A stretch of DNA of 64,000 bases from Struthio camelus (Eukaryota; Chordata; Aves; Struthioniformes; Struthionidae). This document shows positions 1-64,000 of this stretch, in pieces. Both the position numbers and the translations under genes were made by a program. How positions within the stretch are numbered: the first letter of the stretch is position 1; each line of letters begins with the position of its first letter. The DNA lies in NCBI RefSeq assembly GCF_040807025.1, contig NC_090968.1, positions 5,507,906-5,571,905 of the forward strand. The letters are read 5' to 3'. The notes under the pieces are model-generated. The model searched no databases, had not been told where the DNA came from, and saw only the letters and a program-made list of their open reading frames with translations.

Positions 1-3000
1 AAAGCACGGGGTGGGGGGGGGGGCAAGGCAGGCGAGAGGCCGGGGTGCAGCTGCCTGGGCTGCGCCGGAGTGCCCGCTGTGCCGCGTGGCTGTGCGTGGG
101 CCTGTGTGTGCCTGTGTGTGTGCGTATGTGTGTGCATGCGTGTGCACGCGTGTGCGCCGAGGTCTGTGAGTGACACCTGCTGTCAAAGCTCTGCCACTTC
201 AGCCTGGACCAGCCACAGCGAGGTCCACAAGGCCACCCAGCCCTGCGAAACGTGCGGGAGGCTGAGCCCTGGCTCCCCAGGCACCCAGGGGATGAGTGGG
301 AGCCGTGCCGGGCAAGGGATCTGCTGAGGCCGAGCGTGGCCAGGTCGAATGGTGCGGGGGGACTTTGAGGAGCAGCCTCCTGGTCTGTCTTGCTGCCGTG
401 CCTCGGAGCACGGGCACGCTTCCCCGGATCACCTGCACATCGACCCTGCGCGGCGAGGGCGAGCCAGGCCGGGTGCACGCGGCAGCAGAGGACAGGGGCG
501 CCAGGGGCAAGGACGTGCCCGGGGGCAGGAGGACGATGTACACCCAGCGGTGGGGAAGGCGATGCCACCGGCGGGAGCTCGCCGTGCAGCGCAGGTAGCA
601 TGGGGCCGCTGCATCCCACCCAGGCCGGGGGGCGCATGCCCCCACCCCAGCGAGGGACGTGAGGTCCGGCCGCCCACTCGCCACTAGATAGAGCTCCAAG
701 TTCAGCGTTGCCGGCCCTGCTGCTCCGGGCAGCGGGAGCCCAGAGCCCCCGGCCTTGGCAGCCCCTCCTGCCTTACTCACAAAGCTGCCTTGTCCTGCCA
801 CGTGTCCCTGCCTGGGGCCAGCCCGCGGCCCCCGCGTGAAGCGCGCCGGAGCGGGGGCGAAGGGCTGAGCGGGAGCGATGGGGAAAGCCTTTCAGCTGCC
901 CTGGTGCCACGAGCCAGGGGCAAAGGAGGGAGCAGGCTGCGAGGGAGGTGGCCATGGGGACCGGTGGCGAGGGAGGCCCCCAGGAAGGTCGGTGGAAGGA
1001 CCAGGAAGGATGCCAGGTCTCCGGCATCCCGCCCAGTGCCATATGGCGGAGCTGAAGCTGGCTAAACAGATGCAAGGGAAATTAATGGCTTTGCCACTCG
1101 AATCTGGCTGTCGATGCATGAACGTGCACAGCTTCCCAAGGTGACCCGGAGAGGGAAAGGAGCACAGGCGAGGTAGTGAGGGCCAGTGTCCGCGGGCTCT
1201 CCCAGCCGCTGCTGACTTCCCCGGCAGCAATGCTGCTTGGATGCAGTTCAGCTCCTTTCTTTGTCCCTAAAACCCTGCAAATCTTTCCCTTTTGCTTTCA
1301 GAGACCTCCTGCATTCAGGGCCTGACTCATCCCAGTCCAAGTCATGGCTGTTGATGGGGAAAGTCTCTCTGCTTCATTCCTTATCTCAAGCCATTATTTT
1401 GCTTTCCCAACAGTAGATAATCTTGGGATATTTTTTGCTAGTTAGCCTGATATTGCAAAACGTACACTGCGAAGCCATGACATCCAATAAACTTTTCCCC
1501 TTAAAGCAAATAAATAAATCTCTGAAAACTGGTCTTGCTGTATTTCCCCACGCTGTCCTCAGCCCACACATTGCTACGTACAGTCAGGGGATGGGAACTC
1601 GCAGAGCAACTGCCTAATTCCTCTCCAATGTCTATCTATCTCCTGAGTAAACAAACAGATCCCCCGTGAAAAACAAGCCAGGCTTTAAAATACTTTCCAT
1701 CGCTGTGTTCTTCCTGTGCTGGGAAGGATGTCTGAAGGCTGAATCCCCGGATGATGTAAATCTGTTATGTCAGGATCTGGCTGCCGTTTCCTACCCTGTT
1801 GCTGCTCCTTTCTGGTGCAGCTTTCCTGGCGACCTGGGGCTCCCGGTGGATATTTTTCCCCACCTCCCTCCACATAAACTTGTGTTTCTCACGCTGGCTT
1901 TTGTCTCCTGGGAAGTGGCTCCCATGGCAGGCACAGTTTTCCAAGCACCATGGAGGTCTTCCTTGGCCATCGATGGTCTCGTACGGCAGATCGCCCTCCA
2001 AGGAGCTTCTCGTGCCTTTCCCGGGGACGGGAAGCGGCGGGGACTCTCGCGGCCTGGCAGGGGACGGGGCTGGGAGTGGGGCGCAGGGCGACGCGGCTCG
2101 AGCCCGCGAGAGGTCAGCCCGCTCCTGCGTGGGCTCAGCCCAGGGAGGCCAGGAGCCTCGGCCCTGGCTGCGGCGCAGCTCCCCCTGACGTATCTGACAT
2201 ATGATGTTTTTTTGAGCTGTGGAATAAATAAACCTCCAAACACACATCCTCCCAAGCAGCAAGCCAACTCCTCCAGCCTGCGGTCAGCTGCACCGGCCAG
2301 AATTAATTTGCGTCTGTGCCTCTTGGATACGGCTCCCAGGACCCCCCTCACCGGCGACGGGACGGGAGAGGTAAGAGCGCGGGTTTCCTAGTTCAGAGAG
2401 CAGTCGCCCTGGGGAGGTTGCAGGTGGCTTGTCGCAGCGCCGCAGGCTCGGCTCCCTCCTAGGTTCCTACTGCGGTTTTTAGTTCATCACTTTGCTAATT
2501 CCTAAAGGTGTTGGGGCTTCGACCACCTCTCCTCTTTGCTCCTGCCATGCAGCCGGGGCACGGGACAGGCTGTGTCCAGCCTCCCGGCGGGACAGGCAGG
2601 TAGCCCGGCCTGGCTGCTGTGGCAGGACGGGGCAGCAGGACTCCTGGGTCCCGTCCTTGGCACGCTCCGGGTCGCTCTGTGCCTCCGCTCCCCCCTCCGC
2701 AAACGGCGGGGGAGATCGTTGCTGTGCAAGTGCTGAGAAGCATTTTGAGAGCCCTTGAAAAATATCTGCAGCTACTAAAGATGCAGCCCTGAAGGCAGAG
2801 TTGGGTGGGCAGTGGGCTGCGTTGGCGTCTTCACAGCTCCGGAGATGAGCGCAAAACGCATCCCGGAGACCAGCCAGGGGAGGTTTTGCTCCCTTATGGA
2901 TTCGGCCTCCATGTGTCCTCACTCGTGCTGTCCCCGAGTCCCTCCCCAGCCAGATTGCAGATCATTGCATAAGGCGCAGGAGCAAGGGGAGCAAAACGCA

Positions 3001-3274
3001 CCCAGAGGTATCTGCAAACAGTCCCACAGCCAGGCAGGATGAGGCCAGCCCTGGCTGGGCTCGGACAGCCGCACCGGCCCCGCGGCCGGGCTGCGCTCCA
3101 TGTGTTGCTGTCAGCGGTGGTGGATGGAGAGCTGGAGCTAGCTCCCGCCTCGCCAGCCCCGGTGCTCCGCTATTGCCATCGCTGTTTAGCACCTGACCAA
3201 AACCCTGCGCTCACACCTCGCACCCCGCCGGCTCAGGGTGCAGAGGAGCCACTTCCCTGCCCGGTGCTGGGGAC
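1..3274. other. Gene-free left flank
   Basis: I find no exon that I can support here. Several long open frames exist, but they match no family I know and overlap on both strands, as expected for GC-rich DNA. AT-richer islands lie at about 1215-1530, 1620-1800 and 2185-2250, and contain AATAAA-like strings (near 1487 and 2222) without a recognisable gene upstream. In human, BMP1 lies beyond SFTPC on this side. I do not see it here, so it may lie further left. Confidence 0.5.
100..156. repeat. TG-rich microsatellite
   Basis: Imperfect alternating TG/CG/CA tract with interruptions (tgtgtgtg, tgcatgcgtgtgcacgcg). It is alternating purine-pyrimidine DNA with no coding signature. Confidence 0.75.
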
Positions 3275-6200
3275 ATGGGGCTGTGCAGAGTCTGGATCCC
3301 CGTGGCTCTGCTCGTCCTTGGAGCCGGAGGGGCCCGGAGCCAGGAGGCGGGTGAGTGAGGACGTCCCTGCGCACAGTCACCTGGGGGGGTAGCGATGCAG
3401 CAGAGACGTCCTGCCGTGGGGGATGCTAGTCCCCGTGGGGCTGGGGGAGCGGATCTACGCGTGCTGAGGGGCACAGGAGAGGGTCTGGGGGCTCGCTGGC
3501 AGGGAGCTCCCCGAGGGAGCTGCAGCATGCTGAGCCCGCATCGCCCCGAGGGATGGTGGTGCATCCCAAAGCCACACTGCAACCCAGCAGCCAGGATCCT
3601 GGCGGGGAGTCCTGCGGGGAGCCCCCTCGGGGGGCCGGGCAGAGGCGGGGGGAGGCAGGGGCCGGCTGGGTCTCCACGCTCTACCCGGCAGGCCCGTGCG
3701 CCCTCCATGTGCTGGTGGCCCTGGACGTCACCGACTACCAGCAGTCCAACCTGCACGCCTACCTGGAGCGCATCCTCCGGGACGTGGCCGCGCTGGAGCA
3801 CCTCAGCTGCAGCCCGCTGAGCCCGAGCCTCAGCCTGCAGAGCGCGCGGCCGGACGGCGAGACCGTCTTCCAGGACTGGCTGCACGAGCCCTGGGCAGAC
3901 ACGCTGCGGGGGCTGGCGCGGGCTCACGCCTTCCAGCGCACCTACCTCACCCAGCCCGCCCTGCAGAGCTTCCTGGGCGCGCTGGCGCGCCGGGCGGCCG
4001 ACGCCAAGGTACGGCCCCGCACGCGGCCCCGCCGGGCCCCCTGGTTCCCCGGGGCAGCTGCGCAGCGTCGGACCTCTCCTTGCCCAGGTGCTGCTGGTCT
4101 TCACGGACGGCCTGGACGACGACGCGGGGAAGCTGAAGGAGACAGCGACGTCGGCTGCACTGCAAGGTGCGGCGGCGGGGTGGAGGTGACAGGGTGGCGC
4201 GGGGCTCCCGACTGGGCGAGCGCCGTGTTTGCGCTGTCACTGGCGCGGGCTTGCAGGCGATGGGGTGCCCATGGGCAATGGGGCGATCGGCTGCACGGCA
4301 TGGTGTGCCAGCCCCGCTCCACGTGCCGCCCCACGGCACCCTCTCCCCCCAGGCCAGGCTGACATGCTGGTGACGGTGGCGGTGAACAACGCCAGCAGGC
4401 TCGAGGACCTGCAGCTGGTGGAGTTCGGGCGCCAGCTGGGGACGGGCCGGCAGCTGGCCGTGGACGTGCCCGAGGTTGGCGGGCACGTGGCACAGGAGCT
4501 GGTAAGGCCGGGCTGGGGCCGGGGCCAGGCTGGGCGGCCCCCGGGGGAGCCTGTGCGGGCTCTGCACGCCTGCATCGCCCTCTCCCCGCAGCTGGCCCTG
4601 GCCGAGCAGACGTGCTGCCACTCTTGTCCCTGCACCTGCGTGGGGCTGCCGGGCCAGCGGGGCCCCGCGGGCCGCCGGGGCAGCAAGGTAACGCGGTCGG
4701 GGCGGCGGGCAGACGCGGGAGCCGTGACCCGGCTGCGCCGGGGCCGCGACCGAGTCACATGCCTGACGAGCTAAGTCAGCGGTGCGGGAGGCTGGGGCAC
4801 GTCCAGCTGTGCGCACATCTGGCTCTGCACTGCTCCAAATGGGCACCAGGGGGATTGGCTTTCTGTTTGTTTTCCTTGTGTCTGAGCAGAGTTTAGACCT
4901 TTCCCTTTCCCAGCCGGGTGGGATAGGTTTCCCCCGGCCCCCGGGCCGTGTCTGCAGGAGGAGAGCAGTCCCCAGGCTGGCCCGGAGCGGGGCCATCCCT
5001 CCCGGCCCCCTCCACTGGGCACGTGGGCTGCGCACTGCTGAGCTGGGTCTTGAGGCCGAGTCGGGTCTGCCCTGCCCGGATCCTGGTGTCACGGCGGCTG
5101 CTTCTGTCCACGAGTGTCGAAGCACTAAGCAAAGCGGGGCTTTGGCCCAGGGAAAACCGAGGTGGGGGGTGGAGGGCTTTGGGAGCTCGCGCAGGGGACC
5201 GGCAGCCCGTGCGGCATACGTGGAGCCCCTCATCCCCTTCCCAGGGCGCAGCGGAGCCCTGGGAGCTCCGATCAGCTCGATGCCTTGCCCCGAGCTGGGG
5301 CGAGGGAAAGGCCATCGCGTCCCGAGGCGAGAGCTCCTCACGCTGTCCGCGATGCTCTCCCTTTCTTCCCCAGCCTGGGAAGGGAGCCCAGCTGCCTTGG
5401 CTCCCAGCCCGGGGTCTGTCACCGGGCCGGGGGGTCGCGGTCGCCTCTCCCAGGGCTGGTCTCTCTCCTAGGGGGTGAGAGGCAGCAAGGGGCGCGCTGG
5501 AGACGAGGGCGACCACGGGCACAGCGTGAGTTGGCGGTGGGACCCCGTGGGGGGGGTGGAGGGGGGTCCCGGGGGACAGGCCGAGGGGAGCAGCCCTCCC
5601 TGGCCGGGCTGGTGCGGCGCAGCCTGCGGGCGTGCAGCGAGGGCCGTCGGAGCCCGGCCAGGCCAGCTCTGGCAAGCAGAGCCGCTGCAGAGCCGGGCGT
5701 CTCTGACGGCCTCCCCTTTCCTCCCACCCAGGGGGAGCAGGGCCCGCAAGGTCTCCCCGGCAGCCACGGCACGCAGGGATGCCCGGGCCAGTGCGGACCG
5801 AAGGTGAGAGGCTGGCGCAGCCCAGTGCGCGTCGCCCCCAGGTCCAGGGACTTGCGGCTGCCCTGCTCTAACCCTCCGTCTCGTTGCAGGGCCTGATGGG
5901 TCACCCCGGGGACCAGGTACGTCCCTGCGCTGCGGTTCATCCCGCGGCTGCTCCTGCCGGCACCAGCGCGGGCACCAGGGCCACGGGAACCTGGCAGCGC
6001 CGGGGGCACCGCGAGGAGGAGGATGGGCAGGGAGGAGACGGGGCCGGGCAGGGGAAGGATGCGGGGCACGGCGGACCGCGGCGCCGGGGGAAGCGGGGCG
6101 AACCCAGGAGGTGGCTCTCGGACGCCGGGCCGTGCGTTCTGGCATCGGGCCGGGCCGCTCGCTTTGCAGGGACCGCCTGGAGAGGCCGGCTACGACGGCG

Positions 6201-9200
6201 TGGACGGGGAGCAGGTGAGCTGCTGCCCTCTCCGCTCCTTGCCTCCGATCCACCCCGCGGCCGCCCCGGCAAGCTGGGTCCTGCCGGCCGCGCGGGCACA
6301 GCCGCCGGAGCCAAGCTGGGCACGGACACCTCTCTCATTCCCAGGGCGAAGCAGGAGCCCTCGGCCGCCCCGGAGAGAAGGGAGCTCGGGGCAGGCAGGT
6401 GAGAGCTGCAAGGGCCGAGCCACGGGCGAGCGTTGCCTCCTTTGCCCATTGCTAAATCCTTTCCTCCTGCCTTCGCGCAGGGGCAGAAAGGCTCCCGGGG
6501 TGTACGGGGGGAGCAGGGGCTCCCAGGCCCTCCCGGCGAGGCGGTGAGTAGGGGCAGGCACGAGCGGGGCACTGCGGGGGCGACGGGGGCTCTCTGACTC
6601 CCCTCTCTGCTCCCCAGGGGCCACCGGGGAGGAGCAGCCTGCAGCCCGGCATCCCGGGGTGGAGAGGAGACGGGGGCCCCCAGGTAAGGGCGCCTGGGGG
6701 GCCGGGACTCCACGGGGGGATGCCGGGTGGTGGTGGCAGCAGGAGCGTTTTGGGGACAGGAAATGCGGGGAGGGCAGCCAGAAGCTCTGCTTCTGCCTGA
6801 GTCCTCAACGCTTTCCAGGGAGACCCCGGCGAGGACGGCCCCCCCGGGCCGCCAGGGCCACCGGGCCCCTCGGCACATCCGGTAGGTGCCTCGAGAAGGG
6901 CAAACAGCTCCTTCGCCTGCCCGTCGGCTCCGAGCCCCCTTTCCTGGGCTGCAGCTGGGCGTTGCAGGCCAGCTCGGTGCCCCCCTGCCACGCTTCCCTG
7001 CGTGCCGGCGCGGGTGGCTGCCACGTGCGTCGGGGTGGCAGCTGACGGCATTTCTCTCCGCAGAGCTCATGCCTGAAAGGGCAGAAGGGCGTGCAGGTAA
7101 GGCCGCATCGATGCCCTGGGGTCTGTGTCCATCCTGGGTCCTGGCTCCAGTCCAGCAAACTGCACCTCAGCCCCAGCTAGAACCCAGCAGCTCAGCTCCT
7201 ACCCCACCTTGAGCCTTGTGCCATGCCCCTCCGGGATGGGGCAAAGGGCCCAGGCGTCCGGTTCCCATCCCGCTGGCTCTCTGCCCTGGCAGGAGCAAGC
7301 TGGGAGCCTGAGCATGCTGTTTTCCCGCAGGGCAGGAGGGGCAACCGCGGCAGCCCGGGCCCCCAGGGCGAGGAGGGCTACGGCGGTGCGCAGGTGAGGC
7401 CAGGGCAGCCCGGCAGCCCCCGCGGCCCCAGCCGGGCTGCTCTGCTGCCCCCGCTGCTCTCTCTTTGCAGGGGCCGCCGGGGCCGCGGGGGCCGAAGGGT
7501 GTCACTGGCCACCTGGGGAGCAGAGGACTTCAGGTGCCGTGCCCATCCAGTGCGCCGAGTGCCCCCGCTCACCCCCCCCGAGCCAGCCTTGCCTGGGGGC
7601 AGCAAGCGCTGCCCCATGGGCATCCTTGATCCACCTTTGCCTTTCACCCAGGGCCTTCCCGGAGCCGTGGGCTCCCTGGGAGAAGCTGGGCCACCCGGCC
7701 CTAAGGGGGAGAAGGTGAGCGGCAGCACGGGTACCATCGCACAGCCCCTCCGGCACATCCCAGCCAGCAGCCCTCTCTCTCCTCCAGGGCCAGGCAGGAG
7801 CTGGGGGCAGGAAGGGGAGCGCAGGACCGCGGGGGCCCAAAGGAGCCCTGGTAAGGCCGGGGCTTGGGGTGCTCAAGGTGGTGCAAGAAATCCCCAGCCC
7901 CTTTCGGGGATGCAGCATCCTGCGTGGAGGCTGCCCTGCGCCCGGGCGAGAGGATACTCGGAAAAGGATGTGGTTTGTGTAGGTCCTATAGCCTGCTTTG
8001 GGATTTTCTACCTGCTTAGGGTGAGAATGGCTGTGACACGAGAGGAGCTCCCGGGAGGAAGGGTGCAAAGGTGATGACAGCAGCTCGTGTTGGAGCGTTA
8101 CGGGAGCCTGGCAGTCGCCATCCCTGGGTTTCTTGCCCCCTCCCCGCTGCATTGCTGCTTACCAAGCCCCGCTGGCTCTGCTTCCCCCCCAGTCCTGGCT
8201 GCGAGTGTACAAGCAGCGCGGCGGCGTCCCCAGCCCTGCCGCACTCTGCCGCTCGCCCCAGGCCAGCTGCATTTCAGCACGGGGGAGGCGATGGAGGCCG
8301 GCAGGCAGGAGGGCCCTCTGGAGCCTGGACTGAGCTCGATCGGGTGCGTGGGGCTGGGGTCGCATCGTGCTCACCCACGCTGCTTTCCTCAGGGCTTGCC
8401 AGGAGTGCCAGGACACCCCGGGGCTCAGGTGAGTTTTGGGGGCAGGGGCTGGCCTGGGGAAGAGGGGTCCATGTGGGCAGCGCAGAGGGGATGGGGACAT
8501 CCAGGACTGCCAGGGCCGCCCCACGCAGGGAGGCGCTGGGGCTGCTGGTAGGGATGGGGTCAGCTCCCTCTGAATTTTTGCTCCAGGGTGAACGTGGTGA
8601 GAGAGGAGAAGTGGGAGACAAGGGTGCCCGAGGACTGCCTGGGCGCAGGGTGAGTACAGCGCAGCCACCCTGTCCTGGCAGCACCCGCCTTGTCCCTGGC
8701 ATCTCCCTGCTCATAGGGGCCAGGCTGCCCTGGCTCACCCCAGGGTCTGGGTGCTCATCTTTTCCATCAGGGCATCCCTGGGAGCAGAGGAGAAACGGGC
8801 GTCCACGGCAGCACGGGACCTCCAGGAGAGATGGTGATTCCCTGCCAATTCCCTATTTGCTGCAACATTTCTGCCTGCAAAAATCCCCATTTCCTGCAGA
8901 GAACTGGGAAACCTCAGTGCTCGGGGATTTGTCCCTCTTATCCGACCACAGTATTAACGCTACCTTTCCTTGCGTCCCCTCTCCCCGCTGCACCCAGGGC
9001 CTGCAGGGCTTGCCGGGCGTTCCCACCTCCACGGTAAGGGCTGCTGGTGCGGGGCTGGCTGGGGACGGGGACCCGGCCTCACCGCGAGGCTGCAGGGGGC
9101 TCTCGGGGGTCAGGGCTTTGCTCGGAATAGCTGGGACATAGGAGACGGGCGGGAGAGCTGGAACTGACCCTGCTTCATGCTTGCCCTCCAGCCTTGCGAG

Positions 9201-12065
9201 CTCAAGGCCTTCATCCGGCAGAGCTGCGGTGAGTGCCCAGGCCAGCGGCGGGGGGACGGTGGGGAGGGGACGGGGACCGGCTCGGCGGGGAGGTGGGAGG
9301 CACCGCGGCCAGGCAGGCAGCCACGGGGACACAGGGACAGCCGGGTGCAGAGCTGGGGAAGGAGGCGGCTGGATGCACGCCGAGAGGATGCACAGTCGGA
9401 TGCTGCAGGTGGCCAGACGGGCAGTGCGGATAAGCAGGCTGCAAGGCACAGCCTGCAACGTGGGGCAGGTCTGGAGGGGCTCCCTGTCCCCCTCCAGCCT
9501 CCGTCGCCCCCTCCTGCCCCCTTTTCCCCATGGAGCTGGTACTGGTGCTGGAGATGTCGGCCACCGTGTCGCCCGCCCTCTTCTCCCGCATGAAGGACGT
9601 CCTGGCCTTCCTGCTGCGTGACCTGCACGTCTCGCCGGCGGGCTGCCCGGCGGGGGCCCGCGTGGCCCTGCTCTCCTACGCGGCGGCGCCCAGCTACCTG
9701 CTGCGGCCGGGCGGCGCGCCGAGCCGGGCGGTGCTGCTGCGGCGCCTCCGGGGGCTCTCGCCCATGCGCTCGTCGCAGCGGGGCCGCCTGGCCGCCGCCG
9801 TGCGCTTCGTGGGGCGCCACGTGCTCAAGCGGGTCCGGCGGGCCGCCCTGGGCACCAAGGTGGCCCTGTTCATCACCAGCGGGCAGAGCCAGGCGCTGGA
9901 GGGCATCGGGGCGGCTGCCCTGGAGTGCGAAGCCCAGGGCATCCTGCCGGTGGTGGTCACCTTCAGCCCGCTGCCCGAGGTGGAGCGGGCTTTCCAGGTG
10001 AGGCACGAGGACGGGCGCTGTCGGCCGAGCCCGCCGCCCGCCCGGCCGTCAGCCGCCGCCTCTCCCGCAGGTGAACAGCCGCTTCCAGGTGGTGCAGCTG
10101 CAAGCTTCGGAGCCGGCCGGGGACGCGGCGGCGCTGCGGGAAGCCGTACTGCCCTGCGCCCTCTGCTTCGGTAGGCAGCCGGCGGGGCGGCCCCGGGGCT
10201 GAGCACCGCTGCCGCGCCTGGCTCACCCCGCTGCCCTCCGCAGACGTCTGCCGCCCCGGGCGCTGCGCCGCCGCCACCTCACCGCCCCTCGGCTTGGACA
10301 CCGACCTGGCCCTCGTGGTGGACAACGCGGCGCCGGGGCTGTCGGCGGAGACGCTGGAGCTCGTCGGCTCTCTCCTGGGCAGCCTCCTGGGGCAGCTGCG
10401 GATGGAGGCGGAGGCGGCGCGGCGCGGTGCCCGCTTTGCCCTGGTGCTCACGGGCCCCTCCGTCCCCGGGCAGGGCTTGGCGGAGCTCCCCTGGGGGCAG
10501 CCCGGCTCCCTGGAGCAGCTGCGGGAGCGCGTGCGGCGCGCGCTGGTGCCCCGGGCGGCCGTAGCGTCCGCCAGCCGAGCGCTGGCCTGGACCCTCCGGC
10601 AGGGCTTCCCGCGGGGCTCGCGTGCCCGCCGCCGGCTCCTGCTGCTCGTGGGCACGGGGGCAGCAGAGCTGTGGGAGGCGGAGGCGCAGGAGGCTCTGGC
10701 CCGCTTCGCCGAGTGCGGGCACTTCGGCGTCCTGGTGCTGGCCCTGGGCCGGGCCGGGACGGAGCGGCCGGAGGCGGCCCTGCCCGAGGCGCTGGCGCGG
10801 CCGGCGTGGCGGTACCACTCGCTGCGCCTGGGCTCGGTCCACGCGCCGGAGCTGGCGTACGCGGAGAGGACGGTGCTGGGCTTCCTCCGGAGGCTGCAGG
10901 GTGAGCGACGGCGGGGAGCCCGCGCAGCCTCGAGCATCCCCGGCTCCCCAAAAACCTCTTTGCTGCCACCTCCGTCACACCTCTCCTCTTGCTTCTGCTT
11001 TGCAGCAGAAACCAGCGCCCTGGCTGATGCTCGGTGCCCGCCGGAGCTGCCCACCTCCGGCCCCGGGACCGCCGGGCTGCCCCCGGGGAGCGCTGCGCAG
11101 TGAGTGGGTGGCTGCCTGCCCCAGCTCCGGGGACGCGTCCTGCCGCGGCCCCCCCGGCAGGACCCGCTCTCACTCCCCGCTCCTCTCGCAGAGCCCTGGA
11201 GGTGCCCCCAGCCAGGGGGGACGCGGCAGCCCCCGGGCGCAGCAAGGGCCGCCGGGCTGCCGGCCGCCCCGGGCTGTGCGCCCTGGACAGGGACCCCGGG
11301 ACCGCGTGCGCCAACTTCTCCCTGCTGTGGTACCACCGGCCGGACACGGGGTCCTGCGAGCGATTCTGGTACGGCGGCTGCGGAGGCAACGCCAACCGCT
11401 TCAGCAGCGAGCGGGACTGCATCCGCGCCTGCGTCGGCCCAGGTAGGAGAGGCCGGGCGCCCTCCGCGGCGCGGGCACCCTGGGCGCGGGGTGCCTGTGT
11501 GCGCCGGGGCGTCCTGCAGCCCAGCCCCGTGCGGAGGGGCTGGCGGGCGTCCGGCCTCGCTGCGGCTGCTCGGCCGACGCTGTGACACTGTGGCAGGTCC
11601 CGACGGAGCCGGCGTGGGCGAGGGGAACCTGACGCAGGGTAAGGAGCAGGCGGCAGGGCTTTGGGTGTCTTTCCGGAGGGGAAGAGGGGGTGACACTTGA
11701 GCAGAGAGAGGCCAAGTAGGAGGTGCAGGGTGAGAGAGCTCCGACGGCCGGGGCGCCGGGTGCGTTTCCCGCGCGCGGGCTGGCCGAGAGCGTGCCCTGC
11801 CGCCTGCCTTGCAGCAGCCTGCCTGGAGGAGAGGGACGCGGGGCCCTGCCACTCCTACACCCCCAAATGGTTCTTCGAGGGCCGCCGTCCCGCCCGCTGC
11901 TCGCTCTTCTGGTACGGGGGCTGCGGCGGGAGCCGCAACCGCTTCGAGAGCCGGGAGCAGTGCGAGGCCGCCTGCCTGCCCCGGGGCAGGCTGAGCCCCG
12001 GGTCCGCCGGCCCCACGGCCGCCAACACCTCCGGCTGTGCCCCGGGGCCTGGCTGCGAGGGCTGA
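3275..12065 (+). CDS. Collagen VI alpha-3-class chain, short form with two Kunitz domains
   Basis: Extracellular-matrix collagen chain; my model gives 31 exons and about 1208 aa. Exons: 3275-3350, 3692-4008, 4088-4166, 4353-4501, 4592-4687, 5472-5525, 5732-5803, 5890-5916, 6170-6214, 6345-6398, 6481-6543, 6618-6683, 6819-6881, 7064-7096, 7331-7393, 7471-7533, 7652-7714, 7788-7850, 8020-8070, 8393-8428, 8587-8649, 8771-8833, 8998-9033, 9192-9228, 9498-9997, 10071-10170, 10244-10900, 11006-11099, 11192-11442, 11597-11638, 11815-12065. Order: signal peptide (1-23), one VWA (about 28-205), CCHSCPCTC hinge, Gly-X-Y helix (about 225-562), VWA C1, VWA C2, Kunitz 1 (about 1057-1108), Kunitz 2 (about 1127-1178). 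Helix exons are multiples of 9 nt except 66, 51 and 33, mostly 63, as in COL6 genes. C1 (CPLFPMELVLVLEMS, then FKR/LKRVR-type blocks) resembles COL6A3 more than COL6A1/2. The alpha-3 to alpha-6 chains normally have 7-10 N-terminal VWAs; here the signal peptide joins the last one directly. The exact orthologue is unknown to me. Confidence 0.88.
4592..9033 (+). other. Triple-helix block of the collagen gene (19 exons)
   Basis: Exon 5 ends with the first Gly-X-Y triplets and exons 6-23 continue the helix, every exon in phase 0 and beginning with Gly or restarting the triplet. The length, about 340 residues, equals the 335-336 residue helix of collagen VI and is far shorter than fibrillar collagens or the roughly 528-residue helix of collagen XXVIII. 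Cysteines occur inside the helix (GCPGQCG in exon 7, SSCLKG in exon 14, GENGCDTRG in exon 19). There are two small triplet breaks, in exon 12 (GRSSLQPG) and at the exon 13/14 junction (PSAHPSSC). Confidence 0.85.
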
Positions 12066-13050
12066 GAGCCGGCGCCCGGCCGCTCGGCATCCTGCCTCCC
12101 CCCGGGCGCCGGGTCCTGAGGACGGTTATCCTGGTGACTGCTGGCCCCCGCACTGCCAGCCCGCCCGGAGGCACGGCACGAGGCTGCAGAGCGCTCGCCC
12201 TCCACACACCCGCTCCCTCCGCTCCTCGCCTCCCCCAGCCGGCACAGACGGGAAGAATAAGGACACTTGAGTTATTGCACAAGGGCCGTGTGGTCGGACG
12301 TGCCAAATATCTGACAGCTCGTCATAGTCAGCTGCTCAGTTATGAAGGGGAGGTTTGGAGGCGGTGGCGGGGTGCCGAGCCCTTGCAAAACTCTGCACCC
12401 CCTGTCTCCGCTGCCATCCGCCTTCTCTGGGCAGACCTTGGTGCTGAGGGCCTGGGGTCCGGTCAGTACAGGTGTGTTTGAAATAAAAAGCAAGCCACAT
12501 TTTGCCCTCGCCGGTGCAGCTGGGCTGGGGAAGGGCGAGGGTATGGGGGTGGGTGCCCCAAACCTGCAGGAGGCCCTGGAGGGGCCGTCGCCGTCGCCGG
12601 CCAGCCGCAGCTGCGCCTCTCCCTGCTGGCAGGCGGTTTCCCTGGCTCCGGTGCAGAGCAGGGAGCGGGCGCCGGAGCCGGCACGTGGCGGAGGCGGGAT
12701 GCTCGGGCGGGCGGCGTGGGACCGCAGCTGCGGCGCTGGCGGGCTCTGGGTGCTGGGGCCTCCGGCCGCCATGCTCCCCTCTCCCACCCTCTACCCCAGC
12801 TCCTCCAGCTGCAGGAACAGGAGCTTCCCTCCCTGCCCCACGCGACCCTCTCCGGGGCAGAGCCGAGGGGACGCACTGGGGCGCGCGGAGGACTGGATCT
12901 CCACGAGAGGCAGGGGGGAGGCAGCAGGACGCCTGGGCTCCCCCCCTGCAGCCTTGCGCCCAAGGTGCAGACCTGGCTCCTCCGCTGGCTTGGGAAGCAC
13001 GTGGTGGCCGTGACCGCCTTCGGCACGGGCTGCCACCAGGAATAGCTCCA
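12066..13050. other. Collagen 3' UTR and convergent spacer
   Basis: No further coding exons are seen. An AATAAA at 12482-12487 on the + strand is the first good poly(A) signal after the collagen stop, giving a 3' UTR of about 430 nt. The remaining half kilobase separates it from the end of the minus-strand surfactant-like gene. Confidence 0.55.
12482..12487 (+). promoter_or_regulatory. Poly(A) signal, collagen gene
   Basis: AATAAA lies about 420 nt past the collagen stop codon, the first canonical hexamer on this strand. Confidence 0.5.
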
Positions 13051-13073
13051 AGACCTAATTCTTCCACTGATCC

Positions 13074-13079
13074 TTTATT
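13074..13079 (-). promoter_or_regulatory. Poly(A) signal, cysteine-rich SFTPC paralogue
   Basis: TTTATT on the + strand (AATAAA on the minus strand) lies about 950 nt beyond the stop of the minus-strand gene at 14027. It gives a long but plausible 3' UTR. Confidence 0.45.
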
Positions 13080-14026
13080 CGGTTCTGCAGGGGCGGGAGA
13101 GGACAGATACATTTTTCAGGACGGCTTTGGCTCCGGCAGTGCTGGGGCTGGCGAGAGGAGGAGGCGGCTCAGGTGGGTCCCTCTCCTGTGTCCCAGGGGC
13201 TGGGGCTGGGACCGAGCGATGCTCTAGTGGGCGCCAAGAGCCGTGACACCCGGGCGAGACCCCCCAGCCCCTGCAGCTGCAGCAGAATTTCAGCTCCCAC
13301 TTAAATGATGCCAAAAGCCCTTAGATATACTTTTAAGGCAAAAGACGCCCTAAATTGCAAGGAGCTGGGCAAGCAGAGAGTAAAGAAGTAGAACAGAGAA
13401 TCTTGTTTCTTTAAATGTCATTTTTTTAAAGCTTATTTTTGCACTTGGATTTGGCAAAGCTGAGAAGACTAAGTGACAAACCAGCTGTCCCCCGGCACAG
13501 CCTGCGGCTAGGCGTCAGCAGCGCAAAGCAGTCGCCCAAGCAAACGCCCACCGCCTCGACCGTCGCCCAAGAAGCGTGTTTACAGCAGGGATTCGCAGCA
13601 GGGCCTTGCAGGGTCGCCGAGCCCCCCGCACACCTTCCAGCCCCGCCGCCGAGCTCGCGGGCCCCTGCCTAGCCGCAGAGCGCAGCGCGTCCCCGGCGTT
13701 GCTGCTGCCGGTGCGGCTCCCGTCCTGCTGGGGCGGCGTGGAGGAGGGATGGAGGGGGCGCGACGGGGCCGTGTCCGTCGGGGATGCTGCAATGCAAACC
13801 CAGGGCTGCAAGAGTGCCCCGGTCCGGGGGGGAACGTCCTGCCGCGCACGGCTGTGCTGCTGGCTCCTGCCAGCTCGCGCCAGGTCCCGTGCTCCCACTG
13901 GGTGGGTGCGGGTGCCCTCCTCGTTGCAAGCCCCCTGCCCACCCCCTGAGCCAGCTGCTCCGGGCAGCGGGACCCGTTTGCTCCGGGTGGCCTTGGCACA
14001 GGATGGGGGACACTCACCCAGCCAGG

Positions 14027-15578
14027 CTAGGCCCAGTAGACGGGGATGACGCTGCAGAGGATGTTTGCCGTGGTGCTCAGGAGGGAGCGATCGGCCAGGG
14101 GCACGGGGAGCCTCTCCTCAGCCTGGCGGGGAGATGCAGAGAAACATGACGTGCCACCCCCGGAAGCGCGGAGATGCGAGTGGGTGCACCCCACTGCTCC
14201 TGAGCTGGCAGGGCTTTCGCACAAGGAAAGGCACCCGGGGCCGCGCTGCCGGTCTCCGAGGCCCATTTGTGCCATGCCGTCTCCAGTGCCCAGCCCCATG
14301 CGTGCCGAGCGACGCTGCCCGGCGCTCACCTGCCGACGCCGGAAGGCCGCGGTGACGGCGTCCAGCCCCTGGATGTTGTCCTTGTCCATGCGGGTGACGT
14401 AGCAGGCGTGGTGCAGCCAGGATCTGTAGCTGATCAGCAGCTGTTTGCAGACAGACCCGTGTTGGCTTGGTTCCTTGCCACATCCTTCCCACGCGCCGGT
14501 CCTCACCGCCCCTTCTCCACCCTCCCCGCCTGGACGCAGCCCGGGGGCTGCAGCCCGGCCCGGCCCCGCCGGCGAGGTCCCTCCCTGCTCACGTTCTTGT
14601 AGTCGTAGACGACCGTGGCTGGGTTTCCAGCTCCTCCGTCTACACAGAAAGTCGCTGCCTCCTCTTCCCAGCCTGCGGGAAGCCATGGCCAGGCCTCTCC
14701 TCTCTCCAGCCCCTCCACGGTCGTCTGCAGGCCCTGGGACACACGCAAGGGGTTCACCGCCGTGCCGCGGCGTGCACCCCCGGGGCCGCGGGGCCGTACT
14801 TACGGCGTCGGCGCGCTGCTGTGCCACCTGCAGCCACATCAGCAGGGCGCCCGCGATGATGACGACCAGCAGCACCACCACCACCACCACGATGAGGAGG
14901 CACTTGAGGTGGTGGCAGCTGAGGAGCTTGCGGGGCAGGTAGCAGAGCAGGCGAGGCACGAAGCAGAGGCAGCCCTTGAGGCAGGCGCAGCTGGGGTGGC
15001 AGCCGCAGCCGCCGCAGCCGCCGCACCGCCGCACGCACTTGGGGCAGCAGGCGGTGCAGCAGAGCTTGCAGCACGCCAGGGAGCAGCAGCGCATCTCCGC
15101 CTCCTGGGGACACAGCAGAAGCAGAGCGCCGGGGTCAGTGGCAGGTAAGGAGACGGGCAGCCCGGAGATGGGGCAGAGGCTAGGATGGGGCTTGCTTTGG
15201 GGGCAGCTCCCGTCCCATTATCCCCTGAGGTTTGGCAATGCACCGTCTTAGATGCCAGCACCCTGCAGGGTCCTGCTCCATCACGCACACACCAGCACCT
15301 CGCTGGGGGGCCTGAGATCATCAGTGGGTGCTGGGAGCCCCTGGGAAGGGGACCCAGTCACTGTGGGGCCCAGGCCTACAGCAGCCCGACCCCTCCAGGG
15401 ACCCCTCTAGCAACTCGTGCCTGAAGGGAGCAAGCTGGAAAACCCCTCGGTGCCGAGTGGCTCTGCTGGGCGCGCTGGGGACAGGGACGCCCTGAGTGTG
15501 TCCCGTGCCACCCTGCTGCGGGTTGCAGGGACTCACCAGCGGCTCTTCAACCACAACTGGCTTCATGCTGCTCTCCAT
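14027..15578 (-). CDS. Cysteine-rich surfactant protein C paralogue (BRICHOS protein)
   Basis: Type II membrane BRICHOS protein of 229 aa in five exons, minus strand: 15537-15578, 14804-15103, 14593-14733, 14330-14440, 14027-14122. All phases are 0, as in SFTPC. Exon 1 (MESSMKPVVVEEPL) parallels the SP-C start. Exon 2 is twice the usual length. It first encodes a basic, cysteine-rich segment of about 64 residues with 20 Cys, including four CC pairs (CCSLACCKLCCTACC) and GCGGCGC. It then runs into a poly-valine helix ([20 protein letters not shown]), which is the SP-C signature. Exons 3-5 form the linker and BRICHOS domain with VVYDY, the paired Cys (ACYV, ILCS) and the C-terminal IPVYWA. The PPxY sorting motif of SP-C is missing. 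By family knowledge the Cys-rich part would be cytosolic and the BRICHOS lumenal; palmitoylation or metal binding of the Cys is a guess. It is a tandem duplicate of the gene at 17663-19196. Expression site unknown. Confidence 0.88.
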
Positions 15579-15682
15579 GCTGCCACCGCTGCCGCGGGTC
15601 ACCGCCGCCACCACCGCTGCCGCCACCACCTCCTCCTCCTCCTCCTGGCCCAAGCTGCCTCGGCAGCGTCCGGGACCGAGGG

Positions 15683-15689
15683 CTTTATA
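15683..15689 (-). promoter_or_regulatory. TATA box of the cysteine-rich SFTPC paralogue
   Basis: Minus-strand TATAAAG about 105 nt upstream of the start codon. A forkhead-type GCAAACA (15774-15780 on +) lies 85 nt further upstream, inside a 12-nt string shared with the second copy. Confidence 0.65.
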
Positions 15690-15789
15690 CAGGGGCGCTG
15701 GGGGGTGGAGAAGAGGGCGGCCTGTGTGAATGGCTTGGTGGCCGGGGGCGAGGTGTGCAATTCACTTCACTTCTGTTTGCTGACAGCCT

Positions 15790-17190
15790 TTCCTGGAGCT
15801 GGTTTCTGCTGGGAACCTGCTGGTCAAGAGGGTCTGAGGACACTTGTCCCCAGGCACAGAGGCCTCTCTGCTCCTCGGGAGCGGGGTCTCGAGGCCAAAG
15901 TAAACCCTCCTGAGGGGCTTAGCGCTGCCCTCCAGCGTGGAGTATCCGGCGATGGGCGCCGCTGGCTCCCTGCCCGCGTCCCTGCGCCGGCTCCGGCACC
16001 TGTGGGTGCTCGAGATGGGCAAAGCGCAAAGCAGACATCAAAGGTTTCCCACGAAGCGCGAGGCTGGGGCAGGAGCGGGGGCTGTGTCCCCGAAGCCCTG
16101 CCAGGCCGAGGGTGCCGGACACGCTGCTGCGGGGGCGCCTACAGGCTGCATCCGTGTCGGGGAACGAGGGGGGCCCGGGGTCGCCTCTCTGGCGCGTCGC
16201 CCGGGCAGCCGGGACGCGCAGCTCACAGGGTCCCCGGGCATCCCGCGGGCTGCTACCCGCCCGGGGCTCGGTGCGGCCTCCCGCCGGCAGCGCTCGGGGG
16301 GCTGAACCGGCACCTCCTCTGCCTCAGGGCCAAGCGCCTGCTTCGGACAGGATCCTTCCAGCCAGAGGCAGCCCAGGCGGCTCGGTGTGCATGTGCATGT
16401 GTGCGTGTGTGTGTGCGCACACTGCCTCCTTTCCCGGGGTGCCGAGGAGCACAGGAGCCCCTCGAGGGGCTCCCGGCGGCTTGCTCTCCAGCACCGGGTG
16501 CAAGGGAGGCCACGGGAGCGGGAATTTCGAGGAGCAGAGGGCCCTGACCCATGTTTATGTGTGGGGCACGTGTTTCCCCACCCAAGCGCCAGCCCCACGG
16601 GCTCCGTGACCCTCCTGGCCGGGCTGGTCCCCAGCCTGCGGTGGTGGCCACCTGCGGAAAGGTGCCACCGCGCTGCGGGGGGCCTCTGGCACGCACCCTG
16701 CATCGTTTCTCCTCGCAGGGTCTTTTTTCCCCTTCCAGCCCCTTTGAGTCCCAGTTTCCCGGTGCAGCGCTGGGAGGTGCACCCCACGGATGGCAGTGCA
16801 GCCGGCCGCTCCGGGCTGGCGCTCGAGGGCCAGGGAGAGCTGAGCTGCCGGGGGAGCCACCCCATGGGTGCAGCCCGCAGCCCCTGGCCCCGCGGTCACG
16901 CCACGCCGCCTGCACGAGGAGGGCGGACGGGCCGAGAGGGCCGGGACGCTCTCCAGGAGGGCGGCCCGGGGCCCGGCGCGGGTGCCAGCTCTGGCTGGAC
17001 GCGCAGCCTGTGCGCAGCCTGGGAGATGTCAAGGGCTGCTCCTGGTCTCCCTGCACCCCCTGGGTGCACCTGCCTGCCCCGGACCCCGGTGCAGCATGGC
17101 GGCGGGACAGGTTCGGGGCAAGCGGGGAAGGAAGAGAGCCGCACTCGGAGGCCGGGGGAGAGACTTTACTCTGCAGACAGAAGTGTGCAA
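15790..17190. other. Spacer between the two SFTPC copies
   Basis: No exon is recognised. It contains the upstream region of the first copy and a short TG-rich tract at 16384-16422. Long open frames on both strands look like GC-rich chance frames. Confidence 0.5.
16384..16422. repeat. TG-rich microsatellite
   Basis: Short alternating tract (tgtgcgtgtgtgtgtgcgca) in intergenic sequence. Confidence 0.6.
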
Positions 17191-17210
17191 CTCAAAGCAA
17201 AACCCGCTTG

Positions 17211-17216
17211 TTTATT
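17211..17216 (-). promoter_or_regulatory. Poly(A) signal, SFTPC
   Basis: TTTATT on + (AATAAA on the minus strand), about 450 nt beyond the SFTPC stop. It defines a probable 3' UTR of 17662 down to about 17195. Confidence 0.6.
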
Positions 17217-17662
17217 GCAAGCGCCGCCGGAAACCCCGCGGTGCCGAAGCGCGGCCGGGCGAGCGCCTCGGCGGCAGAGCCAGCTGCGCCGCCACTGCCG
17301 CACGCAGGACGGGGCGTGGAGCAGGAGAGAAGCCCGGTGGGTGTCTTGCCGGCGTCCCACCTGGAAGGCAAAGCGCAGGGCATGGGGAACACCCGCCGCG
17401 GATGTGTCGGCACCAAAGACACCCCCGGCCAGGGCAGCGGGTCTGTCCGTCTCGTCCCCTTGGCAGCGGGGAGAAGGGCCCAGGTCGATCCCTGGGGCCC
17501 CGTGGTGCCAATCGCCGCTGGCTGGGGACATGGGAAGGGGCTCGGCGTGCCGGCAGCGTCTGCAAGGGGCAGCCAGAGAGACCCAAGGGCGAGGGAGGGG
17601 TCTCCAGCGGGCGAAGAGACCCAGCTCGCGTGCAGCCCTCGCTGCTCGCCCACCCACCTGGG

Positions 17663-19196
17663 CTAGGCCCAGTAGACAGGGACGGTGCTGCAGAGGATGT
17701 TGACGGTGGTGCCCAGGACAGAGCGATCGGCAAGGGGCACGGCGACGGCCCCGGCCTCCTTCCTTTCAGCCTGCGGGAGAGAGAAACCGGGGCTGCCACG
17801 CTCGCCCACCGGCAGCGCTGCTGCAAGGCCGGCACTGCTGCCACGTCACCCCGGGCGCAGGAGGGGTCCCCCCTCGCCCCATCGTGCTGAGCCTGCCCCG
17901 CCCTTGTGTCCTGATGGCACCGGGGCGAGGTCTCGCCCGCCCGCGCCAGGGCGGCCGGAGGATGCGCTCGGCTGCCTGCAGCGCCCGTGTGATGCCTGCG
18001 GCCAATTCAGCTGTCAGCCCAAGCTCTCCCACCGTCGGCCGCGAGCGGCGGCGCCTGCAGCTCGGCTGTGCTCCCTGCTCTGCCCTGTCGCTGCGTCCTC
18101 GGGACCAACTGCCCCGGGTGGTGCATCCTCTGTGGAGGATGCCGGTGTCTGCCGGGCTCGGCTGAGCTGGTTCAGTTTTGGTCGGGTAACCGCAGCTGAG
18201 CGCTCACCTGCCGACGCCGGAAGGCCGCGGTGACGGCGTCCAGCCCCTGGATGTTGTCCTTGTCCATGCGGGTGACGTAGCAGGCTTGGTGCAGCCAGGA
18301 TCTGTAGCTGATCAGCAGCTGTTTGAAGACAGACCCGCGTTGGCTTGGCCCCAGGGCAGCAGCCCCGGCCCGCCACAGTCACCCGCCCCATCCTTTCCTG
18401 TCCCACCCCATCGTGTCGCACAGCTCTCCCCGGACACCCTGTCCCGTCACACCACCGAGCTCTCCTCGCCGCGCACCTTGCTGTAGTCGTAGACGACCAT
18501 GGCGGAGGAGTTCAGCCCGTCCTTCACGGCGAACGTCCCGGTCCTTTCTTTCTTGCTCATGGCGAGCTGCTGGGGGGACCCCTCGCCGTCCAGGCCATGG
18601 ATGGTCATTCGCAAAACCTGCGGAGCGAAGGGAGGCTCAGCCGGGAGAGCACGTCGCAGGCAGGGAAGGGAGCTCCTCCGAGCCTGGTGCACACGGCGTC
18701 GCTGCGAAAGCACCTGGTGCAACAGCCGTGCTGGGTCTAAACCCCGTCCCTGCAAAGAGCCTGCAGCCGATGGCAGTGCCACCAACCGTCCCTGCGCCCG
18801 GCCGAGCTTTGGCTCGTCTCCTCCACTCCCGGCAGTGCCGTGTGCCCGGCGGCACAGCCCGCCCGGCAGACCCTCACCGTTTCGGCGTGCGTCTCGGTGA
18901 TGTGCAGCCCCAGCAGGAGGAAGCCCACCACGACCACCACGAGGAGCACGACCACCACCACGATGATGAGGAGGCACTTGAGCTGGTGGGGGATGCAGGG
19001 CAGGCGGGGGGACGCCGTGTACCTCTGGGGAGACAGGGCAGCCCTGGTGTGAGCCGTGGGTCCAGGGTGGATGTGTGACCGGAGGAAGCAGCCCCGAGCC
19101 TGGGCTCAGCGCCGCACCGGCTCCCCGGACTGGGGCACGGATGCTTCTTACCGGAGGGGCCTCCTCCATCAGTGCCTCTTTGGAGCTGCCGTCCAT
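17663..19196 (-). CDS. SFTPC: Pulmonary surfactant-associated protein C precursor
   Basis: Precursor of the hydrophobic lung surfactant peptide SP-C, made in alveolar type II cells; 183 aa (human 197). Five minus-strand exons in phase 0: 19152-19196, 18878-19024, 18477-18617, 18208-18318, 17663-17770. The N-terminus [17 protein letters not shown] keeps Lys6 and a PPxY motif (PPRY) across the exon 1/2 junction; in human SP-C the equivalent PPDY recruits NEDD4-type ligases for sorting. Exon 2 gives [14 protein letters not shown] followed by a valine-rich membrane helix ending GLHITETH, close to human GLHMSQKH. The juxtamembrane Cys are spaced (C and C seven residues apart) instead of adjacent as in human. 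Exons 3-5 encode linker and BRICHOS domain with VVYDY, ACYV and NILCS, ending PVYWA. Neighbours LGI3 and REEP4 confirm the syntenic locus. The copy at 14027-15578 is a diverged duplicate, so this one is the better SFTPC orthologue. Confidence 0.93.
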
Positions 19197-19244
19197 CTCG
19201 TCCTCACTCGCAGGTCTTGTCGCTCCGCCAGCCAGAGCCAACGG

Positions 19245-19251
19245 ATTTATA
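19245..19251 (-). promoter_or_regulatory. TATA box of SFTPC
   Basis: Minus-strand TATAAAT about 49 nt upstream of the start codon, implying a very short 5' UTR as in mammalian SFTPC. A forkhead-type GCAAACA (19313-19319 on +) lies 62 nt further upstream. Confidence 0.7.
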
Positions 19252-19329
19252 GGGGCAGCAGAGCTGGGAGGAGGCTCGAGAAGCCCCGGCTGCCAAGGTG
19301 CCACTTGTGCTCTGTTTGCTGAGTCCGGC

Positions 19330-20335
19330 CAAGAGCCGGGTGGGGGACGAAAGCCTCCAAGAGCCCTTCTCCAAGCACTCCGTCAGCCGGGTGGTGGCCA
19401 AGGCAAACAGTGGGGAGGCAGAGCGCTGCCCTCCGCCCCACCACGCTAGGCTGCCTCCGTCCCCTGGCGCCCGGCCGCTGCTTCGCACCATCAGAGCCAG
19501 CCCCTCCGCACAGGGCTGCGGGGGGCGAGGACCAGCCGCACGCGTCGCCGCGCCGGGGAGAGCAACCGGGAACAGCATTGTTGCCGCTTCGGAGCCGAGG
19601 CTGGGGCTGGACCGCCGTGGAGACATGCACCCCTAACCCCGGGGCCAGTCCTGCCGCCGTCAGCTCCCGGAGCTCCTTCCTCCCTTGCGCCGCGGAGCCG
19701 GCACCCTAGGCAGCTGGAGGCCCCCCCGGGCGCGGGCCGGAGGACGGGCTCTGCGGAGCTGGCTGGGCGCATTGTTGGCCGGGAGCACGGTGCCTGGGAC
19801 GGGGCCGGGTGCCCAGCGCCTCCCGCCACCCGGCAGCGATGAGCTCAGCGCTGCGAGCAGCGCCGTGCCAGCACGCTGCAAAGCCAGGGCAGGACAGCCA
19901 GGGTGTCATCACCCCCGCAAAACCCGGGGCATGCCCATGCGCCGGCCGGCCCCTGCCCAAGCCCCCCAGCCCCAGCGCCCACCCCACGGCCCGCGGCCGC
20001 CCCTCAGCACCCCCCCTACCCTCCGCTCGCATGCCTGCATGCTGGCGGACACGCGTCCCCCAGGCCCAGGCACGGATGCCCGCGCTGTCACTCAGCCGCA
20101 TCCCTCCCTCCCTCCCTCTGTCCCTCCTCCCCGCAGCACAGCAGCATGGTGCTCTGCAGAGCAGCGGGTCGGACGCCGGCAGCCTCCGCCACCACCATCG
20201 CTTCCCCTGAACATTAACGGCCCCAGGGAAAGGGGAGAGGAAGGGGCTTCACTGCGGCTGCTGGGCTGCGGGGCAGGATTGCACAGCACGATCTGCTGGG
20301 CGGAGAGGAGGACAGAGGAGGGCTCGGCCAGTGCG
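19330..20335. other. Intergenic region between SFTPC and LGI3 (head to head)
   Basis: This 1 kb separates divergently transcribed SFTPC and LGI3, so both promoters must lie here or overlap it. It is GC-rich, and no exon is recognised. The LGI3 5' UTR occupies the right-hand end. Confidence 0.5.
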
Positions 20336-23300
20336 ATGGGGCTGCGCCGGGGGGCAAGGGCACCCAGGGGCCAAGGCTCTGCTTTCCTCCTGCTGCTGGT
20401 CTTGGCCTGCCTCTGGCTGCCTGCGGGTGGCCGGCGGCCCCCCCGGCCGCCCCCCTGTCCCTCAAGCTGTTCCTGCACCCGTGACACAGCCTTCTGCGTG
20501 GACTCCAAGGCCATCCCCAGAAACCTGCCCCCCGAGGTCATCTCGCTGTGAGTACCCCGGTGGGACAGGGACAGGGCTGGGGCCGGGGGGCAGGTTGTGT
20601 CCCCCGGCTGCGGGGGTGCAGGGCTTGCAGGCTGCCCTGGGGTGGCAGGGCCAGCCTGATCCTTTGTGCCCCATTGGGGACACACGCTGGGTGCCGTGGG
20701 GTGCGGGCAGCACATGGAGGCTGCTGTGGGGAGCAGAGGTCTGTCCGGGCTCTTCCCCACTGTCCAGCTGTCCTGCAGCCGTGGCAGGTCTCCTTCCTCC
20801 TGCAACCATCCATCAGCGATGGATGGAGCAGGGCTGCAGCCTGCTCCCGCCACACCACCCGGCTGCAGTGACCTTGGGGACTGGTCCCCCAAGGGGACAA
20901 GGCTCGTGGGCACCCATGCATGGTCCCTGGGACATGGCGGCACAGTGGAGTAAGGATGTGTACATGTGCATGTGTGTGTGTGCACGTGTGTGTGTGCAGG
21001 CATGTGTGCATGCGCCCGGGCGTACACGTGTGCGTGCACGCGTGTGCACTCGGGCTGCGGCCCAGGATGCGTGTGCTCCCCGACATGCGTGTGCTCGGGC
21101 TGGGTGGGCACCTGCTGCCTGGGGGTTTTAGCAGCGCTGCCGCAGTATTGGGCACACGTGGGGCGTGTGCAGGTCCCTGTGCCGGCCCCGGTGGCCTGCT
21201 GCGGGGCCAAACGCCTCATCCCCGCCATGCCCGTGCCAGCACGCAGGATCGCTCGGGCAGGCATGGAGCGGAGCCCTTCTTCCCCGGGCTGCACACTGTG
21301 TCCTGCCCTGCATGGCGCTCCAGCGGCCAGCACGGCAGCGAGCCACGGCGACGGCGTGACGGGCACAGCGGCCTCTCCCTGGCCCCGTGCCCCTGAGGTC
21401 TCGTCTCGCCCGCAGGACCATGGTGAACGCAGCCTTCACGGAGATCCGCGAGGCGGCCTTCGCTCACATCCCCTCGCTGCAGTTCCTGTACGTCTCGGCG
21501 CGGCCGCCGGCGTGGGTGTCCCCAGGGTGCCCCGCGCCCCTTGCACCCCGGCCAGCCGCGGTGCTGATGGCTCCCCCCTTCTCTTTGCAGCCTGCTGAAC
21601 TCCAACAAGCTCACGCTCATCGGGGACAACGCCTTTGCCGGGCTCTCGCACCTGCAGTACCTGTGCGTGGCCGGCTGCCCTCGCCGCTTCGGGGGCCGGG
21701 GCTGACGCAGGGGCGGGCGCCAGCGCCCGGTGGGGCTGCTCGGCCCCATGGCACCCTGGGGGCACCCGTGCTAGCCTCTCCTCCTGCCCCCAGGTTCATC
21801 GAGAACAACGACATCCAGGCGCTGGCCAAGGGCACCTTCCGCGGGCTCAAGTCCCTGACCCACCTGTGAGTAGGGGGGTCCCGCGCTCCCCCACCGACCC
21901 GGGGATGGCTCTGCCTGTCCCGGCCCCGCTTTGCAGGTACATCCCCATCCCTGTTGCAGCCGGGGTGGCTCCCCCCCACAGCCCCTCTCGTCTCCCCTAG
22001 GTCTCTGGCCAACAACAACTTGCAGACACTGCCCCGGGACCTCTTCAAGCCGCTGGACATCCTGAGCGACCTGTAAGGCCCCCGAGCCCGGCCCCTGCGA
22101 CGGCACCAGGGCCGGCCCCGGGCATGGCTTGGGCACCGGCTGGGAGGGCAAAGGGGCACGAAGCCCTCGTGGCTGGGCTGCGCTGGGCTGGGCTGGGCCC
22201 CGCGCTCCCCTCCCCGGGCTGGCGGCCACCAGCCCACGCTTTCCTCTCCCCCGCGGCTCAGCCCCGGCTCGGGGGTCCCCGAACGGCCCAGCGCGGGGCT
22301 CAGGCATGCCGCTCTGCTCGCTCGGGGCTGCTCCGGGGTGCTGCGTGGGGCCAGGGCTGACGCCGTGCCATCTCGCGTGCGCCCTGCCAGGGACCTCCGG
22401 GGCAACGCGCTGGCCTGCGACTGCAAGATCAAGTGGCTGGTGGAGTGGATGGAGAGCACCAACACCACGGTCCCCGCCGTCTTCTGCAGCAGCCCCGGGC
22501 AGCACCAGGGCCAGCGGATCCGCGACCTGGAGCTCAGCGACTTCGAGTGCATCACCACGGGTACGGGGCCGCGGGTCGGCGCGACGCCAGCGCCCGGCGC
22601 GCCCGGGACCTCACACCCGCCTCTCTCCCCAGACTTCGTGGTGCACCAGGTGCTGCCCTTCCAGTCGGTGTCGGCTGAGCCCTTCACCTACGCCAGCGAC
22701 CTCTACCTGGCCCTGGCGCAGCCCAGTGCCAGCAGCTGCGCCGTCCTCAAGTGGGACTACGTGGAGCGCAAGCTGCGCGACTTCGACCGCATCCCCGGTA
22801 AGGCGGCGGGGGCTTGCCGGGAGCTCCCTTCCCAGGCGGCGCTCTGCAGGCGCGGGTCCCCTTCTGCAGCGTTTCGGGAAGGGCATGTCCCCGCGCGTGA
22901 CGTCCCCCCGCCTCGCAGCTCACTCGGCGGTGCACTGCAAGCCCATCGTGGCCCAGGGCCAGCTGTACGTGGTGGTGGCGCAGCTCTTTGGGGGCTCCTA
23001 CATCTACCGCTGGGACACCACCGTGGACAAGTTCATCAAGATCCAGGACATTGACAGCCAGAAGACCCGCAAGCCCAACGACATTGAGGCCTTCCAGATC
23101 GAGGGCGACTGGTACTTCGTCATCGCAGACAGCTCCAAGGCGGGCTCCACCAGCCTCTACCGCCTCAGCCAGAACGGCTTCTACTCCCACCAGGCCCTCC
23201 ACGCCTGGCACCGCGACACCGACGTGGAGTACGTGGAGAACGAGGGCAAGCCTCGGCTCATCATCTCCAGCAGCTCCCAAGCGCCCGTCATCTACCAGTG

Positions 23301-23736
23301 GAACCGCTCGCAGAAGCAGTTCACCCCCCAGGGCGAGGTGGGCGAGATGCTGGACGTCCAGATGGTCAAGCACTTCAACGTCAAGAGGGACCATTTCCTC
23401 TGCCTCAGCCGCTACATCGGCGACTCCAAGGTGGTGCGCTGGGAAGGGCCGCGCTTCATCGAGCTCCAGACGCTCCCCTCCCGCGGCTCCATGGTGATGC
23501 AGCCCTTCTCCGTGGAGCAGCGCCAGTACATGGCTCTGGGCAGTGACTTCTCCTTCACCCACGTCTACCTGTGGGAAGAGGAGAAGCAGAAGTTCGTCAA
23601 GTTTCAGGAGCTGTCGGTGCAGGCGCCCCGGGCTTTCCGCTATGTGCCCGCCGCTGACGTGCAGCTCCTGCTGGCTCCCAGCTTCAAGGCCAACACGCTG
23701 GTCTACCGGCACGTGGTGGTGGACCTCAGCCTGTAG
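20336..23736 (+). CDS. LGI3: Leucine-rich glioma-inactivated protein 3
   Basis: Secreted neuronal and epidermal protein of the LGI family, a ligand of ADAM22/23-type receptors. Eight exons: 20336-20547, 21416-21487, 21591-21662, 21794-21865, 22001-22072, 22391-22560, 22633-22797, 22919-23736; 550 aa against 548 in human. It has a signal peptide rich in Leu, then an N-terminal Cys cap ([14 protein letters not shown]). Four LRRs follow, each in its own exon of exactly 72 nt, and a C-terminal Cys cap ([13 protein letters not shown]). The EPTP beta-propeller begins at FVVHQVLPF; the last exon carries six of its seven repeats and ends VVVDLSL. Start at the Met 12 residues before the hydrophobic run; upstream in-frame sequence has no better candidate. 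Confidence is very high from family match and position between SFTPC and REEP4. Confidence 0.97.
20955..21056. repeat. Alternating TG/CG tract in LGI3 intron 1
   Basis: Interrupted (TG)n with CATG and CGTG units over about 100 bp, inside the 868-bp first intron. Alternating purine-pyrimidine over this length is prone to Z-DNA. Confidence 0.7.
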
Positions 23737-24394
23737 AGGGAAGGCAGACCGGGGGGCCCCACGCTGCCCCGCCAGGGCTCTCTGCTGACTCTCAGGGGGG
23801 TGCCAGTCCTGGCCCCTTCTTCCAGCGAGACCTGCTGCCACCCGTGGCGGGGCTGCCCGCTGCCTCCCCTGCCCGGCCCTGCGGCCGCGCGGGGCCCGAG
23901 GTTGCATATGCACCCACCAGCCCCTTCCTCCCTGCCTGCCACGGGCTCTGCCCAGTGACCACAGCCAGCATGAGCACCCGTGCCACCTGCTCCTACACCG
24001 CTCCCAGCCCCTGTAGTCACCCTCCTAAACTGCCTGCCCCTCTAAGTCACCGTGGGACAGAGCCGAGCCTCCATGCCTTGCTCTGGGAGGGGGGGAGCCA
24101 CGGGTCTCAGTTTCCCCAGGAGAGAGGACAATCCTGTGGTCCCCCATTCACTTCCCCCATGTCCACCCCACCCAGGAGCCCGTGGGACACAAGCCAGCTG
24201 GCTGGAGGATGGGGCCGGGACAGCCCTCGCTCTGCACCTCAGTGCCCTCAGGGCACAGTGGTGCTGGCAGGGCCAGCAGGAGGAGTGGGGGCCCACAGAT
24301 CTGACTGCCCGGGCCCCGGGCATGAGCTGGAGGCTTGCAGCAGGCTGCTGTGGCGGGTCTGGGGGCACGGCTGTGGAGCGAGGGGCCAGGTGCC

Positions 24395-24780
24395 AAGGCC
24401 AGCGGGATGTTCCCAGGCTGGTGGGATGCTCCAAGGCTGGCAGGATGCTCTGAGGCCAGCGGGATACTCCCAGGCTGGTAGGATCCTCCCAAGGTGGCAG
24501 GATGCTCCCAGGCTGGTGGGATGCTCCCAGGCTGGCGGGATGCTCCCAGGCTGGCAGGATGCTCCCAGGCTGGTGGGATGCTCCGAGGTCAGCGGGATGC
24601 TCCCAGGCTGGTGGGATGCTCCAAGGCTGGCAGGATGCTCTGAGGCCAGCGGGATGCTCCCAGGCTGGTGGGATGCTCCCAGGCTGGTGGGATGCTCCCA
24701 GGCTGGCGGGATGCTCCCAGGCTGGTGGGATGCTCCCAGGCACATGAGATGCTCCGAGGCCGTGGATGCTCCCAGGCAGT
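24395..24780. repeat. Minisatellite in LGI3 3' UTR
   Basis: About 19 imperfect copies of a roughly 20-bp unit (ggctggtgggatgctcccag), with recurrent ggcagg, ggcggg and gaggccag variants arranged in a higher-order pattern. It lies between the LGI3 stop (23736) and its poly(A) signal, so it should be transcribed. It is open in several frames on both strands, which reflects the repeat and not coding. Confidence 0.9.
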
Positions 24781-24938
24781 GTCCCCATCTGCAGGAACAG
24801 TGCTCGGCCCACCTGCCCTGCTCCTAGCCCCTCTCTCTGCATGTGCAGCAGCTCCCCCCTGCCCTGCTGCCCCCCAGGGCAGGAGTTTGCACACCCACCG
24901 CACCCGAGGTGTACGTGTTCTGCAGAAACGCTCCCCAC

Positions 24939-24944
24939 AATAAA
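24939..24944 (+). promoter_or_regulatory. Poly(A) signal, LGI3
   Basis: AATAAA about 1.2 kb past the LGI3 stop; the first canonical hexamer on the strand. It implies that the LGI3 3' UTR carries the minisatellite. Confidence 0.7.
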
Positions 24945-24969
24945 CACTTTGTGACCCCCTGCTGCGTCT

Positions 24970-26630
24970 GCCACCAGCTGCCATGCAAGGGGCCAGGCAG
25001 TGCCTCTGCCTGGGGCAAAAACCTGCCTCCGAGAGCCCCCGGCCCCGGGGCTGAGCCCAGTGTGAGGCTGGCATCCCCCTGCCTGGGCATCTCGGTCTGA
25101 GAGCCCAGCTTCCCCGAGCCCAGCTGAGCCCGGGAGGGGACGCACTCCTGTTTTAGGGTCCTCCAGGCCTTGCACAGGGGGCTGGAGCCAGACGGGGCTG
25201 GGGGACGGGAGGTAGGATGGGAGACAGGGGCTGGGGGGTCAGGGAGCAGTGCTGGCCCCCGGGGAACCACCGCGCCTGGCAGGCGCCAGGGCTGAGCTGC
25301 TCTACGCCCTTGCCTTACACCAAGGGCGCGCCGCTCTCGCCCGCGCGTGGCGGAGCCACCGGCGAGACGCCCCCGGAGCGGTGCCGTGGCTGCTCGGCGT
25401 CCTGGGGAAGGAGCCCGCGCCGCCAGCCAGGCTGGGCAAGGTGCTGGGCAAGGCGGCTTCGGGGTGCCGCGGGGCGCGTGGGAGCAGCAGCAGGCGTCCG
25501 AGGGGAAAGCCGGGAGGTCTCGCTGGTGCCGGGCAAGGTTGCTGCCTGTCCTGGGCTGCAGCTCCCTGCTGTTCAGCCATCCGGCAGGTTTTCCGGGGAG
25601 CGATTTCCATGTCCCACAGGGATATAAATATGCATGTGAAAAACCACCAATTAAGCACACAAATAGCAAGCCTCTCAAAGGTAACTCGCACCCCAGGGCG
25701 TAGCGGGCCTTTGCCAAGCGGGTTGTCCTGGGTGGTTGCAGGGCCTGAGCGCCATCCCTTCCCAGGGGCAGCCCCTGCTGCTGGATCTGACCCTGCCCTC
25801 CCTCAGTGCAAGGCAGGGAAGAGCAGCTAGTCCAGGTGCCATAGCAGGGCATTGCCCCACTTCTCTACCTCAGTTTCCCTGCCAGGAGCAGGAAGATTTT
25901 AAAGCAGGGAGGGAGGCAGGCAGAGAAGCGTGGGAGAGCAGCTGGAGAGGTGTCCCGGGACCTCAGAGCAGCCAGGAAGAGGGGTTGGGGTGGCCCAGGC
26001 ACCCCGGGTCGCAGCTGGCGACGCAGGGCCGAGGGGAAGGTGGTGCAAGGCAGTGATGCCAGGTTCAATGACGAGGACCCAGAGTCCTGCTCCAGTCACA
26101 AAGAGGGGGAAGAGCTTCTGTTTTCCCCGGAGCATCTTGCAATGATCTGCGCCTGCCCCAGAGCCCTGGCCCTGCAACACACTTGAGGCGTTGCTTAAGG
26201 TTGAACGCACGTGCAAGCCGAGCTGCGGAGCACCAGGGAGTGGATTTCACTGGCACCTGATATGGAGGCAGCTGAGGTTAAACTACACCGAATCGGCATG
26301 TCAGGGCGGTGCCTGCACGGCCACATCTGCTCCCAGCCTGACTTCGCTGACGTGATCCGGCAACAGCCTCCCCTGCGGCCCCAGCCGCCAGAGTCCTGGG
26401 ATCCCCGCAGGCCAGGCCTGGCTCTCCGGACCCCATTAGCCTGCCAGGGTGCGCAAGCCGCGCGCGCCTGCAGCGCGCCCGCGCCCAGGGGCAGGCGCCT
26501 GGCCTGAGTGTCGGGGAAACACCCGCCAAAGCGTGCTTTATTAGAAACAGAAGTCCCTGAGGCAGATGACTTGGGGGGGGACATCTGAATCCTTCCACAC
26601 CTTTCTTGCGCGCTTGCTTGCTTGCTTTTA
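24970..26630. other. Intergenic region between LGI3 and REEP4
   Basis: No exon is recognised. There is an AT-rich island at about 25615-25685 with TATAAATATGCATGTGAAA-like sequence in otherwise GC-rich DNA. It may be a conserved non-coding element, but I cannot test that. Confidence 0.45.
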
Positions 26631-26639
26631 AGCTGAGCG

Positions 26640-27083
26640 AGCAACCATTTCCGCGGGCACGCGGGGCGCGGGCGCACCTCCCCGCTGGCGGGGCGCGGCC
26701 CTTTTAAGAGCCGGCGTGGCCCTTTTAAGAGGGGCGGCGTGGGGCCCGCTCGGGCCGTTGGCGCGCATGCGCGGCCCGCGGTGGCGGGGCGGCGCTGGAA
26801 CGTTGCAACATTCAAGTTGTTACATTCGCTTCCGGCCGCCGCCGCCGCCGCCGCGGGGGGTCCGGGGGGTCCCGGCGCTGCCGAGCTGCCGCGGCCCCGG
26901 CCCGGCCCCGGGGCTGTCCCGCCGCGGCCCGCCTTCCCGGCGCTCGAGGCCGCCGGGGCTGTGCTGCTCCCCCTCCGCCGGGGAGGGGGTGCCGGGCGCT
27001 CCCTGCCGCCCGTGTCGGCCCGGTGGCGGGGGGCTCCGGCAGCCGCCAGCGGCAGCGAGGCGGGAGCCCCCTCCGCCCGCATC
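26640..27083 (+). promoter_or_regulatory. CpG-island promoter of REEP4
   Basis: Dense CpG sequence directly upstream of the REEP4 start. It holds a perfect NRF1-type palindrome GCGCATGCGC at 26763-26772, two copies of cccttttaagag (about 26698-26731), a GTTGCAAC palindrome near 26812 and an ETS-type CTTCCGG near 26830. The pattern fits a TATA-less housekeeping promoter. Confidence 0.6.
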
Positions 27084-30000
27084 ATGGTGTCCTGGATGCT
27101 CAGCCGCGTGGTTGTGTGAGTAGGGCTGGCCCCGGGGAGGGGACCCGCCGCCCTGTGCCCGTACAAGCGCCGGGAGCGCGGGGCCGCCCGCCTCGGCGGA
27201 GCCCCCGGCCCCGCAGCCTCGCCTGGCCCCGGGCCCCCGCGGGGAGGCCGCTCCCTCGGCGCCGGCTGCCCGGCCCCGCGGGCGGATCCCGCCTGGGGCG
27301 CCGCGCTTCGCTTCAGCCCCGCTGCCGCCGGCTGCCCGGGCCTCGCAGGCGGAGCTCTGCCCTGGCCGCCGCCCGGCCCCGAGGCCTCCCGCGGCTGCCG
27401 GGCAGCCCTTGGGGTCTAGCTGGTGGCGGCACGCCTGGCAGCCCGAAGCCGCGCTCCTCTAGCTGTTGGCCCAGCAGCCAGGCGGCCTGCTGCGGGGGGA
27501 AGGGAGGCGGAGGGGCCGCCTGCCCCAGCCCAGGTAGCCGCTAGGACTTTGGCTTGGCTGTCAGAGCCTTGTGACTGTCACGCTGCGGGGGGCTCGGCCG
27601 GGGCGGGGGGTTTGAGCTGACTCACCGGTGGAGATGCTAAAGGGCAGGCCAGTGTTTTGAAGAACTCTTTCCTCTGGATCTTGTCTGCTTTGCTAAATAT
27701 TTAGATTAGAAGTGACAGCTGAGCAGTGTCTTCTGCATGGTGCTTTTCACGGGAGCCTGGCTGGGGCTGGCCCACGCGGTCTCTGCCACCCTTGGCAGAA
27801 GTAACCTGCGCTGGCACGTGGCCGTGGTTCCCCACACTGCCTTGTGTTGAAAAACAAAGGCCGGATTCCTGCCTCGCTGTGGTCTTCCTCTCTTGCCTGG
27901 CAGGATGGCCGCCCTTGGCTCTGGGCAGGCCTTGGCCGCCCTTGGCTCTGGGCAGGCCTTGGCCGCTCGTCTGCAGGCGCTAGCATGCCTGTTCTTCCCG
28001 GCTGGCGGGTGCCCCGGGAGCAGGGGGCAGAGTGTCCAGCGCTGCTGCCCGGCTGCTGGCCCCATGCGAGCCCGGGTGCGTAGCCTCCCGGCAGCTCCCC
28101 GGGGCTGCACGCTTCGGCGTGTGCTGCTGCCTCTGGTGCAGAGGTAAACGGGCCGCGGCACACTGAGATGTGGGCCACAGGGCTGCCCAGGATGGGGTGG
28201 TGTCCCGTCCGTGGGGGATGGCCCCAAGCAGTGCTGTTTTGGGGGAGGGAAGCAAGCTCTTGTTTCCTCTGCATTGCTCACGAGAGCCCTGTAGTCAAGC
28301 AAACAGAGTCGTGGGGCACCGCTGTCTCTGCCGCGCGTGCGGGAGGCTGCCCCCGGCCCTGCGTGTCGGGGCAGGCTCTCTGCCGGCAGCCAGGGCAGAC
28401 CATGGCACGCAGAGGTCACCTGGGGACTCGAGCAACTGTCCGCCCTCTCTCTGGATGGACAGCTTTAATCTGGCCTGGAGCTGGGCATGGAAGGAACTGG
28501 TGTGGAGAGAGCTGCTGGCTGAGGGCCCAGGCTGTGTTTGCCTGGGGGCAACCCGGGCACCTTTTAGAAATGGAAGAGCGTCCTAAAAGTATCCTGAGCC
28601 CTCGGGTTTAGGGCTCCGCTGCCTGCCCATCCAGGAGGAGAGCTAGCCTGGCCAGGGGACCCTGCAGAGCCTGGTAGGTCTCTGCCCATTGGTGTTGCTG
28701 GCTGGTGGTTGTAACTGTCCAGGACTGTTTGCTCCCGGGGCGAGTCCCCAGCTCTGCGAGTGGAGCTGGGTCAGCTGCGGCCACCAGGCTCTGTGGCCAG
28801 CTGGCCTGAGCGGCAGGAGGCTGAGCACAGCGGAAGAGTTCCCCGTGGGGAGAGCGAGCCCCTGCAGCCCCCAGGCTGGGCAGCAGGGTGGGTGGCACGT
28901 AGCCTTGGAGAGCAGCGTGGGCCCCTCTGGTGCCCTGCAAAGTCAGGGTCCGGGAGGACCCTGGATCTGGCATAACCCCTTCTGTCTGTGCGAGGTCGTG
29001 TGGCGGTTTGGTGACTTCCCCGTACGTGCCCCACTGCCAGGCCGGGAGCGGCTGAGTCGCCCAGCCGCGCGGTGCATGTTTACAGGTGGCACCTGTCCCA
29101 GGGAGGGGACGTGCTTCAGGGACAGCTGGGCACTGTGTGCAAGGGGAAGCTGTGTTTGGTCATGCCAGTGCGCTGCTCTGGCAGTGATGGTGCCTGTGGG
29201 GCTGATGCCCTCTTCGGAGGGAGCTGAGCCTCTCCTGGCAAGCAGGTGGGCTGTCGCCTGCGTGCTGCCTCCGGCTGAACGGGAGCTGAGCCTGCGCCGT
29301 GGCTCCCGCCGCACTGGCCCTGCTGCTTCGGCAGGTTGGGCCGGTCCCGGTGGAGCTGGGCCCGCCCGGGCGAGCTCGCGAGGGTGACGGCATGCTCGCA
29401 GGGCGATGGCCGGCTCTGCGCCGCGGCTCCGTGCCGGCGCCGTCCCTTCTCCCCGCGACTCCGGGGTCTGACCCGCTGGTCAGCGTGGCGCTGGAGGGGG
29501 TCAAGGCCAAGCTGCGGAGATGGGGCAAGCAGGTGTGCTACTCCCTACTGGTACTGGTCTACATGTGGTGGCCTGCGTGCCTCACGCCCCCCCTCCGTTA
29601 CAGGCTGGTCTTCGGCATGCTGTATCCTGCCTACGCTTCCTACAAGGCTGTGAAGACCAAAAACATCCGGGAATATGTGAGTATGAGGGTCGTGGTGCCT
29701 GTGCAGCTGGAGCCCTCTGCTCCTTCCCTGCTCTGTGCCCCAGCCCCTGGGGTGACGGGCTTGCCTGCTTCCCTGCAGGTCCGCTGGATGATGTACTGGA
29801 TTGTGTTTGCAATCTTCATGGCCACGGAGACTTTCACTGACATATTTATTTCCTGGTAAGGTTGGTGGGTGGTCACCGCAGCGCTGGTGCTCCAGAGGGT
29901 GGTGGGAGCGGGTCTGGAACAGCCTCTGCACCCTGGAATCCCCTGTGCCGAGGGGGAGGCGGCTGCCTGCCTTCCTTCTGCGTGCTAGGAGAAGGGCACA

Positions 30001-31698
30001 GGCTCCCCCCACTGCCTGCTCAGTGCCTGGGTCTGTGCCAGCCCCTACAGCTGGCTGCGGGGTCTCCAGGCTTGATGCTAGGGTGAGAGGCACCATCCCT
30101 CCTGTGCAGGAGCAGGAGGTGCCCTTGGAGCCTCCTGGCACCTTCTCATCCGTGTCCTCCCTCTCTCTGGCAGGTTTCCCTTCTACTATGAGATCAAGAT
30201 GGCTTTTGTGGTCTGGCTCCTTTCCCCCTACACCAGAGGGGCCAGCCTGCTGTACCGCAAAATCGTGCACCCCATGCTGTCCCGCAAAGAGCAGGTAATG
30301 GCTGCCTGGCTCTCCTGGGCCCTGCCCACCCTGGACAGAGTGCTGGGGGGTGGCAAGGAGCTTGGCTCACCGAGCAGGCTCCCTGGCTCAGAGCAGTGTG
30401 CTGGGCGAGCCAGCTGCGAGGCTGTGGGGCAGGGCTGGGTGTGGGTCGTGGGGCCGGATTCCTTCCTGAGGCTATGTGTGCTCAGTGCCGTGGCGGTTGT
30501 CTCGGCAGGAGATAGACACGTACATCATCCAGGCCAAGGAGCGCAGCTATGAGACCATGGTGCGCTTCGGCAAGAGGGGCCTCAACATAGCAGCCACAGC
30601 TGCAGTGCAGGCGGCAGCCAAGGTACCGTGCTGTGCGGGGCTGAGCCGGGACTGGGTGCGCTGCGGGGGCGGAGGCTGCTCTGGTTTTCTGTGGGTGCTT
30701 CAGCCCCAGGGATCCCAGTAGGGAATTGCTGCCCTGTGTCGTTCAAGGCCATGCCTCTCCTTGCCTTTCCTGCTCTCCCGGCTGCGCCAGCCTGGCCTCC
30801 CGTGCGCTCCCTGCCATCTCTGCCCCCACGCAGCGGGCGAGCGGTGACCTGCCCAGGGGCTGCCCGTGGGAAACCTCAGGGCTGGGCAGGCATCAGGTCC
30901 TGGCTGACCCCTGGGAGGCACGTGTGGGCGCAGAGCCCTGCCCTGCGGGACTGCATTGCCCTGGGTTGATGGCACCGGATCCTGCACGCAGGCACCCCAG
31001 TGCCTTGGGTCTGCCTGGTGTCGCTGTGGCTTGTTTCCGTCCTTCTGCGCCTCCTGCACTGTCTCTTCTCTCTGGACAGAGCCAGGGTGCCCTGGCTGGG
31101 CGGCTCCGCAGTTTCAGCATGCAGGACCTGCGATCCATCCCGGACGAGGCCCCCGTGCACTATCGGGACCCCCTGTACCTAGAGGAGCCAGAGAGCGAGG
31201 GGCAGCTGCTGGGTGAGTGAGAGGGGCAGTCACAAAGGGCTGGGGTGGGAATGCTCCCAGGTAGCCGGTCCCTGGCAGGCTCTGACCTGGCCCAGGGCAG
31301 CAGGAGGCTCGAACGAGGCCCCATGCAGAGGGATAGGGGCAGGGGCTGCTGTGTCAGGAGCTGTCGTGTGACCCCTGTCCCTCAGACTATCGAGCAGCCG
31401 CGGCCGGCCGGCAGTGCGAGAGCGACACGGATGATGAGCGCTGGTCAGCCTCTCCCAGGGCTGCAGCCCATGGCAGGGACCCCAAGCCGCTCTCCAGGAG
31501 CCAGAGCCTGCGCGTGGTGAAGAAGAAGCCGCAGGGCAAAGAGGTAATAATGGCCAAGGGGTGCTGGACTGCTGGCGTGGGGCCACCACGGTGTCGAGTG
31601 GGACGTGAGCCCCTCTCTCTCCCCCCATGCAGGGCTCTTCCCGCCTGGTGCGTGCCCGGATCAGGAGGAAAGCAGCTCAGCAGGACCAGGACAGTTAG
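27084..31698 (+). CDS. REEP4: Receptor expression-enhancing protein 4
   Basis: ER membrane-shaping protein of the DP1/Yop1/REEP family. REEP3/4 clear ER from mitotic chromosomes along microtubules. Eight exons: 27084-27115, 29604-29676, 29779-29855, 30174-30294, 30509-30622, 31080-31212, 31386-31543, 31633-31698; 257 aa, identical in length to human. The protein begins [11 protein letters not shown] and continues [20 protein letters not shown], the TB2/DP1 hairpin. It has [18 protein letters not shown] and the second hydrophobic pair, then a helical segment ([17 protein letters not shown]) and a basic, Ser/Arg-rich tail with [13 protein letters not shown] and [10 protein letters not shown]. 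Intron 1 is the largest (about 2.5 kb) and holds a duplicated 28-bp unit near 27908-27965. Confidence 0.97.
27904..27966. repeat. Two-copy tandem repeat in REEP4 intron 1
   Basis: Two perfect adjacent copies of a 28-bp unit (ggccgcccttggctctgggc + aggccttg-type ending), with a third partial start. It is intronic. Confidence 0.7.
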
Positions 31699-32498
31699 TG
31701 CCCTTGGGGAAGCCCTTTGCCAGGAGTCTTAACCTGAATTTGCTGCTGCAGCACAAGGAGGGAGCCATGATTTGTGTGTCCTCGGCCCTGCGGCTGCACC
31801 CTCCCGCATGCCTCACGCCGGGCGGCCGGGGGTGGGGTTCCCCGCCGCTTTACACTGTAAATATCTTGTTTGCCCTTTGCCTCTTCCTGGCTGCTCTGTA
31901 CATCCCGGGGAGTTATGTGGCTGCTAATTGAGTCTAGCTGCTTTGCAGAGGGAGGGCAGGTCTGTCCCAAACCCTTCTGACCCTGACACAGCCCTGAATC
32001 TGTTCTCAGCTGTGCCCCCTCCCTGAGCACCGCTGCTGCAGGTCAGCACCGGTGTCTCTCCTGCTGCACCCTGGGACCAGGCTGCCTTTCCCCTGCCTGG
32101 CAGAGCCTGTGGGGAGCGATGCCGTGCAGGGTCCTGGGCCCTCGCGCTCTCCTCTCTGCCCTGGTGAACACTAAAGGGCTCTGCTGGGATGCTGCGTCCT
32201 CAGCTCAGTGCCCCGTTGGGGCCCTGCTCTCCTGCCACCGCGTTGCCTTACTCCCCATGTTCCCTCTCCTCCGGAGAGGTGTGCCTTGTCCCATCTGTCC
32301 TCTGTGAAGCCAAAGAGTCGGCCCGTGCCAATCACCCTGAGCCGTGGGTGCCTCCCGCGCTGTGCCGGCCGTGCCCGCAGCTGCAGGCTGCCCCACATCC
32401 TCCTTACTTGAAAGCAGAGCGACAGTGCCTGCCCGTGGCCTGCCCGGCACCACGCGGCTCCTAATGTTTTCCCCTCCCAGACGGTTTTGTACATGGAC

Positions 32499-32504
32499 AA
32501 TAAA
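32499..32504 (+). promoter_or_regulatory. Poly(A) signal, REEP4
   Basis: AATAAA in an AT-rich context (acatggacaataaatcttat), about 800 nt past the REEP4 stop. It is a convincing mRNA end. Confidence 0.75.
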
Positions 32505-32524
32505 TCTTATTTCAGACTTTCAGA

Positions 32525-35500
32525 AATGGGAATTGTCCCTGTTGTTTCAGCGCTGTGCCCCTTGCCAGCGCGTAGGCCCTGTGGAGGGAAGGTGAGCGGG
32601 GCAGCGGGTGGGATGCGGGGGGAGGATGCAGTGCCCGGTCTGGGCTGGGGCGCGAGGACTGCGGCGAGGGGGGCGCCACGGGCACAGGGGCCCGGGGCCA
32701 TGTCTCAGCCTCTCACTGCAGTACCGCAGCTCCCACGGCGTGGCAGCAGCAGCCGTGTCCCAGCCAGCTACCCCTGCTGCTGGGACGTCCGGGCCAGCGG
32801 CACGCAGCCTGGGCCAGGCAGGGCCGCAGACAGCGAGGTCCCTGTCCTGGCTGCCAGCCTCCGGCTTGTCCTCGTGGCTCGGCCAGGACCAGCAGCCCTC
32901 TCCCTCCTGGGACTCCCCTGTGCCACCCGGCTCCCTTTGCTCTTCTCCCTCAGGGACATCTGCTTTGCCCAGGTGGGGGCATGGGGCAGCAAAGCCTCCC
33001 TGGGGCAGACCAGGGTGGCTTGAGGTGACAATGCTGCCTTGTGTTACATCTCCTGTCCCCATGTCCCTGGGAGCCCTCCTGTCCCTCTGTGCCCTGCTCT
33101 CCGGCTTCAATCCACTTGCTCCCAATCCTTCCTGCCTCACCCCTGGGGCCAGGGTTATTTTTAAACCCTGGCTCCTCTGTGTTTCTGGGGCTCTTTGTGG
33201 GGCAGAGAGGGTTTCAGTCCTTCCCCGGAGCCTGGGGCTGCACCCCAGGCAGGGGCCGCCGTCCTGGGCCGGGGCCAGGGCTGGGGGAGCACTGTGGGGC
33301 AGGCCGGGGTGTTGGAGCAGATTAGGTGGAGGTGGCTGGATTAGCTGTGTAAAACTGTCTCAGAGACGATTACTTAAAGCAGCAGAGAAGGAAGGCTGGG
33401 TGGGGCCAGGGGAAGGGCCAGGGGGTTGCCCGTAATCCTGCTAAAGCTGCTTACGGAGTGCAGTTCCTCCAAGGATACAGCCCGGAGCGGGATGCTGGGG
33501 GCTGGCTGTCCTCTGGCCTCCCTGCCCTCGGCAGGGTGCAGAGCCTGGCTGGTGCTGGTGCTGGGCAGTGGTGCAGAGCCGGGCAGCAGGTGCCTGGTGG
33601 CAGGGGGGTCCCAGGCTGCTTGGGGGGAGTGCAGGGCACTCCTGGTGCCCGACTCCTCTTGTGGCAAGTACCGCAGTCCCTGCTGCGAGAGAAACCCTGG
33701 GAGATGCTGCAGCCTCCCCTACCCCGCGGGGCACCCGGCTGGCGCAGGCGGCAGCCCCCCGCCCCGGGGCTGCCGCAGTCCCGGGGCAGCGGCACCCCTG
33801 CCGGTGCCAGCCGCTGATCCCAGCTGTGTCAGCGCGCGGGCCTGTGCCAGGTTGCAGTCAGCAAAGCCGTAATCTCCCTCCGCTGGCAGGGCCCCAGCGG
33901 CGCAATTATGTGGCTGACCTGAGCTCTCCCCGCCGCTGCGAAGGTCCTCGGCGGCCCCAGGGGATGCGGGGCCACACCGGCAGGTGGGGAGCTGAGCCGG
34001 GGGCAGCGTCACAGGGCACCCGGCCTTGCTGCGGCGCAGGGGTGCTCTGCCTGGGGCAGGGCTCCGTCCCCGCCAGGGCACCGGGACCCCGGCCAGGGGG
34101 CAGCCGGAGGAGCCCGGTGCCGCGTGCTTCCTGTGCTGGGCTTGCAGGAGGCTGCCTAAGCCGGGGCCGCTCGTCTCCCCCTGATGAGCTTCGCCGTGCG
34201 CTCGCGGAGGCTCCGCGTTGGCGGGAGCGAGGGTCAGGGTGCCAGCCTCCGGCTTGCCTTCTCCCGCCGGCTGCCCCGCGCTCGCCGTTCCTGCTCCCCA
34301 GCCCTCCTTGCTTTTGCCGCAGCAAGCAGGCGCGCGCTGGCAGGGCCGGGTGACAGTGAGGCCAGTGCGAGGACACGTCCCATGCCCTGGGGAAGGGCCG
34401 AGCCCCGGGGCCAGGGACTGCCCGACCTTGGCTGCCGGCGCAAGGTTGCAGGGCGAGCGGCAGCCTGGAGCGGGGATGAGCTGTTCCCTTGGCACCGCCG
34501 AACGCTGGGGCTCGGGCGGGCACGTGGCAGGGGCTCCCGGCGGCTCAGCTCCGGTCCCCTGGGGCGCGTGCCCGCCGGGGCTGGCCTTCGTGCCAGGGGG
34601 CTGCTGGGGGAGGTGAGGGGCAGCTTATTCATTAACTGCCTCTGCTGGCCCCACCTCCCCGGGCGCTGGGTGCCTGCTGGCCATGGGAGGTGACGGTGGG
34701 TGCTGTCCCGTGCACCCTGGTGGCACCCAGACCTCAGCAGCCTTGTCCCTGCGCATCCCACCGGGCGCTGAGCCCCCGAGGCGCAGGTGCGGGCTCCCCT
34801 CCGCCGTGCACCCCTGGGTGCCCCGAGCGGGCTGTTTTGGGGCTCCCTCGCAGAGCCCCCCGGGAGCGTCGGCAGCCGGCCCCGGCCCTCACCTCCGCGG
34901 GCCTGGCCTCCCCTTTGCGGCGGCCCCCTCCGGCCCCGCCGCCTGAGTCAGCTGTTCCAGCCCGGAGCCATGTGAGGCCGCGCACACATGGCTCCCAGCG
35001 CTGCACAGCGCTGTATTTTTAGCAGACGGTATCAAAAGCATAATTATGTCTGTTGTTTAAATGCAGCCTCTTTTCTGGCAGCCCCGAGCGTTTTCAGCTG
35101 CCTCCCGACGCAGAGGGCAAGGAGGCACGGTGCGAAGCGCCGGCCCCGGCTGCCGGGGAGCGGGCCGCGGGGCCGGCGCTGAGCCCCTGCAGGTAAGGGG
35201 TCCCGCTCGCCACCTCGTCCCCTTTGATCTCCGCAAGCGAGCCCTGCCCTGGGCTGGCGAGCCCCCGGCACCCGGCGAGGAGGAGGATGGTGGGCGACGG
35301 CGCGGGAGGCGCATCCCGAGGAGGGGGCCGGGGGAGTCGCGGCCGAGGCGGCTCCCTGCTCGTGCCGGGCTGCTCATCCCACCTCCCCGCGGGCGACGCT
35401 GCCTGGGGCCGGCCAGCAGTGGTGGCCATGGCCCTGGCCAGCCGGTGGCTGGCACCCCGGGAGCGCGGCGGGCGCGGAAGAGAGGCCCGGGCTGAGGGTG

Positions 35501-38500
35501 CGAGACCCCGGTTACTCCCGGGTAGGTGCTGGCCGGTCCCCCCGACACTGCCCCTTGGCACCCTGCCGTCCGCGTGCCGTCTGGGGGCTCCCTCCCAACC
35601 CGCCAGCACCCGGCCCGGGCGGAAAACAGCCGCTGAGGGGGTTCAGCCAGCGCAGAGGGGTGCGGAGCAAGGGAGCCCCGATTTGGGCACCGTGAGCGCT
35701 GCGTGGAGGGCAGCATGTCCTGGGCTGGCTCCCGGTGGCCCGCGGCTCGCGGCCGGGCTGGGGAGCGTGCTGGCGGCTGGTGGCTGCCTGGCCCCGCCAG
35801 GAGGGAGCCCAGCTCCCGCTCGCCCCCGTCCCTGGCTGCCGTGCTAAGCCTTCGGCCCTGGGGGTGAGCTTTTAATTACACCGAGGTATTTGAAGCTGGT
35901 TGCTGCCCCTTCACTCCGGACCCAGGGGTCCCTGTTGGGTGGGTGCATGGGGGGGAGGAGGGGGTGGCATGGGGGCCGGGTGACAAGGGGGAGAGGCCAG
36001 GTGCCTGTGCCTCCGTGCACGGGGTGCTCTGGGACGCCTCGGCGCGGGCGCCCACCCCTGCCGCTGCCCCTCCCTGGCACGGGCCGGCGATGCGGGGCAG
36101 GAGGGACACCGGTCCCTTTGGATGGGGATGAGCTGCTTTGTGCATCAGAGCACTTTGCCCTTTCCCAGCCTTGACCTTCAGGGCACGCAGCCTTCGAGAG
36201 CTGCCTGCGCGAGGCCGAGGGAAGGGGTGAACTCTCCGGCCGTGCCCTCCGCGCGGAGGCAGGAAGGTCAGGAGGAGGAAGCCGGGACTCCTGGGTCCTT
36301 TGGGTTCACGGTCGGGGCAGGGAGGGGCGGTTACGCCAGGACTCCCAGCGCTGCGAGGGGCGCAACCCCGGCGCGCCCTTCCTGGAGCCCGGGTGCCAGG
36401 ACGCCTGGGCCCTCGCTGCTGGAGGCCGCTGGGAAGCGACCAGAGCGTGGGAGGCGCAGGCGGGTGCGGGGGGGAGCGCGGCACGGCAAGGCGGCCGAGC
36501 GGGACGCCCCGGCTCGCTGGGTGGCCGCGGGAACCGGCGCCGCTCTCCCGTCCGCGGAGCGGGATTACCGGCGCTTACTCACCTCCCGGGGGACGGAGGC
36601 GATTAGGGCCGGGAGGAGCGGGGCCGGGCGTCGCGGCGGGCGCGGGAGCATGCCGGCCAGCTCCTGCCGAGCGCTGCCCGGGCCGCGGCGAGCCGGGGCT
36701 GGAGGGGAGCGCAGGCTGCCAGAACAGTTGGGCTGTGGCCCTAATTCCCAGAAAGCTACTCGTGTGGGAGTGAGTGTCCTCCCGTGCCCTCCGCTCCGCG
36801 GCAGCCTCCAGACTCCTGAAGGTTTGACGTTTTTAAGCACCGGGTGCAGATTAGCGAAAGCTCTCTCGGCCATCTCGCCCGGTGCGCGGCGGGGGGAGCG
36901 GGCTGCCTTCCTCCGCCGGCTCCCTCGCCTTCCCCACCTGCGCCCGGCCGCCTTCCCGCAGCGGAGGCAGGTAGGTGCGTGCCGGCTGCGCCGGGCTCCG
37001 TGCCGGGGCTGGATCTGCTGGCAGGGCTGGGAGGAATCCGGGGCTGGCAGCAGCAGCAGCAGGAGGAGGAGGAGGAGGAAGGGCAGGGGGGCCGGGGAGG
37101 CAGGGGCAGAGGGAGCCGGAGCGGGGTCTGGGCCAGCCGGGGAGAGGGCATGTCGAGTCTGTTTTGCATGAGAAAAAGAGGCTGGATTTCAGGCTGCTTT
37201 CCCAGCCGGACGCAGGCTGCTCGCTGGGTCCTGGGGCGGGGGGGGGGGGGCTGTGCCGCGGGGCCCCAGGGTGCCCCAGGGTGCTTGGTGCTGGCCCAGG
37301 CAGGCAAAGCGGCAGGGCAGGGGGGCTCTGGGACAGGTTCAGCCGGGCTCCTCAGCGGCTGGGGCTGCCCCAGCATCGGTGCAGAGTCGGGGCGTCGGGA
37401 TACCAACAAGCCTTGCACGAGGACTCCCCCTCCATCCCGGGATCCGCTGTCCCCCCGCCTGCCGCAGCCTCCCCGTCCGTGAACCCCCCAATCCCGGGGG
37501 ACAGTGCGGGGACGGTGCCCCTCCACCCCGTGTCCTCGCAGCGTCGCCCCATCCTCCAGCGCTGAGCGGGGCAGCGATGCCAAGGTTGCTAATTCGGGCG
37601 CTTCCGGCCTCCCGCTGCGCGTTCCTGGCCAGCGTTTGGCTCGTGGGTGTTTGGAGTTCCTCTGCTCGCCCTCTGATTTCAGGGAAAAGCCAGGAAGATT
37701 GGAGCTCCTGCCGGCCTGGGCCAGGCTGTGCCAAGCCACCAAGGCAGCGCTCCCCCCTTGGGGGTTTCTCTGTAAACGGAGCCTGAGCTGGCAAAATTTG
37801 AGCTAGTTCTGGACCGATCCCAGCGCCGGGGCTGGATCCCTCCCGCAGCGCCCTGGGCCATCGTCTCCGGGGTCATCCCGGGCTGCCGGGGAGCGGCGGG
37901 ACCCCAGCCCCGGCCGGAGGCAGCCAGGCGCGGAGCGCGGCGCCTGGCATCGCTCTCCGCCGGACGGGGCAGGAAGGCAGCCAAGCCCCCGGCCAGCTTG
38001 CCGCCCGCGGCCCTTCCTCGCGAGGGCTTGAGCACCGCGGGGAAGGCTTCGTGGGGGCCGAGGCGCCCCGGCGCGGGCAGGGGAGCTGGGCTCACTGCGG
38101 CTGCCGCGGCGGTGGCCCTTGTGCTCGCGGTGGGAGCAGGGGGCGGTGGGGCGTGATGGTGGGCACTTCGCGGCCTCTCCTCTGCACTGTTTGCCCATCC
38201 CGGCGAGGGTCCCTCCGCTCCAGCTTTCTGGTCCCGTCAGCCTGGGACGACCTGGCCGCCCCGTCCCTGCCCGACCCGCTCTCGCCTGGCCCCTCGGCAG
38301 GGCCGCCATGGTCCTGCTTGACCCAAACTCATCCTTCTTGGCCGTGATGCCAGTGGCCGACCCGCTTGCTCCCTTGCCAGGGCCCGGCCGGGCGGCCGGC
38401 TCCCGTCCAAGGGGCCTCGGGGCGTCACAGCCCCGCAGCGACACCGCTCCCCGGGCCCGGCTGGACTCGCCGGCCGCGGAGGGACCCAGCCCTCCTGGAG

Positions 38501-40440
38501 CCGGCTGTCCCGGGAGAGGCGGCAGGTAGAGGGGAAGACAGAGTTTCTCTTTCAGCACCTTCTCATCCCGGGAAGGAACGGGCTCGCCCACGCCGCGAGC
38601 CCTGTCTGATTCCCCTCCCTGTTCCCTGGCACCGAGCGAGCCGCGGGCCGGGTGGGAGCCAGGCGCCGCGCGCAGCGGCCCCCCGAGCCGCCCCGGCGGC
38701 GTGGGGGCGAGCGGCCGGGCAGCGAAGCCGCGCGGACCCCTGTGTGCCCCGGCGGGAGCGTTGCTCCGATCTCTGCGGCGATAAACGCCAGGAGGCCACG
38801 GGCAACTGCAAAGGGACCTTGCTGTCGTCCCGCTCCCTCCGCCGAGCCGCGGCCGTGCCGGCGCCGGCAAGGGTTAACCCGCAGCTCCCGCTCGCAGCGG
38901 GGCCAGACCGCGCAGCAGCTGCTGAGCTGTAACGAAGAAGCCCGTGGTCTGATGCTAATCACGCTGCTGGGCTCCCGCGGCCGCGGCCTGCCTCCCCTCC
39001 GCGCTGCGGCGGGGGGCGCGCGGCGCAGCGGGGCCGGGGGAGGCTGTGCGGAGCTGCTGCGGGTTTATGTAACGCGTGTGCAGGCTCTTCCCGGGCCGCG
39101 CGCGCGTTACGTAAAGCCGGCCGGTGCCTCCGGCGCCAGCCCCGCGGCTCCCTGGAGGAGGCGGCGGCCCCAGCGGGGGTCCCCACCGAGGGGGTCCGTC
39201 CGACCTGCTCCCGCCTGGCCTGGCCCCTTGGCCGCTGCCTTCGCCCCGCCGGGGCTGCATTCCCGGCCCCCCGCGCAGCCAGGGCAGCTCCTCAGCCATC
39301 AGGCACAAGCTGTAGCCGCTCATGGGGGAGCGGGAGCCCAGGGGTTTGCAAGCGGTGCACGGGTGTGCGCTGGTGCGTCTCGGCGCTATCTGTGCCGGGG
39401 AGCCGGGGGCTGCGGCCGGGGCGTGTGGGTGCAGCACGGGGGACGCCGCAGCGGGCACCGGCTGGCGGGGGGGTGCCCGCTGCACCGGCGTGGGAGGTGC
39501 TGGCAGGCTGCAGAGCACGGCCCGTCTGTGCGTGGCACGGGGGTAACTGGCCCTAGGTAACACCCAGCCCCACAAAACCCGCGACCCGCTCTGCCTCGCT
39601 CGCGGCATCCTCCCTCGAGCCTCGGCGAGCCGGCGACCTTGGGGCTGCCCGTCGTGCCGGCCGTGGCACTCTGCTTGCCCCGGCGCCCGCGGGCGCTGCG
39701 CCCAGGAGGGGACCGTCTCCCCAGAGAGGCAGAGGAGCTCTGCCTTCGTCCCCGGCAGCTGCGGCAGGAGGCGGGGAGAGGGGCTTTTGCAAGGCAAACC
39801 GGCGATGGCGACAGTGGCCCGATGCTCGTGGACGACCGGGTGTTTCGGCAGAGTTGGCGGGGTGGTGGCTTCGCACCCCGTCGGGCCGGGCTCGGCCCCG
39901 CTGCGCCCGTGGGCCCGACGGAGACGGTGGGGCGCTCTGCACCGGCACGCCGCCGCCCGTCTCCGCGCGGCCTTCCTCCCGCCGCGGTTTTGCCCGCGGC
40001 GTGAGGCCGAGGCCGAGCCCAGCCGGCGTCTGTCATCGGCAGCGGGGCGGCTCGGCCGCGCCGGGAAACAAAGGGCGCTTTCTTCGCGCGGGGCAGAGCG
40101 CGGCGGCGGGCGAGCACACCTGCCCGCCTTGGCACGGCCCCCCCCGACGCGCACGGCGCCGCCGGCGCCCCCGGGGCTGGGCGGCGCGCCGGCACCGTCA
40201 GCGCCCCGTGGGGACCCGGCGCCGCGCTCGCCCGCCGCCGCGCCAGTCGCTGCGGGAGCCCTCGGAGGCCGCGCGCTCTCCGCCGTCGCTGCCGGCAGCC
40301 GGGCGCAGAGCCGGGCGCGGAGCCGCCCGCATCCCGCTCGCCGGGAGCCGCGGCGGAAAAGCCTCACTCTGCGCGCTGCTCTGCTCCTCCCCGTCGGCCC
40401 GAGCGCGGCCGGGGAGCCCCCCGCTCCGAGGACGCTAGGG
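32525..40440. other. Gene-free interval upstream of HR
   Basis: Nearly 8 kb with no exon that I can support. It is GC-rich and grades into CpG-island sequence from about 38500. Notable points are an AT-rich island at 34988-35085 (TATTTTTAG and ATAATTATG strings), homopolymeric G at about 37239-37250, a GGA/GAG-rich purine tract at about 37048-37080, and paired PAR-bZIP-like sites at 39065 and 39107. The long open frames here are low-complexity Arg/Gly/Pro frames present on both strands. Confidence 0.5.
39065..39114. promoter_or_regulatory. Paired PAR-bZIP/C/EBP-type sites upstream of HR
   Basis: TTATGTAA at 39065-39072 and the palindrome TTACGTAA at 39107-39114. They are flanked by inverted CGCG sequence (gtaacgcg and cgcgttac), so the two sites form a loose inverted repeat. 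TTACGTAA is the consensus of the NFIL3/DBP/HLF family. They lie about 1.4 kb upstream of the HR leader uORF; function is inferred only from the motif. Confidence 0.35.
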
Positions 40441-40467
40441 AAGAGCAGCACGCACATCCCCAGGCCA

Positions 40468-40581
40468 ATGGATCAGGAAATCCAGCTCCAGAATTCGGAG
40501 AAGAACATCCAACGGGCCACCCGGGCGGCTTTCTGCCTCCTCCAGATCCCGGAGCCCGACCCCTTCAGCCTGTGGGTCTAG
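40468..40581 (+). CDS. HR upstream ORF (U2HR-type inhibitory leader peptide)
   Basis: A 37-codon ORF in the HR 5' leader. Its C-terminal half, RAAFCLLQIPEPDPFSLWV, aligns with the end of the human U2HR peptide (RAVCRILQIPESDPSNLRP, recalled from the literature). The shared core is LQIPE-DP. In human the U2HR peptide represses HR translation, and its mutation causes Marie Unna hereditary hypotrichosis. The ORF sits in the non-coding first exon, which ends at a donor after 40747; the main HR start lies in exon 2. Conservation of the peptide sequence, and not merely of an ORF, argues for a sequence-dependent role. Confidence 0.85.
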   Translation: MDQEIQLQNSEKNIQRATRAAFCLLQIPEPDPFSLWV

Positions 40582-40722
40582 GAGCTGCCTCCCGCCGGGC
40601 TTCGCCTCTCCCGGCCCCCGCGCCGCTGCGCCGGCGGCGCCCGCTCCGAGCCGGCTCCTCCGCCCTGCCGCGCTCGCCCTGGCAGCGAGGAGCGGGGCGC
40701 CTGCCGGCCGCCCCGGCCCTCA

Positions 40723-41972
40723 ATGGAGCGTCCCCGCGCCGTGCCAGGTAGAGAGCTGTGCGGGGGCCGGGGAGGACGCGGCGGGCCGGGGCGCCCGCCG
40801 GCCGAGCTTCGGGGCTCCTCGCCGCTCTGTCCGCTCCCCTCGCCCGCGTTTTGCCCCGAGCACCGTGCACCCCAGGGTGCCCCGTGCCAGCTCTGCTCGA
40901 CGCCCCGAGCCGGGAGCAGGGAAGGGGGATGCAGCCGTCCGCGGTGCCGGTGGATGGGTCGGGAGTGGGCGGCATCGGGGGCCGCGACTTTGATCTCCTG
41001 CGGCCACGGGCCGTGCTGGGGTCCGCTGCCCGGGGTACGGCCTCCTGCCCGGCCTCGCGCACCTCTGTCCCACCGTGGAGGTGGCTGCAGCCATGGCTCG
41101 GTGCCAGGGGCTCCTCGCCTGTCCCCCTCGGCTCGTCTGGCTGTGCCGGCTTTTGCGCTGCGGGCAGGGGAGACCTGGGGGGCAGCGGGTTGCTTTTGCT
41201 CCGTGAGAAAGGGACGCACCCGCCGGCTGCTGCAAGTCCCCGAGAAACGGCCCCGAGCCCTGCGTGCGCGGGTGGCCTGGGTCCCTTAGGAGGGTTAATC
41301 CAGCAAATCTCCGCAGGCATTTCTGCCAGGAGGGGCCTCTCGGGAGCGGGGGGCCGAGGCCCCCCCCTTGCTGCCAGCCCTCCTGGGAAGCAGAGCCCGG
41401 CCCTGGCCGGAGGCGAATACCTGTGTGGGGCACGGCCTCCCCACGCTGGGTGCCAGCGGCCGGGCGCGGGGCCAGGCCGGGCGCGGAGGTGCATCGCGGC
41501 CGCCAGCCCTGCGGGGCTGGGCGCGGGGGGGCCGGTCCGGGGTGGGGACCCGCTCTCCAGCCACGTGCCCACCCGGCTCGTGCTCGCCGGGAGATGGGGC
41601 AGAGCACGGGCGGCCGGGAGCCAGGGCGTGGGGGGATGGAGCTGTGGGGGGACAGGTAGAAAGCAGCACCCCAGCACCATCGCCCCCCCGCAAGCTCACG
41701 TGCCTCAGTTTCCCCCGTTGCGACCTGCGTGGGGCTGGCTCAGCGCGCTGGCAGCACTCAGGCGGGGGCAGGAACGGTGCCGGGTGCCCCTGGCTCCCCT
41801 GCCCGCGGGTCCCTCTCCCCTGACGCCACTCTCTGCCCCCAGGGTCTGGCCTGCCTGGGGTGGTGCTGAGCACCACATGAGCGGCGCGGAGGCATGGCCA
41901 GCGACGCCGGGATGGAGGAGGCCCTGCCGCGGTGGAGGATGCCCCAGGAGGCAGCGCAGGACACCCGGGTGA
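40723..41972 (+). promoter_or_regulatory. Two further HR leader uORFs around the exon 1/2 junction
   Basis: A second uORF starts at 40723, crosses the inferred junction (exon 1 ends 40747, exon 2 starts 41843) and stops at a TGA (41878-41880) just before the main start. A third starts at 41877 and runs out of frame across the HR start (41894) to 41972. An overlapping out-of-frame uORF would reduce initiation at the main AUG. Human HR likewise carries several leader uORFs. Confidence 0.55.
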
Positions 41973-44900
41973 TGGAGAGCAGCGGGGCGGCGGGGGCCCT
42001 GCCTCGGACGGCCGCCGCGGAGCTGGGACTCATGGCCCCGGGCTACCAGGAGCCCGTCAAGCTGGGCTACGGCCCCGGGCTGCATGCGGAGAAGGGGCAT
42101 CTCTGGAGGGGCTCCGCGGGGTGCCCGGGGCTGGGCCGGGAGCCCGCCGGGGGCAGGCTGGGCTGCGCCTACCCGCCGGCGCACGTGCGCGATGCCCTGT
42201 GCCGCCTGCCCCGCGGCCTCAAGGACGGCGCCGACCTGCAGCTGCTGCTGGAGCCCCGCAACGGCCAGCCCAAGGCGGGCTGGGCCGCGCCGGGCAAGGA
42301 GCGCCGGGGGCCGCGGTGGCCCGAGGCCGTGCTGGCCGCCCCGCTGGCCCTCTACAGCCACGCGTACCGCCGCTACCCGCTGCCCTTGGCCGGGCTGGAG
42401 AGCCAGCGCCCCGGCAAGCCCCGCTGCCTGGCCGAGCCCGCCGGCGGCGCGGGGGACGGCGCCAGTGACCCCCCGGCTCTCCGCCACTGCCCCTTCCTCG
42501 TGGAGGCCACGCTGGCCGAGCGCAGCCCCTTCCTCGTGTCCGCCCTGCTGCCGGCCGACCCCGCGTACGGCAGCGGGCTGGGCGGCGCGGCGGCCGACGG
42601 CCCCGGGGCGCTGGGCGAGGGGTGCTACGCCGCCGCGGACTGGCACCTGGCGCCCTACGCGCCGCCCTGGGGGCAGCCCCTCTACCTGAGCCCCCCGCCG
42701 CGGCGCAAGGCGCCTCCAGCCCCCTTCGGCAGCGCCTCCAGCTCCGGGAACGAGGTGAGCGCTGGCGCCGGGGCGCAAAGCAGCCGCGGCAGCCCGGCTG
42801 CCCGCTGCGCCGCAGCCGCCTGTGCCGTGGGAACGCCGCGGGGATGCTCCGGGCGCCGGCGGGAAGCGTGCAAACGACCCGGCCTCGCTCCACGGGGGGG
42901 GATGCTCTGGGGCTCTGGTGCTCCCCGGCTGGCGGGAGCCTGCTGCCGCAGCACGGTGCGGGGGCAGTGGGAGGCAGAGCCGCCGGGCCGTGGGTGCACC
43001 CCGTCGCACCCCACGCCGCCGCGGCTCCCCGTGCCTTTCCCACGCCGGGCACCCCGCTGGCTGGGTGATTAAGGACGGGGAAGCGCTAGGCGCAATGCCA
43101 GCCTGGGAGGGCACGGCCTGGGTGGCGCGGGGGGAAACTGAGGCAGGCCCCACCCACCTGCCGGGGATGCTGCGGGAGGCGCAACAGGGGTCGCGGAGGG
43201 TGGCAGCGGCAGGGGCAGGGGTCTGCATCTGGGCTGATGCCCACTTTAACAGACCCCTCTGCTCCCCTCCAGGAGTTTTACCCGAAGAAAGAGCCCGGTT
43301 TGCACCTCCTGGCCAAGGACCCAGTGCAATCTCAGCTGCTGGGCAGGGGCCAGGCGGGCACGGCGAGGCAGGACGGAGACGGGGAGCTGCCGGCCGCCGC
43401 GTGGGGAGACGGCAGAGCTAGGGACGGCCCGCCGGCACCCGCTCCCGACGCCCCACCGCCGCCTGCCAGCCCCGGCCACGCGGGACGCCCGCTCTTCCTC
43501 CCGCAGCCCAGCGCGCCGGGGGGCTCCTGGGCCGGCACGCGGCCCCATGCCGCGGATTTCCCTCCGGAGCCTGCACCGGGCAGGCCCTCCAAGCCCAAAG
43601 ACGAGAGCCTCACGTACCAAAGCCTGCAGCCGGGGTCGCCGCTGGGACCGAGGGAGCCCGAGCCGTCGCCTCTGCTCACGGACGGGCCCTACCCGCTGGC
43701 CCTTTCCAAGCCGGAGCTGCCCTCGGCGTGCCCGTGCGCCACGCTGGGCTGCGAGAGGTGCCCGGGAGTGGGATGCAGGGCGCTTGGCCCCTTCGCCGCC
43801 CCGGCTGAGGCGCCGGGGCCGGACGGCGAGGCGGCCCTGGGTGCCCAGGGGGGCCGCTTTGCCTGCCCGCCCGGCAACCACACCAAGCTGAAGAAAACCT
43901 GGCTGACGCGCCACTCGGAGCAGTCCTCACCGCGCTGCAAGGCGCTCCGGCGCGAGGGCCCCGGCGGCGCCCCGGAGGCACCTGTGCCGCCAGGCAAGCG
44001 GTCAGCCAAGCGGCCGCATGGCTCCGGCGACGGGCCCCGGGGCGCCGGCGAGGGTGCTGGCGCTGCCAAGCGGGGCACGAAGGCGGTGGACCGCGCGGGT
44101 GCTGCCTGCCCCGGTGCCGAGGAGAGGGCAGCGTTCCCGGAGGAGAGGAAGATGGAGCTGGGAGAGGGAGGTAAGGTGACCCGAGGGCTCGCAGAGCCAG
44201 GCCGAGGGTTAAAGCAAGTAAAAGGATGTATCTGCCCCTTTTCTGGGGTGCCAGTAGCGATGGGGGGAAGATTTGCATCCCGCTTCCCGGTGGCCATGGC
44301 ATGCCGGCGGGAGAGGGCACGTTAGCGTGCGCAGGGGGCAGGGGATGCTCAGGGCTGAGCCGGCTGAGAAGAAAGCCCCTAGAGACGTTTTTCAGTGTGG
44401 AAGTGATAAAGTCCAAGCGATGTCCCCCAGGTCTCCTCCCGCTGCCCCCGTCTCCTCGACCTCTCCCGGGTCTGGCGTCGCCGGGTCGGCACCCTCCTCG
44501 GGGAGGTGCCGGCACGTCGGACGTGACCCCTGGAGATCTCCCAGCCCTACTTTCCAGCCCTACTTTCTGGCCTAGTTTCTCGATGAGGCCGCGGCGTCCC
44601 CGTCCTTGCCGGCCGGGTGGCCAGCGTGTGCCCGGGCGCGGGGCCGGCACCCACACCTCCCTCCCGCCTTCCCCAGGAGCACGGAGCTGCGCCGGCGCGG
44701 GGCCGCGGCGCCTGCAGAGCGTGCCCTGCACGGCCCTGCCCGCGAGCATCCCGCGGTGCTGCGCCTGCGCGGCCCGCGCCCAGGGGGGGCCCGGGGCCGA
44801 CGGCGAGGAGGACGACCCCCCCGAGAGCGCCTGCAGGCTGCTGCACTTCCGCAGGTGAGCGTGCGGGCGCCGGGGCGCGGGGGCGGCTGCAAGGGGGGCT

Positions 44901-47900
44901 TCCCGCCCGCCCAGCCCCACGCCAGGCTGGCAGAGAGCAACGCCAGCCTGGCTGGGCCACAGCAATGGGGTAGCCGCTCGGGGGCTTGGCTGGCAGAGAA
45001 GAAAGGTGGTAACGCGCTGAGTGCTGATCACCTGCGCTGTAGGAGAAGGGCTCGGATCCGGTTAGCTAAGAGCTCGTCCGGAGCAAGCCTTGGCGTGATG
45101 CTCTTTGATGGCTGAGGGCGTGGGGACAGCCAAGCTGAGCACGAGCAAAGTTCAGGACAGTGGTTGTCCTGCCTTTCAGCCAGGACCCGCCAGTTTGCCT
45201 GGTGGCTCGGTGCCAGTTAGGAGAGAGCGGCTGCCAGCTTGTGCTGTGCGCAAGGTGGGGGTCCTGGCCGGCTCCCTGGGCTCTGCAGTGCCCTTCAAGA
45301 GCACGCACGCAGCGTCCTGCCCTGCAACCCTGCTCCGGAGCCTGCGGGTCCTGCTGCCAGCACGTGCCCCATCAGTCCCCTCCCTCCTGGCCGAACTCTC
45401 CATCCCCTCTGCAGGTTTGCCTTTGGGGCCGGCGGGGAGCTGAGCGTGGATGGCTTTTGCACCCTGGACGAAGCAGAGGGGGAGACGCTGCACCTGGACG
45501 CGGCCGGCAAGGAGAGAAGGAGCAAGAGCGCCAGCAGCAGCCTCTGCCTGGCCAAGTACCTGCTGTCGGTGCTGGGTGACCCCTTCTGCGAGGCCGTGCG
45601 GCGAGACAGGGAGGCTTGGCTGGGAGCCCACGGGGGACACGAGCGTGAGTGGGAAACCCGGGGGTGCACGGGGCAACGGGGAGCGGGCAGGCACCGGGGG
45701 CTGGAGCTGGGGGCTGCGGGGAAGGGGGCAGCTCCTGCCGTCCCTCCTCACCCTGAACGCCCGCTCCAAACCGTATGCCGCACAGCCGGAGGGACGCCCT
45801 GGGCTGCGGGGCTCGGAGGCGGAGGGGAGGCTGATGGCTGGGTCTGCCCGCAGGGGTGACAGCCTGGAGGCGCGGGGAAGGAGCCCCCCAGCTCTGCGAC
45901 GCCTGCCAGCGCGGCCTCTTCAACTCCCACTGGAGCTGCGCCAGATGTGGCTTCCAGCTGTGCCCCGACTGCCACCGCGGCAGGCGGCAGGAGGCTGGCC
46001 AAGGTACGAGCTGGGGGTCCCGGGGAGCTGGGGGAGCCGCTGCCGAGGTGGGGGGGCCTGCAAGCCCCAGTGCCCCAGCTGACCCCTGTCTGGGGGGAGA
46101 TGGGAGCAGGCAGAGCCGGGGGCTCGGAGGGGCGCAGAGACCCTGGAGGTCTCTGGGAGGCAGGCAATGGTGCAAGGGGGGCGTCAGCCCCGCGGGGGCT
46201 TTGCTTCTGAGGAACGCGCCCTCTCCCCTCTCTGCGCTGCAGAGGATCCGGCGCGGCCGGCTGAGTGTGTCCCTGGGCAAGACCACGACGTCGGGTCCCT
46301 CGTCCCCACGCAGTTCGTCCCCATCCATGGTGAGTGCCCCCCGCTCCCCCCACTCGCTGCCCACGGGCACCAGCCTCCCGCGGGGCGGCCACCGAGCCGG
46401 GGCGCTGACCCACGTCTCCCCCTCCCCAGTGCTCACCGAGCTCTGGAAGCTGCTGCACGAGGTGCGGGCCAAGTTCGCCATCCAGTCGCGCTGCCCCTGC
46501 GGGGCGGGTGCCGCGGAGCAGGGCCCGGCGGAGGCCGCAGGCAGCCGGCAGGTACGAGGGGTCGTGCCCGCCCCGGGGGGGCTGTGCATGCAGCAGGGCT
46601 CCCGCAGAGCCCCCCGAGGAGGGGACCAGTCCGCGGGAGATGGAGGCGGAGGGGAGGTCTCGGACCCAAGCAGGGACGTGCTCCCCGCTGGGCACCCTCG
46701 TGGACCGGGGGCTCGGGGTGTTTCAGGAGAAGCTGGGGAAGGCGATGCCGCGTCTCCAGCCCAGCAGCGATGGCGAAGCCGACACGTCCAGGCCCATCAA
46801 GGAAGGTAAGGCTGGCGGGTTCGGGGATGCTGCACCCCATCGCCGGAAAAGGTGCCCCTCGGGATGCCAGCTGGCGAGGCGGAGGAGGGCGAGGGCAGCC
46901 CTGAGCCGTCTCTCCCCCCTCGCCTCCGAGCAGAGAGCCCCGAGCTGGGGCCGCGCTCGCCGGGGGGTTCGGCGCCCCGGGGGGCCGTGCAGACCGCCAC
47001 GCTCTGCGACCTCCTCGCCTCCACCGCCATCAAGCTGTGCCTGGGGCACGCCGGCGTGCGCATGGCCTTCGCGCCCGTCTCGCCCGCCTCGCCCAGCGTG
47101 AGTACCGCGCGCGGCGTGCCCGGCGGCGCCGGGGCCGGCCGGCGGGGCTGGCTGATGCCACCGTCTTCGCCCCCCAGGACACCCGCCTCACCAATATCCT
47201 GGACAGCATCATCGCCCGGGTGGTGGAGAGGAAGATCCAGGAGCGGCAGGGGGGCCGCGAGCCGGGCGGCCGTGCTGTCACCGTCACCGCCGCTGCCGCC
47301 GCCGAGCCCCACACCTCGCACTGCCTGCTGGCGCCCGGCGGGCTGCTCTGGCTCCACGACCCCAACCACGCCACCAACTACAAGCTCTTCCAGGAGCACT
47401 GGCGGCAGGGCCAGGTGAGCGGCGCGGGGCTCCGGGGGCCGCATCCGGCCCACCAGCCCCTCTCCGGGCCGCGCCGTGACCCGCCGGCTGCCCCGGCAGC
47501 CAGTCTTGGTGTCAGGGCTGCAGAAGACGCTGGACGGGCGCCTGTGGGGGCCGGAGTCACTGTGGCCGGCCGGCGGGGAGCAGGAGGTGGAGGCGGTGAA
47601 CCTGCGCGCCCAGCCGGGCCGCGTGAGGCTCAGCAGCAAGGAGTTTTGGGACGGCTTCGCCGCCAGTGCCAGTAAGCAGCCGAGCGCCGACCGGAGGGTT
47701 AGCATCGAAGGGCTGGCGGGGGGGACGAGGTTGGGAGGGGGGCACTGCGTGTTGCTCAGTGCTTAGCGTGCAATGAGTCTCTTGGGTCTCAGTGCCAGCT
47801 CAATGCCTAGCATGCAATCAGTTTGCCAGGTCTCAGACCCAGCTCAATGTCTTGCATGCCAAAAGTGCATCTGGCCCCTCTTCGGCCAGCCTTATCTCAG

Positions 47901-49786
47901 CCTCTCCTCCCAGACGGGGCTGCCCTGCAGGCCCATCGGGGCAGACAGCAGATGCCGGAGGGCCTGGCTCCTTTCAGCTGCAACAAATAATCCCCTGAGG
48001 GTGTCAGTGGAGCAGGCACCCAGGGCTGGCACTCTTGCACATTGCCAGGGCGGCTTTGGGGGATTGAGGATGCAGGGGAAGCGGGCCAGCCCGCACGCCC
48101 GTCCCCTGGTATTGTCCCGGGAGCAGGGACGGCTGGAGAAGTGAGGGGCCGTTTGGTGAGGCCGCACTCTTCCTTCCTGCAGCGTGCCCCGAGCTGGAGC
48201 CCGGCGGTGACCTGCTGAAGCTGGAGAGCGGCTTCGGGGACATGCAGCTGTGCCAGTAGGTGTTGGCCGAGTGTTTGCCCCTTCCCAGCTCCCAAATGCT
48301 GCCCCGTGGGGAGCCGGACTGTGCGCACAGGGCTGTATCTGCAGGGCTGGCGGGCTGCAAAGCGGCTCCCGGGGCGGCGGTGAGCGATGTTCGCCGGCGT
48401 GCCCCGGCTGCGAGCGCCGCGTCTCTCCCGCAGGGCCGCCAACCTGAGCGCCAGCCTGCCGCTGCTGGAGTACTGCGGGCCGGACGGCCGCCTCAACCTG
48501 GCCTCCTACCTGCGGGGCGAGCGGGGCTGGCACTGGCTGCGCCCCCGCATCTGCGTGGCTTACGGTGAGCGCGGCCCCGCGCCGCTGCCGGCCGCTGCCG
48601 CCGGGCTGCCCAGCCCCGGCTCTGCCCCCCAGCAAACCCTCTGCTCCCTCTCTGCAGGCGTGAGGCCTGAGGACAGGACCATTGGGACCAAAAACCTGAC
48701 GGTGGAGGTGGCCGACTCCATCAGCGTGCTGGTGCATGCGGGGGCATCGCTGCCCGACCGGCCGGGTAAGGCTGACGCAGGGGTTGGAGGCGCCCGCCGC
48801 GGCCCCAGCCCCGCTCACCGCCCCTTGCCCGCAGAGCTGCTGCTGCAAGCCGAGGAGGACGGCATGGACGTGCTGCTCAAGGAGCGCCTCTGGGACGCCA
48901 GCAGCCGCCCCGGCGCCCTGTGGCACATCTTCCGGGCCGAGGACGCCGGCCGCATCCGGGACTTCTTGCAAAAGGTGGGTGCCGCCGCTGCCGCTGTGCC
49001 TGCCGCAGCCCCTGCCGGCCCGCAGCCCCGCTCACCCGCAGCCCCTCTCAGGCTTGCCAGGACCACGAGCGGGACGGGGCGGCGCAGCCGGAGCCCGCTG
49101 CCCACCGCGGCTGCTATCTGGACCTCTCGCTGCGGAGGAGGCTGCGCGAGGAGTGTGGCGTGAGCAGCTGGACGCTCCTGCAGTTCCTCGGGGACGCCGT
49201 GCTGGTCCCCGCAGGGGCTCCCCACCAGGTAGGCTGCTGTTTTCCACCTCTCTGCGGGGTGCCGGGGGTCCCGGTGCTGCCCGGAGGGTGCATTTATTGG
49301 GGTTACAGTGATTTGGGATGGTGCCGTGCCGGGAAACCCAGATGCACCCTCCTGGGGAAACCTGCATGAGCGATGCATGACCTCGCCCGAGCGATGCCGC
49401 TGCGCGGCTGCCCCTTCCCGCCCGTGCCGCGGGATGGGGAGGTGCCGGCACCGTTGGCCCGGCGCGCCGCCAGCCTCTCCGGGCTGCTGACGCCAGCGGC
49501 GCCCCGGGCAGGTGCAGACCCTCACCGGCACCGTCAGCGTGGAGCAGCGGTTCCTCTCGCCGGAGAATGCCACCCGCCTCAGGGACCACAGCGCCAGCCC
49601 CGCCGGGGCCGCCCGCCGCCTCCGAGCCCAGGTGGGTGGCTGGGCGCCTGGGTGGATGGGGACAGGGATGGGGATGGGGACGGGGCAGCGGCGGGGCTGA
49701 CCCCGGCTCGGCACCCGTTGCAGATGGACGGCATGATCTTCTCGGCGGTGCGCGAGGCTGTGGGCGTCCTGCAAGGCTGCAAGTAG
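41894..49786 (+). CDS. HR: Lysine demethylase and nuclear receptor corepressor (hairless)
   Basis: Nuclear JmjC-family corepressor acting with TR, RORalpha and VDR in skin and brain; about 1368 aa against 1189 in human. Eighteen coding exons: 41894-42754, 43273-44170, 44677-44854, 45415-45644, 45854-46003, 46243-46329, 46430-46551, about 46610-46805, 46934-47097, 47178-47414, 47500-47671, 48183-48255, 48434-48564, 48658-48765, 48835-48974, 49052-49228, 49512-49631, 49724-49786. Landmarks: [13 protein letters not shown] (identical to human), the zinc finger [72 protein letters not shown], and the JmjC region ending [12 protein letters not shown]. At the first iron-ligand position human HR has Cys (NLCVEVAD) where KDM3A has His; here it is Thr (NLTVEVAD). 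The C-terminal His is kept. The 5' edge of exon 8 is uncertain because no strong acceptor keeps the phase. Confidence 0.95.
47750..47870. repeat. Short tandem duplication in HR intron
   Basis: Roughly three imperfect copies of a 45-50 bp unit (…cagctcaatgcctagcatgca…) in the intron between 47671 and 48183. Confidence 0.55.
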
Positions 49787-49926
49787 GATGGCGGCGGAGT
49801 GGGCCTGCGAGGAGGCCGTCGGACGGAGCCGGCCGCGACGGGGAGCGGGGCGCCTGCGGCACATCGTGGTGTGGCGCCCGGTGCTGCCACCGGCCGGCCG
49901 GGGGGCCCGGGGCGCCACGCCAGGGA

Positions 49927-49932
49927 AATAAA
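49927..49932 (+). promoter_or_regulatory. Poly(A) signal, HR
   Basis: AATAAA only about 140 nt past the HR stop, giving a very short 3' UTR. Confidence 0.7.
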
Positions 49933-49949
49933 CGTGTCTGCCCAGCGCT

Positions 49950-51180
49950 GCAGGCACACGCGCTGCCCACCTCTGCCTCGCTGTCCCGCGCCGCCCCGGC
50001 CCCCTCCCCTGCCCGCCCTGTCCATGGGAACGCTCGGACGCCTGGGTCCCTTTGGCAGGCTGGGGAGGGCAGTCGGGGTGGTTCATGCAGGGAGGGTCGG
50101 TGCACGGCGGGGGCCCGTGGCACAAGGTGCTCGCAGCCCCTGCACTAGTGAAATGAGTTTGGTGTGGTCTCTGACTGGCAGCCTCACAGAGTGCAAGCAG
50201 GGGCTGCTGCCTCTCATCACTGGGACCGCTCCGAGGCTGCCCAGAGGTTTGGGGTGCCAGGGAGCAGCCAAGTCCTGCCCCTGCCGTGGTGGCCCACAGG
50301 GAAGGCAGCACAAAGGACTGGTGAGAGGACAAAACCCAGCTCTGCCCCAGCCCCAGGGCCTTGTGCATCTCCAGCATGATGCGTCTCTCTTCCCTTCCTG
50401 CAGTTCTCTCATCCTGCATCCCCTCTTTTTTCTCTTTGGCTCCCCTTTCCAAGGGAGAACCAAGGGCAGCCTGAGCCAGGGCCTCGGGGGCAGCGGGCAG
50501 CGGTGGCCGGCCGCAGGGGTGTGCAGATGCTGGGGTCTGGCCAGGGCTGCTGCTCCCTTGGGGTTTCCCAGGTGGCAGAGAGAGGACACAGCCCTCACCG
50601 GGGATTTCAGCATGGCGGGAGCCAGATGAGCTCCTGGCACTGCCGCTGCTGGCAGTTGGCTTGCAGCAGCATGACAAAGTGGGCCACGAGCAGCAGAGGG
50701 AGCTGGCTCAGGAGCACTGTCACAGCAGGGCTGGGTGCTGCAGGCACCACCGGGCTGGCTCCAGGGGTGCTCGAGGATGCTGGCAGCACCAGCAACGCTG
50801 CAGCTCCTCCGCAGCATGGAGCACTGCGACACGGGGAGGGGGGGGAAGCGCCCTGCTGTGTGCAGCAACCCCAAGGACCATCGCCTGGAGGTGCCCTGCG
50901 CTGCCCCGATGACAACAGGGACAGCGTGGAGCGTGCATGGTGCCCAGGCACCCAGCTGCATCCCTGCGCCCTGCATACTGCGCACTGCGCCCGAGGCCGC
51001 AGGCACGGTGCGCCGTGCAGCATGCAACACGCACCATGCAGCGCGCAGCGCATGCCGCCGCGCAACGGATGACGCCACGCACTGCGCAATAGGCGCCAAT
51101 GCACCCTGCAACATGCGGCGCCACGCATGCGCAATACGCACCGCCAACCACGTCCAACCCACCTCCGGCCCCCTTAAGGC
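49950..51180. other. Intergenic region between HR and NUDT18
   Basis: No exon is recognised. The right half (about 50930-51135) is a degenerate array of TGCGCA, GCATGC and GCGCAT-type words, which merges into the NUDT18 promoter. Confidence 0.5.
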
Positions 51181-51329
51181 CTAGGCCCCGCCCTGTCGCC
51201 CTGAGGGAGGAGTGACGGCGGCACTGCCCAATGGAAAAGGAGCTCGGCGCTCGGAGCGGCCAATAGGCGGCGAGAGGGGCGAGCGGGCGGCCAGGCGACG
51301 GCGCGCGCGGCGGAGTCCCGGGACGCGCG
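51181..51329 (+). promoter_or_regulatory. Promoter and non-coding exon 1 of NUDT18 (inferred)
   Basis: CpG-rich sequence with two CCAAT boxes (51228-51232 and 51260-51264) and a GC-box-like ccccgccc. A strong donor GTGAGT begins at 51330. The first good acceptor before the NUDT18 start is at 52917, so exon 1 would be spliced over the whole repeat array at 51415-52790. Confidence 0.5.
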
Positions 51330-51414
51330 GTGAGTCGGGGGCGGTGCGCGCTGCCCCGGCGCATGCGCGCGGCGGAGCCCCGAGGGGGAGGGGGGGCTGC
51401 AGGCGGCCCGCGAG

Positions 51415-52790
51415 CCCTCCCCGTTGCACCCTGCACCCCGAGCCCTTCCCCTGCTGCACCTCGCACCCCCGAGCTCTTCCCCTCTTGCACCTCCCTGTCC
51501 CCCCTGCATTCCCCCGAGCCCTTCCCCTATTGCACCCTCCCTGTGCACCCCGCAGTCCCCGAGCCCTTCCCCATTGCACCCTCTCCATGCACCCTGCAGT
51601 CCCCCAGCCCTTCCCCTAGTGCACCCTCCCTCTCCCCCCTTGCACCCTGCAGTCCTGCAAACCCTTCCCCTCTCTCGCCCTGCAGACCCCCAAAGCCCTC
51701 CCCTACTGCACCCTGCAGCCCAGCAAGCCCTCTCCCGCTGCGCCTCACTCTGCACCCTGTGCCCTAGCAAACCCCTCTCCTCTTCCACCCTGCAGTGCAG
51801 CGAGCCCTTTCCCCCTTGCACCCTGCAGCCTAGCACACCCCTTAGCACCCTGCAGTCCAGCACACCCTTCCCCTTTTGTACCCTGCAGTCTAGCAAACCC
51901 TTCCCCTACTGCATCCTGCAACCCAGCACGCCCCCCCACACCCCACATTCCCCCAAACCCTTCTCCCCAGGCACCCCACGCTCTGGCCAGCCCTTCCCCT
52001 ATTGCACCCTGCAGTCCAGCCAACCCTGGCCCCCACAAGCTGGCGATTCCTTCCCTAGTTACAGCCCTCCGTGCACCCCACCGCCTGGCGAGCCCTTCCA
52101 TTCCTACACCCCCCCAGGCATCCCCCAGTCTAGCCAAACCTTTCCGCCCTATATTTTCCAGTCTAGCAAACCCTATCCCCCCTACGTCCCCCAGCCTAGC
52201 AAACCCCTTCCTCCCTACATCTTCCAGTCGAGCAAACCTTTCTCTTATTACAGCTTCCCATGTATCCTGCAGTCGAGCCAGCCCTTCCCCTATCACGCCC
52301 CTCCATGCATCCCAAAGTCTAGTGAACTCTTTCCTTATAGCCCTCTATATGGCCTTCAGTCTAGCGAGCCCTTCCCCTACTGCCCGCCCCCCTGCATCCC
52401 CCAGTCCAGCAAGCCTTTCCTGTATCGTGCCCCTCCGTGCATCCCAAAGCCTGCTGACCCCTTCCCGTACTACTTCCCTCCGTACGGCCTGCAGTCCAGC
52501 CAGCCCTTCCCCTACTGCGCTCCCCTGGGCATCCCGCAGTCGAGCCAGCCCTTCCCGTATTGCACCCCTCCATGCATCGCGAAGGCTGGCGAGCTCTTCC
52601 CCTACTACCTCACTCCCTCCACCTTGCAGTCCAGCACACCCTTCCCGTATTTCAGGCCAGTGTGCATCCCCCAATCTAGCAAGCCCTTTCCCTGTAGCTC
52701 CCTGCAGCCTGGCGACCCCGTCCCGTATTGCACCTCGCCGAGGGACCCCTTCCCTTACTGCACCCTGCAGCCCAGCGAGGTGCCGCTCCG
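51415..52790. repeat. Pyrimidine-rich tandem repeat array between HR and NUDT18
   Basis: About 1.4 kb of 33-45 bp units built on cccttcccctaytgcaccc and ctgcagtctagcaaa. The left part (to about 51750) is C-rich and shifts frame between units. The right part has units whose lengths are multiples of 3. If NUDT18 exon 1 is as inferred, the array fills its first intron. Confidence 0.85.
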
Positions 52791-52893
52791 GGGCTCCCCT
52801 TGGTCTCCGTGCGCCCCCCGGGCCACCGCCGTCGCACCCCGCCTGCATGCCCTGCGGGTGCACTCGCCACCCCTGACCCTGGCGGCCCCGTGA
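51424..52893 (+). CDS. Candidate Pro/Tyr/Cys-rich repeat protein ORF
   Basis: I do not recognise this protein and its status is unsettled. The frame is open for 489 codons; the frame-consistent part starts near 51757. From 52225 to 52671 there are ten units of 15 codons (one has 14) with the pattern QSSxPFPYxxPPCIP. In these ten units the Tyr column is TAT six times and TAC four times, Phe is TTC nine times and TTT once, and Ser uses TCG, TCT and TCC. Change is therefore concentrated at third positions, as expected for a selected protein repeat and not a drifting minisatellite. Against coding: the first Met (51424) lies in frame-shifting repeat, no signal peptide is seen, the array probably sits in NUDT18 intron 1, and reverse frames are also long. 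A coding exon could instead begin at one of many TGCAG acceptors. Confidence 0.4.
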   Translation: MHPAPRALPLLHLAPPSSSPLAPPCPPCIPPSPSPIAPSLCTPQSPSPSPLHPLHAPCSPPALPLVHPPSPPLHPAVLQTLPLSRPADPQSPPLLHPAAQQALSRCASLCTLCPSKPLSSSTLQCSEPFPPCTLQPSTPLSTLQSSTPFPFCTLQSSKPFPYCILQPSTPPHTPHSPKPFSPGTPRSGQPFPYCTLQSSQPWPPQAGDSFPSYSPPCTPPPGEPFHSYTPPGIPQSSQTFPPYIFQSSKPYPPYVPQPSKPLPPYIFQSSKPFSYYSFPCILQSSQPFPYHAPPCIPKSSELFPYSPLYGLQSSEPFPYCPPPCIPQSSKPFLYRAPPCIPKPADPFPYYFPPYGLQSSQPFPYCAPLGIPQSSQPFPYCTPPCIAKAGELFPYYLTPSTLQSSTPFPYFRPVCIPQSSKPFPCSSLQPGDPVPYCTSPRDPFPYCTLQPSEVPLRGSPWSPCAPRATAVAPRLHALRVHSPPLTLAAP

Positions 52894-52937
52894 GCCAGGC
52901 CAGGGGGCTCCCGGCAGCGTCGCCGGGCCGGAGCGCC

Positions 52938-54208
52938 ATGGGGGAGGCGCCGGCGGCGGAGCTGGAGGCCGTGCTGAGCGGCGGAGGCTGGGACGTGGCC
53001 GAGAGGTACGACTGCTGCCCGCAGCCCGCCGGCCCCGCGCGGCTGCGCAGGAACGCCTGCTACGTCGTCCTGGCGGTGCTCTTCAACGAGCGGGTGAGAG
53101 CCCTGCGGCGGGAGCGGCGCCAGCCCCGCGCCCGGGGAAACTGAGGCAGCGCGAGGGGGGCGTGCGTCCTGCTCCCTCCCTCCCTCCCTCCACAGGACGA
53201 GGTGCTGCTGATGCAGGAGGCCAAGCCCGAGTGCCGGGGCAAGTGGTACCTGCCCGCCGGCAGGATGGAGCCCGGCGAGAGCATCGCGGCGGCCGTGCGG
53301 CGGGAGGTGCGGGAGGAGACGGGGCTGGAGTGCGAGCCGCTCACCCTGCTGGTGCTGGAGGAGCGAGGGCCGGCCTGGATCCGCTTCGTCTTCCTCGCGC
53401 GCCCCACCGGTATGTCCTTTTGGGGTGCGTGTGCTCGGCCCTAGCAAGCAGCAGGCTCATGCTCGCGCGTGGCGTGTCCCCTGCCAGCACCATGATGGCA
53501 TATTGGTGTCACCTGCCAGTGTTGTGACAGGGTATTAGCATCCCCGCCAGTGCTGTGACGGGGTATCGGTGCCCCCTGCCAGCCCCGCGATGGGGTATCG
53601 CTGCCTCTCTCCCTGCAGGTGGGACCCTGAAGACGCTGCAGGACGCTGACGCCGAGTCCCTGCAGGCCACGTGGTGGGCCGGGGAGCCGTCCGCTCTGCC
53701 CCTGCGAGCCCCCGACATCCTGCCCTTGCTGGAGCTCGCCGCCCGCTACCGCCGCAGCCCCTCGCATCCCGCCACCCTGCCCCAGGAGCTGCCCTGCGCC
53801 CTCATCTGCTTGCGGCTCCTCGTGGCCTTCGCCAGCGACACTGGGGACCTGTGGGTGCTGCTGAGCACGGCCGGGACCCCCCACCTGCCCGTGACGGCCT
53901 GCGGCACGGCTGCCTCCGAGCCGCGCGGCGGGCTGCGCGCGCCGGTGCTCCGGCTGCTGCGGGACTGCCTGCCGCCGGCCGCGCCGAGTCCCGCGCTCCT
54001 GGGGCTGCTGGGGCTGCAGCACCGGGCTGCCGGCGCGGACGGCGTTTGCTTCAACGCCCTGCTGAGCGTGGCGGCCGGCCGCCCCGGCGCCGGCCCCCCC
54101 GAGCTGCGCAGCCCCGCTTTCCGCTGGTGGCGAGTGGAGGAGGAGGGCCTGAAGGGCAGGATCGCGCAGCGGCTTCGCGCGGCGGCCGTGGTGCCCGTCT
54201 ACAGCTAG
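52938..54208 (+). CDS. NUDT18: Nudix hydrolase 18 (8-oxo-dGDP phosphatase)
   Basis: Nucleotide-pool sanitising enzyme; human NUDT18 (MTH3) hydrolyses 8-oxo-dGDP and related diphosphates. Three coding exons: 52938-53093, 53196-53409, 53619-54208; 319 aa against 323 in human. The N-terminus carries [16 protein letters not shown] (human RKNVCYVVLAVFL). Exon 2 holds [13 protein letters not shown] and a complete Nudix box, with G, E and the REVREETGL core in the correct spacing, so the enzyme should bind its divalent metal. Exon 3 matches the C-terminal part ([48 protein letters not shown]-like FRWWRVEEE) and ends VVPVYS. Its 3' end faces that of FHIP2B. Confidence 0.96.
53480..53610. repeat. Short tandem repeat in NUDT18 intron 2
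   Basis: Three to four imperfect copies of a unit near 35 bp (gatggggtatcgctgcc / gacagggtattagcatcc types) immediately before the exon 3 acceptor. Confidence 0.6.
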
Positions 54209-54782
54209 CTCCCAGGTGAGCTGCGAGGGTTTGGGTGGCCGCTAGCAGCCCCAGGGTCCCTTTTGCACCTCACCCCTTTCCCCCTGAGTAGGGGGGAGAC
54301 CCGGATGTGCTGGCCACATCCAGGCACGTGGCAGCAGGGGGAAAAGCACCGTGCTGGTGCTGAGCTGGGGTTGCTCACCACGACCTCCCAGCTCCGCTCA
54401 GCCAGCAGCAGCCATGCTGAGCCGCGGGGCGAGGAGGCAGCAGTGGGGCCCGGCTCAGCCATGGGGTGCTACCCCGGGGCTGCCCTGCCCGTGCCGTGTG
54501 CCCCCCACTCACATGCATCTGCTGTTTGCATGGCAGGTCAGCGTCACAGAGGGCCCTGGGGGAAGTACGACAGTGCCTCCTCTGGGACCCAGCAGCCCTC
54601 CGCTCCCCTGCGCTCGCCAGGATGGGCACGAAGCTTTTTGGGGCTCCGCAACCCGGCTCTGACATGGGGACAGCAGTTACAGCCAGTGGAGTGGAACCAG
54701 CCTTGGAGATGTTGGCTGCAGGAGCACGTGGCCCCAGGGCAGAGATGCTGGGGAAGCACAGGCAGAGAGCACCTAGACCTGA

Positions 54783-54788
54783 AATAAA
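54783..54788 (+). promoter_or_regulatory. Poly(A) signal, NUDT18
   Basis: AATAAA about 575 nt past the NUDT18 stop, the best hexamer before the convergent FHIP2B transcript. Confidence 0.65.
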
Positions 54789-54942
54789 AATTGCCCTTGC
54801 TTCCTCCTTGTCTGTGTGTCCTGCCTGGGACGGGAGGGCTCAAGGGAGAGAGCAGTGGTTGGGAATCCTTCCTTCCTTCCCTCCCTTCCCTTCCACCATG
54901 CAGCAGAAAAATGGACACAATTTTAGAAAAAAACCAAACACC

Positions 54943-54948
54943 TTTATT
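54943..54948 (-). promoter_or_regulatory. Poly(A) signal, FHIP2B
   Basis: TTTATT on + (AATAAA on the minus strand), about 630 nt beyond the FHIP2B stop. It leaves only about 100-150 bp between the two convergent mRNA ends. Confidence 0.65.
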
Positions 54949-55579
54949 GCAACAAAGTTCACACCCACCACCCCCTCCATACCCACAAAAGCAACACCTC
55001 GCCACAGAAGACACAGTATCACTGTGACTTCACCCACCTCTGCTACAGTCACTTGTCACAGGCAACCAGCACCCTGCCCACACCACCTCCGAGTATTGCC
55101 AAAACCATTACCACAACATTTCCCCACCTCTAATTAATACAAAATCAGCAAGTCCCACCCCAGGAGGACACTCCTCCAGCAGGGCACCACCTCCCACTGA
55201 CCTGCAACAGAGCTGGCCTTCAACAGCCGCTCTACCCCCTTTCCTCTGCCACTACTGCCGTCCAAAGGAGGCCGGGCCCCATCCTAGCCCTGCCCAGTTT
55301 GCGGAGGTGCCACACTAGGTAGGCAGGGACCCCTCAGGGTGCCACTGGGATTGCTGCCTCACCAGCTGCCTGCACCCTAAGGGAGCCACCGTCCCCTGTG
55401 CAATGCCAGGAGGGGGCCACACAGCCAGGCCAGCATCCCAGCTGCTTCACATCAGCTTCACCACTGCTTGGCACTGGCCCCAGGATTGCCACCCCTCAAG
55501 ACACAATGTCCCCAGAGGCCACCGCAGCCCAGCCAAGGAGGTCACACCACAGGGAGCAGGTGCTGGGCAGCAGCCAGCC

Positions 55580-62402
<6,823 letters not shown>

Positions 62403-62600
62403 GGCTGCGCCCGCCCGGGCCCTGGTACCGGTACCGGCCCCGGAGCCGCTTCCTGCGCCCGGCCCGGCCCGGCCCCGCGGCGCTGGCTCCGCCCGGCGCC
62501 GTGCGGGGAGGGCGGCCCGGCCGCGGCGCCTCCCCCGGCAGGTCGGCTCGGCTCGGCTCGGCTCGACCGCGGCGCTGGAGGGGGCGGAGGGAGGGAGGGA
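62403..62600 (-). promoter_or_regulatory. CpG-island promoter of FHIP2B
   Basis: Very CpG-dense sequence directly upstream of the minus-strand start, with GC-box-like ggggcggag and tandem ggctc repeats. No TATA box is seen. It is bordered on the far side by ggga/ggaa simple repeats at about 62580-62620. Confidence 0.55.
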
Positions 62601-62659
62601 GGAAGGGAGGGAGGGAGAGCCATGGGGCCGAAAAGATCCGCGGGTGCAACCGTGGCGCC

Positions 62660-63150
62660 CAGCGGGACAGGGAGATCCCCCTGCGCACCTGGCACCGGGA
62701 CGGGGAGAGACCCCTGTGTGCACCTGGCACTAGAGTGGGGAGAGACCCCTGCGCACCTGGCACCGGGACGGGGAGAGACCCCTGCACGCACCTGGCACTA
62801 GAGTGGGGAGATCCCCCTGCACACCTGGCACCAGGACGGGGAGAGACCCCTGCGCGCACCTGGCACCAGGATGGGGAGAGACCCCCCCCTGCACACACCT
62901 GGCACCGGGATGGGGAGAGACCCCTGCACACCTCACACCAGGATGGGGAGAGACCCCTGCACACCTGGCACCGGGATGGGGAGAGACCCCTGCACACACC
63001 TGGCACCAGGAAATAGAGAGACCCCCATGCACACCTCACACCAGGACAGGGAGAGACCCCTGCGCACACCTCACACCGGGACAGGGACATCCCCTGCACA
63101 CCTCACACCGGGACAGGGAGAGACGCCCGCACACACCACGCAGACATGAA
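62660..63150. repeat. Minisatellite upstream of FHIP2B
   Basis: About 14 imperfect copies of a 32-36 bp unit (ggggagagacccctgcacac + ctggcaccggga). Most units contain the E-box CACCTG, and the later ones change to cacctcacac. It is open in most frames because of the unit, and I see no sign of coding. Confidence 0.9.
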
Positions 63151-63269
63151 TAAGAGCACCACTGTGACATGCTCCTTTGCGTAGGGAAAGACAGAAAACA
63201 ACCGCTCTCCTGCAGGTTAGGGGCCCACTGCTCAGGGGCACGGCCCAGCTCACCTCTTCCCGCGATGCA

Positions 63270-64000
63270 ATCTGGTAGAAGCCAGGTTTGTTTGGTTTTT
63301 TTAATCCTTACAAAATGTTTCCACAATTAAAAACAAACAACAACAAACACAACCCAGCTGCTTTTAAGCAGCCCAGGGCTGCAGCCTGCTGAAGAGAGCC
63401 CATGGAAAGCAGGCCGGGTGCCGAAAAGGCCCAGCGCCAGCCCCGGTGCCAGCAGTCTCTTCCGGCCCTGCTGCGGGCACGAGGCCGTGGCAGGACACCA
63501 GCCTGTTGCTATTGTGGGCCGGGGCACAGAAACAAGGTGCCCCCTTCATCCTCCAACAGGTAAACTCACACCTGACAGCCCCTCTCCTTCCAGAGCCGCT
63601 GCCCTTCTGCATCTGCCCCTGGTGGCTTGATCCTCGGGTGTCCTGGGAAAACGCTGCCTGGGCACCATTTTCGGCAGGATCTGCACCAGGGCAGAGCTGG
63701 TGGCAGATGCGGTTGCAGCTGGAAAACTGGGCCCAAAGCGCAAAGCTGCTGGGAGCAGTCCTGAGCTAGGGTCGGGGAGGGGGAGAAGGCAGCGGGCCTG
63801 CAAAGGGCTGCCCTCCCTTCAGCGCCATTGCAGAGAAACTGCAAACCCACAGGCAGGAAGTTTATATATATATATATAATACATATAAAAAATAGATACA
63901 CGCAGTTATAGCATTTGATACCAATGGTTAGAAAACAGATACCAAGTTGGTCCTGCACGATCCACGTGCAGCGTTAATGTTGTGCTGAGAGACGCCCAGA
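63270..64000 (-). other. Possible 3' UTR of the next syntenic gene (DMTN expected)
   Basis: No coding exon is recognised. The region is less GC-rich, with a minus-strand ATTAAA (63300-63305 on +) and a (TA)n tract at about 63862-63880. In human the gene next to FHIP2B on this side is DMTN; in this inverted block it should run on the minus strand with its 3' end here. This rests on synteny only. Confidence 0.3.

Follow-up and report, generated by a model that had tools for sequence, protein, structure and literature searches.

Our picture of surfactant protein C (SP-C) biology comes from a single mammalian gene, whose product carries two palmitoylated cysteines. SP-C is expressed in the lung alveoli and secreted as a lipopeptide of 35 residues. 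A long run of cysteines, heavily palmitoylated at the membrane, is characteristic of the cysteine-string proteins (DNAJC5). According to excerpts of two papers, the N-terminus of SP-C lies in the cytosol, its palmitoylation takes place in the Golgi, and its folding depends on the BRICHOS domain (PMC12621905, PMC8792467). SP-C is also reported to need a PPxY motif to reach late compartments via Nedd4 ligases, as judged from the title of Kotorashvili 2009 and from Conkright 2010, both in the reference list of PMC8792467. In an excerpt of another paper, a screen did not turn up NEDD4-2, and the ligase ITCH was followed instead (PMC11790967). The route served by PPxY itself is therefore unsettled.

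A second SFTPC-type gene was described in salamanders by Lewis 2018 (PMC6191699). The excerpted text places it in the lung of a lunged salamander and in the skin and mouth lining of a lungless one, and regards it as restricted to salamanders, naming a loss from amniotes as the other possibility. The main text of that paper does not contain the word cysteine. The salamander gene and the sauropsid gene analyzed here are alike in that each is an additional SFTPC-type gene next to the classic copy, a comparison made by description only against the excerpted text (PMC6191699).

The sauropsid gene is found in a 64,000-nucleotide stretch of ostrich (Struthio camelus) DNA, referred to as the window (NC_090968.1, positions 5,507,906 to 5,571,905), to which all coordinates refer unless a contig is named. 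Two SFTPC-type genes are arranged in tandem on the minus strand, with a cysteine-rich paralogue on the left (15578-14027) and SFTPC on the right (19196-17663). The right-hand gene is an ordinary SFTPC with five exons (19152-19196, 18878-19024, 18477-18617, 18208-18318 and 17663-17770), encoding 183 residues with a PPRY motif and two cysteines before the helix. The paralogue encodes 229 residues in five coding exons. Each is a multiple of three in length, and the introns have AG/GT borders and are all in phase 0. The coding part of exon 1 (15537..15578) encodes MESSMKPVVVEEPL and contains no PPxY. Exon 2 (14804..15103), bordered by CCCAG and GTAAGT, encodes the 20-cysteine juxtamembrane region, a PRLLCYLP motif and the poly-valine helix. 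Exon 3 (14593..14733) encodes a linker and the start of BRICHOS, exon 4 (14330..14440) the BRICHOS core, and exon 5 (14027..14122) the BRICHOS end and the stop codon. Exon 2 measures 300 nt and encodes 100 residues (15103-14804), compared to 147 nt and 49 residues in SFTPC (19024-18878), exactly as an earlier note on this DNA had described. Exons 1 and 5 are shorter than in SFTPC by 3 and 12 nt, respectively. The earlier note had also stated that all other exons match SFTPC. This holds for their structure but not for their sequence, with 16 of 47 residues identical in exon 3 (34%) and 36 of 37 in exon 4.

Whole-genome searches (1.45 Gb) in which the best candidates were scored listed the full-length cysteine-rich exon at one site only, and SP-C propeptide exons only at the two window genes. 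A BRICHOS profile gave six exon matches genome-wide, all outside the window, and missed both window genes. It is no control for this pair because BRICHOS is split over three exons in these genes. An Rfam scan of the 64-kb window gave no matches.

The protein features agree with the earlier description of a basic segment with 20 cysteines and four CC pairs, followed by an intact helix and a complete BRICHOS domain. Both cysteine counts were reproduced in exon 2, and the 80 residues preceding the helix have a net charge (K+R minus D+E) of +7. The helix contains 8 Val in 21 residues, and BRICHOS is matched at 52.6 bits (cut-off 25) over profile positions 2-91 of 91. The SP_C-Propep family of Pfam, also with a cut-off of 25, is matched over profile positions 34-76 of 96 with a score of 34.5 bits, and it is matched by 32 of 33 family members as well (E<=0.5). 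With its open exons, intact splice sites and these two matches, the gene is an SFTPC paralogue with an unbroken frame, as had been proposed. In an alignment of 33 sequences, the BRICHOS cysteines C174 and C221 are conserved, in at least 90% of the rows and in every row, respectively. Before the helix, C41, C49 and C61 are invariant and C21, C34, C37, C44 and C47 nearly so, columns to be read with the tendency of aligners to stack cysteine on cysteine. CC and CxxC motifs are abundant in the cysteine-rich parts, and the number of cysteines differs from record to record. The predicted structure of residues 11-60, within the cysteine-rich part, is of low confidence (pLDDT 39-56), and Pfam and PDB sequence searches with this part gave nothing useful. 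Weak matches to lectin and ricin-like folds (E above 0.06), from a search that effectively covered the BRICHOS part 137-229 alone, were set aside as chance.

Compared to SFTPC (PF08999 and PF04089), the paralogue thus has the same plan of five phase-0 exons, poly-valine helix and BRICHOS, lies in tandem with it and here carries a near-identical exon 4. It differs in having 20 rather than 2 cysteines before the helix, an added PxLLxxLP motif, no PPxY and a divergent exon 3. Unlike the cysteine-string proteins, it has a true membrane helix and BRICHOS after the cysteine run, and no J domain is among the four Pfam families listed for it (E<=10). The cysteine-rich urate oxidase of reptilian skin (CRUOX) is not a membrane protein with a single juxtamembrane cysteine cluster. 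CRUOX resembles the paralogue as a sauropsid copy of an old gene that became strongly enriched in cysteine, but is a urate-oxidising enzyme, according to an excerpt of its description (PMC10517255).

To find relatives, we searched a database of 5.8 billion proteins. The window paralogue as query gave 117 relatives, the closest being ratite, namely emu at 83% identity followed by rhea at 77% and kiwi, whose 82% applies to 87% of the query. A crocodile record as query gave 107, turtles and lizards included, and a chicken record gave 29. We counted the cysteines in the stretch of at most 80 residues that precedes the helix for 184 proteins, namely all 182 fetched records and the two window proteins. 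The distribution is bimodal, with 8-29 cysteines in 59 proteins and 0-6 in the other 125, so that the cysteine enrichment is well outside what chance would give. Besides the window copy, the 59 comprise 38 named-bird records (with a few species represented twice), six from turtles, seven from lizards, one from a crocodile and six unnamed, and a restriction of the cysteine-rich region to birds was thus rejected. A simple pattern located the first BRICHOS cysteine in 53 of the 59; the other six are five truncated unnamed records and one chicken isoform. Partial models make the boundary between the two groups a little less sharp, since three short records among the 125 (P0026, P0036 and P0037) bear the P.LL..LP motif. 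No named mammals or snakes are among the hits, which means little because mammalian SFTPC is equally unlisted. The net charge of the region is barely basic in lizards and turtles (0 to +5), where it is rich in Pro, Gly and Ser. In the turtle records P0118, P0119 and P0123 it consists of near-tandem CPxCxxCC units of variable length, which suggests that it grew by repeat expansion.

The earlier note had named two refuting conditions, disrupted exon 2 frames in close relatives and the lack of a transcript joining the five exons. The exon 2 frame is kept throughout in the predicted models of emu, rhea and kiwi, of which the kiwi model begins inside the cysteine-rich part and the emu model upstream of the expected start. 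A passerine-like record, P0035, joins all five exons in one 735-nt frame on 957 bases. It is evidently a spliced transcript, because the remaining 222 bases cannot hold four introns, and we read its tag 'lgn' as denoting assembled public reads. Record P0117 shares 89 identical residues with P0035 from the start of exon 2 and reads through a 195-nt intron between exons 1 and 2. The gene looks like a member of a real protein family that recurs across sauropsids.

Two short motifs separate this family from SP-C. P.LL..LP is present in all 59 cysteine-rich proteins and in 3 of the 125 others, all three with the bird form PRLLCYLP. The distance from its end to the helix is 11 residues in 55 proteins, 12 in three and 14 in one. 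PPxY shows the opposite distribution, with 2 of the 59 (both turtles) and 95 of the 125, an approximate contrast as several records in both sets have no true N-terminus. In the turtle cysteine-rich records, the motif persists as PPDY or PPHY, or is reduced to a near miss, for example PLHY. Because PPxY is missing from the window paralogue, we class the gene as an SP-C family paralogue and not as a second functional SP-C.

The age of the duplication was estimated from the helix and exon 3, using 82 columns from 49 chosen sequences (27 cysteine-rich and 22 SP-C, the crocodile copy left out). The two groups are split by one branch with a support of 100/98, or 99/98 without two long tinamou rows, and a tree joining both bird paralogues was rejected (p 0.025). 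Since the cysteine-rich rows form one clade, the duplication would be older than the lizard-archosaur split. These sequences are most simply explained by a single duplication that predates the divergence of lizards from turtles and archosaurs. Trust in this tree is limited by the small number of columns and by the order within the cysteine-rich clade, where lizards group with birds (97/83) to the exclusion of turtles, in conflict with the accepted species order. In ten bird pairs, both proteins are on contigs of equal size, which we read as the same contig. A gene of sauropsid age is some 280 million years old.

Exon 4 has a different history. In the ostrich, 110 of 111 bases are identical between the paralogue (14330-14440) and SFTPC (18208-18318), compared to DNA identities of 54.6%, 60.5% and 82.3% for exon 3, intron 3 and exon 5, respectively. 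The tract of identity extends about 30 bases into the upstream intron (28 identical) and 8 bases into the downstream one. In an exon 4 tree (37 columns), the paralogues are mixed by species, with eight changes of label, at least six of which are required by branches of good support. The two rhea copies group together (100/98), and a single cysteine-rich clade was rejected (p 0.0005). We also compared 15 pairs, five of which combine two related species. Exon 4 identity averages 0.80 within and 0.70 across pairs and is higher within in 162 of 210 comparisons. For exon 3, both values are 0.34 (85 of 210; the crocodile figure is unusable as that record looks mispredicted there), and exon 5 shows hardly any rise (0.73 and 0.71; 105 of 210). 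On this sequence evidence, gene conversion of the BRICHOS core is as good as certain in the ostrich pair, is strongly supported in rhea and has likely been repeated in other lineages. In the two-species tinamou and crocodilian pairs, exon 4 likeness is similar to that of the rhea pair and less clear.

We propose that the paralogue would be a type II membrane protein like SP-C, with BRICHOS in the lumen as a built-in chaperone for the poly-valine helix. Because the plan is that of SP-C, the extra cysteines are predicted on the cytosolic side near the membrane. In the Golgi they would undergo S-acylation (palmitoylation) at many positions, and the acylated segment of about 60 residues would lie along the membrane and grip it, while PxLLxxLP would act as a hinge at the interface. 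As PPxY is absent, a route other than the lamellar body is predicted, in which the protein would bypass the ubiquitin-ligase and multivesicular-body route of SP-C. Its expected site would be the Golgi, the plasma membrane or another lipid-rich epithelial compartment, where it may organise lipid layers. We judge multiple acylation likelier than either metal clustering or a fixed fold held by disulfides because the number of cysteines changes between records, whereas the helix, BRICHOS and PxLLxxLP are retained. Some findings speak against multiple acylation. The eight conserved cysteine columns imply that the positions of the cysteines may be more constrained than their varying number would indicate, and the lizard and turtle regions resemble corneous proteins more than a cationic palmitoylation site. 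We put at about even chances that this ancient tandem paralogue of SFTPC is a multiply palmitoylated membrane lipoprotein that leaves SP-C's lamellar-body route.

The strongest rival, though in itself unlikely, is a role in skin or its appendages, in which the cysteine-rich region would be cross-linked by disulfides as keratinocytes cornify, comparable to keratin-associated proteins and CRUOX. The Cys-, Pro- and Gly-rich regions of lizards and turtles fit this role, as does a family seen, in limited searches, in sauropsid records only. CRUOX itself offers a precedent, since its cysteine enrichment comes with a proposed skin role in the excerpted text (PMC10517255). However, the membrane helix and BRICHOS are also conserved, and a corneous filler would need neither.

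It is decidedly improbable that the paralogue is a second surfactant SP-C, with the cysteine-rich part trimmed or secreted with the helix, acting in the air-lining film. The conserved helix and BRICHOS would suit this role, and the two upstream regions have elements in common. In the promoter region of the paralogue (15680..15800, minus strand), TATAAA is located 111 bases and the 12-mer TCAGCAAACAGA about 205 bases before the ATG, and the same 12-mer and a TATA box are found upstream of SFTPC. We take TCAGCAAACAGA as a candidate FOXA-like site. The shared 12-mer alone proves little, because 65 of 2000 shuffled pairs reach a shared word of its length. The two kinds of gene may also change together. 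In the ovary of high-laying ducks, SFTPC is reduced about 30-fold (log2 -4.89) and LOC110354773, named 'SP-C-like', about 24-fold (log2 -4.57), according to Table 3 in an excerpt of PMC10887599, but LOC110354773 could be either gene, as the ordinary duck SFTPC record (P0093) is also named 'C-like'. SFTPC serves as a marker in a chicken lung single-cell paper, according to an excerpt (PMC10593216). The absence of PPxY speaks against the paralogue being simply a second surfactant SP-C.

About equally improbable is a metal-binding domain tethered to the membrane, which would serve as a cytosolic store or sensor akin to metallothionein. The abundant CC and CxxC motifs and the eight invariant or nearly invariant columns would suit it, but the number of cysteines varies between records. 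No metallothionein or keratin-associated family was among the 12 listed for 33 members (E<=0.5), in a search by profiles, which handle low-complexity cysteine regions poorly. A decayed copy or gene-model artefact has next to no likelihood and is already contradicted: many members are automatic predictions, some of them fused, mispredicted or without the cysteine-rich exon (P0004, P0105 and P0128), but the frame and splice sites are intact in the five window exons, the same design recurs across sauropsids and P0035 joins the five exons.

Returning to the multiply palmitoylated lipoprotein, a bolder version, which we hold as tentative and somewhat doubtful, would be a second SP-C-type lipoprotein of sauropsids, some 280 million years old, in which an acyl mat of 15-30 anchors has replaced the two palmitoyl anchors of SP-C. 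Removed from lamellar-body sorting and with its BRICHOS exon held SFTPC-like by repeated gene conversion, it would organise membrane lipids at the respiratory or epidermal surface and would have been missed by mammalian models. In the excerpted text of Lewis et al., a second SFTPC gene is treated as a salamander speciality (PMC6191699). With ten-fold more cysteines and no PPxY, the ancient sauropsid paralogue is a natural experiment on the separate roles of palmitoylation, sorting and the BRICHOS chaperone. Research on bird and reptile barriers gains a concrete candidate gene, testable in chicken, Anolis and turtle. The earlier note had called the protein undescribed. No describing paper is among the matches listed from 5.39 million open-access papers (most subscription journals lie outside that coverage), and the duck ovary study (PMC10887599) was the only match to the gene names. 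In public annotation, however, the gene already appears under the name 'pulmonary surfactant-associated protein C-like' or is listed as uncharacterized. The PxLLxxLP motif, the near-absence of PPxY and exon 4 gene conversion are new here.

Several minor observations concern individual records and the neighborhood of the genes. The pheasant SFTPC record P0174 has no cysteine before the helix, and in its helix and that of Eudromia P0098, Ala and Leu replace much of the valine. The cysteine-rich copies of chicken (P0097) and Melospiza (P0041) have Leu-rich helices. A joint loss of BRICHOS and poly-valine in chicken was considered for P0097 and dropped, as this record is one isoform; record P0182 continues beyond exon 3 into sequence that, judged by eye, resembles exon 4 in another frame. 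On the left, the paralogue adjoins a plus-strand gene (about 5700-12065) with collagen Gly-X-Y exons and, judged by eye, von Willebrand-A-like and two Kunitz-like exons, which we take to be of the collagen VI/XXVIII type. Plus-strand exons from about 20370 have the look of an LRR N-terminus and are presumably those of LGI3, a known SFTPC neighbor. Three more BRICHOS exons, belonging to one or more other BRICHOS genes, are clustered on the same contig at 2706412-2722871, about 2.8 Mb from the window.
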